64,000 nucleotides of DNA. Source: Chroococcidiopsis thermalis PCC 7203 (GTDB taxonomy: Bacteria; Cyanobacteriota; Cyanobacteriia; Cyanobacteriales; Chroococcidiopsidaceae). This document shows positions 1 through 64,000 of this stretch, piece after piece. Under the pieces are notes generated by a model. That model was not told the DNA's origin, ran no database searches, and saw only the letters and a program-made list of their open reading frames with translations. How positions within the stretch are numbered: the first letter of the stretch is position 1; every line of letters starts with the position of its first letter. The stretch spans positions 6,064,336 to 6,128,335 of the forward strand of contig NC_019695.1 of the NCBI RefSeq assembly GCF_000317125.1. Reading direction: 5' to 3'. A program made the position numbers and the translations under genes.

Positions 1-1
1 A

Positions 2-1438
2 GCTTCATTTGTCACCGAATCATCGCTGACTTCTGCTGCTGGTGGAGGTTTTCTGTTAGCGCATACTCAGGACAATCAGAATATTTTATTTGATTTCTTT
101 TCCCAAACTCCGATTCATAAAAGACCTCAACAAGAAGTTGATTTTTATCCAATAGACGTTAACTTTGGCGATGCTATTCAAGAATTTCATATTGGACTGG
201 GTGCGATCGCTACGCCAGGAAATATTGGTGGTATTTATCACGTTCAACAAAAGTTAGGTAAATTACCTTTTCATGTCGTTACCGAACCAGCAATTCACTA
301 TGCTAAATATGGTATAGAAGTGAATGAGTTTCAAACTTACTGCTGGCAAATTTTACAACCAATTTTGACAGCTACCAAAGCAGCACGACAAATTTACGCG
401 CCGCAAGGCGTGTTGCTGGAGGTAGGGGATAAATTATTCATGCCTGATTTTGCCGCAACTTTAAATTATCTTGCCGAACGAGGGGTGCAAGAGTTTTATC
501 GAGGAGATATTGCCCGACAATTAATTAAAGATTGTCAAACCGATGGCGGTTATTTAACTGATGCAGATTTAGCAGAATATCAAGTCATTGAAAGAGAACC
601 GCTGACAATTAACTATCGAGGGAATACACTATTAACAAATCCACCTCCTAGTTCGGGAGGAATGTTGATTGCTTTTGCTTTAGAATTATTGGCTCAACTC
701 GATTTATCTAAAATTGGTTTTGGTACGCCGCTACACTTACAAATTCTTACAGCAGTCATGCGATTAACCGATCGCGCTAGAAAAGAAAAGTACGATACTA
801 ATGTTTATCAAACTAATATAGCAGAAACATTTTTAGCTGCTGCTCAAATTACCGAATATGCATCGCAATTAAATTCAGTTGTGAATAAATGGGGTAGTAC
901 TACCCATCTTAGCGTTGTAGATGATGAAGGAAATGCCGCTAGCGTCACAACTTCTAATGGAGAGGGTTGTGGTTACATTATTCCGGGTACGGGCATCATG
1001 CTAAATAATATGCTAGGTGAGGACGATATAAATCCACATGGTTTTCATCAATGGCAAGAAAATGTCCGAATTTCTTCAATGATGTCGCCCACAATTGTAT
1101 TAAAAGACAATCGCCCTGAAATTGTTTTAGGTTCTGGTGGTTCTAAGCGAATTAGAACGGCTATTTTACAAGTTATTTCTAATATTATCGATTTTCAAAT
1201 GCCTGTAGATCTAGCTGTGAATAGTTCTCGCCTGCATTGGGAAGATAATGTCTTGAATCTGGAACCAGGGTGGAATGAAGAAGCGATCGCTAACTTAATT
1301 TCTGCTGATGAAACATCCCTATTATGGAACAAGCAGAATATGTTTTTTGGCGGCGTGCATACAGTCATGGAAGATGAGTCGGGAATCATTTCAGGTGCGG
1401 GAGATAAACGACGCAATGGTGCGATCGCATCTATCTAA
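2..1438 (+). CDS. ggt: gamma-glutamyltransferase, 5' end cut by window
   Basis: Gamma-glutamyltransferase cleaves and transfers the gamma-glutamyl group of glutathione and related peptides. The precursor self-cleaves before a catalytic threonine. The reading frame is open from base 2, so about 478 residues are visible and the N-terminus lies outside the window. Near position 900 the small-subunit start motif TTHLSVVD is visible. Upstream is the proline and glycine stretch NPPPSSGGM, and downstream the substrate-loop motif SGGSKRIRTA. These are family hallmarks, so the enzyme call is firm. The stop is followed by a 32-bp palindrome. The next gene, nirA, is convergent. Nothing visible suggests that the gene is broken. 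Confidence 0.9.
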   Translation, partial: ASFVTESSLTSAAGGGFLLAHTQDNQNILFDFFSQTPIHKRPQQEVDFYPIDVNFGDAIQEFHIGLGAIATPGNIGGIYHVQQKLGKLPFHVVTEPAIHYAKYGIEVNEFQTYCWQILQPILTATKAARQIYAPQGVLLEVGDKLFMPDFAATLNYLAERGVQEFYRGDIARQLIKDCQTDGGYLTDADLAEYQVIEREPLTINYRGNTLLTNPPPSSGGMLIAFALELLAQLDLSKIGFGTPLHLQILTAVMRLTDRARKEKYDTNVYQTNIAETFLAAAQITEYASQLNSVVNKWGSTTHLSVVDDEGNAASVTTSNGEGCGYIIPGTGIMLNNMLGEDDINPHGFHQWQENVRISSMMSPTIVLKDNRPEIVLGSGGSKRIRTAILQVISNIIDFQMPVDLAVNSSRLHWEDNVLNLEPGWNEEAIANLISADETSLLWNKQNMFFGGVHTVMEDESGIISGAGDKRRNGAIASI

Positions 1439-1463
1439 ACCCCCCTTGATTGAATGTCGGCTG

Positions 1464-1495
1464 GTAGGGGCGCACAGCTAGCTGTGCGCCCCTAC
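1464..1495. repeat. 32-bp perfect palindrome, GTAGGGGCGCACAGCT family
   Basis: The left arm GTAGGGGCGCACAGCT is followed directly by its exact reverse complement. Close copies lie at 14441-14470 and 39744-39771, and a degenerate one near 11317-11345. All sit just after or between genes. It may act as a bidirectional hairpin, but no T-tract follows it. Confidence 0.85.
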
Positions 1496-1510
1496 ATATG
1501 AATTAACCAA

Positions 1511-1576
1511 AGTCCCCCTTTTTAAAAGGGGTTGGGGGGATCTAAAGCCCCCCTTTTTAAGGGGGTTGGGGGATCT
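1511..1576. repeat. C-run/A-run repeat element
   Basis: Two tandem units of the form CCCCCTTTTTAA, then GGGGGTTGGGGGATCT, lie between ggt and nirA. A second copy of the same type is at 7905-7994. They look like a small dispersed hairpin element (MITE-like). No transposase is associated. Confidence 0.6.
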
Positions 1577-3143
1577 AACCTACCAATGCTTCCTCTTTAA
1601 TTTTTGCCCCAAAATGTTCGACCAATAAGTCCCGCACCACTGATTTTAAATCTTCACAGGCAACCCGTTTCATCACCTCTTTACCTAAGTGGGCATCCTT
1701 ACCAACCTTGCCACCCATCCATATATCTACTGCCTCCACCGTGCGATCGTCTTTGCGCGTTTTCGTGCCGATAAAACCAATATCTGCAACTTGAGGTTGA
1801 CCGCAGGAATTCGGGCAACCAGTCCAATGAATTCGCACTGGTTGAGTTAAGATTAACTCTTGTTCGAGTTCCTTAACTATTGCTAAAGCGCGGTTTTTAG
1901 TTTCAATAATGGCAAAACCGCAAAACTCATTTCCAGTACAAGAAACTAAGCCTCGATTTAAAATTCCTGGCTCAATTGTAAAACGCTCTTTTAGCAGAGG
2001 TTCGGCTAAAAATGCACTCAAACGTGTATCGGGAATATGGGGAATAATTAAATTTTGCTCGACGGTGAGGCGAATTTCTCCATTGCCGTAAACCTCTGCC
2101 ATTCGCGCCAGTTCAAACATTTCATTTGCATACAAGCGACCGACAGGAACGTGCAATCCGACATAATTTAATCCTGTTTGTTTTTGGGGATAAACTCCAA
2201 TATGGTCGCGTTTTTCCCAGTCAATTTCATCTTTTTCTGCGGCTGTAGCTAGCGGTTTACCGAACCGTTGTTCTACCTCAGCGCGAAACTTTTCTATTCC
2301 CCATTGGTTAATTAGATGCATCATGCGGCACTTCTGGCGGTTTTCCCTCGGTCCATTTTCGCGATAGACCATCATCATCGCCAAAGTTAAAGCAACCACA
2401 TCTTCGGGAGGAATCCAAGCATCAAGGGGAATCGCCGATACATATTGATTGGGGGCAAAATAACCACCGACAATGATGTTAAAGCCTAGTGTCCCGTTTT
2501 TATATGCTGGAAGCAAGCCGAGGTCGTTAATTTCGGCGTGAACCGAGTTATCGCGACCACCAGCCACAGCTATGTTAAATTTTCGGGGTAAATCGCTCAG
2601 TTCGAGATTGCCTTCACCGTTGTTAGTAATGGTATCTTGGAGAATGCGGCACAATCCGCGCGTGTCAATGAGTTCGTTGGCATCGATACCTGCAACAGGG
2701 GAACCCGTAATGTTCCGCACGTTGTCCATCCCTGACTGGACGCAGGTTAGACCAGCTTGTGCCAGTATGTTGATAATATCAGCAATATCTTCGATGCGGA
2801 TGCCACGCAGTTGTAAGTTTTGGCGCGTGGTAATGTCTGCGTTACCTTGGTCTTGAAATCCCGCACCTTGACAGTAGCGTTGGACAATATCTGCTAGAAC
2901 TCGCATTTGAGTACTAGTTAAGATGCCGTTGGGTATCCGCATCCGCATCATAAATTTACCAGGAGTTACTGGGCGATGGAAGAAACCCAACCACTTGAGT
3001 CCGAAATCTCGCTCGAACTCGTCCATTGCTTCCCAGCCAATTTGGGCGAAGTGTTCTAGTTCTTGTTTGAGTAATAGAGGGTGTTTTTTAGCTTTGGCTT
3101 GTTCGACTTTATTTAATTTCTGTTTTTTAACTGCTTGTGTCAT
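1575..3143 (-). CDS. nirA: ferredoxin-nitrite reductase
   Basis: This enzyme reduces nitrite to ammonium with six electrons from ferredoxin, using a siroheme coupled to a 4Fe-4S cluster. The 522 residues match the cyanobacterial NirA length. The four cluster-binding cysteines are visible as C402 and C408 (CTGNEFC) and C443 and C447 (CPNSC). The two ferredoxin-like halves and the N-terminal basic stretch are typical. Sulfite reductase is the main alternative, but the NirA-like motifs and the NtcA promoter upstream (3231-3272) favour nitrite reductase. No nitrate reductase or nitrate transporter gene follows in this window. Confidence 0.92.
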   Translation of the reverse strand: MTQAVKKQKLNKVEQAKAKKHPLLLKQELEHFAQIGWEAMDEFERDFGLKWLGFFHRPVTPGKFMMRMRIPNGILTSTQMRVLADIVQRYCQGAGFQDQGNADITTRQNLQLRGIRIEDIADIINILAQAGLTCVQSGMDNVRNITGSPVAGIDANELIDTRGLCRILQDTITNNGEGNLELSDLPRKFNIAVAGGRDNSVHAEINDLGLLPAYKNGTLGFNIIVGGYFAPNQYVSAIPLDAWIPPEDVVALTLAMMMVYRENGPRENRQKCRMMHLINQWGIEKFRAEVEQRFGKPLATAAEKDEIDWEKRDHIGVYPQKQTGLNYVGLHVPVGRLYANEMFELARMAEVYGNGEIRLTVEQNLIIPHIPDTRLSAFLAEPLLKERFTIEPGILNRGLVSCTGNEFCGFAIIETKNRALAIVKELEQELILTQPVRIHWTGCPNSCGQPQVADIGFIGTKTRKDDRTVEAVDIWMGGKVGKDAHLGKEVMKRVACEDLKSVVRDLLVEHFGAKIKEEALVG

Positions 3144-3230
3144 CGATCTAGCCTACGAGAGTTACTTTACAGCAAGTGCGATCGCATTTGCGCGTCAGAT
3201 CGGGTTGTTCGGTAAAATCCTTTTGTTGCT

Positions 3231-3272
3231 AGATTATTCGGCTTTGATGAAAGGGTTCGTAGGCTTTGTTAC
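3231..3272 (-). promoter_or_regulatory. NtcA-activated promoter of nirA
   Basis: On the minus strand, GTAACAAAGCCTAC (3272-3259) fits the NtcA consensus GTA-N8-TAC exactly. After exactly 22 bases comes TAATCT (3236-3231), which fits the TAN3T -10 box. This spacing is the class II NtcA-activated promoter layout. The start codon of nirA lies about 90 bases further on. NtcA itself is not encoded in the window. Confidence 0.85.
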
Positions 3273-3377
3273 CGTTGCTCTAGTTTTGTAGAAGTTATCT
3301 GTCTTTAGAATTAATGCATCTATCTATAGTATTATTTTTAATCTACAGTTGGTAGACAAATTTGATGGCGAATGCAT

Positions 3378-4559
3378 TTAGATTGGTACGGAGACCACGG
3401 GTAAAATGATAGTAAATGTGGTTCCTACATCGACTTCACTCTCCACATAAATCTCGCCGCCGCAGACTTCAACACACTTTTTAGCGATCGCCAGTCCTAA
3501 GCCAGTACCAGGAGTGCTACCGACATTGCTAGCGCGGTGAAAGGGTTGAAAAAGCTGTTGTAAATCTGCTTTGGGAATACCTATTCCCCAATCTCGAATT
3601 TGAAAAGTTACCATTTCTGGTTGAGCAATTAAATGAAATTGTACGCTACTACCTGCGGAAGAATATTTAATTGCATTGCTGAGTAAGTTAGCTAAAATAT
3701 GTCGCAGTAGATTTTCATCCCATAATGCTTTTTCTGTTTGACCCTGACAGGTGAAAACTAGAGCGATCTGTTTTTTGGCTGCACTCAGTTCTAGTGTTGC
3801 AACTAGTTCTCGGCAAAATTCTTGAATATCTAAATAGGTAGGTTGGCATTGAAGTTGTCCCGCTTCAGCTTTCCCCGCTAGAGAAACTTCATCCAACATC
3901 TGCGCCATATTTTTAATCGCAGCATTAATATGTTGAAAATGGGTTAGTTTTTGTTTTTCAGTTAATTTTCTTTCGCTATTTTGTAGTAGTCCAGTTGCTA
4001 AAAGAATAGTTGTTAGTGGACTGCGAAAATCATGCGATAGCATTGAGACAAATTCAGATTTAAATCGATTCAGTTGCTTAGCTTTATCTAACTCAACTGC
4101 ACTTTCCTGCACCTGGGTTGCTAATGCTTGATTTTTGGCTTGTAAAGCTTCTGCTGCCTGCTTGCGCTCGATCGCATAACATAGCGATCGCACCAACAAT
4201 TTAGCATCGATCTGCCGTTTCACTAAATAGTCTTGCGCCCCTTGTCGCACTGCCTCAATTGCTAATTCGTCATCGTTCGTATTCGTCAGCACGACAATTG
4301 GTAAGCTAGGTGCTTGTTGTAGTAGTAGAGGTAAAGATGCCAAACCCTGGCTATCTGGGAGAGTCAAATCTAGTAAGACTGCATCGTAAGGTTGTGACGA
4401 TATTAACCCTCGATCCAGTTCTGCTAAAGCATCTCCCAATCGCTTGACATGTGCCAGATGAAAGTGTCTGAGATTAGCTTGCCGCAAAATCTCTTGTAAA
4501 AATCTGGCTTCTGCCAAACTATCTTCAATTAACAAGACTTTTACTAAACTGGCAAGCAT
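3378..4559 (-). CDS. hybrid response regulator / histidine kinase
   Basis: This is a cytoplasmic signalling protein with a receiver domain first, then a short coiled coil and a histidine kinase. The receiver shows the phospho-acceptor region LLDLTLPD and the VLTNTND switch. The kinase has the H-box LSHDFRSPL, the N-box NLLSNAIKYS and the G-boxes DWGIGIP and GTGLGLAIAK. The longest frame begins at 4655, but its first 32 codons run through the CACTGGTCACTG tandem repeat and overlap the neighbouring pseudogene. I therefore place the start at the ATG at 4559, just before the receiver (MLASLVKVLLIEDS). It lies downstream of the phytochrome/regulator pair and may act in the same circuit, which is inference. 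Confidence 0.85.
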   Translation of the reverse strand: MLASLVKVLLIEDSLAEARFLQEILRQANLRHFHLAHVKRLGDALAELDRGLISSQPYDAVLLDLTLPDSQGLASLPLLLQQAPSLPIVVLTNTNDDELAIEAVRQGAQDYLVKRQIDAKLLVRSLCYAIERKQAAEALQAKNQALATQVQESAVELDKAKQLNRFKSEFVSMLSHDFRSPLTTILLATGLLQNSERKLTEKQKLTHFQHINAAIKNMAQMLDEVSLAGKAEAGQLQCQPTYLDIQEFCRELVATLELSAAKKQIALVFTCQGQTEKALWDENLLRHILANLLSNAIKYSSAGSSVQFHLIAQPEMVTFQIRDWGIGIPKADLQQLFQPFHRASNVGSTPGTGLGLAIAKKCVEVCGGEIYVESEVDVGTTFTIILPVVSVPI

Positions 4560-4644
4560 AGTTTTCTGGTTTTTCCCCCTCCTTTTTACAGTTATCAGTG
4601 ACCAGTGACCAGTGACCAGCGAACAGTGACTAATGACCGATGAT

Positions 4645-4996
4645 TCAGCGACCATTTTTTCGGCTCATTTTGAGAATTTGCCACAACATTTTGCTGAGTT
4701 CTTCTGCATCTTGATAAATGCTGTCAAAGGCTTTTCGTTAAAGTAGCCTGTGTCCTTTAGTAAAGAAAGCCAGTATTTTGTCTCCAAGCATTCTTTATAA
4801 GCTATTGATATTTTGGCTCGAAACTCTGCTGGAGACATGGCTCCGTTTGCTTCTGCAATATTTGCCCAATTGCAGTTCCGCTTCTGAGTAATTGTTTTGA
4901 CAGTACAAACTCCTTTTTATCGTTACATAGATGCCTGTAAGCATTCACAATCCTAATAGCAAATAGATAAGCCTTATCATAAACTTTACTACTCAT
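4645..4996 (-). pseudogene. four-helix-bundle protein gene, two frameshifts
   Basis: The first 40 codons (MSSKVYDKAYLFAIRIVNAY onward) match the start of the small four-helix-bundle (S23/IVP-like) family. The frame then breaks. Restoring one base near 4866 recovers the family segment NIAEANGAMSPAEFRAKI. Restoring another near 4729 recovers FDSIYQDAEELSKMLWQIL up to a TGA at 4645. The coding content of about 117 residues is thus intact apart from two single-base losses. The family's function is poorly known. It often lies as an insertion among unrelated genes. The gene is called inactive unless the two losses are sequencing errors. Confidence 0.75.
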
Positions 4997-5048
4997 TGCT
5001 TACTACATCTGGTCAATGTTTCACTGTTCGCTGGTCACTGGTCACTGG

Positions 5049-5498
5049 TCACTGATTTGATGGCAATGTAACGGTAGAGAGCCAAAACTCTTCAATTCCC
5101 TTGACAATCTGAAACAATTGGCTGAGATTGCGAGATTTGGTGATGTAACAATTGACGTGTAAAGCGTAGCTATGGGCGATGTCCTCGTCATTCCGCGAAG
5201 TCGTGAGGACGACAACAGGAATGCTTTTGAGTTGAGGATCGGCTTTAATTTCTGCCAAGACTTCTCGCCCGTCCTTTTTGGGTAAGTTGAGATCCAGCAG
5301 AATTAAATCGGGGCGAGGTGCATTTACAAACTCGCCCTCTTGACGCAAAAATGCGATCGCGTTGACTCCATCCCGTACCGACATCACTTGATGCGGTACG
5401 GAACTATTTTTTAACGCCTCTTCAATTAAACGGACATCGGCTCTATTGTCCTCTACCAAAAAGATCGTTTTGTGCTTTGCGTCCGTTTCTCCGCTCAC
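5049..5498 (-). CDS. rcp1: Rcp1-like CheY-type response regulator
   Basis: This is a stand-alone receiver of 149 residues and the likely phosphate acceptor from the phytochrome kinase upstream. Seen: the acidic pair in LVEDNRAD, the phospho-aspartate in ILLDLNLP, the threonine switch VVLTTS and the lysine in ITKSRN. The C-terminal extension after the receiver is typical of Rcp1-type regulators. The start is a GTG at 5498, 9 bases after a strong AGGAGG. It lies inside the 3' end of the phytochrome gene, giving a 56-base out-of-frame overlap that suggests coupled translation. The cph1-rcp1 pairing is established in cyanobacteria. The name rests on that context and on sequence type. Confidence 0.85.
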   Translation of the reverse strand: MSGETDAKHKTIFLVEDNRADVRLIEEALKNSSVPHQVMSVRDGVNAIAFLRQEGEFVNAPRPDLILLDLNLPKKDGREVLAEIKADPQLKSIPVVVLTTSRNDEDIAHSYALHVNCYITKSRNLSQLFQIVKGIEEFWLSTVTLPSNQ

Positions 5499-7752
5499 GA
5501 TCGCGCCCTCCTACGGGTAGCGTAAAATAAAATGTTGCCCCAGCCCCAAGTTGCGACTCCACCCAAATTCGTCCTCGGTGACACTCGACAATCTTTTTAC
5601 AGATTGCTAAACCCATTCCCGTACCTGGGTATTCGTCTCGTGGGTGCAGGCGTTGGAAGATCACGAAAATGCGATCGCTAAATTGTGGTTCAATACCCAT
5701 TCCATTATCTCGTACTGCAAACAGCCACTCATCTTCTTCTTGACGCTGTGCCGAGATGTGAATTTCTAGTGGTTTGTCACTGCGGAATTTAATTGCATTA
5801 CCAATCAAATTTTGAAACAGTTGCATCAATTGGGTGCTATCTGCCATCACAGTCGGTAATGGATCGCGGCTAATTTTCGCCCCACTTTCGGTAATGCGCT
5901 GTCTTAAATTACCTAAAGCACGGTCTAAAGCCGTATCAACTTCCGTCAGTTCAAACTCAACTCCCTGCATTTCTACTTTAGAATACGCCAGCACGTCATC
6001 GATCAGGGTTTGCATTAAGCTAACTCCCTCGACAGCAAAATTAATAAATTCCTTCGCGTCTGCATCGAGTTGCGATTGATAGCGCATTTCTAGCAATTGG
6101 ACGTAATTTGCTACCTGATTTAGCGGTTCTTGTAAGTCATGGGAAGCAACGTAAGCAAATTTTTTCAATTCGGCATTCGATCTTTCTAAATCGGCGGCTA
6201 ATTGTGCTAATTCGTCAGCTTGGCGCAGTACGATATTGACAATTGCTTTTCTTAGTTCCAGCGCGGCTTTAATTTCTACTTGTTTCCAGGGTAAAGACGT
6301 GAGGCTGACTGTTTCTTGCCATAATTGGAAAGATTTGCGCGGACACAATCGCAGTCCATTCTCTTGATTCAATTCGTAAGCATTATGAGGATCGCCGCCC
6401 CAATTTACTGTTTGAATCACTTCGGGACGGAACCATAATACGTAATTGCGCTTAGAAATTGGAATTGCTAATAAACCACTAGCAACATGTTTGAATCTTT
6501 CCGCATTGGGATAAACTTGCGCTAAGGAATCGGTGTAGAACACTTCTTCTTGAACGTTATTTTTCAGCCACTGAACTAAGAAATTTAAGTCTTCTGCTAC
6601 GGGAGTTTTACCAATCGTCGTGCAAGTATTGCCAAAACAAATTGCTGCACCTTGGGCATCGGCTAAGTTGAGAAGGTTTGGTTTGTGTTTAATCAAACCA
6701 TCAACAAAGTTCTCTTCTTGAGACATATATTCGACTAAAGCTGACTGCACGTAAGCCAACTGTCGCCGATAGGCAAAATCCTCCGTTTCTTCCCTAGAAG
6801 CAATTTCAGAAAAGACCATCCGTCCCAAAAATTCGCACGCTTTGCGTAATTCGTAAGAAACATACATGGGTGTTTGATGGTGACAAGCAATTAAACCCCA
6901 AAGTTTTTGGTCTTTAATTAACGAGATTGTCAGCGAAGCACCTACACCCATATTGTGTAAATATTCAAAATGACAAGCTGCGGCACTTCTAAGAATGGAA
7001 TTCGTCAGTTCTGTAGGTTCTTTGCTAATTGGATTAATTGCTGGTACGAGGGTTACAGGTTCGCAATGACTATCGGGAATTAAGCGAATCCAATTAGAGG
7101 CAAATAGTTTTCTGGCTGGTCTAGGAATATCAGATTCAGGAAAGTGTAGCCCCAAATATGGTTCCATGCTATCGAGTTTTTCTTCAGCAATGACAGAACC
7201 ATGTCCGTCGTTATCGAATTTATACAACATGACGCGATCGAAGCCAGTCACGTTGCGAACTTCTTGGACGATAATTTGACAGAACTCTCTGAGATTTGAA
7301 GTTTCTTCTAAGCGATTAATAGATGCTCTAGCTAAGTGATAAAAACTGAGAAAAGGAATATTTTCTTGGGTTAGCGCTGGTTCTAATTCTAAAATTAGAA
7401 ATCCTTCTATATTGCGATGAAATACGCCATCAAATACAGAATATTCATCGCCCTTCTTTCGTACCCACAATTTGACGGGATTGATGATATCGAGATCTTC
7501 TGTTGCGGTTAAGCCAGTCTGAATTCTCTCTAACTGAAAAGGATCGATAAATTCTGATAAAGGTCTTTGTAACATTTGTTCGGCAGCAATTCCGAACGTA
7601 GCGATCGCATTACTGCTAATTTGTAAAATTGTTAGATCTGGCTCTGCTAAAACAATTAAAATTCCATGCGGTTGAATCTGATTAAAAGTATGAATTGCTG
7701 GTTCTTTTAAACGGGTGATATCGATACCTTGAGCTTGAAAATCGATGACCAT
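5443..7752 (-). CDS. cph1: Cph1-type phytochrome histidine kinase
   Basis: This is a red/far-red photoreceptor kinase that binds a linear tetrapyrrole. Its 769 residues carry PAS (about 15-120), GAF (150-315), PHY (330-505), HisKA and HATPase domains. The bilin-binding cysteine is C260 in the motif ACHFEYLHNMGV. A DIP motif (PESDIP, 205-210) and a PHY tongue PRKSF (471-475) are visible. The phospho-acceptor is H538 (ASHDLQEPL), and G-boxes follow near 680-715. The N-terminus lacks the cysteine used by bacteriophytochromes, so phycocyanobilin attached at C260 is expected. The 3' end overlaps the rcp1-like gene. The last 20 residues (GGRDRERRNG onward) are polar and coded in the overlap. Confidence 0.9.
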   Translation of the reverse strand: MVIDFQAQGIDITRLKEPAIHTFNQIQPHGILIVLAEPDLTILQISSNAIATFGIAAEQMLQRPLSEFIDPFQLERIQTGLTATEDLDIINPVKLWVRKKGDEYSVFDGVFHRNIEGFLILELEPALTQENIPFLSFYHLARASINRLEETSNLREFCQIIVQEVRNVTGFDRVMLYKFDNDGHGSVIAEEKLDSMEPYLGLHFPESDIPRPARKLFASNWIRLIPDSHCEPVTLVPAINPISKEPTELTNSILRSAAACHFEYLHNMGVGASLTISLIKDQKLWGLIACHHQTPMYVSYELRKACEFLGRMVFSEIASREETEDFAYRRQLAYVQSALVEYMSQEENFVDGLIKHKPNLLNLADAQGAAICFGNTCTTIGKTPVAEDLNFLVQWLKNNVQEEVFYTDSLAQVYPNAERFKHVASGLLAIPISKRNYVLWFRPEVIQTVNWGGDPHNAYELNQENGLRLCPRKSFQLWQETVSLTSLPWKQVEIKAALELRKAIVNIVLRQADELAQLAADLERSNAELKKFAYVASHDLQEPLNQVANYVQLLEMRYQSQLDADAKEFINFAVEGVSLMQTLIDDVLAYSKVEMQGVEFELTEVDTALDRALGNLRQRITESGAKISRDPLPTVMADSTQLMQLFQNLIGNAIKFRSDKPLEIHISAQRQEEDEWLFAVRDNGMGIEPQFSDRIFVIFQRLHPRDEYPGTGMGLAICKKIVECHRGRIWVESQLGAGATFYFTLPVGGRDRERRNGRKAQNDLFGRGQ

Positions 7753-7904
7753 ATTACTTCTCCTAAGTTGATGACGGGAGCAGCAATAGAGATGCGATCG
7801 CTTTTTTGATTTTTTGGCGATCGACCTTCTGAATATTAGCTAAATGTCGCTCCCGTAATGTGTGAAAAAATACTTCTGCTCTGTCAGTAACGAAAAGCTC
7901 TCGG

Positions 7905-7994
7905 AGATCCCCCAACTCCCTTAAAAAGGGGGCTTTGTTCCCTCTTGTTTAATGAGACTTTATTCCCCCCTTAAAAAGGGGGCTAGGGGGATCT
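7905..7994. repeat. C-run/A-run repeat element, second copy
   Basis: GATCCCCCAACTCCCTTAAA and its inverted form ending in GGGGGATCT bracket an AT-rich middle. It is the same type as at 1511-1576. Confidence 0.55.
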
Positions 7995-8231
7995 TGTTTT
8001 AACCGAAAAGTATTAAACTCACCTCTACAATTCAATCTTTATTCTTCAAAGAAGTGTATCATGTTCGACAAAACAAAACTCTGCACGATCGCGTTTTGTA
8101 TCTTAATTAATGTGAGCTAATTTTGCAGAAATATAAACTTTTTATAAAAAATTCAATTCAAATAAATTTTTCGTTACAAATACCTTCGTAATGTAAGGGT
8201 GGGTTTACTTATATTTTGGTATGAAAGTTTC

Positions 8232-8267
8232 CCGTGTAGAGACGTTACATGTAACGTCTCTACACGG
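8232..8267. repeat. 36-bp perfect palindrome, GAGACGTTACATGTAACGTCTC family
   Basis: The arm CCGTGTAGAGACGTTACA is followed by its exact reverse complement. Related copies are at 9498-9535, 20310-20341, 29594-29623 and 46860-46889. Looser relatives lie near 12838-12868 and 44878-44911. Confidence 0.9.
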
Positions 8268-8345
8268 ACAATTGATTTCACAATTCATCTAGGTTGCTAT
8301 ATATATGGAAACAATTTAATTATGAATCGATGTAGATAGTTACCT

Positions 8346-9452
8346 TTAGCCTCTGGTGAGATATTTATCTAAATCTGGTACGTCTACCCAACTGCGTTGT
8401 TGGTGAGAAGCATGGCTGAGATCCATTAACAATTGCGAGTAAACACCTTCGCGAATGGAAGGAATTAGGGATTCTCCGCTATCAATTCCTTGCACCCATT
8501 GATTAACCACGCGAATAAATGGGGCGATGCGTCCGTCTGTATAAGTTTTGTCAAATCCCAACCGCATGGGAATTTCCAATTCTACTGGCGGTTGTCCGGC
8601 GGCAGCAGCCCAGAGGTGAAAGCCGTGGACGTAATCTTTTTGATTTTGACTGACTAAAACTAAAGTACCGCGATCGCCATACACTTCTACTGAGTGCGTG
8701 CGATTTGCATACACTGCCGAACTAATATTAATTTGGCAAGGCGTACCGTCTGCCAGCTCTAGCATCAGCATACAGGTGTCATCAGCATCTACTAGCTTCA
8801 TTTCCCCCGTCAGAGGATCGAGCCGTTGAGGAATGCTAGTACTGAGCTGGGCGCACAGTTTTTGCACTGCACCAAACAACCAATTCATGTAATCAAAAGT
8901 ATGGGAAGCTAGCGCCCCCAAAGCCCCACCACCCATATCTTTACGAGAATACCAATTCCAGGGGCGGGAAGCATCGGCGCGACTGGGAACCAACCAATCA
9001 ATTTTAATCAGCCGTTTTTCACCCACATAATCTTCCGCTAGTAATTCAGCTAACCTTTGCCATGCGGGAACGAAGCGATATTCAAAATCTAGAGTCACGA
9101 CGAGATTGTTAGCTTTGGCTATATGGTACAGTTCTCGCGCTCCTGTAGCTGAGAGCGTGGTGGGTTTTTCTAATAACAGGTGCTTACCTGCTTGCAGTAC
9201 TGTTTTTGCCATTTCGTAATGTAGAAACGGCGGGGTAGAGATGCTAACTGCTTGGACTTCTGGTAGAGCGACAATTTCTTCTAGCGCAGAACTCGCATGG
9301 GGAATATTATGAGTTTGAGCGATCGCCTGAGCTTTGTCGCGATCGCGGTGATACACTGCTACAACCTGCGTCCGAGGATGAGCCTTAAACCCAGGTAAAT
9401 GAACTTTTTGTCCAAATCCCGTTCCGACTACCGCCACACCAATTGAAGACAT
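8346..9452 (-). CDS. Gfo/Idh/MocA family NAD(P)-dependent oxidoreductase
   Basis: This family oxidises or reduces sugars, inositols and related hydroxy compounds with NAD(P). The 368 residues begin with the Rossmann motif VAVVGTGFGQ. LEKPTTLSATGARELYHIAK shows the conserved EKP motif of the family. The second half carries GGGALGALASHTFDYMNWLFG, in which the histidine is the usual catalytic-site region. It stands alone between palindromic repeats, so the substrate cannot be inferred. Full length and intact. Confidence 0.85.
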   Translation of the reverse strand: MSSIGVAVVGTGFGQKVHLPGFKAHPRTQVVAVYHRDRDKAQAIAQTHNIPHASSALEEIVALPEVQAVSISTPPFLHYEMAKTVLQAGKHLLLEKPTTLSATGARELYHIAKANNLVVTLDFEYRFVPAWQRLAELLAEDYVGEKRLIKIDWLVPSRADASRPWNWYSRKDMGGGALGALASHTFDYMNWLFGAVQKLCAQLSTSIPQRLDPLTGEMKLVDADDTCMLMLELADGTPCQINISSAVYANRTHSVEVYGDRGTLVLVSQNQKDYVHGFHLWAAAAGQPPVELEIPMRLGFDKTYTDGRIAPFIRVVNQWVQGIDSGESLIPSIREGVYSQLLMDLSHASHQQRSWVDVPDLDKYLTRG

Positions 9453-9497
9453 AACCCAATCTCATGCCACTGCTCTTTCTTATTGTGCGACAGATAG

Positions 9498-9535
9498 GCA
9501 GTGTAGAGACGTTACATGTAACGTCTCTACACTGC
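9498..9535. repeat. 38-bp perfect palindrome, GAGACGTTAC family
   Basis: The arm GCAGTGTAGAGACGTTACA is followed by its exact reverse complement. It lies between the oxidoreductase start and the end of the OmpR-type regulator gene. Confidence 0.9.
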
Positions 9536-9545
9536 TTTTGACTTA

Positions 9546-10385
9546 CTAGTAAAACACTTCTGACTTTTGACTTGTGACTTCTGACTTCTCCCTCGTTTCT
9601 TCTAAAGTCGAGTGGTGATTTGCGGTTTGGCGTTGGGAAATGTCGGTTGGCTGTACGCTGTTGGCTTTGAGAATTTCCGCGTTGAAGCGATACCCTACGT
9701 TACGTACAGTTTGAATTAAACTCGGTTGGCGCGGATCGATTTCGACTTTTTTCCGCAAAGATAAGACGTGAGTATCGATGGTACGGGGATTATCTATAGC
9801 ATCGGGCCAAGCACGCCGCAACAATTCGGAGCGGCTGAGGGGTAAACCTCCAGCTTGCGCCAAGACGTAAAGTAAACTAAATTCTTGAGGCGTGAGGTCG
9901 ATGTATTCACCTTTGAAGTAAACGCGACGCTGGACTAGATCTATTTGCAAAGTGCCGTAGTCCAAGTAAGCTGGTGCGGCTGGCGTGCGTTGACGGCGAA
10001 TCAGCGCTTCGATTCGCGCCAAAAATTCCTGCATCCCAAAGGGTTTGCACAAGTAATCGTCTGCTCCTGCTTTTAAGCCAGTGACAATATCCGCTTCGGT
10101 GTTGCGGGCAGATAGCATCAGAATCAGTGGTTGCTGCTGTTGCTGTAGCCAACGGCAAAACTCTGTCCCGTCACCATCAGCTAATTCAGCATCGAGGATC
10201 ACTAGTGTGGGTTGGCGCGTTAAAAATACGTCTCGCGCTTGATAGAGACTAGCTGCTTGATATACTCGATAGCCTACCTGTTGTAAGTGCCAACTGAGTA
10301 GCGATCGCAGATGTGGATTTCCCTCTACAATTTCTATACAAACCGAGGTCACAGGTGCAAGATTCCTTTTATACGTGACTCTCAA
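9546..10385 (-). CDS. OmpR/PhoB-family response regulator
   Basis: This is a DNA-binding two-component regulator with an N-terminal receiver (about 15-130) and a C-terminal winged helix (about 140-235). Seen: the phospho-aspartate in LVILDAELADGDG, the conserved lysine in CKPFG, and the winged-helix motif RTIDTHVLSLRKKV plus IQTVRNVGYRF. The ATG at 10385 adds 11 residues before the receiver. A GTG at 10352 just before TSVCIEIVEGN is an alternative start. The last 20 residues (EETREKSEVTSQKSE) are written by the GACTTCTGACTT repeat and are probably not conserved. Cyanobacterial NblR/RpaB-type regulators are the nearest idea, but I cannot assign one. Confidence 0.85.
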   Translation of the reverse strand: MRVTYKRNLAPVTSVCIEIVEGNPHLRSLLSWHLQQVGYRVYQAASLYQARDVFLTRQPTLVILDAELADGDGTEFCRWLQQQQQPLILMLSARNTEADIVTGLKAGADDYLCKPFGMQEFLARIEALIRRQRTPAAPAYLDYGTLQIDLVQRRVYFKGEYIDLTPQEFSLLYVLAQAGGLPLSRSELLRRAWPDAIDNPRTIDTHVLSLRKKVEIDPRQPSLIQTVRNVGYRFNAEILKANSVQPTDISQRQTANHHSTLEETREKSEVTSQKSEVFY

Positions 10386-10881
10386 GGTATCAAAGCCTGT
10401 GTCAAGCTTTTGTAACAGCTGCTACCTCAGGATCAACTCTCTAGCAGTCTTGACTAGCGAACAGACATCGGCTAATATGTATTTCTAAAACTAAACTTAA
10501 AAAAACTTAATATTTTGAGACTCGATCGGTCGCTCAAGCATCTAACATCAAATTGGTCAAGAATGACACGCAGGAAAAATCGCCCTAGAGATACAAACTT
10601 TTTGGTATCAATTTGGTCTATGATGAAATAAATGAGACAAAAATTATATACAGTACAGTCATTGTTCGACTATTAGTTAGTATAGAGGACTCAAGATAAA
10701 ATCGACTTGCTAAAACTGAATACACTCTTACTAAGAAGAAATTCATAATTTCTATGTCGCTAGTAAGCGCGATCGCTGCTTGAAAAACTCAGCTTAGAGC
10801 AGACAACTTAAAAGTTCTATCCCGGCAAATTCCTTTAAGAAACACATTTTCAAGGCACAATCGATCCCTTCATCTTGCGCT
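10386..10881. other. intergenic region, divergent promoters expected
   Basis: This is a 496-base AT-rich gap between the divergent response regulator (-) and the small protein at 10882 (+). It should hold both promoters, but I could not assign a confident -35/-10 pair or a known operator. No repeat, tRNA or coding frame was recognised. Confidence 0.5.
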
Positions 10882-11133
10882 ATGTTACAAGATACTCAAA
10901 CAATTCGCCACTATCAAAAACTGACCGATGCCCTGGTCGAAATGTGGCAAAGAGGCTATCGCACAGACGATTTACGTTTGTATTTAGACGGCTATCTCGC
11001 AGCCATGAGGCATTCCAACATCCTCGAACCCTATCTAATTCATCGTTTAGAGGAAGAAGCAACCCGCTTTCTATACGATCCGTATAACTTTGAAATGCCG
11101 GTTCAGCCAGAACCAGAATCAGACTACTATTAA
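10882..11133 (+). CDS. small conserved cyanobacterial protein (DUF6761-like)
   Basis: A soluble 83-residue acidic protein beginning MLQDTQTIRHYQKLTDALVE and ending in a tyrosine/aspartate-rich tail. It is predicted to be mainly helical, with YRTDDLRLYLDGYLAAMRHS as a helix-loop-helix. I recognise this as a small family found widely in cyanobacteria with no known function. The DUF number is from memory. Two longer frames overlap the same bases in other phases and look like shadows. There are no close neighbours on this strand. Confidence 0.75.
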   Translation: MLQDTQTIRHYQKLTDALVEMWQRGYRTDDLRLYLDGYLAAMRHSNILEPYLIHRLEEEATRFLYDPYNFEMPVQPEPESDYY

Positions 11134-11370
11134 GTTACTGTAGATTGGCTCGAAATAGGATTCAGTGGAAAATCAGATCGAAATTTTGAATTTTGAATTA
11201 AATTGGGCTTCTTCCGAGCGGGTAAGGTCAAGCTTAGATCGGTCAGCTATTTATGCTGATGCTTAAAATTGGCTAAAAATTGCCAACAATTAAAAATACA
11301 CTTTGCCGCAAATGAATAGGGGCATACAACTGTACGCCCCTATACGCATTTCTATCCAAATCGTTAATTG

Positions 11371-11694
11371 TTAAGAAGCAAGTGCGACTTCTACCATCTG
11401 TTGTAACTCGCCACTTTGGTACATTTCAATCAGAATATCAGAGCCGCCCACAAATTGACCGTTAACATAAACTTGAGGAATGGTAGGCCAATTGGAATAC
11501 TCTTTAATTCCTTGTCGGATTTCAGAGTCTGCTAAAACGTCAACAGTCTCGAAGGGAACTCCCAGAGTGTTAAGAATTTGCACGACATTGTTAGAAAAAC
11601 CACACTGGGGCATCAATTTGTTGCCCTTCATGAAAACCAAGATTTTGTTTTGTTGAACGAGATTATCGAGTCGCTCTTTCAATTCTGGAGTCAT
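11371..11694 (-). CDS. grxD: monothiol glutaredoxin, Grx4/GrxD type
   Basis: CGFS-type glutaredoxins bind and transfer 2Fe-2S clusters with glutathione and take part in iron-sulfur delivery. The 107 residues show the single active cysteine C31 in PQCGFS. The glutathione-binding lysine (FMKGNK) and the [19 protein letters not shown] segment, with its cis-proline, are also visible. The gene lies 65 bases downstream of a bolA-like gene on the same strand. The two proteins are established partners forming a mixed cluster-bridged complex. That pairing is visible here as a probable operon. Confidence 0.93.
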
Positions 11695-11759
11695 AGCTGT
11701 TATTCCTAGTCTTGAGGATGAGATATTAGCGCTACCGTAGAATTATGGGAGAAGCCAGC

Positions 11760-12020
11760 TTACACCACTTGGCTGACAGCTTGCCAAGCTTGGGGTGTGT
11801 AAGTCCTTAGTGCTAGGGCATGGATAGCTTCTGATGACATTGCTTGATTGAGGGAACTGTAGACGAGTTGGTGCTGTTGTACTCGTCCCTTACCTTCAAA
11901 CTGGGAAGAAACGACTACTACTTGGTAATGATCTCCACCCCCAGTCAAGTCTTGTACTTGAACTTGGGCATCTGGGATCGCTACCTTAATCATTTCCTCA
12001 ACTTGCTGAGGACTAATCAT
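11760..12020 (-). CDS. bolA: BolA family protein
   Basis: BolA-like proteins bind CGFS glutaredoxins through a shared iron-sulfur cluster and help regulate iron or cluster trafficking. The 86 residues show the fold's core: [20 protein letters not shown], then [17 protein letters not shown]. The conserved helix [13 protein letters not shown] follows, with its candidate ligand histidine. The downstream neighbour is the monothiol glutaredoxin, which strongly supports the call. The order bolA then grxD suggests co-transcription. Confidence 0.9.
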
Positions 12021-12091
12021 TTCAATTCCTAATTGCTGAACTCTTTTCTAATTTAACTATTTCTAAGGATAGATGAGCGATCGCCCCGGCG

Positions 12092-12748
12092 CTACTGTTT
12101 TGGAGCAGATTGTTCGGCAGGCTTAGCTTCACTCCGTTGCGGCGCATTACCAGTATCGCCAGTACGCGGAAAAGGCGTGTCAACAAATCCTAACTCGAAT
12201 AGTTGTTGATAGGCTTTTTTGCCCAAATCTCTAGTTGGGTTTTGACTGTTAACAATCTGAACCAGCAGCGGTACGGCAAGTTCTGGCTTGTTTTGCGCTC
12301 GATGTACCAATGCCAGTTGGTAAGTCGCATCATCGCGCATTTGGGCAGTATCCAAGGCTTTCTTACGCTGGCTATCGGCAACGCGATTGTCAATACCTTG
12401 AAAGTTACCAGCTAGCTGTTGGTAGAAATTAGACATTTGATTGAAAACCTGACGCGCCTCCTGCAACTTTTTCACCGCTGTGTCGTAGTTTTGAGAGGAG
12501 ATAGCGCTGCTAGCTTCCGACATCAGCCGTTGACCTCCAGCCACGCTCAAAACGCTATTATTCTGGGCAGAAGGTTGAATAATGTTAGGATTTTTTGGAT
12601 CGATAGGTTGAGCTTGGTTAGGAGTAGCTGGTGCTGGTGGCGTTTGCGCCTGGACGTAAGTTGGGGACAGCAAAGTAATAGCTGCGATCGCCGAAAATAA
12701 TGTTATGCAGCTATGGTAATGGAAGCGTTGAGTTCCAGCAGAAATCAT
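12092..12748 (-). CDS. exported tetratricopeptide-like hypothetical protein
   Basis: 218 residues. The first 35 form a signal peptide (hydrophobic ITLFSAIAAITLLSPTY, then AQA). A proline-rich linker follows (APATPNQAQPIDPKNPN). Residues 65-185 are helical repeats of TPR character, including SSQNYDTAVKKLQEARQVF and AQMRDDATYQLALVHRAQNK. The tail is rich in proline, serine and lysine. It is probably periplasmic or thylakoid-lumenal. I do not recognise a specific family. It lies upstream of the bolA/grxD pair on the same strand, about 70 bases away, so a shared transcript is possible. Confidence 0.7.
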   Translation of the reverse strand: MISAGTQRFHYHSCITLFSAIAAITLLSPTYVQAQTPPAPATPNQAQPIDPKNPNIIQPSAQNNSVLSVAGGQRLMSEASSAISSQNYDTAVKKLQEARQVFNQMSNFYQQLAGNFQGIDNRVADSQRKKALDTAQMRDDATYQLALVHRAQNKPELAVPLLVQIVNSQNPTRDLGKKAYQQLFELGFVDTPFPRTGDTGNAPQRSEAKPAEQSAPKQ

Positions 12749-12895
12749 GGCTTAATTCCGTGCGCTAAAAAACACAAGACCGATTTTGAACTTCGGGTAT
12801 CTTATCAGGTATCAGTTATCAGTTATCAGGAAGTCGGTGTAGAGCCGTTGCAGGCAACGTCTGTATGGGAAGTCGGGGATAGAAAGCAGTTACTT

Positions 12896-12966
12896 TCGAC
12901 TTTTAGCTTTTGACTTTTGACTTTTGACTTTTGACTTTTGACTTTTGACTTTTGACTTTTGACTTT
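12896..12966. repeat. short tandem repeat, ACTTTTG heptamer
   Basis: About nine head-to-tail copies of the 7-mer ACTTTTG. This is the heptanucleotide short-tandem-repeat class known from cyanobacteria. A smaller patch of the same repeat is at 36407-36435. Confidence 0.9.
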
Positions 12967-12999
12967 GTTCCCTCGGCGGCGATACCTGAAGCTATTGTT

Positions 13000-13833
13000 T
13001 TAAATAAAAGATTCCTTTCTTTCAGAGTATAGGGAAGGAGCGCTGTCTTGCTCTACGGTTGCTTGCGTCTTACTGCCCAACTGTTTAAGTGCTAGTTCTA
13101 AATCTTGTGTCAATTGCTTCGCATCTTTTTTAATCGAACCCGTGCTGTAATCTCCTACTTGGATAGGAGAACCAATACTAATCCTAACCTGAGATCTCCA
13201 CGGTACGGTGGGAGGATTATAGTAAATACCGAGCGGTAAGATTTTGACACCTAAATTTGGCTGACTTGATTCGGCTTGTAGTGCTAGGCGAGCTAAACCA
13301 GGTTGAAGAGAATTCAGCGTACACTCGCGATTTTTTTTCAGGTCGCCACCTTCAGGAAAAATGACTAGCATTTCTCCTTGTTGTAGTAATTCTACGCCAT
13401 GTCTGAGAGTAGCAATGGATGGACGCTTCACATCAACAGCAAACCCTCCGAGATGGCTAATAAACCATCCTTGGATACCCTTCATTTCGTCTATGGACAC
13501 CATGAAACGCGGATCTCGCCCGGTTGCAACCTTACCCACGATTGCAGGAACCATGAGCGCATCCCAACGAGAACGGTGGGTAGGTGCTACGATGACAGGA
13601 CCTCCATTCGGCAAGTTTTCCCATCCGCTAACTTCAATCTTGTCAAAATAAAAGGGGAAGACCAAACGCCGTCCGATAGGATATACTATGGGCGTTAACC
13701 AAGGCGAAACGTGAGAGCTTGCAGCCACCTTGGTCTTTTTAGTTGTCCCAATATCAGTGTGCGAGGAATCGAGCTGAATCATGAGGGTGGCGAGTGTGTA
13801 AGCGAACGTAAAGTTATATGGCTTTAATTCCAC
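13000..13833 (-). CDS. plsC: 1-acyl-sn-glycerol-3-phosphate acyltransferase family
   Basis: This membrane-associated enzyme places an acyl chain on lysophosphatidate or a related acceptor in glycerolipid synthesis. The 277 residues show the acyltransferase motif H-x4-D as H86 to D91 (THRSRWD) and the second block FPEGGDLKKNRE. There is no strong multi-pass membrane region. The first 40 residues are variable, so a start at the internal methionine M18 is possible. The C-terminal 25 residues look low in conservation. Several PlsC-like paralogues are usual in cyanobacteria, so the exact substrate is open. Confidence 0.82.
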   Translation of the reverse strand: MELKPYNFTFAYTLATLMIQLDSSHTDIGTTKKTKVAASSHVSPWLTPIVYPIGRRLVFPFYFDKIEVSGWENLPNGGPVIVAPTHRSRWDALMVPAIVGKVATGRDPRFMVSIDEMKGIQGWFISHLGGFAVDVKRPSIATLRHGVELLQQGEMLVIFPEGGDLKKNRECTLNSLQPGLARLALQAESSQPNLGVKILPLGIYYNPPTVPWRSQVRISIGSPIQVGDYSTGSIKKDAKQLTQDLELALKQLGSKTQATVEQDSAPSLYSERKESFI

Positions 13834-13910
13834 CCTAATTTTTTTAGTCGCGATCGCTACACATAGGGGACAGTTTTAGCAGTGAACAGTGACCAGTGAC
13901 CAGTGACCAG

Positions 13911-14414
13911 TTACTTTTCTCCCCCTACTCCCTGCTCCCTGCTCCCTCTCTTCTGGCGGAACCAATCTTGCAGTTGTTGACGACAGGTGGATTCTAAAAT
14001 GCCAGCGAGAACGGGGAGACGATGGTAGGAGCAGGCGCTATCGGGAATGTTGGTGACGGTGCGAATAGCTCCAGTTTTCGGATCGTCTGCACCATAGACA
14101 AGTAAACCAATTCGTGCTTGGACGATCGCTCCCGCACACATGGGACAAGGTTCTAGGGTAACGTATAGGGTACAGCGATCGAGATGCCAGTTTTGTAAGG
14201 TTTTACCAGCTTGGCGCAAAGCAATAATTTCTGCGTGGGCGGTGGGATCGTTGTCTCGTTCGCGCCGATTTTCTGCTTCGGCAATGACGTTACCGTTTGA
14301 ATCGATAATTATTGCGCCTACGGGAACTTCTCCGGCTTCCCCGGCAATTTGGGCAAGAGCGATCGCCCGTTGCATCCATTGGCGGTGGATGATGTATTCT
14401 GGGGCTTCAATCAT
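13911..14414 (-). CDS. tadA: tRNA adenosine(34) deaminase
   Basis: TadA converts adenosine to inosine at the wobble position of tRNA-Arg(ACG). Counted from the ATG at 14414, the zinc motif HAE is at 60-62 (TAHAEIIAL) and PCPMC holds C90 and C93. The frame is open to a GTG at 14453, but that start lies inside a 30-bp palindrome. MIEAPEYIIHRQWMQRAIAL is the more natural beginning. The C-terminal residues QKRGSREQGVGGEK come from a repetitive stretch and are likely dispensable. It follows grxC on the same strand, with the palindrome between them. Confidence 0.92.
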   Translation of the reverse strand: MIEAPEYIIHRQWMQRAIALAQIAGEAGEVPVGAIIIDSNGNVIAEAENRRERDNDPTAHAEIIALRQAGKTLQNWHLDRCTLYVTLEPCPMCAGAIVQARIGLLVYGADDPKTGAIRTVTNIPDSACSYHRLPVLAGILESTCRQQLQDWFRQKRGSREQGVGGEK

Positions 14415-14440
14415 GTTTCTGCTGTTTTTTGTTCGCACAT

Positions 14441-14470
14441 AGTAGGGGCGCACAGCTGTGCGCCCCTACT
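14441..14470. repeat. 30-bp perfect palindrome, GTAGGGGCGCACAG family
   Basis: AGTAGGGGCGCACAG is followed by its exact reverse complement between grxC and tadA. Same family as 1464-1495 and 39744-39771. Confidence 0.9.
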
Positions 14471-14504
14471 ACAGCGTGCATCCCTACGAACGTTTCTACA
14501 AATA

Positions 14505-14816
14505 TTAGGCTGGCTGAGCGAGGAGAGGATCTAATTTGCCTTCGCTATCTAGTTTGTAAATATCGTCGCAGCCACCGAAATGCTCGTTATTGATGAAGAT
14601 TTGCGGAACGGTGCGCCGTCCGTTGGCGCGTTCTGCCATTTTATTTCTCGCTACATCATCACCATCAATCTTGTATTCCGTGTAGTTGACACCCTTCCAC
14701 CACAGTAGTAGTTTGGCGCGGATGCAGTAGGGGCAAGTCTGCCAGGTATAAATCTCAACGTTGGCTTTGACTCGCTCTGGATGACGGTTGAGAATCGGAT
14801 TGAGGAAATCCAACAT
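14505..14816 (-). CDS. grxC: dithiol glutaredoxin (Grx3 type)
   Basis: A small cytoplasmic thiol-disulfide oxidoreductase that uses glutathione. Its 103 residues contain the active site CPYC (C28, C31), the TVPQIFIN cis-proline loop and the GGCDDIY glutathione-binding segment. The short N-terminal extension MLDFLNPILNRHPERVKANV is common in cyanobacterial Grx3 proteins and fits the ATG at 14816. It is the first gene of a minus-strand run towards tadA. Confidence 0.93.
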   Translation of the reverse strand: MLDFLNPILNRHPERVKANVEIYTWQTCPYCIRAKLLLWWKGVNYTEYKIDGDDVARNKMAERANGRRTVPQIFINNEHFGGCDDIYKLDSEGKLDPLLAQPA

Positions 14817-15064
14817 AGTTATATTATTGGCAATCTGGGCAGAAATTTACGAACGCGATCGCATATTAATTCTGATTATACTTAACTACAGTCAGCCTAC
14901 GTGAGAGTTTGGTAATTGGTAATTGGTAATTGGTAATCGGTACTATCTCTCACCTTCACTGTAAGTCTTTAATTATGCCTCTATTGGTATTTTTACTGGC
15001 GATCGCTAGAAACTCACAAATGACTAATGACTAATGACCAATGACGAGCTTGGAGATTTAAGTT

Positions 15065-15709
15065 TTGGGTATTGAATTACGTAGTTATGTATTTATAGAC
15101 AGCTTACAACCTCAACACGCAGCTTACATGGGAACGGTGGCAGCAGGTTTTTTGCCATTACCAGGTGATGCTTCTCTGTGGATTGAAGTCTCGCCAGGGA
15201 TTGAGGTGATCCGATTAATGGATATTGCCTTAAAATCTGCTTCTGTGCGTCCAGGGGTGCAGGTTGTAGAACGGCTTTATGGATTGCTAGAAGTCCATTC
15301 TAGTCGCCAGGGGGAGACGCGGGCAGCGGGTAAGGCGGTGATGGAAGCAATGGGAGTACGCGAACGAGATTGCCTCAAGCCACAAGTGATGTCGAGTCAG
15401 ATTATTCGCAATATCGATCCGCACCAAACACAATTGATTAACCGCACCCGCCGAGGACAGATGATTTTGGCAGGACAAACGTTGTATGTATTAGAAGTTC
15501 AACCTGCGGCTTATGCAGCTCTAGCCGCAAATCAAGCAGAAAAAGCAGCTTTGATTAATATTCTAGAGATTCAAGCGGTGGGTAGTTTTGGACGGCTTTA
15601 CCTGGGTGGGGAAGAACGAGATATTATTGCGGGTTCGAGTGCGGCGTTGGCGGCGATGGAAAATGCCCACGGGCGCGAACTTCCTACTGTTGGTGGGCGC
15701 AAGGAGTAG
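15065..15709 (+). CDS. ccmP: carboxysome shell protein CcmP (tandem BMC)
   Basis: CcmP is a tandem bacterial-microcompartment-domain protein. It forms trimers that stack into a gated pore in the beta-carboxysome shell. The 214 residues contain two BMC domains (about 1-100 and 105-205). Seen: [20 protein letters not shown] at the start of the first and [20 protein letters not shown] leading into the second. The start codon is TTG at 15065, about 9 bases after GGAG at 15052-15055. No ATG gives the full N-terminus. A pentapeptide-repeat gene begins 5 bases after its stop, so the two are probably co-transcribed. The main ccmKLMN cluster is not in the window. Confidence 0.9.
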
Positions 15710-15714
15710 CAGGA

Positions 15715-16566
15715 ATGGCAAATCGGGAGCATCTGGCGCTACTGCAACAGGGTGCGGTTACTTGGTTAGAGTGGCGCTCTTCATACGTGCAGATTGTACC
15801 TGACTTGAGCGCGGCTAATTTGTGTGGGGCTAATTTTAGGGGTGCTAATCTTACCAAGGCTAATCTAAAAAGAGCCAATCTCGATCGCGCTAAACTGATT
15901 GCAGCTAATTTATGTGGGGCTAATCTCAGTGCAGCTAGTTTGTGCGAAGCTGAATTGATTGACGCTAATTTGCAAAAAGCCGAATTAGTTGACGCTCAGT
16001 TAATTTCGGCTCAAATGATGGGTGCAGATTTAGCTTATGCCAACCTGATAGGAGCAGATTTGCGGGGTGTCGATTTAAAAGCCGCAGATCTCAGCCATGC
16101 TAATTTGACGGCGGCTGAATTTATTGGAGCTACTCTTAGCGAAGCAGACTTGAGCGTGGCGAAATTAAGTCGGGCTAGTCTGGTTTATGCTAATTTAACT
16201 GGGGCTAATTTCAGTCATGCTAATTTGAGTAGTGCTAATTTATATGAGGCTGAGGCGATCGCTACTTATTTTTATCGCGCTAATTTATGTCAAGCTAATT
16301 TGAGTGAAGCTCATTTTGGTGGGGCGTATTTGTTTGGTGCTGATTTAAGTGCAGCAGAGCTTTATCTGACGGATTTGAGATGGACGAATTTAAGTAAAGT
16401 TAATTTTACAAATGCTAATTTAATTAGAGCAGATTTGCGGGGCGCTAATTTGAGTAGGGCTATTTTTATAGGGGCTAATTTAACCGAAGCTAAGTTGGAT
16501 GGAGCTAATTTGAGTAAGGCGATTTTTCAGGGGGCAATTATGCCTGATGGTAAGGTTCGTCATTAA
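15715..16566 (+). CDS. pentapeptide-repeat protein
   Basis: 283 residues that, after about 25 N-terminal residues (MANREHLALLQQGAVTWLEW), are built almost wholly of A(D/N)LXX pentapeptides. Examples are GANFRGANLTKANLKRANL and DGANLSKAIFQGA. This predicts a right-handed quadrilateral beta helix of roughly ten coils. There is no signal peptide or membrane segment. The family includes DNA mimics (gyrase protection) and many cyanobacterial proteins of unknown role. The gene starts 5 bases after ccmP and has a ribosome-binding AGGA. A role linked to carboxysomes is only suggested by that tight spacing. Confidence 0.88.
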   Translation: MANREHLALLQQGAVTWLEWRSSYVQIVPDLSAANLCGANFRGANLTKANLKRANLDRAKLIAANLCGANLSAASLCEAELIDANLQKAELVDAQLISAQMMGADLAYANLIGADLRGVDLKAADLSHANLTAAEFIGATLSEADLSVAKLSRASLVYANLTGANFSHANLSSANLYEAEAIATYFYRANLCQANLSEAHFGGAYLFGADLSAAELYLTDLRWTNLSKVNFTNANLIRADLRGANLSRAIFIGANLTEAKLDGANLSKAIFQGAIMPDGKVRH

Positions 16567-16923
16567 AATGGGCGATTAAAATCGCAGCTACACAAACTAA
16601 GTCCGCACAGGCGGACTAGGAAACAATGGAAGATTTGAAACCTGCGGAGGCAGGTTTTGTCTGTTATAGCCGCGAATTCTATAACAATTGCTAAACCATA
16701 AGTACAAAAATACTAAAAGACGGTCAAGAAAATTGAAGTTGCGATCGCCTCCTCAATTCCCTTTTACCCCTTACCCCTTACCCCTTACCCCTCCCTAGCA
16801 GCAAAACTTAACAAAACCTGAGTAAATACTTGTAGTCCACGGGGTTACGCCGTTTGGTAGACTTATGTACTGATACAGCCGCAAAACAACAGCAGCAAAC
16901 AGAGCATTGGGAGGACAGACCGC
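16567..16923. other. intergenic region upstream of glpX with repeats
   Basis: A 357-base gap. It contains a dispersed hairpin-type element (about 16580-16690) with AGTCCGCACAGGCGGACT and AAACCTGCGGAGGCAGGTTT inverted pairs. A tandem TTACCCC tract follows (16758-16792). The stretch before 16924 should contain the glpX promoter. GGGAGGA at 16909-16915 is its ribosome-binding site. Confidence 0.6.
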
Positions 16924-17961
16924 GTGGAAAATACTCTAGGTTTAGAGATTATTGAAGTTGTAGAACAAGCAGCGATCGCATCTTCCCGTTGGATGGGTAA
17001 AGGCGAGAAAAACACTGCTGACCAAGTGGCTGTAGAAGCCATGCGGGAGAGAATGAATAAAATTTACATGCGGGGTCGGATTGTCATCGGTGAAGGCGAA
17101 CGGGATGAAGCCCCCATGTTATACATTGGCGAAGAAGTCGGGATTTGTACCCGTGCCGATGCCAAAGATTACTGTAACCCAGATGAATTAGTTGAAATTG
17201 ACATTGCCGTTGACCCTTGTGAAGGGACTAACTTAGTCGCCTACGGACAAAACGGCTCGATGGCTGTGTTGGCGATCGCCGAAAAAGGTGGTTTGTTTGC
17301 TGCTCCTGACTTTTACATGAGAAAGCTCGCAGCACCAGCCCCAGCACGCGGTCATGTCGATATTAATAAATCGGCTACCCAAAACCTCAAAATCCTCTCA
17401 GAATGCCTCGGACGCGCCGTAGAGGAGCTAGTTGTGGTCGTGATGGATCGCCCTCGCCACAAAGAACTCATTCAAGAAATTCGTCAAGCAGGGGCAAGAG
17501 TACGCTTAATTAGCGATGGTGATGTCTCCGCCGCGATCTCCTGCGCTTTCTCGGGAACGAACATTCATGCCTTGATGGGAATTGGCGCAGCTCCAGAAGG
17601 CGTGATTTCTGCTGCTGCATTGCGCTGTTTGGGCGGGCATTTCCAAGGACAATTGATCTACGATCCAGAGGTAGTCAAAACTGGTTTGATTGGCGAAAGT
17701 AAAGAGGGAAATATTGCCCGTTTGAAAGAAATGGGAATTAATGACCCAGACCGAGTTTACAATGCTGAAGAGTTAGCTTCGGGTCAAACCGTCCTGTTCG
17801 CTGCTTGTGGTATTACCCCAGGTACGCTGATGGAAGGTGTCCGCTTCTTCAAAGGTGGAGCCAGAACCCAAAGTTTAGTTATCTCCAGCCAATCTCGCAC
17901 GGCGCGGTTTGTAGACACGATCCATATGTTTGACGAACCAAAGACACTGCAACTGAAGTAG
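16924..17961 (+). CDS. glpX: class II fructose-1,6-/sedoheptulose-1,7-bisphosphatase
   Basis: In cyanobacteria this dual-function phosphatase hydrolyses both bisphosphates in the Calvin cycle and is essential for RuBP regeneration. The 345 residues match the GlpX-type enzyme: [20 protein letters not shown] holds metal-binding acidic residues, and [20 protein letters not shown] is the phosphate/metal motif. The start is a GTG at 16924 preceded by GGGAGGA. It lies upstream of hemA on the same strand, separated by a GC-poor repeat patch (CGGAATT units). Confidence 0.95.
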
Positions 17962-18000
17962 GAAGAAAAGGGAGCAGGGAGCAGGGAGCGATCGAGCAGG

Positions 18001-18022
18001 GAGAATTCGGAATTCGGAATTA
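18001..18022. repeat. short tandem repeat, CGGAATT heptamer
   Basis: Copies of GGAATTC/CGGAATT lie between glpX and hemA. Longer patches are at 29467-29500 and 41403-41440. Confidence 0.8.
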
Positions 18023-18079
18023 ATGAAGAATTCCCTCGCCCCTCACTCCTCACCCCTAGCCCCTCATTTGGGAGGAGAC

Positions 18080-19366
18080 ATGAACATTGCGGTTATCGGG
18101 TTAAGTCACAAAACAGCCCCAGTAGAAGTTAGGGAAAAGCTGAGTATTCCAGAATCGCAGTTGGAAGGCGCGATCGCTCTTTTGTGTAGCTATCCGCATA
18201 TTACCGAAGCAGCAATACTTAGCACTTGTAATCGTCTGGAAATTTATATTGTTACTCCAGAAACGGAACAAGGGATTCGAGAAGTGACCCAGTTTTTGGG
18301 CGAACATAGCAAATTACCAGTCCGCGATTTAAGACAACATTTATTTATTTTGCTCCACCAAGATGCAGTCATGCACTTGATGCGAGTCTCGGCTGGTTTG
18401 GATAGCTTGGTGTTAGGAGAAGGGCAAATCTTAGCTCAGGTAAAACAAACTCACAGTTTAGGACAACAATATAACGGTATCAAACTGATTCTGAATAAGC
18501 TGTTTAAACAAGCAATTACGGCTGGCAAACGGGTACGTTCTGAAACTAGTATCGGTACTGGTGCGGTTTCGATTAGTTCTGCGGCAGTAGAATTAGCCCA
18601 AATGAAAGTTGCTAATTTGGCTGCTTGCCGAGTGGCGATCGTTGGGGCGGGTAAAATGTCGGAGTTACTCGTCAAACATTTGGTGGCAAAAGGTGCGAGT
18701 CAAATTTGTATTTTGAATCGTTCTTTAAAGCGATCGCAAGCTTTAGCTAATCAGTTTCAACATGCAGATTTAAAACTTTGTTTACTATCAGAAATGATGC
18801 CAGTGGTGGCAACATCAGATTTGGTATTTACTAGTACCTCGGCTACAGAACCGCTGATCGATCGCGCTAAGCTGGAAATTGCTTTAGAACCAAATCGCCC
18901 GTTGATGCTATTTGATATCTCCGTACCGCGTAACGTACATGAAGATGTCAACAATTTAGACAACGTACAAGCGTTTAACGTAGACGATTTAAAGGCTGTG
19001 GTGGCTCAAAACCAAGAAAGCCGTCGCAGAATGGCAATGGAAGCTGAAAAGCTGCTGGATGAGGAAGTAGAAACATTTGACGTGTGGTGGCGATCGCTGG
19101 AAACTGTTTCTACGATCAGTTGCTTGCGTCATAAAGTCGAAACTATTCGCGAACAAGAGTTAGAAAAAGCTCTATCGCGTTTGGGTTCGGAATTTGCCGA
19201 AAAGCACCAAGAAGTAATCGAAGCTTTAACTAGAGGAATCGTAAATAAAATTTTGCACGATCCGATGGTACAGTTGCGATCGCAGCAGGATATTGAGGCG
19301 AGGCGGCGTTGTATGCAGACTCTTCAAGTCCTGTTTAATTTGGATGCTGAGGAACAGTTTGGTTAG
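18080..19366 (+). CDS. hemA: glutamyl-tRNA reductase
   Basis: This enzyme reduces glutamyl-tRNA to glutamate-1-semialdehyde with NADPH. It is the committed step to haem, chlorophyll and bilins. Counted from the ATG at 18080, the catalytic cysteine is C50 in LSTCNRLE. The NADPH domain shows [10 protein letters not shown], and the C-terminal dimerisation helix runs from about 320. The frame extends to 18023, but GGAGG at 18071-18075 and the family N-terminus [20 protein letters not shown] fix the later start. Next to glpX, it ties carbon fixation to pigment supply. Confidence 0.95.
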
Positions 19367-19534
19367 TTTGTCATTCGTCATTTGTCATTTGTCATTCGTA
19401 GGGGCGGGTTCACCAGGAATCTTTGAATAAATACAAGGATCTTTGTCAGCCCGTCCTAACCACAATTTCAGAGCCGGAACAGAGCAGGGTAAGCTAGATT
19501 ACGTGCTGTGCTTGCCTTGAGGGAGTTAGGCTTT

Positions 19535-19828
19535 ATGAAAACGCTGGAAGAGATTAAGCAGTGGCTTGTACAAAACAAGTCATTGTTGCAGGAACGTTAC
19601 AAAGTTCGAGAGTTAGGGGTTTTTGGTTCTTACGTTAGGCAAGAACAGACCGAAACTAGCGATGTGGATGTGCTAGTGGAGTTTTTTGAGACACCAAGCT
19701 TGTTGAAATTTGTCAATTTAGAGAACTATCTCAGCGATAATCTGGGAGTCAAGGTCGATCTGGTGCATAAGGCTGGTTTAAAACCACGCATTGGAGAGCG
19801 GATTTTGGCAGAGGTCGTCTATCTGTGA
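19535..19828 (+). CDS. mntA: MntA-type nucleotidyltransferase antitoxin
   Basis: This family adenylylates its partner HepT toxin and so neutralises it. From the ATG at 19535 there are 97 residues, with the minimal nucleotidyltransferase motif [16 protein letters not shown] (GSX10DXD) and a further acidic residue in KVDLV. An upstream TTG or CTG start is possible, but the methionine has GGGAG ahead of it. The last four bases overlap the next gene (GTGA), the usual arrangement of a MntA/HepT pair. The pair probably works as a toxin-antitoxin module. Confidence 0.87.
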
Positions 19829-20178
19829 GTAAGCGGGAAGTTGCAGACTACTTGCAGGATATTTTGGATGCTGTTGCTGCGATCGAGCAGTTTACGACAG
19901 GCATTAACTTTGAGGATTTCTCACAAAACCTGGAGAAGGTGTTTGCCGTTTCAAGGGCGATCGAAATTATTGGCGAAGCCGTGAAGCGAATCCCCGATTC
20001 AGTGAGAAGCCAATATCCTGATATTCCCTGGCGAGATATTGCTGGAATGCGGGATAAACTGATTCATGATTATTTCAATACGGATATAGAAATTATCTGG
20101 AAAGCGGTTCAAGAAGACGTTCCTCAGTTGAAAACAATGATTTCGGAAGTTTTGCGAGATGTAAAAGACTTTTCTTAA
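19825..20178 (+). CDS. hepT: HepT-like ribonuclease toxin
   Basis: HEPN-fold toxin of the MntA/HepT system that cleaves RNA. The 117 residues begin with GTG at 19825, overlapping the antitoxin stop. The HEPN catalytic motif R-x4-H-x-Y is intact as RDKLIHDY near residue 79. Other family features are [16 protein letters not shown] and [13 protein letters not shown]. It appears full length and is therefore expected to be active. Its neighbourhood contains other defence-type remnants. Confidence 0.88.
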
Positions 20179-20210
20179 TAAGATATTGTGTAATCCGATC
20201 GGCCAAGTAA

Positions 20211-20315
20211 GGCAAACGTTATCTTAAGGATGAGAGCCTGTACGATCTAGACAATCCACCAGAACCCGATGTGCTAGCAGCAGAGATCGTTGAAAATCTG
20301 GAGACGAGTCTGTAG
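20211..20315 (+). pseudogene. C-terminal remnant, HsdM-like type I methylase (tentative)
   Basis: A short open stretch after the toxin gene reads ...RYLKDESLYDLDNPPEPD and then VLAAEIVENLETSL, ending in TAG at 20313-20315. It has no start of its own. The PEPDVLAAEIVENLE pattern resembles the C-terminal helix of HsdM-type DNA methyltransferase subunits. This is recognition from memory and not a search. The stop codon is supplied by the palindrome at 20310-20341, which may have ended the gene. The rest of the gene is not found nearby. Confidence 0.45.
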
Positions 20316-20341
20316 AGACTTTACATGTAACGTCTCTACAG
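20310..20341. repeat. 32-bp near-perfect palindrome, GAGACGTTAC family
   Basis: CTGTAGAGACTTTACA is followed by TGTAACGTCTCTACAG, with one mismatch in the arms. It supplies the TAG stops of the remnant on its left (20313-20315) and of the minus-strand gene on its right (20336-20338). Confidence 0.88.
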
Positions 20342-20539
20342 GACATCGACAGAAGCATCTTGGTGGAACCGAATCACCCGTGAAAGTGAAAGTCGATTAT
20401 TTCCAGAAGGACATACTGTCAGTGCGATGCTACCTTGACCGGAATCTAGTACTTGCTTAACAGTACAGATTTGTCTCTTGCTATTACAATAGGCAACAAT
20501 GCGATCGCCAATCTGAATGTTTAATGCTTGAATTTTCAT
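20336..20539 (-). CDS. small hypothetical protein, SH3/KOW-like N-terminus
   Basis: From the ATG at 20539 this encodes 67 residues beginning MKIQALNIQIGDRIVAYCNS. The pattern IGDRIVAY...ICTVKQVL resembles a small beta-barrel (SH3 or KOW-like) fold. I do not know its function. The ATG overlaps the TGA of the upstream 170-residue gene (ATGA), so the two are translationally coupled. The stop codon TAG lies in the arm of a dispersed palindrome, so the C-terminus may be shorter or longer than in relatives. The frame is open further upstream to 20587 but only within the other gene. Confidence 0.65.
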   Translation of the reverse strand: MKIQALNIQIGDRIVAYCNSKRQICTVKQVLDSGQGSIALTVCPSGNNRLSLSRVIRFHQDASVDVL

Positions 20540-21048
20540 TTGACTACCAGAGTATGAGAAGCTTGCTGTCCAGCTTTCTGAGTCCAAATATCACCGGATA
20601 ATGGTAGATGAGACATCTTGACCTCAAACGGATGTGGTGGTTCTAGCGCAAATGAGGTAAAACCTTTTTCATGAGACTGAACTAAGCTAACTATCCAGGG
20701 AAGAAAATCTAAGATTTCTTCTGGCAATAGAGTTAACTCGAAGTACCAACGCTGATTCAGTTTTTGAGAGTCTTGATGCTGTTTCGTAGATGTAGCTATA
20801 CCAGCACCTTTATTAATAGCTAACTTCAGCAGAAATGGACGGTTGGGGATTAATTCATCAGGCGATAAGTGGACGTAAATATATATATAGTTTAATCTTT
20901 GTTGACGATCTACCCAAGAAGCTATAGATGGATTACTAGCGGATGAGTTACTGTTAGTAATAATTACTGGAACTCCCATCTCTGTAGCAAAGAGAGAATA
21001 AAACTCACGCCTTAATTGAGTCACAATGCGTATTGCTTCTGGAGTCAT
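20536..21048 (-). CDS. hypothetical protein, 170 residues
   Basis: A soluble protein with no signal peptide or membrane segment, starting MTPEAIRIVTQLRREFYSLF. Its middle is rich in serine and asparagine (NSNSSASNPS), and the second half is rich in aromatic and proline residues. I recognise no family. It is the first gene of a two-gene unit with the small SH3-like protein (ATGA overlap). Nothing nearby reveals a role. The frame is intact and carries HIP1-type sites around it, so it looks native. Confidence 0.6.
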   Translation of the reverse strand: MTPEAIRIVTQLRREFYSLFATEMGVPVIITNSNSSASNPSIASWVDRQQRLNYIYIYVHLSPDELIPNRPFLLKLAINKGAGIATSTKQHQDSQKLNQRWYFELTLLPEEILDFLPWIVSLVQSHEKGFTSFALEPPHPFEVKMSHLPLSGDIWTQKAGQQASHTLVVK

Positions 21049-21221
21049 ATTTTAAGTGATTTTTCTACTTAAGTTGCTTTCATGTCTGGCTATTTTGTCA
21101 ATACTAAACGTGGTGCTTGTAGTTGCGAAAATGCAGTCATTCTAATCTAGCTGCGCTGCTTTGTCATAGAATCAACTAGGCTAGAATTTAGCCAACCTGC
21201 TTGCTATTTTCAAAAACAAAA

Positions 21222-21242
21222 GGGCAGACTCCTTGTCTACCC
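21222..21242 (-). terminator. rho-independent terminator of the RRM gene
   Basis: On the minus strand GGGTAGAC, a 5-base loop and GTCTGCCC form an 8-bp stem with one G-U pair. TTTTGTTTTTG follows (21221-21211). It lies about 35 bases after the stop of the RRM protein gene. Confidence 0.75.
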
Positions 21243-21276
21243 TCAAACCTTAGAGTCAAATTCTTTGTCCCAAAGT

Positions 21277-21582
21277 TTAGTAACGACGAGAGTATCCACC
21301 GTTACTGTTTCCACGTCTACCATCAGACGAGCCTCTGTCTTCTCTAGGCTTTGCTTTATTAACCTTCATATTCCGCCCCATCCACTCAGCGCCATCGAGG
21401 GCATCAATAGCAGTGGTTTCTTCGGCATCTGTATCCATTTCTACGAATGCAAAACCACGCACTCGACCTGTTTCGCGGTCGGTTGGTAATTGAACTCTTT
21501 TTACAGAGCCATACTGTGCAAAAGCAGCGCTGAGGTCTTCTGGCGTTACCTCATATGATAAGTTACCTACATAAATTGACAT
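21277..21582 (-). CDS. RNA-binding protein, RRM type with glycine-rich tail
   Basis: Cyanobacterial Rbp proteins are single-RRM RNA binders, some induced by cold and others implicated in targeting mRNAs to thylakoids. The 101 residues show RNP2 (IYVGNL, 3-8), RNP1 (RGFAFVEM, 42-49) and a C-terminal tail of glycine, serine and arginine (SSDGRRGNSNGGYSRRY). The length and tail fit the family well. A long leader precedes the start, but I could not identify a cold box. A terminator follows at 21222-21242, so it is probably monocistronic. Confidence 0.92.
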   Translation of the reverse strand: MSIYVGNLSYEVTPEDLSAAFAQYGSVKRVQLPTDRETGRVRGFAFVEMDTDAEETTAIDALDGAEWMGRNMKVNKAKPREDRGSSDGRRGNSNGGYSRRY

Positions 21583-21772
21583 ACATTGTCTCCAAAATCA
21601 GAAGGTGCAGAGATTCAGATTTCGGAGAGAAGCCTGTTGATTTTAATCACAAACAATACAACCGAATTTCATTGTCTCGTCTATATGCTACCGCATTATG
21701 AGATTTTTGGACGATCGCGATCGCCGCGATCGCGATCTCAATGGCGCGCTAGTTGACCTTTTAGAGCCAGCT

Positions 21773-23899
21773 TCAATTTTTGTCTTTTCGCCAGCGTCCC
21801 CTCACCAAGCGGATTTCGTCGTAGGAATAATCCTCACCTAAATATTCTCGAATTGGGGTCAGGGAAATATCACCCAGTTTTTCTAAAGCTTGACAAATTT
21901 TAATCTGGCGATCGCGATTCACTAAACGATCTAAATCTACATCTTGATTCTTTTCCACCAAATCTGACAGGTGGCGGATAATTGTTGTCGGGCGCAAATC
22001 TCGCTTTTGGGCAATTTCTGCTACGCTTAATCCTTGCTGGTATAAATGTAATGTAAATTGTTCGGTGTCAGTTGGTATATTTGAAGTTTGGGTTTGAGTT
22101 TGAGTATAAGCCTGAATTTCTATTAAGAACTTTTTGCCATACTGAGCTATTTTATGTGAGGTTACACCCGAAAGTTGGGCAAATTCAGTTAAAGTTTGTG
22201 GTTGCTGCAATGCCATCAATTTCAGCGTAGAATCGGCAAAAATGACATAGGGTGGAACTGATTGTTCGTCTGCAATTTCTTTACGCAGCGATCGCAATTT
22301 TTGAAATAACATTTCGACTTCAGCCGTTCGTGCTTCTAACGGTTGAGCCGAGAGATTTGGGGTGGTATCGATTGCTATTGAAACTGTCCGCTGTCGTCGC
22401 ATGACTTCCCAACTTGCAGCATTAAGTTTTAAAACAGAATAACCATCAGTTGTTTGATCTAGTAAACCTTGGTGTAGTAGCGATCGCCCTAACAATCGCC
22501 ATTCTTCTACAGTTTTATCTTTGCCAATTCCGTAAGTTGAAAGTTTATTATGGTTGTATTGCAAAACTTTTTGATTTTTAGAACCGCGCAAGATATCAAT
22601 AATGTGATTCATGCCAAATTTCTCTTTGCAACGCGCCACGCAAGAAAGAAATTTCATCGCCTCGATTGTCCAGTCCACAACTGGTTTAGGTGCAAGACAA
22701 TTATCGCAACCGCTACATTGTCCGGCAAATCTTTCGCCAAAATAGCCTAAGACAATTGTGCGCCGACAATCTGTCCCTTCAGCAAAATCTATGACCTGAC
22801 GCAACTGTTGACGGGCAATTCTTTGTCCTTGCAAATCGGTTTTTTGGTCGATTAAATATTCAATTGTTTTGATATCACCGTAACCTAAAAATAGAGTACA
22901 ACGGGCTGTTTCACCATCTCTTCCCGCCCGTCCCGATTCTTGATAGTAACCTTCAATATTTCGAGGTAAATCGTGATGGATAACGAATCGTACATCAGGT
23001 TTATTAATTCCCATCCCAAAGGCGATCGTTGCTACCATAACTCTGACATCATCGCGAATAAAACGGGTTTGATTTTCCGCTCTTTCTGTATCGCTTAAAC
23101 CTGCATGGTAAGGTAGAGCCGCAATTTTGTCTTGTTGTAACTTAAAGGCAATCTCATCTACTTTACGACGACTGAGACAATAGACAATTCCCGATCCTTC
23201 CGATTGACGAATAATTTGTAAAAGTTGGCTGTAACTTTGCTTTTGTTTCGGTTGAACTTCGTAGTAAAGATTAGGGCGGTTGAAACTCGCAATATGAATG
23301 CTAGGTTGTGATAATCCTAACTGTTGAATAATATCTTGACGAACTCTATCTGTGGCTGTGGCGGTGAGGGCGAGGGTTGGTACACCAGGGTAACGCTGAC
23401 GCAACTGTTTTAACTGGCGATATTCGGGGCGAAAGTCGTGTCCCCACTCCGAGACGCAGTGGGCTTCATCGATTGCAAAAGCTGCAATCCCGATTTTCTC
23501 GCGAATTAAGTCGAGAAAAGGCAGAAATTTTTCGTTTAACAGGCGTTCTGGGGCGACGTAGAGGAGTTTAGTTTTGCCGCTGAGAATCGCTTGTTCCCGC
23601 GATCGCACTTGATGTAAGTTGAGGCTGCTATTGAGAAATGTTGCCCCAATTCCGTTATCTCGCAGCGCCTCCACCTGGTCTTGCATGAGGGCGATCAGGG
23701 GGGATACGACTACAGTTAAACCTGGCTGTAACAGGGCTGGCAGCTGAAAGCAGAGAGATTTTCCGCCACCTGTAGGCATGACAATCAGTTGATCCCGATT
23801 TTGCAGCGCTTGTTCGACGATTTGTTTTTGTCCAGGGCGGAAGCTATCGTAGCCGAAGTAGTGTTTGAGTGCTGCTTCCAGGGATTGAAACCGAGGCAT
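21773..23899 (-). CDS. recQ: ATP-dependent DNA helicase RecQ
   Basis: RecQ is a 3'-to-5' helicase in recombination and repair. The 708 residues have Walker A (TGGGKS, 43-48), a DEAH box (144-147) followed by CVSEWGHDFRPEY, and the conserved SGRAGRDG motif. A zinc-binding region follows with cysteines GTDC...CSGCDNC. After a winged helix come an HRDC domain and a C-terminal helix-turn-helix segment (LSVAEIAQKRDLRPTTIIRH). The length is near the 700-720 usual for this type. It stands alone on the minus strand. Confidence 0.95.
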   Translation of the reverse strand: MPRFQSLEAALKHYFGYDSFRPGQKQIVEQALQNRDQLIVMPTGGGKSLCFQLPALLQPGLTVVVSPLIALMQDQVEALRDNGIGATFLNSSLNLHQVRSREQAILSGKTKLLYVAPERLLNEKFLPFLDLIREKIGIAAFAIDEAHCVSEWGHDFRPEYRQLKQLRQRYPGVPTLALTATATDRVRQDIIQQLGLSQPSIHIASFNRPNLYYEVQPKQKQSYSQLLQIIRQSEGSGIVYCLSRRKVDEIAFKLQQDKIAALPYHAGLSDTERAENQTRFIRDDVRVMVATIAFGMGINKPDVRFVIHHDLPRNIEGYYQESGRAGRDGETARCTLFLGYGDIKTIEYLIDQKTDLQGQRIARQQLRQVIDFAEGTDCRRTIVLGYFGERFAGQCSGCDNCLAPKPVVDWTIEAMKFLSCVARCKEKFGMNHIIDILRGSKNQKVLQYNHNKLSTYGIGKDKTVEEWRLLGRSLLHQGLLDQTTDGYSVLKLNAASWEVMRRQRTVSIAIDTTPNLSAQPLEARTAEVEMLFQKLRSLRKEIADEQSVPPYVIFADSTLKLMALQQPQTLTEFAQLSGVTSHKIAQYGKKFLIEIQAYTQTQTQTSNIPTDTEQFTLHLYQQGLSVAEIAQKRDLRPTTIIRHLSDLVEKNQDVDLDRLVNRDRQIKICQALEKLGDISLTPIREYLGEDYSYDEIRLVRGRWRKDKN

Positions 23900-24026
23900 G
23901 GTTGAGGTAGTGTGCGGGATGACTATATTGTATTTTGCCCAGATTCACGATGCGAGAAAAGACTGGTAGTTACAAAATGTATGGAAGAGAGCGATCGCAA
24001 TAACATTAAACATACCTCAACACAGA

Positions 24027-24074
24027 TTACTCTTCTGCATTTGTAATGGGTGATGTATCGCTGACAACAACTAC
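24027..24074 (-). pseudogene. fifteen-codon remnant of a DUF3368/PIN toxin
   Basis: Directly after and overlapping the UPF0175 stop, the next frame reads VVVVSDTSPITNAEE and then stops at 24027-24029. VVSDTSPITN is the hallmark N-terminus of DUF3368 PIN-domain proteins and carries the first catalytic aspartate. The other 130 or so residues are absent. UPF0175 and DUF3368 genes normally sit in this order, so the toxin appears deleted after its first codons. Confidence 0.7.
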
Positions 24075-24316
24075 AGTCTTCCCATTGACCGTAGCGTTTG
24101 GATATCTGCCTCGAAGTCCTCTACGTCATAGTTAATACCAAAGCCGCGCTTAGCGAGTTCGTGTTGAAACTGGATGACCGTTAATCCCGTCCAAGCACGC
24201 GCTTTACCACTGCTAATTTTCTCCTGCTTGTATAACATAAGGGCAATCTCTAGTTTCAGTTCATCCTCGGTCATTTTTGTAGCTCGAAGGATGTCTTCAG
24301 GAATCACAACGCTCAT
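24071..24316 (-). CDS. UPF0175 family antitoxin-like protein
   Basis: An 81-residue protein beginning MSVVIPEDILRATKMTEDEL, with the family helix LKLEIALMLYKQEKISSGKA and a helix-turn-helix-like middle (ARAWTGLTVIQFQHELAKRG). UPF0175 proteins are usually encoded just ahead of a DUF3368 PIN-domain protein and are regarded as its antitoxin. Here only a stub of that partner remains (24027-24074), so this is an orphan. It looks intact and could still bind DNA or a toxin encoded elsewhere. Confidence 0.85.
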   Translation of the reverse strand: MSVVIPEDILRATKMTEDELKLEIALMLYKQEKISSGKARAWTGLTVIQFQHELAKRGFGINYDVEDFEADIQTLRSMGRL

Positions 24317-24491
24317 CAGAGTTCACTTAAAATTTTGAATGCTATAGCTTTAAGATAAGCGATTGCCTCCTCAAATTTTCAGCAAACGAATTCTTACACA
24401 GACACTTCAAAAGCTTTGAATGTGACTTCATATGAGTTACTGGGAACAATAAAGCAAGTACCTAAAGCCGTAGATGTGACTGAGGATAATT

Positions 24492-25232
24492 GTGAGTAGT
24501 AGTATCAAAATACCTGACTTTGATGCCAACCTAATAATTTCAGATGCCGAAAATATAGCAACAGCTACCCCTGAGTTCTTCTGGAACAATCCTGTAAAAA
24601 CCGTGTTATCTGTTTGTTGTGATTCACCCGAACTCTTTCCCACTTTAAAAAGATGCAACTCTCGCTTGGAGTATATCAGTAAGTGGTTAAAAAAATATTG
24701 TAGTAGTTACAATAACCGACCATCGAAGCGGACTAGTAAAAAGATAGGTACTGTTCCTGATGGAATTATTGATGTAATTATTTCTGCTCGTCTTCCAGAT
24801 TTGAATAGTGACAATCTCAATAAAATTCTATCTGCACATCGTCTTGCGATGTCAGCAGAAAATATATTAGGCTCTCTACTTGAGGAATATCTTGCTGAAA
24901 AACTCTTGTCTCATGGTTGGTATTGTGCCTGGGGTGAAACTATGGATAAAGTTGATTTTTGTACTAAGCAAGGAGATTTATTACAAATTAAAAACCGTAG
25001 CAACTCTGAAAATAGTTCAAGTAGTAGTGTACGAAAAGGCACTACAATTCGTAAATGGCATAGAATTAATGCTAGAAATGGCGTTCAATACTGGAAGGAA
25101 TTAAATCATTTAATAGGATGCTCGGAGCTTTCTGAAGAGGGTTTTTCCGCATTTGTTAGAAAAGCAATTACGGAAAATCCAGCAGCGTTATATGTAGAAA
25201 ATAGTAATTATTGGCAGTTACTCCAGGACTAA
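24492..25232 (+). CDS. SinI-like type II restriction endonuclease
   Basis: Probable restriction enzyme of the SinI family, members of which cut GGWCC. The start is a GTG at 24492 and the protein has 246 residues. A PD-(D/E)xK-like core is visible as E131/E132, D155 in KVDFC and Q165-x-K167 in LLQIKNR, followed by the serine-rich NSENSSSSS segment I associate with this family. The gene converges on a C5-methyltransferase gene 30 bases away, which fits a restriction-modification pair. The specificity is inferred, not shown. The region lacks HIP1 sites and is AT-rich, a sign of transfer. Confidence 0.75.
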   Translation: MSSSIKIPDFDANLIISDAENIATATPEFFWNNPVKTVLSVCCDSPELFPTLKRCNSRLEYISKWLKKYCSSYNNRPSKRTSKKIGTVPDGIIDVIISARLPDLNSDNLNKILSAHRLAMSAENILGSLLEEYLAEKLLSHGWYCAWGETMDKVDFCTKQGDLLQIKNRSNSENSSSSSVRKGTTIRKWHRINARNGVQYWKELNHLIGCSELSEEGFSAFVRKAITENPAALYVENSNYWQLLQD

Positions 25233-25262
25233 AATACTGTATATATCAGCAAATTGAATTAA

Positions 25263-26435
25263 TTATTGAGCAAACAAGGATAGTTGTTCAAAAATCTGGA
25301 TTCCTGCTGTCTTTTCTTCCTGAAGCAATTTATATAAATGTTTACCAATTGCTTGAGCCAAAAGTATAGGAACAGCATTACCTATCTGTCTATATTTAGA
25401 GGCTGTAGAACCGTAAAATATCCAATCGTCAGGAAAAGTTTGAATTTTAGCACACTCTCTAACACTCAAAGGACGTAGTTCCTCTGGATGACACATATCT
25501 GTAGCTTTCTGGTACGGACTTGTTGTTACCGTTGGCGATGGCTTGTTCCAAGATAGTCTTCTATAAAAACCGACTTTACCACCTCCAGAGTTATATGCTC
25601 CTCCCATTGCTTCTTTTTTCAATTCATCAGGTAAGTTTCTCCAATTTTGACCGCCTTTTAAAAGTTTTAAATATTTGAGACGGCTGTTTGAGTAAGGAGT
25701 ATATTCTGGTTGTGGATCGTTTAGGTTGATTAAAGCATCCTGAAGCGTGTGCCATTTAGGTAGCGATATCCCACTATTACTATGAGTAGGAAGTGGAAAT
25801 GTAACTGCTTCACTCTCTCTAGAGCCAATAAATATAACTCTTTCTCTATTTTGAGGAACACCATAATCTGCTGCTTCTAAAAGATTGTATACGACTTGAT
25901 ATCCAAGACTTTTCATTTCTGCTAGAACTACTTGTAGCGCACTGCCTTGCATTTCATCTTGTTCAAGTGGAGGATAACCCATTCCTCGTTGCAGATGAGG
26001 TCGATGGCGGATAGGAGCAGATAATAATCCTCTAACATTCTCCATAACAAAGAAGCGTGGCTGCAATTGTTCAACAATACGTATAAAATCCATGAACAAG
26101 CTACCGCGAGGGTCTATGACCGAACCACGTTTTCCTGCTGTACTGAATGGCTGACAAGGAGGACCACCCGTCACTAAATCTATTTCACCAGGACGCAGGG
26201 ATCTACCAAGGTCGATAGCACATCCTCCCTCTTCAAGGAGATCCGAAGCTTTAATCTGTTGTATATCTCGTGCAACAGCATTTTTAAGATAAGGTCGGTT
26301 GAGGGCTATAGTCTTTGCAGAGTCAGAATCTTTTTCTACAATGCTTACTGTATGGAAACCAGCCTGTTCCATACCAATATCTAAACCACCTGCTCCCGTA
26401 AATAAACTAATCGATATCGCTCTGCCTTCTATCAC
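25263..26435 (-). CDS. DNA (cytosine-5) methyltransferase
   Basis: This enzyme methylates cytosine at C5 within a recognition site and protects host DNA from the partner nuclease. The 390 residues show motif I (SLFTGAGGLDIGMEQAGF), motif IV with the catalytic C94 (GGPPCQPFSTAG), motif VI ENVRG (132-136), motif VIII QNRERVIFIG and motif X RQIGNAVPIL. All motifs are in the standard order, so the protein looks active. It converges tail to tail with the SinI-like nuclease gene. By that pairing GGWCC is the likely site, and unmodified GGWCC sites do occur in the window sequence. Confidence 0.92.
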   Translation of the reverse strand: MIEGRAISISLFTGAGGLDIGMEQAGFHTVSIVEKDSDSAKTIALNRPYLKNAVARDIQQIKASDLLEEGGCAIDLGRSLRPGEIDLVTGGPPCQPFSTAGKRGSVIDPRGSLFMDFIRIVEQLQPRFFVMENVRGLLSAPIRHRPHLQRGMGYPPLEQDEMQGSALQVVLAEMKSLGYQVVYNLLEAADYGVPQNRERVIFIGSRESEAVTFPLPTHSNSGISLPKWHTLQDALINLNDPQPEYTPYSNSRLKYLKLLKGGQNWRNLPDELKKEAMGGAYNSGGGKVGFYRRLSWNKPSPTVTTSPYQKATDMCHPEELRPLSVRECAKIQTFPDDWIFYGSTASKYRQIGNAVPILLAQAIGKHLYKLLQEEKTAGIQIFEQLSLFAQ

Positions 26436-27177
26436 TGCTGTCAGTCCTCAAGCTTGTATCCTAGTTTAGCTAATACTGTTAGATGTAATCATTGACATTT
26501 ATCGTATAAAAATATACCTAAAAATCTTCTAGCATTCAACCCTGACTGAAGCAGCATTATAAAGTTACAAAGCACTACGATGACTGTAGTTTACTTAAAT
26601 ACTAACTAAATTGTTCATAATCAAATACTAGTATTTACGATCGCGTATCATTATTGGTATTGATGGGGAGAATGGTACTGCCGATCGCGCCCTTACATAT
26701 AGCTCTAGTTCATATCGTGCGCCTTCAAGAACGACAAGGCTTTATTAGACCAACAGAAATCTCTGCGATCGCTCTAGTCTAGAAACGAGAGAAAGCCAGT
26801 ATCATATTCAGGTACAAGCTGCGGTATTTTAATATACATAAATTTGCAGTAGGGGCAAACAAACAAGACAATAGCGAAAGCTGGCTCGGGTGGGACAACT
26901 GCTTGACTTCAGGAGGGCTTAGACTTTATGCTCTATGAAAAAAGTCAAAGCGATAAGCGATATAAATCTGCAAGTAGCTTAATTTTCTAAAGATTATTAC
27001 TGGCAATTGACAATTTGCTTCTAGTACTATTAAGTATTCACAAATTCTCTTATTCTTATTAATCAGAATTAGTAACCGAGTCGATGGAGTGAAATGCCAG
27101 GAGTAGAACTGCTCGATTCAGCAGGTAGCATTTGAGGCTGACCTGCTCTACCGAGAAGGTGAGTCGGCGCGAACATC
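26436..27177. other. intergenic region, no gene recognised
   Basis: A 742-base AT-rich region between the methyltransferase start and the phototaxis operon. I find no long frame, tRNA or clear repeat. HIP1-related sites resume near 26640, so the edge of the transferred restriction-modification block probably lies between 26436 and 26640. The last 150 bases should carry the operon promoter, but I cannot place it. Confidence 0.5.
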
Positions 27178-28434
27178 ATGCGTCGATACGAACTAGATTG
27201 TCACATACCAACTACCAACACAAGCATCTGCCACATGGAATCGGCAATGACTGAGAGTCATTTATATACAGTGAAACTAAACAACTGGCTACAAGCTTGG
27301 AGCCAAGGGCAATTAAGGAACGGTAGGTTGAAGATTCAAGACTCCAATGGACGGCAGCAGTGGAGTTTGTATTTTCACTTGGGTCATCTGATTGGGGATG
27401 CAGGCGGAGTGCATCCCCGGCGGCGTTGGCTGCGTCAGTTGGCGCAGTACTGCCCTCAAATTCAAGTCGATCCGATACACCTTTACCAAGAACAAAAATA
27501 TCGCGGCGACGATTATGAGTTTTTAGCTGCATTGATGAGCAAAAGAGAGATACTGCGCCAGCAAATGGTATCGGTGGTTCAAGGTAGCGTAGCAGAAGTC
27601 TTATTTGATATTCTGCAACAGGAACAGTGGCTGCGCGATCGCTCCCTTCCGCCCCTGAGCTATACTTTTACTCCCGAAGAAAACTTATATGCTGCGCCTT
27701 TAGTTTTTCTCTCTCCAGATCGTTCTTGGCAGCAAGCAAAGCAGGCTTGGCAGAAATGGTGTCAGGCGGGACTAGAAGAGTTTTCACCGAATGTGGCTCC
27801 GTTGATCTGGCAGCGCGAAGAATTGCAGCAACAATCTTCACCCGTCGTCTACCGCAGTCTGGTATCGATGGTAGATGGTAAGCGAACGCTGCGAGATTTA
27901 GCCTTGAGATTGCGACAAGACCCGATATTACTCACCCAATCTCTGCTCCCCTATATCCGGCGCGGCTGGATGAAGTCGATTGAAGTGGGGGATATTGGCG
28001 AGAAGCTGGAACACATCATCAAGAGAGGTTCCCAGTCTTCTACCGCACAGCCAAAGACGACGAGTCCTCTCATAGCCTATATCGATGACAGTCCTAGAGA
28101 TAGCCAGTTGTTAGGCAGAATTCTCACCCAAGCAGGCTATCGATACATCAGCTTGCAAGACTCCGTGCTTGCCCTACCAATGCTTTTAGAACATAAACCT
28201 AGTTTAATTTTCTTAGATTTGGTGATGCCGATCGCCAATGGTTACGAAATTTGCGCCCAAATCCGCCGAACTTCTGTATTGAAAGATACACCCGCCATTA
28301 TTTTAACCAGTAACGACGGGATTATCGATCGCGTCCGTGCCAAAGTCGTGCGATCGACAGAATTTATCTCAAAACCAATCGAAGCGCCGAAAATCCTCAA
28401 CGTGGTGAGAAAATATTTAGAATTCGGCGATTGA
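27178..28434 (+). CDS. pixG: PatA-like response regulator (PixG type)
   Basis: First gene of a Pix/Tax phototaxis operon. The 418 residues have an N-terminal PATAN/PatA-type region (about 30-265) and a C-terminal receiver (297-415). The receiver shows YIDDSPRD, the phospho-aspartate in LIFLDLVMP, ILTSND and the conserved lysine in ISKPIE. Such proteins receive phosphate from the CheA-like kinase and influence type IV pilus motility. The start could be 27178 or the later in-frame ATGs at 27235 and 27247. The N-terminal 20 residues are not obviously conserved. It is followed by pixH, pixI, pixJ and pixL homologues in the order known from Synechocystis. Confidence 0.85.
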   Translation: MRRYELDCHIPTTNTSICHMESAMTESHLYTVKLNNWLQAWSQGQLRNGRLKIQDSNGRQQWSLYFHLGHLIGDAGGVHPRRRWLRQLAQYCPQIQVDPIHLYQEQKYRGDDYEFLAALMSKREILRQQMVSVVQGSVAEVLFDILQQEQWLRDRSLPPLSYTFTPEENLYAAPLVFLSPDRSWQQAKQAWQKWCQAGLEEFSPNVAPLIWQREELQQQSSPVVYRSLVSMVDGKRTLRDLALRLRQDPILLTQSLLPYIRRGWMKSIEVGDIGEKLEHIIKRGSQSSTAQPKTTSPLIAYIDDSPRDSQLLGRILTQAGYRYISLQDSVLALPMLLEHKPSLIFLDLVMPIANGYEICAQIRRTSVLKDTPAIILTSNDGIIDRVRAKVVRSTEFISKPIEAPKILNVVRKYLEFGD

Positions 28435-28563
28435 AATACTCGCGTTGCCGACGAGAAACCAGCGATGGAATATGGAATTGATTGAAATCGACCGTGCCTT
28501 GTTGTCACGAGTGGGGGTGGTAAGCAGGACAATTGAATTGGAGCAATTGGTAGGAGAGAGTTT

Positions 28564-28926
28564 GTGAGTACAGTTTTGTTAGTAGAAGATAGTTTGACTG
28601 ATGCCGAACTATTAACCCGCTATCTCAGACAAATAGGATTAACGGTAATTGGCGTGCAAAGCGGTGAAGAAGCCGAGGCACAGCTAAGATTGCAAACACC
28701 AGACTTGGTGATCTTGGATGTCATTTTACCTGGTCAAAGTGGATTTGAACTCTGTCACAGCTTGAAAACAAATGATGCAACCAAGAAAATCCCGATCGTG
28801 ATTTGTTCTTCCAAAGGTACGGAAGTCGATCGCCTGTGGGGTTCTATGTTAGGTGCAAATGCTTACATAGCTAAACCAGTAGACCAACAACAATTACTGC
28901 AAGTCATCCAACAGTTTATTTTATAG
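28564..28926 (+). CDS. pixH: CheY-like regulator (PixH type)
   Basis: A single receiver domain of 120 residues, starting at GTG 28564. Seen: LLVEDSLTD, the phospho-aspartate in LVILDVILP, VICSSKG and the lysine in IAKPVD. Its place between the PatA-like and CheW-like genes identifies it as the second regulator of the phototaxis cluster. It lies 14 bases before the next start, so the genes are clearly co-transcribed. Confidence 0.88.
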   Translation: MSTVLLVEDSLTDAELLTRYLRQIGLTVIGVQSGEEAEAQLRLQTPDLVILDVILPGQSGFELCHSLKTNDATKKIPIVICSSKGTEVDRLWGSMLGANAYIAKPVDQQQLLQVIQQFIL

Positions 28927-28939
28927 TTTTAGAGAACTT

Positions 28940-29464
28940 ATGGAGATACTTGATTCTCTAGCTAAAACGAGTTCGTTACGACTGGATGGAGTAGCACCAT
29001 CCTCCCAGGAAAAGTTTCTCCGCTGTCGCCTCGGCTCCCAAGATAGCGGTTTGCTAGCTTTAATTCACGTTGCCGAAGTTATACAAATTGTATTAGCAGA
29101 AATATTACCCGTACCCGCCATGCCTGAATGCATTTTGGGAATTTGCAACTGGCGGGGAAAAATGTTGTGGCTAGTCGATTTGAATCTCTTTCTCGACTAT
29201 CCGCCCCTTGTCGCCTCAGAAATCGCCAGCGTCCCGCTGATGGCGATCGTCATGCAGATTGAAGGACAGTCAATGGGTCTAGTGGTATCGCAAGTACAGG
29301 ATATCGAATGGCACGATCCGAGTCAGATTCAACCAGCAACAGCAAGTTTATTTGCTGCCAAAACCTTACCCTTTTTACAAGGATACTTGCCTCAAGCCGA
29401 TGCTATAGTCCTCGATCCCGAGGCGATCGCCCGTTGTCCGATGTGGCAACTGCATAGGGGATAG
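28940..29464 (+). CDS. pixI: CheW-like adaptor (PixI type)
   Basis: CheW-type coupling protein that links the receptor to the CheA-like kinase. The 174 residues contain one CheW domain: FLRCRLGSQDSGLLALIHVA, VPAMPECILGICNWRGKMLW (the conserved motif near the receptor-binding face) and MGLVVSQVQDIEW. The gene ends close to a patch of CGGAATT repeats and a palindrome. The adaptor is needed for the Pix pathway in other cyanobacteria. Confidence 0.85.
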   Translation: MEILDSLAKTSSLRLDGVAPSSQEKFLRCRLGSQDSGLLALIHVAEVIQIVLAEILPVPAMPECILGICNWRGKMLWLVDLNLFLDYPPLVASEIASVPLMAIVMQIEGQSMGLVVSQVQDIEWHDPSQIQPATASLFAAKTLPFLQGYLPQADAIVLDPEAIARCPMWQLHRG

Positions 29465-29466
29465 GG

Positions 29467-29500
29467 GAGAATTCAAAATTCGGAATTCGGAATTCGGAAT
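29467..29500. repeat. short tandem repeat, CGGAATT heptamer
   Basis: Several copies of GGAATTC/CGGAATT in the 209-base space between pixI and pixJ. The space may separate two transcription units or simply be repeat insertion. Confidence 0.8.
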
Positions 29501-29593
29501 TGAAGATGCACCACGACGCGGCTTTATTGGCGAAGACGCTTCGCCAACCGCCCGCTTCACCGCGCACTACTCTCTACTGACAACTGATAACTT

Positions 29594-29623
29594 TGTACAG
29601 ACGTTACATGTAACGTCTCTACA
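29594..29623. repeat. 30-bp palindrome, GAGACGTTAC family
   Basis: TGTACAGACGTTACA followed by TGTAACGTCTCTACA, with one mismatch. It lies between pixI and pixJ. Confidence 0.88.
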
Positions 29624-29673
29624 CTGATAAATACTCACTACTCACTCTCCTAACAACTAACAACTAACAACTA

Positions 29674-32600
29674 ATGCAATTTAAAAATTTATTTAAGCAA
29701 GAACAGGAACTACCAGAGCAGAGACAACAATATCGCGGTAGCACGAAAATACTGCCACCTTTAGATAGCACGCAGCAGTCTGCTAGTGACGCAGTTGCAG
29801 ATGCAACTCAACCTACCGCACTAGTCAATGCCATGAAAGCGGAATTAGAACAAGCGGGATTGTTGAATGCACCGGAAGCTAGAGCTAAGTTTCTCCAGTT
29901 GGAGCAATTGGCACAAATGCTTCAAATGGGAATGAAAGACCAGGATGTAGCAACTGCTAGTAGCTTCAAAAGCGAACGGCAACGATTGAGCGCGATCGCC
30001 AGCGTGATGCGACAAGCGGCAGCAGAAGACGGACTGTTACCAACGACAGCTCATCTGGTGTGTCAGTATCTGCAAGCCGACCGAGTATTAATTTATCGTT
30101 TTTTGGATGAGGAAAAAGGTGTTGTTTTAGCAGAGGCAATGGTGGGAGATTTTACCCCGAGTTTGGGGGAAACTCTAGCAGTGCGGATGTTTGGGGCAGA
30201 AAATTTACAAGCGTACCAACACTCGCCCGCGATCGCTCTAGCAGATATTTATCAAGCTTCCTTGAGTCCCTATCAAATTCAATTGCTAGAACGGTTTCAA
30301 GTTTGTGCTAGCTTAAGCGTCCCGATTGCTTTACCAGAGGGAGGATGGGGTCTGTTGGTGGCGCAGCAATGCCAGAGTCCTCGCAGTTGGACGGAAAGCG
30401 AAATCAGTCTGCTGGATCGAGTTGCCACTGAATTAGCCCTGCTCGTACAACCAGAAGAATACAAGATTCTTTTGCGATCGCTTGGCGAACAGCAAAAAGT
30501 CTTAGCGCGGGTGATTGAAAAAATTCAAGGTTCCCCCGACATTGGCAGTATATTCCGCACGACTACTCAAGAATTACGCCAGTTACTCAAAGCAGATCGA
30601 GTGGCAATTTATCGTTTCAATCCCGATTGGAGTGGGGAATTTATTGCGGAGTCCGTCGCTGCTGGCTGGGTTTCGGTGATTGAAGCGCAGGAGGGAGACG
30701 AGGTTTTAAAAAGCGATCGCGCCAGCCAAGACCGCTGTACGTTAAGAAACTTAACAGCCTATACTCCTAACGCCGATGCCGATACCTATTTGCAAGATAC
30801 AAAAGGTGGTGGCTACGCTAGAGGGGAAAAATTTAAGCGCGTGGATGATATCTACACGGCGGGATTTTCTCCCTGTTATATCGCCAGCTTAGAGAAATAC
30901 CAAGCGCGGGCATATGTCATCGTTCCCATTTTCCAAGATACGAAACTATGGGGACTGCTAGCTGCTTATCAAAATTCTGGTCCCCGCCACTGGCAAGACG
31001 GGGAAGTCAATATCATGCTGCAATTAAGCAATCCCCTCGCAATTGCTTTGCAACAGGCAGAAGTCCGTCAGCAATTGCAGTCTCAAGCCGATCGAATTGC
31101 CCAAGCCGCCGAACGGGAACGTACCGTGACTCGGATTATCGATAAGATCCGGCAGTCTTTGAATATCAATAATATATTTAGAACCACGACATACGAATTA
31201 CGCCAATTACTCAAAGCCGATCGAGTCGCGATTTATCGCTTCAATCCCGATTGGAGTGGGGAATTTGTGGCGGAATCCATCGCTCCTGGGTGGCGATCGC
31301 TACTAGAAGCGCAAAAACAAGACGATAGCCTCCAGCATAACTTTACGGACGATGAAGGCTGTGTCGTCAAAGATATACCTGCGCCAGGATCGACTACCGT
31401 TGATACTTTCTTACAAAATAACAAGGGTAGTTCGCTGCGAGACAAGCAATATCTTCAAGTCGATGATGTTTACAAGGCTGATTTTTCGGCGTGCTATATG
31501 GAATTGCTCGATAAATTCCAAGCCAGAGCCTACATTACCATACCAGTTTATCAAGGAGATAAGTTGTGGGGCTTGTTGGCTGCCTATCAAAATTCTGGAG
31601 CGCGCCACTGGCAAGCAGAGGAAATAGAAATTATGCTGCAAGTACGTAACCCTTTGGGGATTGCGCTACAACAGGCAGAAGCATTACAGCAAGTCCAAGC
31701 AACATCGGCAAAATTGAGCCGTGCGGCAACTATAGAACAAGCTGTGACTCGAATTACCAGTCGCTTGTTGCGATCGCTCGATACGGAGTCGGCGATTTAT
31801 AAAATTATTCCGAAAGAAGTGCGGCAAATGCTAGCAGCCGAGCGCGTAGTTTTGTATAAATTCAAGCCCGATTGGGGCGGCGAGTTTGTCGCAGAATCCG
31901 TAGCGGCTGGGTGGAGTAGCTTGCTAGAGGTCTTACCCGTAATTGAAGACAGCCACTTACAAGACACCCAAGGCGGACGCTATCGCCAAGGAGGAACTAT
32001 AGCTGTAAACAATATTTATACAGCAGGACACTCTGCTTGTCATGTGGAACTGCTAGAGCAAATGGAAGCCAGAGCCTACACGATCGTCCCCGTCTTCGTT
32101 CAGCAGGAACTTTGGGGTTTACTCGCAGCCTATCAGAATTCTGCGCCCCGTGAATGGGAAGAAACAGAAGTCAGTGCCTTAGCACAAGTAGGCAACCAAG
32201 TCGGCGCAGCTTTACAGAAAGTAAATTATCTAGAACAAATTCGCACTCAAACAGAACAATTGCAACAACTCGCCCAAAGGGAAAAAGTAGCCAAAGAACA
32301 ACTTCAGCAAAGGGCGATGCAGCTACTCGTTGCCGTGCGCCCCGCTCTAAATGGCGATCTGACAGTCCGCGCTCCCATCACAGATGATGAAGTTGGGACG
32401 ATCGCGGATGCTTACAATAATACCTTGCAAAGCCTGCGGCGAATTGTCATGCAATTACAAACGGCATCGACACAAGTTAGCCAAACTTCCCAAAATAGCG
32501 AGTCGGCAATGTCGGCACTGACGATACAAGCACAACAACAATTGACAGCGTTGCAGCGTGCCATGACCGAAATTCAAGCGATGGTTGATGCTACCACAGT

Positions 32601-33294
32601 TGTAGCTGCCGATGCCGCACAGGTAGAAAAAGCGGCGCAACGCACCCACCAGACCGTACGGCAAGGGGATGCGGCAATGAACCGCACGGTGGAGGGGATT
32701 CTTGCCTTGCGGGAGACAGTAGCAGAAACCAGCCAATTAATCCAGCGCTTGAGTGCCTCCTCGCAAAAGATTTCTAAAGCCGTAGACGCGATCGGTAACT
32801 TTACGACTCAAACTCAACTTCTCGCCCTCAACGCCGCGATTGAAGCGACTAGAGCCGGAGAATACGGTCGAGGCTTTGCTGTAGTTGCCGATGAAGTGCG
32901 ATCGCTTGCCCGTCAGTCAGCCACAGCAACCACAGAAATTGGCAAGCTCGTGCAAGAGATCCAAGCCAGCACGGCGCAAGTCAGCCAAGCAATGGAAACA
33001 GGCGTGCAACAGGCGATCGCCAGCAGTCATTTAGTCAGCGATACCCGCTCTAGCCTCACTGCGATCGTGGAAGCCACCGCCGAAATCGGTCAACTCGTTG
33101 CCGGGATTAATCAAGCCACCCAATCGCAAACTCAGCAGTCCCAGTCCGTCACCCAAGCCGTATCCGAAGTGGCAAATATTGCTACCAGAACCTCCGACGA
33201 TGCCACTCTGCTATCTATCGCCTTCCACGAATTACTCATCATGTCACAAGAACTACAAGCCAGTGCTAGTAAGTTTATTGTGAGTCGGGAGTAA
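29674..33294 (+). CDS. pixJ: methyl-accepting photoreceptor (PixJ type), four GAF domains
   Basis: The receptor of the phototaxis operon, 1206 residues with no membrane segment in the N-terminal part. Four GAF domains run at about 115-262, 285-465, 490-670 and 690-855. A HAMP linker (880-930) and a methyl-accepting signalling domain follow, whose hairpin is [20 protein letters not shown]. Cysteines at the cyanobacteriochrome position are C401 ([15 protein letters not shown]), C607 (ACYMELL) and C789 (ACHVELLEQ). GAF1 has Y200 there. GAF4 has the canonical CH pair. GAF2 and GAF3 also hold an extra cysteine (C355 and C563) inside an insertion absent from GAF4. Bilin binding is therefore likely for GAF4 and possible for GAF2 and GAF3. 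Confidence 0.88.
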
Positions 33295-33430
33295 GGAGTC
33301 GGGAGTCAGGAGTGGCTAGTGACTAGTGGCTGGTGGCTAGTCATTGCGACTTGCGACTTGTAACTTGAATTGTCTCCCTTGTCTCCCTTGTCCCTCCCCA
33401 ACCCCTAACTTCTAACTCCTCACCCCTAGT

Positions 33431-36355
33431 ATGAACGACTCGCTCCACGAACAAAGCTATGCTTACTTTCTCCAAGAAGCACCGCAATTGTTGCAAGTTT
33501 TGGAAGAGGAATTATTGAATCTGAAAGCCGAGTGGAGTATGAATAAGGTTCATACTCTCATGCGGGTAACTCACACGCTTAAAGGCTCGGCGGCTTGTGT
33601 TGGTTTGGACAGTATCAAGCAGATCGCACACTCTTTTGAAGATATTTTCCGCCACCTGTGCCGACCGGAAGTTACGCTCGATCGCGAAACGGAAGCCTTA
33701 CTATTTGAAGCTTATGACTGCCTGCGTACCCCTTTGATGGCAGAAATTACTGGCAGCCACAGTCATGATGCCGAAGTCTTCGATCGCGCTGCCGCAGTTT
33801 TTAGCGAATTGCAAGCAAAACTAGGAGTTAATTTCGCGTCAGAAGTCGAAATTCCTAACTCAGATGAATTGGGGTTTGATGTCACCAAATCTATTTTTGA
33901 AGTTGGAGTAGCTCAACGCCTGGCAGAGATCGATCGTGCTTTAGCTGGTGGGGAAGTGGAGACGATCGCGATCGCGCTGCAAACTCAAGCCGAAGTCTTT
34001 TTGGGCTTGGCAGAGTCTTTAAATTTACCGGGATTTGGAGCGATCGCCAGTGCGGCGATCGCAGCTTTGGCTGGCGATCCCGACAAAGCGATAACCATTG
34101 CCCAAATAGCCCTAGCAGACTTTCAACAAGGGCAAGCATCCATCCTAGCAGGCGATCGCAGTGGAGGTGGGAGCCCTTCGGCGCAGTTGTTGGAATTGGT
34201 GGGAGGAGAGGACAAGGAAGACAAGGGGGACAAGGGGGACAAGGGGGACAAGGAAGACAAGGGGACAAGGGGACAAGGAAGCTTTTCTTCCCCAACTCCC
34301 CCAGCTCTCTTCTCCCCGACTCCCACTCTCCCACTCCCGACTCCCGAAGATGAAAACTCCTTGTTAGAGTCAATCTGGACGATCGCCGAACCTGTAGACG
34401 ATGAGGAAGCAGAACTATCAGAGCCGTCAGAGACAGTCACCACAGCAACCAATACTAACTCCGAGCGATCGGTGTCGCCACCTTCATCTTTAGCGAAAAG
34501 AGATGCAGCTATGTCGGATACAGTCAGAGTTAATGTCGGGCATTTAGAGCGGCTGAATTATTCGATTGGCGAATTGCTGACTAATCAAAACCGCCAGACT
34601 TTACAAGATGAAAAACTACAAGGCGGGATGCAAGGGTTACTTGAATTAATCCAACAGCAACAGCAAATGTTGATGGAACTCAAGCAGCGCTTGGACTTAC
34701 AGGAAAAAGACAGTTCTAGTAAACTTGCCGTGTTGGTGCAATCTTTATTAGCAAATGGAGCGCAACTGCAAGCAACTGGGGATGAAATTGACATTTATAC
34801 TCGTCAGTCTAGCCAGATGTTGGAAAAACAAAGCCGCTTGTTAAATAGCGTGCGAGATGAGTTTTTGACAGCGAGAGTTATTCCCATCAGCGTTGTTTTC
34901 GATCGCCTGCCCCCTATTTTAAGACAACTAGAAACTCTGCACGATAAGTCTGTAGCGTTGGATTTCAGCGGTAAAGAAGTATTAATAGACAAAGCCGTCG
35001 CTGAAAAACTTTACGACCCCCTTTTGCATTTGGTGCGCAATGCCTTCGATCATGGTATTGAGCCTAAGTCTAGGCGATCGCAATTGGGGAAAGCGTCAAC
35101 GGGTCGAATTGCCATTCGTGCTTTTCATCAAGGCAGCCACCTGACAATTGAAATCCAAGATGACGGACAAGGACTCAATTACGATCGCATTCGCCAACGA
35201 GCGCTCGAAATGGGTTTAGTTTCACCAGTTGACGCTAGCAGTCTCAGCGAAGTTCAGCTAATGGATTTTATTTTTGAACCAGGCTTTTCGACTGCGGCTC
35301 AGGTGAACAACCTTTCAGGACGAGGTGTGGGACTAGACGTGGTTCGCGCTCAGTTACATTCTCTTCAAGGAGCGATCGCGGTTTATTCTCAACCCCAACG
35401 CGGTACGACTTTCATCCTCCAAATTCCCTTAAGTTTGACAATTGCGAAATTATTTCTCTGTCAGGTTGGTTCTACTACCTATGCTTTACTCGGAAGCGCG
35501 ATCGAGCAAATCTTACTACCTCAACCAGAACAATTGCGCCCTTGGCGGGGAGGTAAGGTATTGCGATGGGGTGAAGCAAATGCAGAACAGTTAATTCCTG
35601 TTTTACCCCTGAAAGGAATTTTGCCCTACTTTGCACCGCTAACGTCTCCTGCTGATAGTTCCACCGCTCTACAAGGACGCATTGTATTGCTACGCTATCA
35701 AGACCAACTTATAGCAGTAGAAATAGACCAGGCGATCGGCGAACAAGAATTGGTGATTCGACCTCTAGACCCGACGATCGTTCCGCCTAGCTATGTTTAT
35801 GGTGGTAGTATTTTGGCTGATGGCAAACTTACCCTGGCAATTGACACTACTGCTTTAGCAAAGTACGTACTAGAGCGACAAGTAACTCAGGGCATGGGGC
35901 AGGTGAGGAGTGACAAGGATAGCAGTCTACTAGGTAGCGTTACGCCTATGCGCTCGATTGGGGAATTGCCATCGAAACAAACTGCTGTGGGAGCAAAAAT
36001 CTTGTTAGTCGATGATTCGCTCACTTGGCGACAAACTTTAGCACTGACGCTACAACAGGCTGGATATCTAGTGATACAAGCAGATAACGGTCGCGAGGCA
36101 ATGACACAAATGCGATCGCATCCCGATTTTGGGGCGATCGTCTGCGATTTAGAAATGCCAGAAATGAATGGCTTGGAATTACTCCACTACTGTCGTCAAT
36201 CTTCAAGTTTTGCCCAAATTCCCTTTTTAGTTTTGACTGCTAATACTGATGCAGAAAATCGGACGGCAGCAATGGAATTAGGCGCAACTGACTATATCAA
36301 TAAATCGCGATCGCATCAGGAACTTTTGGCAACTGTGGCTCAGTTAGTTCGATAA
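33431..36355 (+). CDS. pixL: hybrid CheA-like kinase (PixL type)
   Basis: The kinase of the phototaxis pathway, 974 residues. An Hpt domain comes first with the phosphorylated histidine H48 (VTHTLKGSAACVG). A helical region and dimerisation segment follow. The kinase core shows HLVRNAFDHGIEP, DDGQGL and GRGVGLDVV. CheW-like and C-terminal receiver (KILLVDDSLTW, CDLEMPEMN, INKSRSH) domains complete it. Residues 260-300 are a repetitive linker (EDKEDKGDKGDKGDKEDKG, then proline-rich). It is written by the same tandem DNA repeat found between genes elsewhere in the window, and the frame stays open. Confidence 0.9.
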   Translation: MNDSLHEQSYAYFLQEAPQLLQVLEEELLNLKAEWSMNKVHTLMRVTHTLKGSAACVGLDSIKQIAHSFEDIFRHLCRPEVTLDRETEALLFEAYDCLRTPLMAEITGSHSHDAEVFDRAAAVFSELQAKLGVNFASEVEIPNSDELGFDVTKSIFEVGVAQRLAEIDRALAGGEVETIAIALQTQAEVFLGLAESLNLPGFGAIASAAIAALAGDPDKAITIAQIALADFQQGQASILAGDRSGGGSPSAQLLELVGGEDKEDKGDKGDKGDKEDKGTRGQGSFSSPTPPALFSPTPTLPLPTPEDENSLLESIWTIAEPVDDEEAELSEPSETVTTATNTNSERSVSPPSSLAKRDAAMSDTVRVNVGHLERLNYSIGELLTNQNRQTLQDEKLQGGMQGLLELIQQQQQMLMELKQRLDLQEKDSSSKLAVLVQSLLANGAQLQATGDEIDIYTRQSSQMLEKQSRLLNSVRDEFLTARVIPISVVFDRLPPILRQLETLHDKSVALDFSGKEVLIDKAVAEKLYDPLLHLVRNAFDHGIEPKSRRSQLGKASTGRIAIRAFHQGSHLTIEIQDDGQGLNYDRIRQRALEMGLVSPVDASSLSEVQLMDFIFEPGFSTAAQVNNLSGRGVGLDVVRAQLHSLQGAIAVYSQPQRGTTFILQIPLSLTIAKLFLCQVGSTTYALLGSAIEQILLPQPEQLRPWRGGKVLRWGEANAEQLIPVLPLKGILPYFAPLTSPADSSTALQGRIVLLRYQDQLIAVEIDQAIGEQELVIRPLDPTIVPPSYVYGGSILADGKLTLAIDTTALAKYVLERQVTQGMGQVRSDKDSSLLGSVTPMRSIGELPSKQTAVGAKILLVDDSLTWRQTLALTLQQAGYLVIQADNGREAMTQMRSHPDFGAIVCDLEMPEMNGLELLHYCRQSSSFAQIPFLVLTANTDAENRTAAMELGATDYINKSRSHQELLATVAQLVR
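34211..34280. repeat. tandem GACAAGGGG-type repeat inside pixL
   Basis: About seven units of GACAAGGGG or GACAAGGAA, read in frame as DKG/DKE. The same repeat lies between genes at 53755-53812, 57846-57973 (reverse strand) and 61641-61735. Confidence 0.9.
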
Positions 36356-36437
36356 AGTGTCATTGGTCATTTGTCATTCGTCATTTGTAATTAGTGAGTG
36401 GCTGATTTTGACTTTTGACTTTTAACTTTTGACTTAC

Positions 36438-36944
36438 CTACATCATTTGCCGCGATCGCACTTCTCTGACAAACTGTTCTGGATTATCTGGAGTCAGGAC
36501 GATCGTGCGCTGCGGAAATCTCAAAATTACAGATCGCAGGGGATCGGTAGCATAAGCTTGATAGGAACCAAGGCGATCGTTGCGAAACCGTCCAGTTATC
36601 GCAAATAATCCCCCATTTCCCCACGTTCGTAGCGAGTTGTCCATAGCGTGCGGATTGCTCTCAGCATTGATTAGCTGCGTTAATGGAATCTTAGAATTCC
36701 AGCCAAAGCGCTGAATGTAAAGTGCGTCATTTGTTAGTTTGTATCCTCTAACACCGAACAGCGCCGATGCAATAAGAATTGCTAGAGGTAGTACAACCAT
36801 TGCTAGTAGCCAGAAAAAATTGTTCCGTTCTTCCCCTACTAATAAGCCAATCAAAGCTACCCCTAGCAAAATAGAGCTAAAGAGCATAGTACTGAAAATG
36901 AGTGACTTATCCCAAGGGGCATTAAAAACCGTACCCGTATACAT
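36438..36944 (-). CDS. two-helix membrane protein with PH-like domain
   Basis: From the ATG at 36944, preceded by GGAGGG, the protein has 168 residues. Two hydrophobic segments (LIFSTMLFSSILLGVALIGL and NNFFWLLAMVVLPLAILIAS) are followed by a soluble C-terminal domain (YKLTNDALYIQRFGWNSKIP, then PLTQLINAE and VILRFPQRTIVLTPDNPEQF). This resembles bacterial PH-domain proteins of unknown role. The frame extends to 37007, but the extra 21 residues have no ribosome-binding site. There is no operon partner. Confidence 0.72.
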   Translation of the reverse strand: MYTGTVFNAPWDKSLIFSTMLFSSILLGVALIGLLVGEERNNFFWLLAMVVLPLAILIASALFGVRGYKLTNDALYIQRFGWNSKIPLTQLINAESNPHAMDNSLRTWGNGGLFAITGRFRNDRLGSYQAYATDPLRSVILRFPQRTIVLTPDNPEQFVREVRSRQMM

Positions 36945-37211
36945 AAGTTCCCTCCACTTTTCAAACTTCAGAATAGTTTGACTGTAGTATCGATCGCCAA
37001 CTACCAACTACCCATTACCAACTACCCATTACCAATTCATATCAAAATCTTTCTTCCCCTTGACACTTGCCTACCTCTTTCGGGCTAACTTATGCTGCTC
37101 GAAATGCTGCTAAACGAGCCTTTTCGACCGCTAATTATAGGCGTTGAAAAATGTTAAGTTGGCAGAGCGCGATCGCCTAAACTCATTATTTACTCAACTC
37201 TTGTAGAAACC

Positions 37212-38657
37212 TTGTCAGCTCTCAGCAATACGCAACCTCTAGCGGCTGTAACAGAATTAACCACCACCCACCAGCCGCCGATAATTTCTAAACCCGTCCT
37301 TCGGACTAGCCTCAAGGCTTCTACTATCGATGGTGTTTTTGCTGCCATCTTTTCTAGCGTTACCAGTGGTGTCTTACTAACTAACTTTTTGCTTCAGTTG
37401 GGGGCAAATCCTTTAGAAGTTGGAATGCTCTCTTCGATTCCAATGCTGACGAGTTTACTACAACCATTAGGAGCATACTTAGCCGAACGAAGTAGCAGCC
37501 GTCACTTTTTTTGTTGGTGGACTTTTATCCCCGCACGACTGTTATGGTTAATTCCCATCGCAGGTATTTGTTGGATTGTTTGGTTTAATACTAACTCTCA
37601 CCAATTAGTCAGTTTGACTTTGGTAACAATTTTTGCTAGCAACATTCTTGCAGGCTTGGGGACTTCCTCATGGTTGAGCTGGATGGCGGCTTTAGTCCCC
37701 CATCGCTTGCGGGGTCGATATTTTGGCTTTCGCAATAGTGCGGCAAGTTTGACGACTTTAATCGCCGTACCACTAGCCGGATTTGCGATTTCAATTCTGC
37801 CTGGTAGCACCATTCAAGGATACGGGATCGTCTTGGGATTGGGAATTATTGCAGGAATTCTCAGTTTGGCGTGTCAAAATTTTATGGTCGATGTCAATCC
37901 CCAATTGCCACCACCATCGCTGTTATCGCCATCAAAATCAAATGCTCTAGCAGTAGCAGAAGTCATACAACCGCCGCCAATTTTTAGCTTGTTCCGAGAT
38001 TTAAATTTTGTCAAATTTCTGCTGTACTTCGGTTTGTGGGCATTTGCGGTTAACTTAATCGTGCCGTTCTATAACCTTTACTTGCTAGACAATTTAAAAC
38101 TAGACCTCAATTGGGTGTCTTTATATACGAGTCTCCATGCAGGCACGAACTTGGTGATGCTGCTTATTTGGGGTAAGCTAGCCGATCGCCTGGGGAATCG
38201 TCCCTTATTGTTGATAGTAGGGATTTTAGTGGGAGTTTTACCTTTATTTTGGCTGGGAACGGGAAATAACTTATTATCGCTGTGGTTGTGGTTGCCGCTC
38301 ATTCACCTGGTTAAAGGTTCCCTGTGGGCAGCAATTGACTTGTGTAGTAACAATATCCAAATGGAATTAGCACCCAAGTCCCATCCTTCCAGTTATTTTG
38401 CGATCGCTGCTGCCACTGCTGGGGTATTTGGCGCTTTGGGGACAACTGTAGGCAGTCAACTCGCAACTTTAGATGCGATCGGCGGTCTACCTGGAGTGTT
38501 TATTATTTCTGCTATTGTGCGCTTACTTGCTTTATTTCCCTTAATTTTCGTCCGCGAACCGCGCAGCCAGCCTCTTACGCAAGTTTTGCGTCACTTACGG
38601 AAACCGCAATTAGTAACACAGGAGCCTGCAACAAGCGCGACTAATTCTGCACAATAA
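37212..38657 (+). CDS. MFS transporter
   Basis: A 481-residue integral membrane protein with about twelve helices and a central cytoplasmic loop (DVNPQLPPPSLLSPSKSNAL). It belongs to the major facilitator superfamily. The motif RLRGRYFGFRNSAASLTTLI fits the region between helices 4 and 5, and GKLADRLGNRPLLLIVGILV fits motif A. The substrate is unknown. No ATG gives the N-terminus. The start is taken as TTG at 37212, since the frame closes at a stop near 37155. No neighbouring gene suggests a substrate. Confidence 0.8.
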   Translation: MSALSNTQPLAAVTELTTTHQPPIISKPVLRTSLKASTIDGVFAAIFSSVTSGVLLTNFLLQLGANPLEVGMLSSIPMLTSLLQPLGAYLAERSSSRHFFCWWTFIPARLLWLIPIAGICWIVWFNTNSHQLVSLTLVTIFASNILAGLGTSSWLSWMAALVPHRLRGRYFGFRNSAASLTTLIAVPLAGFAISILPGSTIQGYGIVLGLGIIAGILSLACQNFMVDVNPQLPPPSLLSPSKSNALAVAEVIQPPPIFSLFRDLNFVKFLLYFGLWAFAVNLIVPFYNLYLLDNLKLDLNWVSLYTSLHAGTNLVMLLIWGKLADRLGNRPLLLIVGILVGVLPLFWLGTGNNLLSLWLWLPLIHLVKGSLWAAIDLCSNNIQMELAPKSHPSSYFAIAAATAGVFGALGTTVGSQLATLDAIGGLPGVFIISAIVRLLALFPLIFVREPRSQPLTQVLRHLRKPQLVTQEPATSATNSAQ

Positions 38658-38754
38658 AGGTGAGTAGTGAGTGGTAAGTAGTGAGTAGTGAGTCGTCACC
38701 TCCGACTCCCGACTCCCAACTCCCGACTCCCGTTTTCTCACCCGAATCAACAGC

Positions 38755-39744
38755 ATGAATCAAGTAGATTACCTCCGAATTAGCTTAATCGATCGCTGTA
38801 ACTTTCGGTGCCAGTATTGTATGCCCGAAGGTGCAGAGCTGGATTATATTTTGCGACAACAGCTATTGACGGCTGAGGAATTGCTAACTTTAATTCGCGA
38901 GGTATTCATTCCAGTAGGGTTTACGCGATTTCGATTGACTGGCGGCGAACCATTACTGCATCCGCAGGTTGTGGAAATTGTCCGGGCGATCGCAACTCTA
39001 CCTCAAACTCAAGACCTGGCGATGACAACAAACGCATTTTTGTTGGCAAACAAGGCACAAAATCTCTACGATGCCGGGTTAAGACGGATCAATATCAGCC
39101 TCGACTCCCTCGATCCTGAAGTGTTCGATCGCATTGTGGGTAGTCGCGGACGTTCCCGTTGGCAGCAGGTTTGGGACGGCATTCTCGCCGCGCATCGGGT
39201 GGGTTTCGACCCCTTGAAATTGAATGTCGTCGTGATTCCTGGGGTAAATGATTGCGAAGTCTTAGATTTAGCCGCCCTTACCCTAACTCGTTACTGGCAC
39301 GTCCGGTTTATTGAATTTATGCCTATCGGTAACTCACAACTATTTGGCGATCGCGGTTGGGTTGCTTCGGCTGAGTTACGCCAGCGCATCTGCGAGGCTT
39401 ACGGCTTAGTCGAGTCGCAAGTGCGGGGTAATGGACCTGCTGACGTATTTCAAATTCCTGGGGCAAAAGGGACGCTGGGATTTATCAGCCAAATGTCAGA
39501 ATGTTTTTGCGATCGCTGCAATCGAATGCGTCTGTCTGCTGATGGCTGGCTGCGTCCCTGTCTGCTCAACGAAATGGGACAAATTGACCTTAAATCTGCC
39601 CTGCGCGCTGGCGTTCCTACTACTGAAATTCGCGATCGAGTAGCCCAACTACTTGCCCTGAAATCGGAGATTAATTACAAACAAAGAGAATCTGGAACAT
39701 CTGCCGGAACTTATGCCCGTACCATGTCGCAAATTGGCGGATAG
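38755..39744 (+). CDS. moaA: GTP 3',8-cyclase (MoaA)
   Basis: Radical-SAM enzyme for the first step of molybdenum cofactor synthesis. The 329 residues have the radical-SAM cluster motif C15-x3-C19-x2-C22 (CNFRCQYC), the GGEPLL motif and the second cluster at [18 protein letters not shown]. The C-terminal end is shorter than the enterobacterial Gly-Gly tail but finishes MSQIGG, so the active-site glycines are kept. Molybdenum cofactor is needed for nitrate reductase, which links loosely to nirA. Other moa genes are absent here. Confidence 0.95.
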
Positions 39745-39771
39745 TAGGGGCGCACAGCTGTGCGCCCCTAC
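39744..39771. repeat. 28-bp perfect palindrome, GTAGGGGCGCACAG family
   Basis: GTAGGGGCGCACAG plus its reverse complement. It begins on the last base of the moaA stop codon. Partial repeats CCCCTACCCCCAATTTCTG follow. Confidence 0.9.
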
Positions 39772-39842
39772 CCCCAATTTCTGCGCGCCCCTACCCCCAA
39801 TTTCTGTGCGCCCTCATCCAAAATCAAACGGGTAAAAATCAA

Positions 39843-39875
39843 CAAGCCCTCCAATTGACGGAATCGGAGGGCTTG
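39843..39875 (-). terminator. rho-independent terminator of rpsD
   Basis: CAAGCCCTCC and GGAGGGCTTG form a perfect 10-bp stem around a 13-base loop. On the minus strand it is followed by TTGATTTTTACC. It lies about 75 bases past the rpsD stop. Confidence 0.8.
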
Positions 39876-39949
39876 ATATTAAAAATTACAAAACTTAATC
39901 ATAGGATCGTCAATGGCGCACCGCAGCCGCACGAGTGCAGCCATCGAAA

Positions 39950-40558
39950 TTAAGCCTGTCTGGAATAGTATTCAACTACCAACAGTTCGTTCACTTGCAG
40001 GGCGACCCATTCGCGCTCAATGACGCTGTTAACTTTACCTTCCAGCTTATTCTTATCAAATTCGAGGTGGCTGGGTAGGTTTGCTAAACCAGGATACTGG
40101 AGATTATTTTCTACTAACTGCCGCGATTGCGCTTTATTTTTGATCCCAATGACTTCCCCTGGACGACATTGATAGCTAGCGATATTAACTTCACGACCGT
40201 TTACCATAACGTGACCGTGATTGACTAGCTGCCGCGCTGCTGGGATTGTGGGAGCCATACCCATGCGAAAAACGGTATTATCCAAACGCATTTCCAACAG
40301 TTGCAACAGCACTTGTCCGGTAGAGCCAGTCACTCTTCTTGCCCGCCGCACGTAACGCAGCAACTGCTTTTCAGTCAAGCCGTAGTTAAAGCGGAGCTTT
40401 TGCTTTTCTTCCAAACGAATAGCATACTCAGAACGCTTCTTGCGAGCCTGTCCGTGTTGTCCAGGTGGGTAGGAGCGTCTGGCATTTTTCCGAGTCAAAC
40501 CTGGCAGATCGCCCAGGCGACGAACAACTCTTAGTCTTGGTCCTCGATAGCGGGACAT
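39950..40558 (-). CDS. rpsD: 30S ribosomal protein S4
   Basis: S4 nucleates 30S assembly by binding 16S rRNA and represses its own operon in many bacteria. The 202 residues match well: [20 protein letters not shown] at the start, [18 protein letters not shown] (the S4 RNA-binding motif), and [20 protein letters not shown] at the end. In cyanobacteria rpsD usually stands apart from the main ribosomal clusters, as it does here. It is convergent with moaA, with a terminator between them. Confidence 0.97.
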
Positions 40559-40801
40559 TCAATCTTCCTCTGCTTAATTCTGCGCGAACTATTCCAAAAC
40601 TATAATTATAAGTCTAAAAGCTTGTGTCTGAAAAGCCCTGGTTAGTGGCTAGTGGCTAGTGGCTAGTCGTAGAATTCTTCATCTAGTCACTAGTCACCAG
40701 CCAATAGTCACTGACAACTGGTCGCTGATAACTCATAATTGATAACTGATAACTGATACCCTCAAATTGTAGTTATTTACAAATTTCTTGGTGGGAGTGT
40801 T

Positions 40802-41401
40802 ATGGGGAAAACAATGTATTTAGTGGCTGGCTCTTTGGCGATCGCCGGTTGGATCGGTAGCAATTTTCCTGCAACTGGGGCTGAAATTGTCACCGACTCT
40901 TTACGCAACGGCTATCGTGCTTGTACGGGGCGAATGCTCAATTCTGGAGTTTCACCGGAAGCAGCAGCAAGAGCCTGTGCGGGAGCGCTTTACCCGAAGG
41001 ATGTCGCTCGTTGCGTGACGAGAATTGAGGGGCAGACGGAAATTTCTGCCCAAGATGCTTTAGCAACTTGCACCCAAGCCCGCCGACCTGTAGAGTTGTC
41101 AAGATGTGTCGTTGGCATTAGCGAAAATAGTCAAGGGCAGCCCGTACCAGGAGTATTAGATTTTTGCGGTCGCAGTTTATTACCAATTCGTTATGCTGAA
41201 TGTGTCGTTGGATTGCGGCGAGAAATTAATGAGTTAGCTCCTACCCAAGCAATGGAAACTTGTATTAGTGCAGGCGATCGCCCTTTGGATTTTGCACCTA
41301 ATTTTATTCCCCAAGGTCAATTACAACCACCAGTCACATCTCCGGCTCTGACTACACCTGCAACACCCGAACAAACTGCTCCCGCGCCAGATGCACCTTA
41401 G
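40802..41401 (+). CDS. exported cysteine-repeat protein, cyanobacterial
   Basis: 199 residues. A signal peptide (MGKTMYLVAGSLAIAGWIGS, then NFPATGA) leads to a mature region of four imperfect repeats, each with an early cysteine followed about ten residues later by a second (for example RACAGALYPKDVARCV, ATCTQARRPVELSRCV, DFCGRSLLPIRYAECV). A proline/threonine-rich tail ends the protein. The pairing suggests disulfide-linked helical hairpins outside the cytoplasm. I do not know a function. The gene has its own GGGAG upstream and stands alone. Confidence 0.7.
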   Translation: MGKTMYLVAGSLAIAGWIGSNFPATGAEIVTDSLRNGYRACTGRMLNSGVSPEAAARACAGALYPKDVARCVTRIEGQTEISAQDALATCTQARRPVELSRCVVGISENSQGQPVPGVLDFCGRSLLPIRYAECVVGLRREINELAPTQAMETCISAGDRPLDFAPNFIPQGQLQPPVTSPALTTPATPEQTAPAPDAP

Positions 41402-41402
41402 A

Positions 41403-41440
<38 letters not shown>

Positions 41441-41558
41441 TCCTGTACGGGCGGGTTTTGCGGCAAGATTTTTGGTCGTAGCCATGAATTGTTGACTAAA
41501 CCCGCCCCTACGGTTTCCTGATAACTGATAACTGATAACTGATAACCGACTCCCCGTT

Positions 41559-42380
41559 ATGAACCAAGAAATTAAATTACTCGTCCTCGATATTGATGGG
41601 ACGATCGCGGGTAAGTCAAATCAAATTCATGCCAAAGTTAAAAAAGCGATTCAAGCAGTGCGGGCAAAAGGCATACAAGTGGCTGTAGCAACAGGACGAA
41701 TGTATCGTTCTGCCCTACGTTTCCATCATGAGATAGGTTCGACTTTGCCTCTACTTGCCTATCAAGGTGCTTGGATTCAAGATCCAGCTACCCAGAAAAT
41801 GCACCGTCATTGGACTGTTGCCAAGCAAACAGCAATTCAACTGTTAGATTACTTCGAGCAACCTGAATTGCGATCGCTGCTTTCGGTTCATTTCTATATC
41901 AACGATTGCCTCTACGTGCGCGAACTGACTTCTGAAACTCGACTTTACTCCGAACGCTCTGGGATTGAAGCGATCGCGGTGGGAGATTTACGCCAAGCTT
42001 TAACAACAGAACCAACAAAAGTATTAGCTCTGTGCGACGATACCGAAATCATCGATAACTTACTCAGCAGTCTGCGCCAGCAATATACCCCTGCTGAACT
42101 GTACCTGACTAAATCCGTTGCTACCTTCTTTGAAGCAACCAACCCTTCGATTAATAAGGGTGTAGGCGTGCGTTACTTAGCTGAAGAACTCCTGGGAATC
42201 ACTGCTGCTAACGTGATGGCAATTGGTGACAACTTTAACGATGTAGAGATGCTAGAGTATGCCGGGATCGGTGTAGCGATGGGTAATGCTCCATCTGACG
42301 TACAGGCGATCGCTCAGTGGGTAGCGCCTAGTGTCGAGCAAAATGGTGTTGCAGTTGCAATTGAAAAATTCTTACTTTAA
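41559..42380 (+). CDS. HAD-IIB (Cof-type) phosphatase
   Basis: A soluble haloacid-dehalogenase-family hydrolase of 273 residues, probably acting on a sugar phosphate or nucleotide. Motif I is LVLDIDGTIAG, motif II is VAVATGR, and motifs III and IV are KGVGVRYL and GDNFNDVEMLEYAG. A C2B-type cap lies between motifs II and III. The Cof family acts on many small phosphates, so the substrate cannot be named. The gene follows a tandem repeat patch (GATAACTGATAACT) and has no close neighbours. Confidence 0.88.
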   Translation: MNQEIKLLVLDIDGTIAGKSNQIHAKVKKAIQAVRAKGIQVAVATGRMYRSALRFHHEIGSTLPLLAYQGAWIQDPATQKMHRHWTVAKQTAIQLLDYFEQPELRSLLSVHFYINDCLYVRELTSETRLYSERSGIEAIAVGDLRQALTTEPTKVLALCDDTEIIDNLLSSLRQQYTPAELYLTKSVATFFEATNPSINKGVGVRYLAEELLGITAANVMAIGDNFNDVEMLEYAGIGVAMGNAPSDVQAIAQWVAPSVEQNGVAVAIEKFLL

Positions 42381-42440
42381 ATCAGTCATTTGTCAGTTGT
42401 CAGTTGTCATTGGCAAGCGTTCTACTAACGACGAATGACC

Positions 42441-42510
42441 AAAAATCAGAAAGGACACCAACGACTGTCCGTGTTTCGTCTTGGTGTCCTGACTGGTTCG
42501 CTCCTCACAC
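42441..42510 (-). ncRNA. candidate small RNA with own promoter and terminator
   Basis: On the minus strand a -35 GTGACA (42545-42540), a 17-base spacer and a -10 TAATAT (42522-42517) predict a start near 42510. The transcript would begin GUGUGAGGAGCGAACC. It would end in a perfect 10-bp hairpin, AGGACACCAA with TTGGTGTCCT (42490-42481 and 42461-42452), then TTCTGATTTTT. The length is about 70 nt. The loop carries GACGAAACACGGACAG. The size and shape recall short cyanobacterial sRNAs such as Yfr2, but the match is not proved. It has no coding frame. Confidence 0.6.
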
Positions 42511-42516
42511 ACCCTT

Positions 42517-42545
42517 ATATTAGAGTAATGTTCTTGATTTGTCAC
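42517..42545 (-). promoter_or_regulatory. sigma70-type promoter of the small RNA
   Basis: GTGACA - 17 bases - TAATAT on the minus strand, pointing to the hairpin at 42452-42490. The elements are each one change from the consensus. Confidence 0.6.
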
Positions 42546-42674
42546 CCCCTTGAACGCTAATTTCTACCTAAAGACAGATAAGATTTGCCTATAGAGCAAG
42601 ATGCCTTATACAGTGACCAGTGACCAGTGACCAGTGACCGGTGACTAGTGACCAGTTTTATACTGTTCGCTAGT

Positions 42675-43649
42675 TCAAAGTTCTAAGGGTGCGCAACTAT
42701 TTAGTACTTCTACTAATAGAATTCTGAATACAGATTGAGCGATCGCTATTAAGCCAAGTCGCCCTTGTGCTAAGTTGAGATTTTGATTTTTGACCTCTCC
42801 CCAAATGCGACATTGACTATAAAAAGTTTGAAAAGCTTGACTCAGATTCAGAGCTACTTTCAACCAATTTAAAGACTTGCGAGTAGGATCGGGGCAATAG
42901 AGAGCGTCTAATACTCCAATCGATTCGAGGAGTAAATTTAACTCGGATGGGTGATGCAAACAAATTTTTGCTTCACTCAACCAAGGAATAGGTTGAGGTG
43001 ATATGACCTGTAGACATGAAGACTTAATGTCAGAGTTTTTTGACTTAATTATAATTATTTTCTCCTCATGAGCCATTTTCAATAGAGAACAACAACGAGC
43101 ATGAGCGTATTGGATGGGAAATTGGTAATTGGTAATTGGTAATTGGTAATTGGTAATTGGTAATTGGTAATTGGTAATGTCTCCCTCAGCTCCCTCAGCT
43201 CTCTTCTCCCCCCTGCTCCCTAAACAGGGTAGTGTCTCAATCCAGTGTTGCAACCAAGCAGCCAGACTGGGTTGAGGTAATTCTAGGTCGATCCACCCTG
43301 GGGGAACAACTTGAAGAATCAAGTTTTGTTGACAATCTTGTTGGGCAATTAGCTGCGATATAGATTGGGCAACTTCTATAGTTGGGGAGTTGACAAGTTG
43401 ACTTAATTTAAACGCGATCGCGCACCTGTAAACAACCGGGCGCTGTTTAGATAACTGTAAAGGAATATAACTTTTGCGATCTGTTAAGGATGGAGTGTCT
43501 AATATATACAAACTTAGCGCTGCTTGTATCTGCTGTAACAGCGCTTGCTTAGGTGTTAACTCAGCTAATGGAGGCGATCGGTGATCCACTTTTAATTTAT
43601 AGTTAAAATCCCTATCCCTACCTGGGGGATTTACCAAGGTTCCATGCAA
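42675..43649 (-). CDS. DALR anticodon-binding-domain protein with repeat insertion
   Basis: 324 residues. The C-terminal 110 (SEAKICLHHPSELNLLLESI to the end) resemble the DALR anticodon-binding domain of arginyl-tRNA synthetase. The N-terminal half has no synthetase signature motifs, so this is not a full enzyme. Residues near 148-180 contain a duplicated segment (NYQLPIT units). It is coded by a tandem GGTAATT DNA repeat (43119-43178) flanked by other intergenic-type repeats, and the frame remains open through it. The start is a TTG at 43649, with an in-frame stop just upstream. GTG at 43589 is an alternative. The role is unknown. Confidence 0.7.
   Translation of the reverse strand: MHGTLVNPPGRDRDFNYKLKVDHRSPPLAELTPKQALLQQIQAALSLYILDTPSLTDRKSYIPLQLSKQRPVVYRCAIAFKLSQLVNSPTIEVAQSISQLIAQQDCQQNLILQVVPPGWIDLELPQPSLAAWLQHWIETLPCLGSRGEKRAEGAEGDITNYQLPITNYQLPITNYQFPIQYAHARCCSLLKMAHEEKIIIIKSKNSDIKSSCLQVISPQPIPWLSEAKICLHHPSELNLLLESIGVLDALYCPDPTRKSLNWLKVALNLSQAFQTFYSQCRIWGEVKNQNLNLAQGRLGLIAIAQSVFRILLVEVLNSCAPLEL
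43119..43178. repeat. tandem GGTAATT repeat inside DALR-protein gene
   Basis: Eight or so copies of GGTAATT, read on the minus strand as NYQLPIT units. The same 7-mer occurs intergenically at 14911-14938. Confidence 0.92.
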
Positions 43650-44160
43650 ACGAATTGCTTAACCCCTATTTTTTGAATGGCTACCTGAGAATACTATGCC
43701 CTAGCGAAATTTACTATTACTGGAGCGTTCGTTCATCCGCGATCGTACTGAAAGATCTATGAGTTTTCGCTAAAAAATCTGGTGATTTCAGTAGATTTAC
43801 GGTACAAAAAAACTCAGTCCTATGTTGTTGACAATATTTTGTCACAATTTTCCCTAGCTCAACTACAATCATTTGTACAACTGTTACTTGCAATTCCCTG
43901 GTTTGATTGTTTACACTTATCTGTTGTTTTAAACATGAACTATACGGATAAAAAAACTGAAAAGCAGGAGACTTGATCGAGTAATTGAGTGATTGAGAAT
44001 ACTAGGATTGTGTTGCAAGACAGATAAAACAAATCTATGGCTAAGTTCGCTTAGCTGCGATTGCTATTACTGGTTTGAGGAGTGGAGTTCACCTGCCAAC
44101 CAATTTGGCAATAGGTGAGCTTCACAGTGACGTTTCGTCTATCGCCAACTGCTGCAAATT
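43650..44160. other. intergenic region with one doubtful small frame
   Basis: A 511-base region between the DALR-protein gene and the Crp-family gene. A 64-residue frame from GTG 43782 to 43976 has no ribosome-binding site and no recognised motif. I treat it as unproven. The remainder should hold the divergent promoters. Confidence 0.5.
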
Positions 44161-44877
44161 ATGCATTCCCCATCCGCTTCTCCAGAGTCGCAAAGACCAT
44201 TTTTAACCTGGCAACGGATTCTTGACTGGGCGCAGGAACACTATCGCGTTCGCTCTTTTAGTAAAGACGAACGCATTCCAGCTCGACCTGGACTGCTCTA
44301 TCTCGTTCAAAGAGGTGCTGTGCGACTTGTAGGTACAGCTCAAGTTAGCGCAACTAGTCAGCTATCATCTCGGCGCATCAACAGAACACCTGAAGAAGCT
44401 TTTTTAGGCTTTGTTGGCGCTGGACAGCCGTTTGAAATTGTTGCCCAATCTCCGTTTACGCTCCAAGCTTATGCCCACGTAGAACCCACTTTAGTCGTGT
44501 GGATGTACTGGCATGACTTGGATAACTGGCCCCACTTTCGGCGGGAAGTTCTCGATGCATTTCGCTACCAACATCAGCGCAAGTTACTGTGGCTGAGTGC
44601 TTTAGGACAGCGACGGACGATCGATCGTCTCTTGGGATTCTTAACCCTGCTGGTAGAAGAATACGGACAACCAGCGACAAGTGAAGAAGATCCCGAGATT
44701 CTGCGCGGATACTCTCTACCGTTTACGCTGACGCACGCCCAAATTGGTAGTGCGATCGGTTCGACGCGAGTTACGGTGACTCGTTTAATGGGTAAGTTAC
44801 GCCAACGCGGTTTACTTATCGCCCAAGAAGATAATCTCATCTGTTTGCCAGCCGATTCAATCAATCGAGCTAGTTGA
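44161..44877 (+). CDS. Crp/Fnr-family transcription regulator (DevH-like)
   Basis: A 238-residue DNA-binding regulator with an N-terminal cyclic-nucleotide-binding-like fold (LYLVQRGAVRLVGTAQVSAT) and a C-terminal winged helix. The recognition helix region LTHAQIGSAIGSTRVTVTRL is shared with NtcA. The overall sequence differs clearly from NtcA, and I associate it from memory with the DevH type. The effector-binding arginine of CRP is not evident. Gene order supports DevH: the order devH, LysR, ndhF, ndhD is known in a heterocystous relative, and those genes follow here over 18 kb. A 16-bp inverted repeat follows the stop. Confidence 0.75.
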   Translation: MHSPSASPESQRPFLTWQRILDWAQEHYRVRSFSKDERIPARPGLLYLVQRGAVRLVGTAQVSATSQLSSRRINRTPEEAFLGFVGAGQPFEIVAQSPFTLQAYAHVEPTLVVWMYWHDLDNWPHFRREVLDAFRYQHQRKLLWLSALGQRRTIDRLLGFLTLLVEEYGQPATSEEDPEILRGYSLPFTLTHAQIGSAIGSTRVTVTRLMGKLRQRGLLIAQEDNLICLPADSINRAS

Positions 44878-44911
44878 ATTATAGAGACGCGAAACTTCGC
44901 GTCTCTATAAT
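44878..44911. terminator. 16-bp inverted repeat between convergent genes
   Basis: ATTATAGAGACGCGAA and TTCGCGTCTCTATAAT separated by two bases. It lies between the convergent Crp-family gene and the phosphate-binding-like gene and could end transcription in both directions. The TAGAGACG/CGTCTCTA arms resemble the dispersed GAGACGTTAC palindromes. Confidence 0.5.
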
Positions 44912-44918
44912 CCTATGC

Positions 44919-45986
44919 CTAGCGCATTCGCACAAATCCAGCGTTAGCGATCGCCGACTGTCCTTGCTGCGTCAGCAGTAATTTAGCATAAGCTTCTCCT
45001 GCTTGCTGTGCTAAATCGTCATCTTGCTTGACGACAACGTACAGGTTACGTGTCAGAGGATATTGTCCGGTTTGAAAAGCATCTGTATTGAGCTGATTGC
45101 GCCGCTGAGGACAGTTATTCGCTGTTACTAAAGGTTCTTGGTAGGGAGGAGTAAATTGCCCTGATTGACGACCTAGCGGTAAGGGTCTAATCCTACACTG
45201 AGGTACGATTTCTGGAGCCGAGGCGTAGTAAATTCCGCCACGGTTACTAGCTAGCTTTTGTAGAGCTTGAGTTGTCGTACCGACAAATTCAACATTAGCA
45301 GCTAATGCTTGACCTGCTAAAACATCCTGTACGAAAAGCTCGACCGTACCACCCTCGCTCATCGGACGAGAATAAGGTTGAATCGGCAGGTTAGGACCAC
45401 CGAGTTGTTTCCAGTTATTTGCCTTACCCGTGTAAATTGCTTGCAGCTGTGCCAAGGTTAGTCCTGGTATATTTAGGCTGGGGTGAACTGCGATCGCTAA
45501 ACCATCAATTGCTACCGGAATTTCTTTTAAATTAAATCCTCTTTGCTGAGCGCGGGATACCTCTTGATCTTGTAAGGGTCGAGACGACTGAGCAAAGGTA
45601 AGCCTACCTTCAATCAGCATCCGAATACCAATACTAGTTCCTGGGGAAGCATTTGTCGGTTCTACAAATCGTAACTGAAATTCTGGATAAGCTGCCCTAA
45701 TTTGCGGATCGATCGCTTGTCGAATTGCTGCCCAAGAAGTACTACCACCATAGCTGAATAACCCTTTAGGAATGCCTGAAACACCGCTAAAACTTGAGCC
45801 AGTCAATTCTGGATCTGAAGTTATATCGGATGTGTTGGGGGTGGAAATAGATCTTGGCTGAGGATCGCTGAGTTCGACACTAGTGCTAGAATTTCTCGTC
45901 AGCCACCAAAAACCACCAGCTAAACCCCCAGCTACGATCAATAGAGTCAGAACGAGAACAGCTGTTTCATTTTTTTGCGACGACAT
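44919..45986 (-). CDS. anchored PstS-like phosphate-binding protein
   Basis: A periplasmic type II solute-binding protein of the PstS family. From the ATG at 45986 it has 355 residues. An N-terminal membrane anchor (MSSQKNETAVLVLTLLIVAG) precedes a serine-rich linker and two lobes with GLFSYGGSTSWAAIRQAID, RLTFAQSSRPLQDQE and YTGKANNWKQLGG. The frame reaches to 46067, but the extra residues are cysteine-rich and lack a ribosome-binding site. No phosphate permease or ATPase gene is near. The anchor matches that of the binding protein at 52292-53713, so these are modular relatives. Phosphate as ligand is inferred. Confidence 0.82.
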   Translation of the reverse strand: MSSQKNETAVLVLTLLIVAGGLAGGFWWLTRNSSTSVELSDPQPRSISTPNTSDITSDPELTGSSFSGVSGIPKGLFSYGGSTSWAAIRQAIDPQIRAAYPEFQLRFVEPTNASPGTSIGIRMLIEGRLTFAQSSRPLQDQEVSRAQQRGFNLKEIPVAIDGLAIAVHPSLNIPGLTLAQLQAIYTGKANNWKQLGGPNLPIQPYSRPMSEGGTVELFVQDVLAGQALAANVEFVGTTTQALQKLASNRGGIYYASAPEIVPQCRIRPLPLGRQSGQFTPPYQEPLVTANNCPQRRNQLNTDAFQTGQYPLTRNLYVVVKQDDDLAQQAGEAYAKLLLTQQGQSAIANAGFVRMR

Positions 45987-46353
45987 AACAGAATGATAAG
46001 TGCTGTAATAAGTGCAACATATACTTGCTTGCGTACAGATTATCCCCGCAGCAAAGCAGTGTTGCATCCCTGTGAGATCGCCTCTAATTCAAGCGATCGT
46101 CCTATGATGAAATCAAAGTACTTAAGTTAAGTGTTTTGCTCTCAGTAATCCTATGAATTAAACTCTTATGTCTGTTTTATCATAACCTAACCTTAATCTT
46201 GTCAGGACGATTAACTATATATATTTAGCGGCTTTTGGCACAAATAGTATACACACAACTACATAAAGTCACGATCGTTGGTCATGAGAATAGGGGTAAG
46301 GGTAAGAATTTCTTACTTACGACTTACGAATTACAAATTACGACTTATTTAAC

Positions 46354-46770
46354 CTAGTGATTAGAGTGTCTGAAAAGATCGTCGCAGTAAAATAACCAAG
46401 CTATACCCAAAATAGCTGTAGTTACGCTAGCAATTATCCCCGCTATAACCCAGCCGAATGCTCCTACTAATATAATTAATCTTCCTAGTAAAGCTAAAAC
46501 TGCTTTCGCCGTAATGAATGCAGTAACGGCAGAAATTATACTAATCAGTCCTAATTCTAAAAGTATAGATTTAGTATCCTTAGTTGCTAGTTCCTCATCA
46601 AAGTATATATCCCAGACAACAGTACACATAGCAACATCAGCAACCGTCAAAAATATTTGCTTGAATAATTCTAAATTTATTGCAGGAGTTACTGTGACTA
46701 TCCCCGCAGCAAAAATTGTAGCTAAAATTACTATAACGGCTCGTTTTCTTTTTAGATAGATCTGACTCAT
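46354..46770 (-). CDS. small multi-pass membrane protein, unknown
   Basis: A 138-residue hydrophobic protein with about four membrane segments (AVIVILATIFAAGIVTV, IFLTVADVAMCTVVW, LLELGLISIISAVTAF and LIILVGAFGWVIAGIIASV) and a charged loop in the middle. I recognise no family. It has its own start after an A/T-rich leader. The 286 bases beyond it, up to the phosphate-binding gene, hold no recognised element. Confidence 0.6.
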   Translation of the reverse strand: MSQIYLKRKRAVIVILATIFAAGIVTVTPAINLELFKQIFLTVADVAMCTVVWDIYFDEELATKDTKSILLELGLISIISAVTAFITAKAVLALLGRLIILVGAFGWVIAGIIASVTTAILGIAWLFYCDDLFRHSNH

Positions 46771-46859
46771 AATTAATTTCCTGAATCACAAGCTTTTTAA
46801 TAAAGAAGAGTCAGAAGTGGATATAGCAATTCTAAATGAATCGTGAAATCGATTGTTCC

Positions 46860-46889
46860 TGTAGAGACGTTACATGTAACGTCTCTACA
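46860..46889. repeat. 30-bp perfect palindrome, GAGACGTTAC family
   Basis: TGTAGAGACGTTACA plus its reverse complement, followed by an extra half copy (GGAACGTCTCTACAGG). Confidence 0.9.
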
Positions 46890-47056
46890 CACATGGAACG
46901 TCTCTACAGGGAAAACGTTCACAAATCAATTTGGATTGCTATATTAGTTTTTATACCAACAAAATCAACATTTTACATCAGAAAAGTTTTTGATTTCGTA
47001 GCATTAATTGCAGCTTTTTCACAATTAATTTTCTAACTTCTGCCTCCTTCTACAGA

Positions 47057-47821
47057 TTACAACCAGTGTTTTGGATAAGTTCTACCTGGCATGAGATTGT
47101 TAAAAACAAAAGTACAAAAGACTAAAACAATTGAACCTGCTAATACTGGCGTGAATAGAAAACTCCATTCAGCACGGCTCATCACTCCTACTAAAGCAAC
47201 TGCTCCTCCTGGTGGATGGAGAGTTTTTGTCAGTTGCATGACTTTGATTGCTGTAGCAACAGCTAAAGCCATTACCCAAGGTTCTGAGCCGAATAAATGT
47301 ACCATAATTAAGCTGACTAATCCGCCGAGAAAATTGCCTACAATACAGTTGCGTGGCTGTGCTAGAGGACTATCGGGTGCAGCAAATAATAAAACGGCAG
47401 CCGCTCCGAAAGGAGCTGCGATTAGAGGATAATGCGTACTAACGCTGATGTAAGCTAGCGCGGCAATGCCAATAAAACTACCTATGTAAGAAAAAACAAT
47501 TTGTTTTAAAGGAAAGCGGGGTTGATATTTAGAGCTGCCGTGAATTTTAGCCAAGAAGTTTTTGAGTCGAGCCGATTTAAATCGAAAGCTCCATGTAGAC
47601 TGGGAACGATTTTTTCTCAAAGCAGCTAGTTCAGATGTGAGTTGCTCTAGTTGTTGCTGCTGAATGATTAATTGCTGTTGCTGTTGTTCTAGTTGCTGTT
47701 GATACTGCTGGAATTGTTGTTGTTTGCTTGTCAACTCAAAGGTGGACATAGCTTTGGTAAGTTTTGTCATAGAGCTAGTATTTGTATTTGGTTTCGCCGC
47801 AGTTTTACTAATGTCTTTCAT
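47057..47821 (-). CDS. HPP-family transporter, probable nitrite uptake
   Basis: A membrane protein with four helices carrying the family signature HPP (TLHPPGGAVALVGVMSRAEW). HPP proteins of cyanobacteria and chloroplasts have been reported to transport nitrite. The N-terminal 70 residues are a glutamine-rich coiled coil (QQQFQQYQQQLEQQQQQLII) not needed in the family. The frame reaches to 47965, but the NtcA-type box at 47977-47990 and its promoter would start transcription inside that region. I therefore take ATG 47821 (MKDISKTAAK). Later methionines are also possible. The start is uncertain, the family is not. Confidence 0.82.
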   Translation of the reverse strand: MKDISKTAAKPNTNTSSMTKLTKAMSTFELTSKQQQFQQYQQQLEQQQQQLIIQQQQLEQLTSELAALRKNRSQSTWSFRFKSARLKNFLAKIHGSSKYQPRFPLKQIVFSYIGSFIGIAALAYISVSTHYPLIAAPFGAAAVLLFAAPDSPLAQPRNCIVGNFLGGLVSLIMVHLFGSEPWVMALAVATAIKVMQLTKTLHPPGGAVALVGVMSRAEWSFLFTPVLAGSIVLVFCTFVFNNLMPGRTYPKHWL

Positions 47822-47965
47822 ACTTCGATCGCTAAATAATGAATTGCAAAAACTTAGATTAATTCTGTGATATTGCGATCGCACTACTATAAATTGTGTT
47901 AACTGATACGGAATATTATTACTCATGAAAGAAGCGCATTTTGAAATTGCTCTAACCGCATACAA

Positions 47966-48663
47966 TCAACGAAAAAGTACTATTTTATACTTGCAACTTA
48001 GAGCAAACTACGCTCGCAATAACGCTAGAACTATCAAATAAATTAAATGGATAAATTAATTTTTTCAAAAAATATTGACAGCGATCGCTAGCTACTAGAG
48101 CAATCCTATTTGATTCATGAATGTGGAGCAGGCTAGAAGCCTACTTTACAAATCATTTAGAACTGCTATAGCTCGCTCAAATATTTATCGCTGTATAACT
48201 ATATTTAATTATTGTAGTTAAAATCTGACAAGACATTTCAGACTCGATCGAAGTGTTCTTTGTTTATTCGATGGTATTCAAAGTTTTTATTTCAAGAGAG
48301 TTAATCTTGTATTTTAATTTTATTCATCAAAATTTTAATTGCTCTTAGTGTTATGGAATAGCTTTGAGATTTATCGTATTTTTACTGTAACTTTGGTTGC
48401 AGCATTTTTGCTGCACGGTTGAGTAAAATCTGAAGATTAGCTTTTTAGCTTCTGTGCCTCTGCATGGAAATGCTAGTAAAGCCATAAATTGTGACTTGAT
48501 ACAGAGGCAAATTTGTTTGTTGGGTTAGTTTTAATTGTTACGTAATGAGAGCTTAATTTGTTACGCAATAGTAGCGAAACTAAACCAAGCGATCGCGATT
48601 TAACTTGAAACTGTGGTTGTTGAATTGCTAATTCATGGGTGCTGTTGAGATAGAACGAAACTG
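47966..48663. other. intergenic region, mostly empty
   Basis: A 698-base AT-rich space between divergent HPP (-) and AEC-family (+) genes. It holds the NtcA-type box at 47977-47990. No frame, repeat or RNA gene was recognised in the rest. Confidence 0.5.
47977..47990 (-). promoter_or_regulatory. NtcA-type box upstream of HPP transporter
   Basis: The minus strand reads GTATAAAATAGTAC, an exact GTA-N8-TAC. After 22 bases comes TAGAGC, one base off the TAN3T -10 pattern. The site alone can occur by chance about sixteen times in 64 kb. Its place before a likely nitrite transporter makes it worth testing. Confidence 0.5.
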
Positions 48664-49626
48664 ATGATAGAAATTACAGCAAGCGTTTTTTGTACGAGTC
48701 TGGGCGCATTCTTATTCAGAAGAGAAATAATTCCTCGTTCCTTTCCCAATTTGCTAGGTCGCCTTCTTTACTGGCTGGGCGTACCTTTGCAAATTTTAGT
48801 ACTGACGCGCAAGTCAAATTTATCGCAATCGATTTGGTTGCCCCCAATCTTGACAATTGCAACATTGCTTTTGGGTTTGGGCTTAGCTTATGTCAGTTTA
48901 CAGCTACTCAAACAACTGACTCAGTACCGCTCGGTTTCATGGGTAAAACAATTGTCCGATAGTTTTTATCCTAGCGATCGCGCTGAACAAGGTAGTTTTG
49001 TCCTCGCTTCAATTTTGGGAAACACCGGCTTCATCGGGTTAGCGATCGTTCCAGCTTTTGTCAGTCAAGACTATTTAGTTTGGGTAGTGTTGTATGGCGT
49101 AACGCACAATCTAATTGGTAGTTACGGACTGGGAGTATTTTTAGCAAGTTATTTTGGGCAAACCACAGCAAATAATAAATGGAAAGCTGCATGGCGAGAC
49201 ATTTTGCGCGTTCCTGCTTTATGGGCGTTTGCGCTGGGTTACTATAGTAAACCTTGGCAAATTGTCAGTTTCATCGATCCCTTACTTCAAGCAATAGTCT
49301 ATTTAGTCATACCTGGAGCTTTTTTGTTGATTGGAATGCAATTATCACGGCTTCAAGGAATTGAAAATCTACGAGGGGCGATCGTTCCCAGTACGATCAA
49401 GACATTTGTTCTGCCCATTTTGGCAGGAATGGTAATAACATGCTTGGGATTTCCCCACGAAGCACGCTTGGCTTTAGTCTTGATGTCTGGAATGCCAAGT
49501 GCTTTCGCCAATGCGATTTTAGCAGAAGAGTACAACCTCAATCGTCCGCTAGCTGCCAGTACGATTGTTCTCAGTACGGTTTTGCTACCACTGGTACTTC
49601 CCCTATGGTTGTATTTATTTAGATAA
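48664..49626 (+). CDS. AEC-family transporter
   Basis: A 320-residue membrane protein with about ten helices of the auxin efflux carrier superfamily. Members export auxin-like acids, malate or malonate. The typical positions are VPAFVSQDYLVWVVLYGVTH in the first half and GMPSAFANAILAEEYNLNRP near the end. The substrate is unknown. It is alone on its strand and converges on the binding-protein gene. Confidence 0.82.
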   Translation: MIEITASVFCTSLGAFLFRREIIPRSFPNLLGRLLYWLGVPLQILVLTRKSNLSQSIWLPPILTIATLLLGLGLAYVSLQLLKQLTQYRSVSWVKQLSDSFYPSDRAEQGSFVLASILGNTGFIGLAIVPAFVSQDYLVWVVLYGVTHNLIGSYGLGVFLASYFGQTTANNKWKAAWRDILRVPALWAFALGYYSKPWQIVSFIDPLLQAIVYLVIPGAFLLIGMQLSRLQGIENLRGAIVPSTIKTFVLPILAGMVITCLGFPHEARLALVLMSGMPSAFANAILAEEYNLNRPLAASTIVLSTVLLPLVLPLWLYLFR

Positions 49627-49665
49627 TAGAGACTCTGCGTGGAACTTCTCTGCGTCGTCTCTCGA

Positions 49666-51108
49666 TCAACGAAGGCTCGTGTCAACCGAACTAGGTAGGG
49701 GAGTAAAATCGTAACCAGTGCCGGAGTATCTACCAGGCTGAACTCTGACTAGAGTTCCTGATTCTTGGCGATCGCCTGACGGTAAAAACTTGACTATCCC
49801 AGTTGCCCCTTTAAACATAAAACCAGTATTAGATAAAGCTTTCTGTAGCTGTTCGCGATTCGTACTCGCTTTTAAACCCGTGAAAACAGCAATTGTTGCA
49901 TCGTAAGTCAATGCAGTTCGCCAATTACCAGCCCCACCCCAAAACCGCTTAGCATTGGCAATGAAAGAACTATTGGGGAAAGCAGAAGGATGCCAAGGTA
50001 CAGAAAGCACCATAGTATTAACATCAGCTTGTCCTTGCTGCAACGTGTCGTACGTATACATTGTGTGGCTGCCGAACAAAGTCAATCGACTGCGATTTGC
50101 TTGCGCTACTTCCACTGCACGACCCATTCTATTTACATCTGGTGCTAGCAGCAAAGCTTCTGCTCCATCGCTGACTGCTTGAGAGGGAATTTCGCTAGGG
50201 TTAAAATTAGTAGCAGCAAAATCGCAGGGGGTACTGGTGATATAACCGCCATTTTCAAACACGCTAGAAGTGAACTCCTCTTGAAACGAGCGACTTGCTT
50301 CTGCCTGAGAATCCGCACAGATCGCAATTCTGGTTTTGCGTGCTGTTTTCACGACGTAGCTAGCCAAAGCATCGGCGATTGCTCTTGAATTTGGCGTAGT
50401 CCGAAAGATAAATCTCCCAACTCCACTTAAGTTACGCGCTACGCTCGTGGGCGAGATCATCACCAAACCGCTTTTTTGATAGATGGGAGCAGCGGCGATG
50501 GATGCATCACTAGAGTTATGTCCTACTACTGCGAGAATATCTGGATCGTTGGCAAATTCAGCCGCGATTTGTTTGGCAACAATGGGGTTATTATCGTCGT
50601 TGGCAACTTGCACTTGAACCAGCTTGCCGCCAATCCCGCCACCGTGATTAATTTCGTATTGTGCCTGTGCCACGCCCCGCAGCATCTCTCTGGCAACGTT
50701 TAAGTTACCTCCTACAGGAACGCTAACACCGATCTTAACTGTATTGCTAATTGCAGCTGCCGAAGCATTATTTAAATAAATCCACGTTTCGGGATCGTTG
50801 CGCTTCACCTGCAAAGCCGCATTAAATTTGGTGACTGCCGTGGAAAAATCTCCTGCGGCAAAAGCTTGTACCCCTGCTTGTTTGTCTGGATTATTGTCGG
50901 CAGTAAATAAAACTTTATTACCTAAACTAATTCGTTTTTGCAAAGCTGGGTTGCGGTTGGGGGGATTGAGCAATCCATTGAGAGATGGTTGAGTTGCTTG
51001 TTGCCCTCCTCTACCACTGCGATAACTCAACCAAAAAATTAGCGGACCGATCAAGCAGAGGGCGATGAGATAGAGAACCAGGACAGTGTTTTTTTTGCTT
51101 TGCAACAT
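49666..51108 (-). CDS. anchored type I solute-binding protein with TPR-like head
   Basis: 480 residues. An N-terminal membrane anchor (KKNTVLVLYLIALCLIGPLI) is followed by a linker. Then come a short tetratricopeptide-like unit (GDFSTAVTKFNAALQVKRND, PETWIYLNNA) and a Peripla_BP_6-type domain like the branched-chain amino-acid binding proteins (VKIGVSVPVGGNLNVAREML, GVAQAQYEINHGGGIGGKL). It is a clear paralogue of the protein at 52292-53713. No ABC permease or ATPase lies nearby, so it may be a sensor or an orphan receptor. It lies with mgtC and a Ser/Thr kinase gene on the same strand. Confidence 0.85.
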   Translation of the reverse strand: MLQSKKNTVLVLYLIALCLIGPLIFWLSYRSGRGGQQATQPSLNGLLNPPNRNPALQKRISLGNKVLFTADNNPDKQAGVQAFAAGDFSTAVTKFNAALQVKRNDPETWIYLNNASAAAISNTVKIGVSVPVGGNLNVAREMLRGVAQAQYEINHGGGIGGKLVQVQVANDDNNPIVAKQIAAEFANDPDILAVVGHNSSDASIAAAPIYQKSGLVMISPTSVARNLSGVGRFIFRTTPNSRAIADALASYVVKTARKTRIAICADSQAEASRSFQEEFTSSVFENGGYITSTPCDFAATNFNPSEIPSQAVSDGAEALLLAPDVNRMGRAVEVAQANRSRLTLFGSHTMYTYDTLQQGQADVNTMVLSVPWHPSAFPNSSFIANAKRFWGGAGNWRTALTYDATIAVFTGLKASTNREQLQKALSNTGFMFKGATGIVKFLPSGDRQESGTLVRVQPGRYSGTGYDFTPLPSSVDTSLR

Positions 51109-51538
51109 AAAGTTTGGAACAGGAGTTTAATCGAGTATTGTAGACATGTCTAGACAACTTTCCCAGCCTCATATTTTCTTCATCGCCATGACTTAGTACA
51201 ACCCAGATGTCGAAGAATCTATAAGGATCTAAATCATATTCTTTTTAGCAACAGCACTTTGGGCGATCGCAATAATAGTACGAGATGAATACCCACAAAC
51301 AAAGCTACAGCTTGAAAGTTGGTTTTTTTAACATATAAATAAATAATATTTGATTTGACCCATAACCAAACAAAATAGAGCCACAACTACTTGCGTACCA
51401 ACCGTAATTTTACGGAAAAAATATAATGCAGCTGATTTTAACCGTGAAATTACTTACGCAAATTTACTGAGTCTAAGCCTATACGTATAAGAGATTTACC
51501 TAACTATAGCAGTAAAGAGTTTGGCGATCGCGCTCCGC
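51109..51538. other. intergenic region, one small palindrome
   Basis: A 430-base AT-rich gap between two minus-strand genes. A 12-bp palindrome TAGACATGTCTA lies near 51142-51153, just upstream of the anchored binding-protein gene. No coding frame was recognised. The gap argues that the two genes are separately transcribed. Confidence 0.5.
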
Positions 51539-52261
51539 TCAATCTGTATCTTCTGTAACTACTTCCCACTTAATTGCAGTCACTTTTATTTGCGATCGCA
51601 ACTGCATGACAATCTCTTCCATCAACAGATCGTTGCGACCATTGGAAGTATATTCTGCCTTGATTTCTACTGAAGAGAAGTTATCGAGATCTTTACTGTT
51701 AATATTTTTACTAGACAATTCATTCAATATCATTTGTCCTGGTGTGGTTTGTGCCAGTAGCACAGCCCTCACAGCTACTTCGTCTTCAGTTAAACAAATG
51801 AGGCGACAGCAATAGCGAGTTTCTGCTTTTGTGTGCGTAATCAATTGCTCGTCTAACTGCTGAAACCACTGTACCATCGGGCGCAAAAGTAGATTTGCTC
51901 CTACCACTGCTAAAGTGCCGAAATAAGCTTGAAATAGCAATCCCGCCCCGACCAAACTACCCACGGCAGCAGCACACCAGAGGGTAGCTGCGGTATTGAG
52001 TCCGCGCACGCTGGTTCCTTCCCGCAAAATTACACCGCCACCCAAAAAGCCAATGCCAGAGACAACTTGGGCTGCTATACGTGTAGGACTGGCATCGCCG
52101 GGAATCATTGCCGAGAGCATGACGAACATAGCAGCACCAAGAGACACCAACACATTTGTTTTCAGTACCGAGCGAGTTCGCCGCCATTGTCTTTCGCTGC
52201 CAATTGCCGCACCGAGAATGAATGCCAGTAGCAGGCGAATTGCAAAATCTACCCAAGTCAT
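51539..52261 (-). CDS. mgtC: MgtC/SapB-family membrane protein
   Basis: A 240-residue protein with four N-terminal helices and a soluble C-terminal part. The family signatures are IGSERQWRRTRS, DASPTRIAAQVVSGIGFLGG and REGTSVRGLNTAATLWCAAA. MgtC proteins respond to low magnesium and in some bacteria modulate ATP synthase or phosphate uptake. The C-terminal domain has an ACT-like character. The gene starts 30 bases downstream of the SBP gene at 52292-53713, so the two are probably co-transcribed. Confidence 0.88.
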   Translation of the reverse strand: MTWVDFAIRLLLAFILGAAIGSERQWRRTRSVLKTNVLVSLGAAMFVMLSAMIPGDASPTRIAAQVVSGIGFLGGGVILREGTSVRGLNTAATLWCAAAVGSLVGAGLLFQAYFGTLAVVGANLLLRPMVQWFQQLDEQLITHTKAETRYCCRLICLTEDEVAVRAVLLAQTTPGQMILNELSSKNINSKDLDNFSSVEIKAEYTSNGRNDLLMEEIVMQLRSQIKVTAIKWEVVTEDTD

Positions 52262-52291
52262 TGTTTTTTTCGTTTGGTTGCACCCAAATTG

Positions 52292-53713
52292 CTATTGTCG
52301 CACTGGTACGAAATCATAGCCAGTACTTGTATTGACTTGACGCACGACTTGTACTAGCTGCACTGGTGCGTTACTATCGCCAGAGGGAAGAAACTGCACT
52401 GGATTAGCTGCGCCAGGAGTGGAAAAATCATTACTAGTCAGAGTTTGTTGAATCCCTTCACGAGTAGGAGACTTCTGCATTGCCGCAGTCAAAGCCTTGG
52501 TTGCATTGTAGGCAAGAGCAGTACGCCAGTTGACCTCAGCTCCCCAAAACTGTCGTGACTGACGCACGAACTGAGATTTCGGATCGGTATCAATATCCCA
52601 CGGAATAGCAACTACCATATTCACAGCCGCGTCTCCTGCGACCTCTAGCGTGGTTGAGTTGTAAATGGCATCACCACCTAGAAGTTGCAATCGTCTGCGG
52701 TTGACTTGCACGACCTGTAGGGCTTTATCGATAATGCTAGTACTAGACCCAGTATTAGGTGCTAACATCAGGACTTTTGCCCCTTGCTTGATGGCTTGGT
52801 TAATGCTGTTAGCTGGGCTAAAACTAGGGTCTGATAAGTCAAACTCAGATGTGACTTTTCCACCTCCGAGTAGAACCGCTGTGACAAACTCAGATTTTAA
52901 GGATTGGCTGTAAGCACTTTGGGGATTGAAAAAAACAGCAGCATTCTTTTGCTGTAAATTGGTCAGCATATAATTTGCCAAAGCTCTTGCAGCAATATAA
53001 TCGCTGGGAACGGTACGAAAAATGTAGGGACTGATGCCGGAAAGTTTAACAGAAGTACTGACAGGAGAGATCGCGACTAACTTTCCCTCATCATATATAG
53101 GTGCAACGGCAAGGGTGACTTGACTTGCCCAGTGACCGATAACTGCCAAAATTTCAGAAGTGTTGACCAAAGTTGAAGCAACTTGTTGAGCTTGGTCTTC
53201 TTGATTGTTGTCGTTGACGATCGCCACTTTCAAGGGAACACCATTAATATTCCCCGTTTGATTTGTTTCGGTCTGTGCCTGCGCAACGCCACGTAGAACT
53301 TCCAAACTTCCATTAGGACTAGTACCAGTGGGAACGACAACAGCAATTGCGTAGCTTTTGCGATCGCCTATCTTGGCATTGTTAAGGAAAATTAGGGTTT
53401 CGGGATCGTTGCGATTTTGTGTTAATGCTACTTGCAATTTCTCGATTGCAACACTCCAATTTCGAGCCGCGATCGCCTCTATTCCTTCCTGTTTTGCTGG
53501 TAATATCTTCCCTGAAAATAACGTTTTCTCACCAAAACTAATTGGTTTTCCAGTTGCAGAAGTACCATCTGTAGGAGTCGAGTTAGATTGATTTCCAATA
53601 CCGACAAACGATTTGCCAAAAAAATTACTGAATAGTAAAGCTCCTCCCCCTACTAATCCGAGCGTAATTAGTAGCGATAGTAGCAGAAGCACTGTTTCAT
53701 TTTTACGCGACAT
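52292..53713 (-). CDS. anchored type I solute-binding protein, paralogue
   Basis: 473 residues with the anchor MSRKNETVLLLLSLLITLGL, a glycine/serine linker, a TPR-like unit (RNWSVAIEKLQVALTQNRND, PETLIFLNNA) and a Peripla_BP_6-type domain. The anchor is shared with the PstS-like protein (44919-45986), and the rest is shared with the 49666-51108 protein. The ligand is unknown. It has no transporter partner. It lies between mgtC and a Ser/Thr protein kinase, with only tandem repeats (53755-53812) separating it from the kinase gene. Confidence 0.85.
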   Translation of the reverse strand: MSRKNETVLLLLSLLITLGLVGGGALLFSNFFGKSFVGIGNQSNSTPTDGTSATGKPISFGEKTLFSGKILPAKQEGIEAIAARNWSVAIEKLQVALTQNRNDPETLIFLNNAKIGDRKSYAIAVVVPTGTSPNGSLEVLRGVAQAQTETNQTGNINGVPLKVAIVNDNNQEDQAQQVASTLVNTSEILAVIGHWASQVTLAVAPIYDEGKLVAISPVSTSVKLSGISPYIFRTVPSDYIAARALANYMLTNLQQKNAAVFFNPQSAYSQSLKSEFVTAVLLGGGKVTSEFDLSDPSFSPANSINQAIKQGAKVLMLAPNTGSSTSIIDKALQVVQVNRRRLQLLGGDAIYNSTTLEVAGDAAVNMVVAIPWDIDTDPKSQFVRQSRQFWGAEVNWRTALAYNATKALTAAMQKSPTREGIQQTLTSNDFSTPGAANPVQFLPSGDSNAPVQLVQVVRQVNTSTGYDFVPVRQ

Positions 53714-53754
53714 ATTAGAACTAGGGAGTAGGGAGTGGGGAGTAGGGAGTAGGG

Positions 53755-53812
53755 GAAGACAAGGGGGACAAGGGAGACAAGGGAGAGGGGGGAGACAAGG
53801 GAGACAAGGAGA
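53755..53812. repeat. tandem GACAAGGGG-type repeat, intergenic
   Basis: Several units of GACAAGGGA or GACAAGGGG before the anchored binding-protein gene, with GTCACTGGTCA repeats following. Confidence 0.88.
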
Positions 53813-53942
53813 AGTCGTAAGTCAGAAGTGATGATTAACTGATAACTGGTCAGGAGTCACTGGTCACTGGTCAGGAGTCACTGTCACCCCACACCCTACA
53901 CCCTTTCTTCACTGATAACTGATAACTGATAACTGATAACTG

Positions 53943-55301
53943 TCACAGAATTCGATCGAGTAGTTGATAAATTATTTTAAATAAAGCTGTGAGGGCAACT
54001 GCAATTAGTCCGCCACCGATCGCCAGAACCAAAATGCTAGAAACGCTGAGATTGGCGTGCAGGGCAGGAATAAAAACCACAACTACCAAGGAAATTACTG
54101 AAATAATTAATAAATCTACTTTTTCGATCCAGCGACGAGATAAGGCAAAAACTAGACCGCTCAAAATCACAGCGGCGATTGCCCAACCAAGAGCGGGAGT
54201 GGGAAAAAGGCTGGAAAGCGCGATCGCCAGCAAAGCACCTTCAAAACCGCTAAAAGCCGCTCCCGTTAAAACCTCCCACAGAGCAAAACTAGGTCGCCTG
54301 GTTATTGGTGGGGGAGTAGATGGTATAGGGGTGGGGCGATCGAGCTGGTGCAGAGCGGTAAGGACTTCGGCAGCTGACTGATAGCGCTGCTGGGGTTGAG
54401 CTGATAGCATCTTGGTCAGAATGCTGGCAAGCTCACTGCTAACTTCAACATGCATTCGCCAATGCCATTGATTGCGACCGGCATCATATAAATCTGTAGG
54501 TTTTTTGCCAGTGAGTAGGTTGACTGCGGTTACAGCCAAGGCATACAAGTCCGTAGAAGGGTAAACTTCCCCACCTGAGACTTGTTCGGGAGGGGCAAAA
54601 CCCATAGAATAAATTCCGGTCGAAGCAGATTGCGCTCCTCCTGCTTGGCTCGTCACTTGTTTGACCGCACCAAAATCGAGTAAGTAAAGCTTACCGTGGC
54701 GATCGCGGATGATATTAGAAGGTTTGATATCCCGATGAATCGCTTTTTGTTCGTGAACGAACTGTAAAACGGGTAAAATGGCGTAGAGCAGTTGCAAGAC
54801 CTGCGATTCGGAGAACCGACCTTGAGATTCTAGTTCTGCTTCTAGAGTTTCACCGTCGATAAACTCTTGAACGAGATAAAAAAAACGTTCCTGTTTATTG
54901 GGTTGCCAACTCGGGACGCTCAATTCAAAAAAAGCCAACAAATCGGGGATTTGGTCGTGGCGATCGCCGAGTTGTTCTAAGGCGACTGCTTCCCGTTCAA
55001 ATAGGGTTTGGGCAGTCATCAGCTGAGTCGCGCTCAAGTCACCAGAAGGCTTGAATTGCTTCACGACACACTGACGCATCCCAGGCGTGTAGCGATCGCG
55101 TGCCAAAAAAGCCGCACCAAATCCCCCTTGTCCTAGTAGTTTTACCGGTAGATAGCGCCCCTGTAAAATTAGCGGCATACCGCAACAGGTGCAATACTTT
55201 TGTTCTGTTGTTTTGAGAATGGCGCTGTTATCGAGATCGGTAAAATGATTGAGCGGACGGGGACAGCCTAAACGAGTGCAGAAAACTTCCATGAACGGCA
55301 A
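53943..55301 (-). CDS. Ser/Thr protein kinase with membrane tail
   Basis: 452 residues. An N-terminal zinc-ribbon-like part (C8, C13, C37 and C40) leads into a eukaryotic-type kinase domain. The glycine loop is GQGGFGAAFLA, the ATP lysine is K81 (VVKQF), the catalytic loop is HRDIKPSN and the magnesium loop is DFGAVKQ. After a linker, four hydrophobic helices form the C-terminus (about 330-450). This domain order is common in cyanobacterial kinases. It lies just upstream of an anchored binding-protein gene and mgtC on the same strand. That location may reflect a shared signalling task, which is inference. Confidence 0.9.
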   Translation of the reverse strand: MPFMEVFCTRLGCPRPLNHFTDLDNSAILKTTEQKYCTCCGMPLILQGRYLPVKLLGQGGFGAAFLARDRYTPGMRQCVVKQFKPSGDLSATQLMTAQTLFEREAVALEQLGDRHDQIPDLLAFFELSVPSWQPNKQERFFYLVQEFIDGETLEAELESQGRFSESQVLQLLYAILPVLQFVHEQKAIHRDIKPSNIIRDRHGKLYLLDFGAVKQVTSQAGGAQSASTGIYSMGFAPPEQVSGGEVYPSTDLYALAVTAVNLLTGKKPTDLYDAGRNQWHWRMHVEVSSELASILTKMLSAQPQQRYQSAAEVLTALHQLDRPTPIPSTPPPITRRPSFALWEVLTGAAFSGFEGALLAIALSSLFPTPALGWAIAAVILSGLVFALSRRWIEKVDLLIISVISLVVVVFIPALHANLSVSSILVLAIGGGLIAVALTALFKIIYQLLDRIL

Positions 55302-55432
55302 AGGCTAGGGGCTAGAAAGATAAGTGGCTGGTGGCTAGTGACTGGTGACTAGTGACTGGTGTTTTCTAGCCCCTAGCCACTAACCACTAGCCACTCCTAT
55401 AGCTTTTAATTTAGCTGTCTAGCTCAAACAAC

Positions 55433-56440
55433 TCAATTCACTTCCTCGACCTCTGGCGTTACGACTTCTATAGTTTCCTTGGCAACTCGCGGCGACTCTA
55501 ACAGTTCCTTGCCCCAACCTGGAGTTGTAAATTGGGGTAAAATCTCGCGGATAAACGCATCAGCTGCTTTCGAGCGATAACGGTTGGGGTTTAAAATTGC
55601 TGCTAGCGTCCGTCGCACCACGACTCCCTCAATTGCAGAGCGGTGCAAGATACCCATTTGTAGCTCTTTGGCGATCGCAGAGACGGAAACAAAAGCCGCT
55701 CCTAACCCTGACTGCACGGCGTTTTTAATTGCCTCAATTGAATTGAGTTCCATTTCAATTTTGAGTCGTCGCGTATCGATCTCGCAGCGAGTTAATACAG
55801 AGTCAATGACTTTGCGAATGGTCGATTGGGAATCGAGAGCGATGAACTGAAGTTTATAGAGGTCGTCTTTATAGATTTTCTCGGCTTTTGCTAAGGGGTG
55901 CAGCACTGGTAATATCAGGGCTAGCTCATCTTCGGCGTAAGGAGCGATCTGTAAAGATTCATGTAACTCTGAGGGAATTTCGCCACCGATGATCGCTAAG
56001 TCTACCTGTCCGTTTGCCACGCTCCAAGCAGTGCGCCGAGTTGAGTGGACGTGCAACTGTACCGCGACATCAGGATATTTTTGCCGAAACATGCCGATCA
56101 TGCGCGGTAAAAGGTACGTGCCAGTAGTTTGAGAAGCACCGACAATCAGAGTTCCGCCTTGAAGGTTTTGCAGATCCTCAATTGCCCGACAGGTTTCTTG
56201 ACAGAGGCTGAGAATTTTTTCGCCATAGTTGAGCAGCAAATACCCTGCTTCTGTCAGTTGCGCTCTACGTCCGCCTCGGTCGAATAAAGGCACGTCCAAT
56301 TGCCGCTCTAAGTTTTGCACCTGCAAGCTCACCGCAGGTTGAGAGACATAAAGACTGTCAGCGGCACGCTTGAAGCTCCCTTCAGCAGCGATCGCTTTAA
56401 GAATGCGTAACTGATCTAAGGTGAAAGGTAGGTCAGACAT
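55433..56440 (-). CDS. rbcR: LysR-type regulator RbcR
   Basis: A 335-residue LysR-family regulator. Residues 1-65 form the winged helix ([20 protein letters not shown]), followed by an effector-binding fold. The sequence matches RbcR (the chloroplast Ycf30 relative), which activates Rubisco genes, more than CmpR or NdhR. The frame extends to 56479, but [20 protein letters not shown] at 56440 is the usual N-terminus. An IS630-type element lies immediately upstream (56565-57727) and may have displaced the promoter. Its place beside ndhF-ndhD is conserved in related genomes. Confidence 0.85.
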
Positions 56441-56564
56441 ACAGCTATATCCATGAATACGAAAGGAGACTTCAGGCAACCTACTCGATTAGTGAGAGAG
56501 CGCGAATGTGTCATCTGCTCAAAGTGGGAAACATTCCGCGAAAATGACCCTAACACCACATTAA

Positions 56565-57727
56565 TATATAGCGAGTCTAAGCGAATCGTGAAAAAGCATC
56601 GTAGTTGCTAAAATTTGGAAGATTAAAGAGTTTTAAGTCAACAAAAAGCTGAAATAAACGTTTGACGCTCTTAAAACTTTTTCCAAAACGATAAAATCTT
56701 CTCAGGAGAGTTTTCAGTTGTAACCAAATAGCTTCGACCGGATTCTCTTGAGGGGCATAAGGGGCAAATCGGACACAAGTAATTTGCCAATTTTCAGGAA
56801 GAAGCCCTTCATTTTGTTCGGTGAGAAAATCCCTCATTACTTGCCCTCGATGATAAGAGGCTCCATCCCAAATTAATAAAATTCTGGCTTGTGGATGTTT
56901 ACCTAGTAATTTTTTGACGAATTCTACTGTTAGTTCTCCATTTGCTGTTGGCTCAGGAACCAAAGTAAACTCTTGAGTAAATAGCTCTAGCGCACCATAA
57001 TAAGTTTGCCGTTCCTTGGGATTGAGGATTGGGATTTTTAAAGGATTTTTTACGAAGTTCCAAAGATAGCCAACCAGATCGTTCCAGAGAAGATGACATT
57101 CATCTATGATATACACAACTAGCTCTTCAGCTTCAATCTGGGGTCGATACTTCTCTAGTAACTCGGCAATTTCTCGGTTTTTTTTGTAGATCGCTTCTGG
57201 GTCTTGACGTGGACTGGTTTGTTCTCCTTTTTGCCACGTAATTCGCGCTTCTTTCAACAGTTGATAATAACTTTGTCGCGATTGAAAAACTATATCGTAC
57301 TGCTCGATTAGATACACCTCTAAGTCTGAAATATCCCAAGTTTTTTGTTCGACCAGCCACTGAATTACCGCTTGCCTTTCAATTTGAGTTAAGTAACCTT
57401 TTCCTCCTTGATACGAAGACCTTAACGCAGCTAATCCACCAGACTCGAAAGCTTGTTTCCATTTGCTAATAAATCCTACAGAAACTTCTAAGATTTGGCT
57501 AATTTGTCGATATACATAACCTTCCATAGCTAGCTTCACAGCTAAAGCTCTTCTCATCTCTTTTTCATTTGGGTGACTTTGAATGAAATCTTTTAAGAGT
57601 TGAATTTGTTGTGTTTTGGTTAGAGAAGTCGGATTCACGCTAGTTTTCATCAGCCTCTGACATCTAGAGCTTCATTCTACCTACTTATCTCCAATTTTGT
57701 TCATAACTTGTTTAGACTCGCTATATA
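56565..57727. mobile_element. intact IS630-type insertion sequence
   Basis: A 16-bp perfect inverted repeat, TATATAGCGAGTCTAA (56565-56580 and 57712-57727), brackets one transposase gene. The outer TA pairs are the probable duplicated target, as IS630 inserts into TA. The transposase stop lies within the left repeat. There is no HIP1 site within the element. The perfect ends and open frame suggest a recent arrival between rbcR and the nnrU-like gene. Confidence 0.88.
56577..57650 (-). CDS. IS630-family transposase
   Basis: The transposase of the element, 357 residues in one frame. The N-terminal helix-turn-helix region shows GYVYRQISQILEVSVGFISK, and a second HTH follows. The DDE catalytic domain has the aspartate in YIIDECHLLW, the second in LLIWDGASYH and the glutamate in QENPVEAIWLQLK. 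The frame is unbroken and full length for the family, so the protein could be active. Other copies outside the window cannot be judged. Confidence 0.93.
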   Translation of the reverse strand: MKTSVNPTSLTKTQQIQLLKDFIQSHPNEKEMRRALAVKLAMEGYVYRQISQILEVSVGFISKWKQAFESGGLAALRSSYQGGKGYLTQIERQAVIQWLVEQKTWDISDLEVYLIEQYDIVFQSRQSYYQLLKEARITWQKGEQTSPRQDPEAIYKKNREIAELLEKYRPQIEAEELVVYIIDECHLLWNDLVGYLWNFVKNPLKIPILNPKERQTYYGALELFTQEFTLVPEPTANGELTVEFVKKLLGKHPQARILLIWDGASYHRGQVMRDFLTEQNEGLLPENWQITCVRFAPYAPQENPVEAIWLQLKTLLRRFYRFGKSFKSVKRLFQLFVDLKLFNLPNFSNYDAFSRFA

Positions 57728-57845
57728 AAGTTACCTAATAATTCGCGATCGGAGCTTTACAGGAACAAAATATATAAAATTTACTAATAGAAAGTGGGTG
57801 GTGAGAGGTAATGGGTAATGGGTAATGGGTAGTTGGTTATTCTCG

Positions 57846-57973
57846 CTTCCTTGTCTCCCTTGTCTTCCTTGTCTTCCTTGTCTCCCTTGTCTCCCTTGTC
57901 CCCCTTGTCTCCCTTGTCCTCCTTGTCCCCCTTGTCCCCCTTGTCCCCCTTGTCTCCCTTGTCTTCCTTGTCC
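57846..57973. repeat. tandem CCTTGTCTC-type repeat, intergenic
   Basis: About fourteen 9-bp units of the CCTTGTCYC pattern (the reverse complement of GACAAGGGG) just before the nnrU-like gene. The long frame that covers it is an artefact. Confidence 0.9.
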
Positions 57974-57984
57974 CTTCCCCTAAA

Positions 57985-58698
57985 ATGAATCACACTTGGC
58001 TAACGCCCAGCCATTTTGTCATGCTGGGTCTATTACTAGGATTTGCGATCGCCCATAGCGGTTTAGCCGCCCTGCGAATGCAGGCAGAAAAAGCAATTGG
58101 TGCTAGGCTTTATCGTGTCTTATTTGCTAGCGTCAGCTTACCTTTAGCTGTCGGTTTAGTAATTTACTTTTTCAACCATCGCTACGACGGAGCGCAACTC
58201 TGGCAAGTACAAGCTGTCCCAGGCGTGCGCGAGATTGTTTGGGTGCTATCTGCTGTTTCTTTCCTCTTTCTTTATCCCGCTACATTTAATTTACTGGAAA
58301 TTGCCGCAGTCCAAAAACCCGAAGTCCATCTCTACGAGACGGGAATTATTCGCATCACCCGTCATCCGCAGATGGTAGGACAGTTGATTTGGTGTATTGC
58401 CCATACTTTATGGTTGGGAACGAGTTTTACCCTCGTCACTTCCATTGGCTTAGTCTTACATCATCTCTTTGGAGTGTGGCATGGCGATCGCCGCTTGAGT
58501 CAACGTTATTCAGAAGCATTTGAAAAAGTTAAGTCTCGCACCTCCATCATTCCCTTTCTAGCGATCGTGCAGGGACGGCAAACATTATATTGGCAAGAAT
58601 TTCTCCGCCCTGCATACATAGGTGTTGCCATTTTTGTCTTTTTATTGTGGCGATCGCATCCCCTGCTGATCCAAGCTACAGCCAAAGTTCCCTGGTAG
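57985..58698 (+). CDS. NnrU-family membrane protein
   Basis: A 237-residue integral membrane protein with about six helices, of the NnrU family. The family includes the plant and cyanobacterial 15-cis-zeta-carotene isomerase (Z-ISO) and a denitrification protein. Seen: GIIRITRHPQMVGQLIWCIA, with the conserved histidines HP and IAH, and VLHHLFGVWHGDRRLSQRY with further histidines. A carotenoid isomerase role is plausible in a cyanobacterium but not proved. The gene lies between the IS and a thioredoxin-like gene. A short tandem-repeat patch precedes it. Confidence 0.83.
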   Translation: MNHTWLTPSHFVMLGLLLGFAIAHSGLAALRMQAEKAIGARLYRVLFASVSLPLAVGLVIYFFNHRYDGAQLWQVQAVPGVREIVWVLSAVSFLFLYPATFNLLEIAAVQKPEVHLYETGIIRITRHPQMVGQLIWCIAHTLWLGTSFTLVTSIGLVLHHLFGVWHGDRRLSQRYSEAFEKVKSRTSIIPFLAIVQGRQTLYWQEFLRPAYIGVAIFVFLLWRSHPLLIQATAKVPW

Positions 58699-58851
58699 TG
58701 GGGAATTCAGAATTAACTACTTGGAAGTTCGCGATTCCCGACTCCCCAATAGCTGACAAAATCGATCTTTCCCACTTTTGAATTGATCCCGAATCGATGT
58801 AGCATAATTCCAAGTTGATAGCAAACTCAGATAATTCCGCCTAGAGGAAAC

Positions 58852-59214
58852 ATGATATTGTCAGTTAACGAGCGGACGTTTACAAAAGAAGTTTTAGAAT
58901 CTTCAGTTCCAGTTTTAGTCAATTTTTGGGCTCCCTGGTGTGGGTTGTGTCATTTAATCCAACCTGTACTATCAGAGTTTCACAAGCATGGTAGCCAGCA
59001 CGTCAAGATAGTGGGCGTAAATGCCGATGAAAATTTTAGATTATCCAATACTTATCGACTCACAACCTTGCCCACACTGATTTTGATTGAGAAAGGTATT
59101 GTCAGACAGCGATTAGATCGCCTACACAGTCGAGATGAACTTCGGCAAATCCTAAAGTCAATTCAGTACGACTACGCTAACTCCGTTCGACTTGAAATAG
59201 GGGCTAGGAGCTAG
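58852..59214 (+). CDS. thioredoxin-like protein with CGLC active site
   Basis: A 120-residue thioredoxin fold with active-site C30 and C33 in FWAPWCGLCHLI. The middle proline of the classic CGPC is replaced by leucine, which is a minority form and should change the redox potential. The cis-proline loop is TLPTLILIEKG. There is no signal peptide, so it is cytoplasmic. It stands between the nnrU-like gene and ndhF on the same strand, a placement seen in related genomes, so a link with the NDH-1 complex is possible but unproved. Confidence 0.85.
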   Translation: MILSVNERTFTKEVLESSVPVLVNFWAPWCGLCHLIQPVLSEFHKHGSQHVKIVGVNADENFRLSNTYRLTTLPTLILIEKGIVRQRLDRLHSRDELRQILKSIQYDYANSVRLEIGARS

Positions 59215-59534
59215 AAAGATAAGTGGCTGGGGACTAGTGTTTTCTAGCAACTAGCCACCAGTCACTAGCCACTAACTACTCTCCTACCCCTTACTAAAGC
59301 TAAAGTCATAGTAAGTTTTCCCCATCTAGGTTCCCTCAGGTGGGGTATTTTACGATCGGAGCCATGTGTCACAATTGTTAACAGTTTGGAGTAAGCGATT
59401 AGTCGTCAGAGGTTATTCATCATCAGTTATTTGTACTCAGTTCCATACAAATGACAAATGACAAATGACAAATGACAAAAAAGCTAATAGCTTCATTGAG
59501 TAAGTTAGTAGTAAAGTTCTCAAAGTAGGCGCAA
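59215..59534. other. intergenic region with repeats and a possible terminator
   Basis: A 320-base gap. It holds GTGGCTAGTGACTAG-type and TGACAAA tandem repeats (about 59450-59478) and a hairpin, CCCCATCT (59320-59327) with AGGTGGGG (59338-59345), followed by TATTTTA. The hairpin may end the thioredoxin transcript. The ndhF promoter should lie in the last part. Confidence 0.5.
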
Positions 59535-61604
59535 GTGATGGAAGCTATCTATCAATATGCCTGGCTGATTCCGGTGTTACCCTTGGTCGGGGCGATGCTG
59601 GTCGGTCTGGGGTTAATATCGGCAAATCAGGCGACTAACCGCCTGCGGCAACTCAATGCTGTATTTGTCATCTCTTTAATGGGAGCAGCAACGGTACTGT
59701 CTTTCGCGATTCTTTGGAGTCAAATCCAAGGACACGCGCCCTATACCAGAACCCTGGAATGGGCAGCAGCCGGAAATTTCCATTTAAGTATGGGATATAC
59801 GATCGACCATCTGACAGCCATGATGTTGGTGGTAGTGACCACGGTAGCTTTGCTAGTGATGGTGTATACCGATGGTTACATGGCTCACGACCCAGGTTAC
59901 GTGCGCTTCTATTCCTACCTGAGTTTGTTTGGTTCTTCCATGCTCGGTCTGGTGGTCAGCCCAAATATCGTCCAGATTTATATTTTCTGGGAATTAGTGG
60001 GGATGTGTTCGTACCTACTAGTTGGGTTCTGGTACGATCGCAAGGCAGCAGCAGATGCTTGTCAAAAAGCATTTGTCGTCAACCGTGTGGGTGACTTTGG
60101 TTTATTGTTGGGCATTCTAGGGCTTTACTGGGCAACCAACAGCTTTGAGTTTGGCGAAATTGGCGAACGGTTGCAAACTCTGGTTGAATCAGGTTCTATC
60201 AGCAGTTTCTTGGCAGTTGTATTCGCCGTTCTCGTATTCTTAGGACCAGTTGCCAAGTCAGCTCAGTTTCCCTTGCACGTCTGGCTACCGGACGCGATGG
60301 AAGGTCCCACCCCCATCTCAGCTTTGATCCACGCGGCGACGATGGTAGCAGCTGGGGTATTTTTGATCGCTCGGATGTATCCCTTGTTTGAAGGCATCCC
60401 AGCAGCAATGAATGTGATTGCCTATACTGGTGCGTTTACGGCATTTTTAGGGGCAACGATCGCAATTACTCAAAACGACATTAAGAAAGGCTTGGCTTAT
60501 TCCACCATCTCCCAATTGGGTTATATGGTGATGGCAATGGGTTTAGGCGCGTATGGCGCGGGATTGTTCCACTTAATGACCCACGCTTACTTCAAAGCAA
60601 TGCTCTTCCTTGGCTCCGGCTCAGTCATCCACGGGATGGAAACTGTTGTCGGTCACGACCCCGTTTTGGCGCAGGATATGCGACTCATGGGAGGATTGCG
60701 GCGCTATATGCCAGTCACGGCAATTACTTTTTTAATTGGCTGTTTGGCAATTTCGGGAATTCCGCCTTTTGCTGGTTTTTGGTCGAAAGACGAGATTCTA
60801 GGGGCAGCTTTTGCCACGAATCCTTTACTTTGGGGTGTAGGCTACCTGACAGCAGGAATTACGGCTTTCTACATGTTTCGGATGTATTTCTCGACATTTG
60901 AAGGGAAATTCCGAGGCAATGAAATGGAAATCCGCCACGAACTGAAATCGGCAGCCCTCGTACCTAATTTTGGACCAGGGGCGATGGATACGCGAGAATT
61001 GGCAGCAACCGCTAGCAGCCACGACAGCCATGATAGCCACGGACACAGCGAACATCCCCACGAGTCTCCTTGGACGATGGCTCTACCTTTGGTAGTCCTA
61101 GCTATCCCGTCGATGCTGATTGGTCTGGTGGGTACGCCGTTTGCTAATTACTTTGAGGAATTTATCTATCCTCCCAGCGAAACCTTAGCTATGGCGATGG
61201 AGAAAGCTGCCGAGTTCGAGCCGACAGAATTCTACACTTTGGCAGGGGCTTCGGTAGGGATTTCTTTGATAGGAATTACTTTGGCTTCGTTGATGTATTT
61301 GTGGCGCAAGATCGATCCTGCCGCGATCGCCGCCAAAATTCGACCGCTTTACGAGCTATCGCTCAATAAGTGGTACTTTGACGACATTTACGACAAAGTG
61401 TTCGTCCAAGGTAGCCGTCGCCTTGCCCGTCAAGTGATGGAAGTCGATTATCGCGTTGTCGATGGTGCGGTGAACCTCACGGGCTTCTTTACGCTCATCA
61501 GCGGTGAAGGCTTAAAATACCTAGAAAACGGTCGCGCCCAATTCTATGCCTTGATTGTGTTTGCCGCAGTCCTCGGTATGGTAATCGTGTTCGGCGTAAC
61601 TTGA
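59535..61604 (+). CDS. ndhF: NAD(P)H-quinone oxidoreductase subunit 5
   Basis: Proton-pumping membrane subunit of the NDH-1 complex in thylakoids, used in respiration and in cyclic electron flow. The 689 residues have about sixteen helices with the antiporter core IYIFWELVGMCSYLLVGFWY, PLHVWLPDAMEGPTPISALI and lysines in the second half. A histidine-rich loop (SSHDSHDSHGHSEHPHES) near 490 is common in NdhF1. The annotated start GTG is followed by ATG at 59538, which is the better start. Its pairing with ndhD on the same strand points to the ndhF1-ndhD1 set rather than the CO2-uptake paralogues. Confidence 0.95.
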   Translation: MMEAIYQYAWLIPVLPLVGAMLVGLGLISANQATNRLRQLNAVFVISLMGAATVLSFAILWSQIQGHAPYTRTLEWAAAGNFHLSMGYTIDHLTAMMLVVVTTVALLVMVYTDGYMAHDPGYVRFYSYLSLFGSSMLGLVVSPNIVQIYIFWELVGMCSYLLVGFWYDRKAAADACQKAFVVNRVGDFGLLLGILGLYWATNSFEFGEIGERLQTLVESGSISSFLAVVFAVLVFLGPVAKSAQFPLHVWLPDAMEGPTPISALIHAATMVAAGVFLIARMYPLFEGIPAAMNVIAYTGAFTAFLGATIAITQNDIKKGLAYSTISQLGYMVMAMGLGAYGAGLFHLMTHAYFKAMLFLGSGSVIHGMETVVGHDPVLAQDMRLMGGLRRYMPVTAITFLIGCLAISGIPPFAGFWSKDEILGAAFATNPLLWGVGYLTAGITAFYMFRMYFSTFEGKFRGNEMEIRHELKSAALVPNFGPGAMDTRELAATASSHDSHDSHGHSEHPHESPWTMALPLVVLAIPSMLIGLVGTPFANYFEEFIYPPSETLAMAMEKAAEFEPTEFYTLAGASVGISLIGITLASLMYLWRKIDPAAIAAKIRPLYELSLNKWYFDDIYDKVFVQGSRRLARQVMEVDYRVVDGAVNLTGFFTLISGEGLKYLENGRAQFYALIVFAAVLGMVIVFGVT

Positions 61605-61607
61605 TAG

Positions 61608-61640
<33 letters not shown>

Positions 61641-61735
61641 GAAGGACAAGGGGGACAAGGAAGACAAGGAGGACAAGGAGGACAAAATTCTTCCCCCTCT
61701 CCCTTGTCTCCCCCCTCTCCCTTGTCTCCCCCTCC
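61641..61735. repeat. tandem GACAAGGGG/CTTGTCTCCC repeats, intergenic
   Basis: Units of GACAAGGAG and GACAAGGGG followed by their reverse complement, between ndhF and ndhD. The two halves could form a hairpin in the shared transcript. Confidence 0.85.
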
Positions 61736-61773
61736 CGACTCCCGACTCCCTACTCCCTATTCCCTAGTTAGAG

Positions 61774-63354
61774 ATGAATACAGCTAATTTTCCCTGGCTG
61801 ACAATAATCATTCTGTTTCCAATCGTTGCCTCGCTATTCATCCCGCTACTGCCACCTTCTAAAGAGGGATCGACAGGGCGCTGGTATGCTCTGGTAGTGG
61901 GGCTAATTGATTTTGCCATTATCGTTTACGCATTTTACACTCAGTACGATCTGGCTAATCCAGAGTTGCAATTGGTGGAAAGATACGCCTGGGTTCCTCA
62001 ATTGGACTTGAATTGGTCGGTAGGGGTCGATGGTTTGTCGATGCCCTTGGTGATTTTGACAGGGTTTATCACGACGCTGGCAACTCTAGCGGCTTGGCCC
62101 GTAACTTTGAAACCCCGCCTGTTCTACTTTCTGTTGCTGGCAATGTATGGCGGACAGATTGCTGTATTCGCCGTACAGGATATGTTGCTGTTTTTCCTAG
62201 TGTGGGAACTAGAACTGATTCCTGTCTACTTGTTGCTGGCAATCTGGGGTGGTAAGAAACGGCAGTATGCTGCAACCAAATTCATTTTGTACACTGCTGG
62301 CGGATCGCTATTTATTTTGGTAGCTGGTTTGACGATGGCATTTTACGGCGATACCGTAACGTTTGACATGCGATCGCTGGCTGCTAAAGATATTCCCCTT
62401 AACTTTCAGCTTTGGCTGTATGGGGCTTTTCTGATTGCCTACGGCGTAAAATTACCAATCTTCCCGTTACACACTTGGCTACCCGATGCCCACGGTGAAG
62501 CGACAGCCCCAGTACATATGTTGCTGGCTGGTATTCTGCTGAAAATGGGTGGCTATGCCCTGATTCGGATGAATGCGGGGATGCTTCCCGATGCTCATGC
62601 TTTCTTTGCCCCGGCGATGGTAATTCTGGGGGTAGTAAATATTATCTACGCTGCTTTAACATCTTTTGCCCAGCGGAACTTGAAGCGCAAAATTGCTTAT
62701 TCTTCAATTTCTCACATGGGATTTGTGGTCATTGGCATCGCTTCCTTCACCGATTTAGGATTGAATGGCGCGATTTTACAAATGATTTCCCACGGGATGA
62801 TTGGCGCGAGTCTATTCTTCCTCGTTGGGGCAACATACGATCGCACCCATACCCTGATGTTGGATGAAATGGGTGGTGTCGGGCAACAGATGCGAAAGAT
62901 TTTCGCCATGTGGACGACTTGTTCGATGGCATCTTTGGCACTGCCAGGCATGAGCGGTTTTGTTGCAGAATTGATGGTATTTGTAGGCTTTGCAACTAGC
63001 GATGCTTATAACCCTACTTTCAAAGTGATTATCGTCTTTCTGATGGCAGTCGGTGTGATTTTGACGCCGATTTATCTCCTTTCCATGCTGCGAGAGATTT
63101 TCTACGGGCAAGAAAACAAAGAATTAACTTCTCACGAAGCTTTAATTGATGCCGAACCGCGAGAAATATTTATTATCGCTTGTCTGCTAGTACCAATTAT
63201 CGGTATTGGTTTGTACCCGAAAATGCTGACTCAAATGTACGATGCAACAACCATACAACTGACAGCTCATTTAAGGGAATCAGTGCCAACATTAGCAGAA
63301 CAAAAGCTAACACCAGCTGTATCTTTGAAAGCGCCTCAGTTGGCGATCGAATAG
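61774..63354 (+). CDS. ndhD: NAD(P)H-quinone oxidoreductase subunit 4
   Basis: Second proton-pumping antiporter-like subunit of NDH-1, 526 residues with about fourteen helices. The proton channel signature is visible in [20 protein letters not shown] and the quinone-oxidoreductase motif in [20 protein letters not shown]. Lysine and histidine residues of the channel ([11 protein letters not shown]) are kept. It follows ndhF by 169 bases that hold tandem repeats. The adjacent ndhF makes NdhD1 (respiratory/cyclic) the likely form. Confidence 0.95.
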
Positions 63355-63737
63355 TTGGCTTGTACGAGATTTTTTCAGCCCTTGCCGCGTTGTCGGTAGG
63401 GGTATTTTATTGTTTATAATGGCAGATGGCAGAGGGCAGGAGACAGAAAGAAAAACTTTTCAGGCAAAAGGTGAAAGCTGAGATCTTGCATCAATTGCAA
63501 CACCCGCCTGTGAATCAATTCACAGTCTTATAGCCTAAGTCGGATAAGTCCGGCTGCAAGATCGTTGTTAGTCTACTTCAGTAGACTTGTGCTATTAGCC
63601 TCAAACTTAAGTTCAAGGTGAGTCTGGATACTTACTTTTATGTTCTAACCTTTCCACGCTTTTATCTCGTATTGCGCTGTAATTCTACAGTGTATTCTAG
63701 TTGATAAATACTAGCTTTATACCTACCAATCCTACCA
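63355..63737. other. intergenic region with dispersed hairpins
   Basis: A 383-base gap. It contains palindromic pieces TGTGAATCAATTCACA (about 63510-63525) and GTCTACTTCAGTAGAC (about 63570-63587), resembling the dispersed element near 16580-16690. No coding frame apart from shadows. Confidence 0.5.
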
Positions 63738-63959
63738 ATGAACATGAATGATGAACAATGGCTTTTGCTAAAGCAGCGATATCCTATTGGTCATAAATTT
63801 TGGGCAAAAGTAAATAGAATTAAATCCTTTGGTATATTAATTGAAATCAGCGATCTCCCAAAGGATAGCAGTCAATTTTTAGGATTAATTGATATTGGTC
63901 ATAGTCCTCTCTATGCTGATTTGCACGATTGCAAGGTTTCAAAGTTAAAAAACGTCTAA
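63738..63959 (+). CDS. small protein with S1-like segment, unknown
   Basis: A 73-residue protein (MNMNDEQWLLLKQRYPIGHK start). The segment RYPIGHKFWAKVNRIKSFGI followed by LIEISDL and FLGLIDIGH resembles the first strands of an S1/OB RNA-binding domain. It is shorter than a complete S1 domain, so it may be truncated. The function is unknown. It lies near the window edge with no visible partner. Confidence 0.55.
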   Translation: MNMNDEQWLLLKQRYPIGHKFWAKVNRIKSFGILIEISDLPKDSSQFLGLIDIGHSPLYADLHDCKVSKLKNV

Positions 63960-64000
63960 TTTGTGAAATAGCTACTTAATAAAAAAGTGGGCAATGCTCA

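Follow-up and report, generated by a model that had tools for sequence, protein, structure and literature searches.

In other bacteria, sponge or decoy sRNAs imitate the site at which a different sRNA binds its target, and we know of none with a sequence relation to the RNA described here. The closest described system is the Yfr2 family, which is the Cyano-1 family of Rfam (PMC8400943). Yfr2 RNAs are recognized by three features, namely a loop of 12 nt, a bulge at -4 and 8-13 unpaired nt at the 5' end (PMC2662882). Yfr2 binds Yfr1, whose validated targets in Nostoc include the mRNAs of murC and of a porin (PMC6974561). Repression by Yfr1 was relieved by Yfr2 in an E. coli reporter (PMC6778093). 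The yfr2 genes are described as multi-copy and located at unconserved loci (PMC6778093), so Yfr2 copies have not been matchable between species so far.

The locus reported here was found in a window of 64,000 nucleotides from Chroococcidiopsis thermalis PCC 7203, the whole stretch of DNA that was analysed. Judged by comparison of sequences, it is a real small-RNA gene of the known Yfr2 family, in a short form that is conserved in position. Our main reading, to which we assign a probability of roughly 0.75, is that this gene has its own promoter and hairpin end, and that its RNA would bind Yfr1 and lift repression. The features of the locus are listed in Table 1.

Table 1. Features of the sRNA locus and its neighbours (positions are those of the window).
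Feature	Position	Strand	Remark
-35-like box GTGACA	42540..42545	-	best-scoring box pair of its own upstream region
-10-like box TAATAT	42517..42522	-	ends 6 nt before GUGUGAGGAG
Predicted sRNA transcript, Yfr2/Cyano-1 family, about 70-74 nt	42441..42514	-	Rfam RF01701 and our own model R1
Conserved 5' motif GUGUGAGGAG	42501..42510	-	complementary to Yfr1 core CUCCUCACAC
Linker CGAAC	42496..42500	-	GAAC complementary to GUUC preceding the Yfr1 core; C-A mismatch between
Hairpin: CAG/CUG clamp, 2x2 internal loop, 10-bp stem, bulged G at 42462, 3-bp stem	42447..42495	-	
12-nt apical loop GAAACACGGACA	42466..42477	-	Yfr2 hallmark (PMC2662882)
U-rich 3' end UUUCUGAUUUUU, putative terminator tail	42441..42452	-	clean U-run not universal in relatives
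DALR_1-domain protein gene	42675..43649	-	upstream of sRNA, same strand; Pfam PF05746
Cof-type HAD-IIB hydrolase gene	41559..42380	+	convergent with sRNA; TIGR00099
Crp-family regulator gene	44161..44877	+	upstream of sRNA, opposite strand; Pfam Crp

A preliminary description of this DNA had reported GTGACA-17-TAATAT on the minus strand, followed by a stretch of about 70 nt that ends in a perfect 10-bp hairpin and a U-rich tail and has no coding frame. All of this was recovered. The two boxes are 17 nt apart in the letters of the window, AGGACACCAA and UUGGUGUCCU form a perfect 10-bp helix that GAC/GUC extends beyond the bulged G, and no open reading frame in the list covers the minus-strand stretch 42545-42441. 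No tRNA was found at the sRNA site. Each single-sequence element (the promoter boxes, the fold and the terminator) is weak evidence by itself. Seven promoter-like sites were found in the region compared with 3.7 ± 1.9 expected, and the folding z-score of the sRNA was -1.46, with 16 of 200 shuffles equally stable. The full hairpin is absent from the output of the terminator scan because the loop limit of that scan is 8 nt. We regard the sRNA gene as real because of its conservation, which is seen in a full-length Cyano-1 match, covariation far above that of shuffles and conserved promoter scores.

At the gathering threshold, Rfam gave no match anywhere in the window. When an E-value threshold was used over 301 bases, the sole match reported was Cyano-1 (RF01701) at 42514-42447, which spans the full length of the model (1-69) at 38.5 bits (E = 2.3e-5; cut-off 41). 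The gene had been called unannotated; this is correct in that it falls 2.5 bits under the Rfam cut-off, but the family is a known one, and the Cyano-1 model covers the sRNA from end to end. Our own model, R1, matches 42510-42445 at 93.3 bits, with the window copy among the rows used to build it. Each Yfr2 hallmark has its counterpart here. The unpaired conserved 5' motif GUGUGAGGA (PMC2662882) corresponds to GUGUGAGGAG, which lies outside the helices of the counted comparative structure, although some of the 5' arm is paired internally in the single-sequence fold. The 12-nt central loop on a long stem is GAAACACGGACA, and the bulge at -4 from the loop is the bulged G, which follows three pairs. 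A second, ordinary Yfr2 is present in the same genome (G000:C1:2895047-2895121, 58.9 bits). Yfr1 itself was rejected as an identity for the RNA, as the motif is the complement of that of Yfr1 and no RF01116 match (ACUCCUCACAC) was found here up to an E-value of 10. The preliminary description had suggested either an RNA that pairs with Yfr1 or a diverged Yfr2-like RNA, and had proposed the Rfam covariance-model search whose results are given above. By computation both readings hold, since Yfr2 RNAs pair with Yfr1 (PMC6778093, PMC6974561).

RF01701 was detected at E ≤ 1 in 58 of 60 relatives. From these Rfam hits, 39 loci resembling the short, low-scoring kind were hand-picked, together with the ordinary copy of the window's own genome. 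GCGAAC follows GUGUGAGGAG in 38 of the 39 picked loci; one genome (G031) has AGAAU instead. A DNA pattern for the short form matched at least 118 stretches in genome_contigs. The matches listed reach from Gloeomargarita and Thermosynechococcus through Nostoc, and also include one Gracilibacteria MAG (L126), which is probably a binning error. The 5' motif, the linker and part of the loop are invariant by construction in such matches because the search pattern fixes them. Three matches in viral_contigs look like chance and by eye none has the Yfr2 stem, so phage copies were rejected. Alignment A1 was made from 153 places (155 less two duplicates), which gave 96 distinct sequences. The linker GCGAAC is present in all 96 rows; it was imposed by the selection pattern and thus is not independent evidence. 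Across the 16 pairs of the hairpin, 99.5% of the 1536 cells are paired, double changes occur at 9 of the pairs, and 4 pairs never vary. Cells with double changes number 132 compared with 34.5 in shuffles, and none of 500 shuffles was as high. The weak single-sequence statistics could be taken to mean a chance resemblance in a non-functional spacer, but this explanation was rejected, with a negligible probability, on the covariation and on the conservation with compensatory changes across many cyanobacterial families.

The covariance model R1 separates the short form from other Yfr2. In 146 phylum genomes it gave 51 matches in 50 genomes at 68.9 bits or more, with the next score at 57.7; in the 60 relatives it gave 46 matches in 45 genomes at the same level, with the next score at 58.2. 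At this level each genome with a match has a single copy, apart from G125 and G034 (tandem pair). The two copies in G034 (L335) are about 180 nt apart, and by eye there are promoter-like boxes before each. No R1 match was present in five small genomes that belong to a single family of the same class, or outside the class among the genomes listed from the 146-genome sample. Only 5 of the 46 short-form copies in relatives pass the Rfam cut-off (G020, G027, G040, G045 and G048), as does 1 of 16 hand-chosen loci in a direct Rfam scan, and a shortened copy in G011 is missing from the RF01701 list of relatives altogether. Most members of this widely conserved form of the RNA are therefore lost at the Rfam cut-off. 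No description of a short form with a fixed position was found in the literature searched, where the primary paper on the Yfr2 family (Gierga 2009, RNA Biol) figures as a citation. Among the matches listed in a text search of papers for the motifs, all but a Yfr1 paper were unrelated by title.

Next to the short form, the same genes recur. Counting loci with enough flank (157 loci in all), the HAD gene is downstream and convergent in 80/132, the DALR gene is upstream on the same strand in 100/131 (at least 1200 bases upstream), and a Crp-family gene is upstream and opposite in 77/116. At least one of the three neighbours is kept in 82 of the 92 loci for which all flanks were available, and 44 of these loci keep all three. 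The 10 loci with none of them suggest that the RNA is independent of these neighbours. With equal flanks, a neighbour is shared in 153/231 pairs of short-form loci (22 loci, two from one family) versus 4/105 pairs of ordinary Yfr2 loci (15 loci from as many families, hand-chosen from 30). As side observations, the Crp-family regulator resembles PtrA (NCBIfam NF053664, 81 bits versus a cut-off of 300), a PstS-like binding protein gene adjoins it at 44919-46067, and PstS-like genes are near the sRNA in 48 of 153 loci compared. A phosphate link of the locus is possible. The DALR-protein ORF contains 8.4 perfect copies of the 7-base repeat AATTGGT at 43120-43178, which reads as an NYQLPIT-type protein repeat, and another 7-base array is located at 42611-42656, between this ORF and the sRNA.

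The promoter was compared in 112 upstream regions, which were left after de-duplication of the 156 that offered 60 bases. A top sigma-70-like score of at least 9/12 was reached in 94.6% of these regions, compared with 15.3% of shuffles, and in 97 of them the -10 box has its end 6-7 nt ahead of the motif. The terminal U-run is variable, with on average 4.3 T among the 10 nt that follow position 66. These data bear on the case that the preliminary description itself had named as refuting, in which the stretch is only the 3' terminator of the DALR-protein mRNA and there is no separate RNA. The frequent upstream DALR gene fits such a role, and the stem could end the DALR mRNA too. We consider this explanation highly improbable, as a conserved promoter lies between the DALR gene and the sRNA, a clean U-run is missing in many members, and the conserved features include the 5' motif, linker and loop, which a terminator does not need. 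In 31 of the 131 loci no DALR gene was detected in the expected place, while the element and its motif persist. The hairpin of the sRNA gene may also serve as a shared terminator for the sRNA and DALR transcripts. In many ordinary Yfr2 copies a TGTCAC-like element precedes the motif by about 45-50 nt (L002, L007-L033 upstream), and its complement GTGACA is at the -35 place in the short form. This could be a shared regulator site.

The 5' part of the sRNA had been described as the reverse complement of the Yfr1 core, and GUGUGAGGAG is indeed complementary to CUCCUCACAC. Yfr1 (RF01116) was found in 59 of 60 relatives, and in the window's own genome it is at G000:C1:2724825-2724889 (61.8 bits, Rfam). 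Because GUUCA precedes CUCCUCACAC in Yfr1 (56 of the 59 relatives), GUGUGAGGAG-C-GAAC is predicted to pair over 10 bp and, beyond a C-A mismatch, over 4 bp more, the last part being added by the linker. CGAAC was found in 4 of 33 readable ordinary Yfr2 copies, all four from one genus (38 were given, 5 without a readable motif). The co-folding gain of the sRNA with its own Yfr1 was -23.1 kcal/mol, compared with -7.2 ± 3.0 for 300 shuffled sRNAs, none of which was as good; across 40 genomes it was from -17.5 (G031) to -24.2. A plain duplex score that ignores folding (-33.9, with 247 of 500 shuffles as good) was uninformative. The ordinary Yfr2 of the same genome has a slightly better predicted gain of -25.5 kcal/mol and, therefore, the short form would not be the stronger sponge. 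Random linkers equalled the real linker in pairing with Yfr1 in 5.5% of cases. The real linker keeps a C where a U would pair with Yfr1 and thus is not tuned for maximal pairing.

GCGAAC occurs together with GUUC in Yfr1 in 41 of the 44 genomes having both RNAs. The other three (G031, G040 and G048) have another linker, and both genomes with GCUC in Yfr1 (G031 and G040) are among them; the chance of this overlap is 3/946 by our own arithmetic, which ignores kinship. This pattern is joint loss and not compensation. The 5' motif is changed to GUGUGGGGAG in the short form of G031 (L058) and in the ordinary Yfr2 of G040 (L329), and this sequence could still pair with Yfr1 via a G-U pair. We also considered whether the GAAACA loop makes a second contact, with UGUUUC in the 5' hairpin of Yfr1; this was unsupported because several Yfr1 lack UGUUUC (e.g., L301, L302, L308, L310) while the short forms of the same genomes (L048, L041, L061, L066) keep GAAACA.

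The same genome also contains candidate Yfr1 targets. Of its five copies of the 11-mer ACTCCTCACAC, one is in Yfr1 and one is opposite the ordinary Yfr2; the remaining three sites read GUGUGAGGAGU on the other strand. One of these three precedes an SLH-domain ORF, one a Mur-ligase ORF, and one lies elsewhere. GTGTGAGGAGT, the motif plus U, is 12 nt before the ATG of the SLH-domain ORF (499 aa) and 15 nt before the ATG of the MurC-like Mur-ligase ORF (498 aa), with lengths as far as the fetched locus reads (L195 and L196, a pair of loci). Such sites before start codons, in genes of known Yfr1 target types, indicate that the 5' arm of the sRNA resembles a Yfr1 target site. Most likely, the sRNA is a target-mimic sponge for Yfr1. 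It would be transcribed from its own promoter, ending at its own hairpin, and its 5' arm, as a copy of the site that Yfr1 binds in its mRNA targets, would bind Yfr1. Sequestration of Yfr1 would then lift repression of cell-envelope genes, for example the MurC-like and SLH-domain (porin-type) genes.

Another explanation is that this Yfr2-family RNA has a main partner other than Yfr1, with the linker, loop and upper stem binding a protein or other mRNAs directly. The loop and upper stem are (nearly) invariant, beyond the needs of Yfr1 pairing, and the C-A mismatch with Yfr1 is kept. A Yfr2 pull-down is reported to contain 302 mRNAs (PMC6778093), and protein binding through the bulge has been proposed for Yfr2 (PMC2662882). 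Against this, the 5' motif and linker match Yfr1, and the linker is altered in three genomes, which include both of those whose Yfr1 no longer has GUUC. We judge a different main partner to be unlikely and prefer the sponge for Yfr1.

More tentatively, Yfr2 in cyanobacteria may come in two kinds. Copies of the first kind would be mobile and variable. The second kind would be a single old copy that stays next to the HAD, DALR and Crp-family genes, has its own promoter and carries a linker co-evolving with the sequence that lies upstream of the Yfr1 core. This fixed copy might then represent the ancestral brake on Yfr1, under separate control. A copy that can be traced by position in many families lends itself to deletion and to comparison across cyanobacteria, and it raises the question of why Yfr1 needs more than one antagonist.

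Compared with known systems, the sRNA and Yfr1 (RF01116) have the pairing motif in common, in complement, with Yfr1 being the proposed partner encoded elsewhere. With Yfr2/Cyano-1 (RF01701; Yfr2-5 of Prochlorococcus and Yfr2a-c of Synechocystis), the sRNA shares the 5' GUGUGAGGAG, the 12-nt GAAACA loop, the bulge 4 nt from the loop, its own promoter and pairing with Yfr1, the last two being predicted here. It differs in having a shorter stem with a CAG/CUG clamp and in scoring mostly under the Rfam cut-off. The short form also keeps the linker GCGAAC, which is variable in ordinary Yfr2, and it has conserved neighbours and nearly always one copy per genome.

Follow-up and report, generated by a model that had tools for sequence, protein, structure and literature searches.

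The Hanks-type Ser/Thr kinase (KIN) and two binding proteins of unrelated folds encoded in the window, i.e., the whole stretch of 64,000 nucleotides analysed here, quite likely constitute a split sensory receptor, the separate chains of which would dock through a common transmembrane (TM) tag called the KNET anchor. The domain content of these proteins fits such a role, the anchor is shared by both folds, the genes stand in a conserved cluster, anchor and kinase co-occur across genomes, and relatives carry the same receptor parts in natural fusions.

The source genome, of 6.69 Mb, is distributed over three contigs. On the minus strand of the window, a LysR regulator gene (55433..56479) is followed by KIN (53943..55301), SBP2 (52292..53713), mgtC (51539..52261), SBP1 (49666..51108) and, farther on, the gene of a PstS-fold protein (44919..46067), with a convergent transporter gene, an HPP-family gene and a small ORF lying between the last two. 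The LysR gene, which we take from its context to be RbcR-like, adjoins the kinase upstream and is a conserved neighbour found in 78/80 related loci. The opposite end of the cluster is marked by a Crp-family regulator gene on the plus strand (44161..44877), which faces the PstS-fold gene, and this convergent flank is conserved in 60/80 loci. The preliminary description of this DNA had listed one PstS-like and two Peripla_BP_6-like binding proteins, with a Ser/Thr kinase alongside and mgtC in between, and all of them are recovered by Pfam at the expected positions (PBP_like_2, 7.7e-29; Peripla_BP_6, 1e-32 for SBP1 and 3.8e-39 for SBP2; Pkinase, 1.7e-35; MgtC, 4.6e-35). It had also noted that no ATPase gene lies nearby, in agreement with a motif scan of the window that detected no ABC ATPase-like ORF. 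The DNA between the kinase and SBP2 (53720-53930) is repetitive, with TCAGTTATCAGTTATC and CTCCCTTGTCTCC runs, and a transposase-like gene is inserted upstream of the LysR gene (56577-57650). Rfam and tRNA scans gave no matches.

KIN, the likely ATG start of which is at 55292, begins with a 4-Cys prefix (NCBIfam 4Cys_prefix_kin, 33 bits for a cutoff of 24). Its catalytic core is complete, including the glycine loop, the VxK lysine and the HRDxKxxN, DFG and APE-type motifs, which are invariant or almost invariant across an alignment of 27 orthologs. The kinase had been described as membrane-tailed, and this tail (model residues 338-448; 53949..54281, minus strand) is modelled by AlphaFold (AF2) as four C-terminal helices, with a pLDDT of 75 overall and about 74-87 in the tail, in agreement with hydropathy. 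It is the proposed docking site of the anchor. Because the loops between the helices are short, KIN is devoid of an ectodomain of its own for sensing the outside. A reading of KIN as part of a defence system was considered following its PADLOC match (PD-T4-6). This match was discarded as evidence, since it is generic to kinase domains and the binding proteins of the window have none.

SBP2 is composed of a TM anchor, a TPR-like unit and a Peripla_BP_6 domain. Its AF2 model (pLDDT 88) displays a TM helix at residues 4-31, three helices at residues 72-115, followed by a type I binding-protein fold, and its top Foldseek matches are solved Leu- and Ala-bound binding proteins; Pfam, AF2 and Foldseek alike give it the type I fold of ABC binding proteins. 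The TPR-like unit that had been placed between anchor and binding domain is borne out by the model helices and by TPR Pfam matches in homologous fused proteins (residues 58-116; 53366..53542, minus strand). Four residues, S197, T220, Y268 and D348, are conserved in 22-23/23 orthologs, and three of the four differ in SBP1. By their motif, they are presumably amino-acid contacts of the LivJ/mGluR type (Ser/Thr, Tyr, Asp/Glu), and the ligand of SBP2 is probably an amino acid. The PstS-fold protein, whose start homologous to that of its relatives is the Met at 45986, has an ABC binding-protein fold through its PBP_like_2 domain (Pfam). It stands far under the NCBIfam cutoffs for PstS (130 bits vs 206.6 for TIGR02136 and 28 vs 205 for TIGR00975). 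It retains GST, SR, D and R..GT elements, with a Gly in place of the expected Ser of the SGT motif, and its ligand may be phosphate or another oxyanion. Elsewhere in the same genome (1.754-1.757 Mb; L008, L009), two adjoining PstS-type proteins display a zinc-ribbon-like CxxC motif N-terminal of the TM segment.

Despite their unrelated folds, SBP2 and the PstS-fold protein have in common an N-terminal TM segment, MSQKNET..LxLSLLITxGLxGGGxWWF, located on the minus strand at 53621..53713 in SBP2 (residues 1-31) and at 45897..45986 in the PstS-fold protein. Both are TM anchors without a lipobox cysteine. A profile was built exclusively from PstS-fold anchors of other genomes and searched against 700 ORFs. 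It matched SBP2 of the window with an E value of 6e-14, the PstS-fold protein of the window with 1.4e-13 and most SBP2 anchors with about 1e-12 to 7e-21, with weaker scores for a few that are divergent; no other convincing match was found among the 700 ORFs, the closest being a 190-aa ORF at 0.003. Exactly two proteins of the source genome carry the KNET anchor, namely SBP2 and the PstS-fold protein, which is far above chance. The anchor is present in 77/100 genomes of the order, mostly in reading frames that span about 300-390 or 450-560 aa. Inspection of 30 anchor loci revealed 29 binding proteins, i.e., 18 of PstS-A, six of SBP2 and five of PstS-B type. An example of this third, PstS-B type (L110:6533-7438) adjoins the kinase, and its ectodomain is closely homologous to that of Sll0540 of Synechocystis (E 5e-78), a protein of solved structure from a model strain (PDB 9l8j) for which no function was found in the literature searched.

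Related anchors had initially been attributed to all three binding proteins. The relation holds for SBP2 and the PstS-fold protein and fails for SBP1, the KKNT anchor of which is unrelated and reaches an E value of only 1.7 with the profile, i.e., background. SBP1 is a stand-alone protein made of a TM segment, a TPR unit and a Peripla_BP_6 domain, with V, A and H where SBP2 has T220, Y268 and D348. Its ectodomain is nearest to those of fused CHAT/AAA/caspase receptors (42-50% identity). SBP1 was thus rejected as a third member on both anchor and ligand motif, and its sequence probably places it outside the kinase system. In another locus (L052, 1450-4347), an SBP1-like gene directly precedes a different kinase gene, and therefore SBP1 may have another partner. 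As for mgtC, it is absent from 80/80 related kinase loci and is therefore regarded as an incidental, lineage-specific local insertion rather than as a part of the system.

The association of the kinase with anchored binding proteins extends well beyond this genome. The order LysR-KIN-[PstS]-SBP2-[PstS]-Crp recurs in relatives, most of which have the LysR gene and KIN followed by one to four anchored binding proteins, often with a convergent Crp gene at the end. Among 80 named loci retrieved by the kinase, 77 include enough downstream sequence; one to four same-strand binding proteins are encoded downstream of KIN in 71 of these 77, and the KNET anchor is found on 127 of these 133 proteins. Of 134 anchor ORFs, 69 are found no farther than 12 kb from the kinase, for about 0.6 expected. 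The co-occurrence of anchor and kinase, which had been proposed as a check, was assessed in 100 genomes: 73 have both, 19 have neither, four have the anchor only and four the kinase only. Presence or absence thus agrees in 92/100 genomes, with eight discordant (Fisher p 5e-13, without phylogenetic correction), and in several families, such as f2, f5, f6 and f11, genomes possessing both coexist with genomes possessing neither. In a wider sample of the phylum, an anchored-type binding protein is encoded no more than 16 kb away from 39/75 kinase orthologs, on the same strand every time; about half of the orthologs have none within this distance, many of them having one elsewhere. The linkage is therefore not universal, unrelated genes following the kinase in several loci. 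In a mirror-tree test, the covariation of the anchor with the kinase tail beyond that with the catalytic domain is weak (partial r 0.18, p 0.02).

Besides the split arrangement, the receptor parts are found naturally fused to effectors. In nine loci (L047-L051, L053, L054, L057, L059), a related Hanks kinase is continued in the same chain by the TPR-Peripla_BP_6 part, and in L247 a related kinase precedes the PstS-type part in this way (40% for each of the two halves). The same membrane-spanning parts are also carried by effectors with caspase (L055, L056, L058), CHAT (L060, L052) or AAA/STAND-like domains (L053, L062, L065), and a PstS-type part stands behind a CHAT domain in L245. These cytoplasmic partners are familiar from cell-death and conflict systems. 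In nearly all of the 24 fused proteins, exactly one TM segment is predicted, between the parts, and the KNET profile matches none of the 24. TM likeness is 21% at the best shift for the fused kinases vs 51% for the stand-alone anchors, the fused ectodomains being at 41%. Judged from these sequences, the KNET anchor goes with effectors and receptors made as two chains and is dispensable where both are parts of a single one. This restriction to split receptors is the strongest hint that the anchor may replace a covalent linkage. Other architectures were encountered in the course of this survey. Two proteins (L007:1495-3489 and L248:2132-3982, both minus strand) have an uncharacterised N-terminal domain of ~290 aa, without Pfam match, connected by one TM segment to a PstS-type domain, and the gene adjoining the former encodes a DO-GTPase2-like protein. 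In the source genome, a TPR-Peripla_BP_6 protein encoded at 1.525 Mb (L003) has not one but three N-terminal TM segments.

The binding proteins of the window could alternatively be orphan uptake proteins feeding permeases encoded elsewhere (Nat/Liv-type or Pst), with the kinase as a linked regulator of uptake. Cyanobacterial Nat genes are often unlinked, and other regions of the genome contain eight matches to BPD_transp_2 permeases, although nothing speaks in favour of their use by these proteins. However, the genome possesses separate binding proteins for transport, namely UrtA, whose gene adjoins that of a permease, a Peripla_BP_6 protein resembling a lipoprotein (L014) and three transport-type PstS, one of which stands beside a PstA-like permease gene. 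Moreover, the cluster goes with the kinase and not with ABC genes, ABC ATPase-like ORFs occurring within 10 kb in only 2/80 related loci, and the same ectodomains are joined to kinase, CHAT and caspase domains but not to transport parts. A role in uptake is thus unlikely. The earlier idea that tethered binding proteins work for a kinase rather than for a transporter is retained for SBP2 and the PstS-fold protein, on the grounds of gene order, co-occurrence, anchor, fusions and the scarcity of ABC genes, and is given up for SBP1 and mgtC.

The conservation of the anchor itself also has to be explained. In alignments, its identity is 51-56% within classes and 48% between folds, compared to 57-60% for the folded domains, and drops to 13-19% in the linker of 25-35 residues directly behind it. 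Because the anchor stays near the conservation of the folded domains while the linker diverges, the TM sequence itself is under selection. Such a conserved sequence could serve localisation, as a sorting or retention signal for a membrane region, the kinase being linked for other reasons, and binding-protein copies unlinked to the kinase do retain the anchor. But a signal of this kind is hard to reconcile with an anchor that tracks one kinase family in all but eight of the 100 genomes and that fused receptors with the same ectodomains do not need, and we give this explanation a low probability too. Still more improbable is that the anchor is a relic of domain shuffling among neighbour genes within a hitch-hiking neighbourhood: anchors are slightly more alike within one locus (54%) than between loci (48%), but their conservation across many genera next to a divergent linker and their retention by unlinked copies argue against it.

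If the kinase and its anchored partners form a split receptor, each binding protein would be exposed in the periplasm and held by its own single TM helix, and the common anchor would dock on the four-TM tail of the kinase. Thanks to this anchor, several receptors with different ligands could be served by one kinase. Closure of a binding protein onto its ligand would alter the packing of the TM helices and thereby change, in one direction or the other, the activity of the cytoplasmic kinase towards its putative substrates. We give even chances to the broader view of a plug-in system, in which one four-TM kinase reads several tagged binding proteins differing in fold and ligand, and in which placing the tag on a new domain would add a sense.

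Several known systems resemble this arrangement. In XylFII-LytS, a membrane-tethered binding protein reports one ligand to a histidine kinase and not to a permease, and to our knowledge no shared anchor family is involved. The window similarly pairs tethered binding proteins with a kinase and not with a permease, its kinase being of the Ser/Thr type. A close counterpart in Actinobacteria is GlnH-GlnX-PknG, where a periplasmic binding protein is linked to a Ser/Thr kinase via a four-TM membrane protein (PMC9769921), and binding proteins acting on Ser/Thr kinases have been reviewed in an article that also cites XylFII-LytS (PMC9602780). The system proposed here differs in that GlnH is a lipoprotein, whereas SBP2 and the PstS-fold protein carry their own TM anchors, and in that GlnX is a protein in its own right and has two periplasmic domains, whereas the four TM helices of the window belong to the kinase and include no sizeable periplasmic domain. 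In cyanobacteria, fusions of Ser/Thr kinases to the same type of binding domain were catalogued in 2007 as cbSTKII-ANF, e.g., alr0344, Ava_2791 and CwatDRAFT_0902 (PMC2176072). These are single chains, as are the fused relatives found here, with one non-conserved TM segment, whereas the kinase and binding proteins of the window are encoded by separate genes, so that they are not one-polypeptide receptors of this kind; the split system combines ectodomains of two folds with a dedicated common anchor. Eight orthocaspase-Peripla_BP_6 proteins have also been listed (PMC8283722). Like L055, L056 and L058, they join a cytoplasmic effector to a binding domain of this type, the effector being a fused caspase-like protease and not a kinase. 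The initial suggestion that a kinase informed by binding proteins would be new was therefore too strong, given GlnH-GlnX-PknG and the kinase-ANF fusions. What is new here is the common anchor together with the conserved split cluster, of which no account was found in the literature searched.

Most cyanobacterial Ser/Thr kinases still lack a known input, and one widespread family of these kinases now gains candidate extracellular inputs. A wider family also comes to light, whose members have these receptor parts mounted on kinase, caspase, CHAT and STAND-like domains. If the proposed mechanism is true, it would reveal how a single kinase can accept binding folds unrelated to each other by means of a simple docking element.
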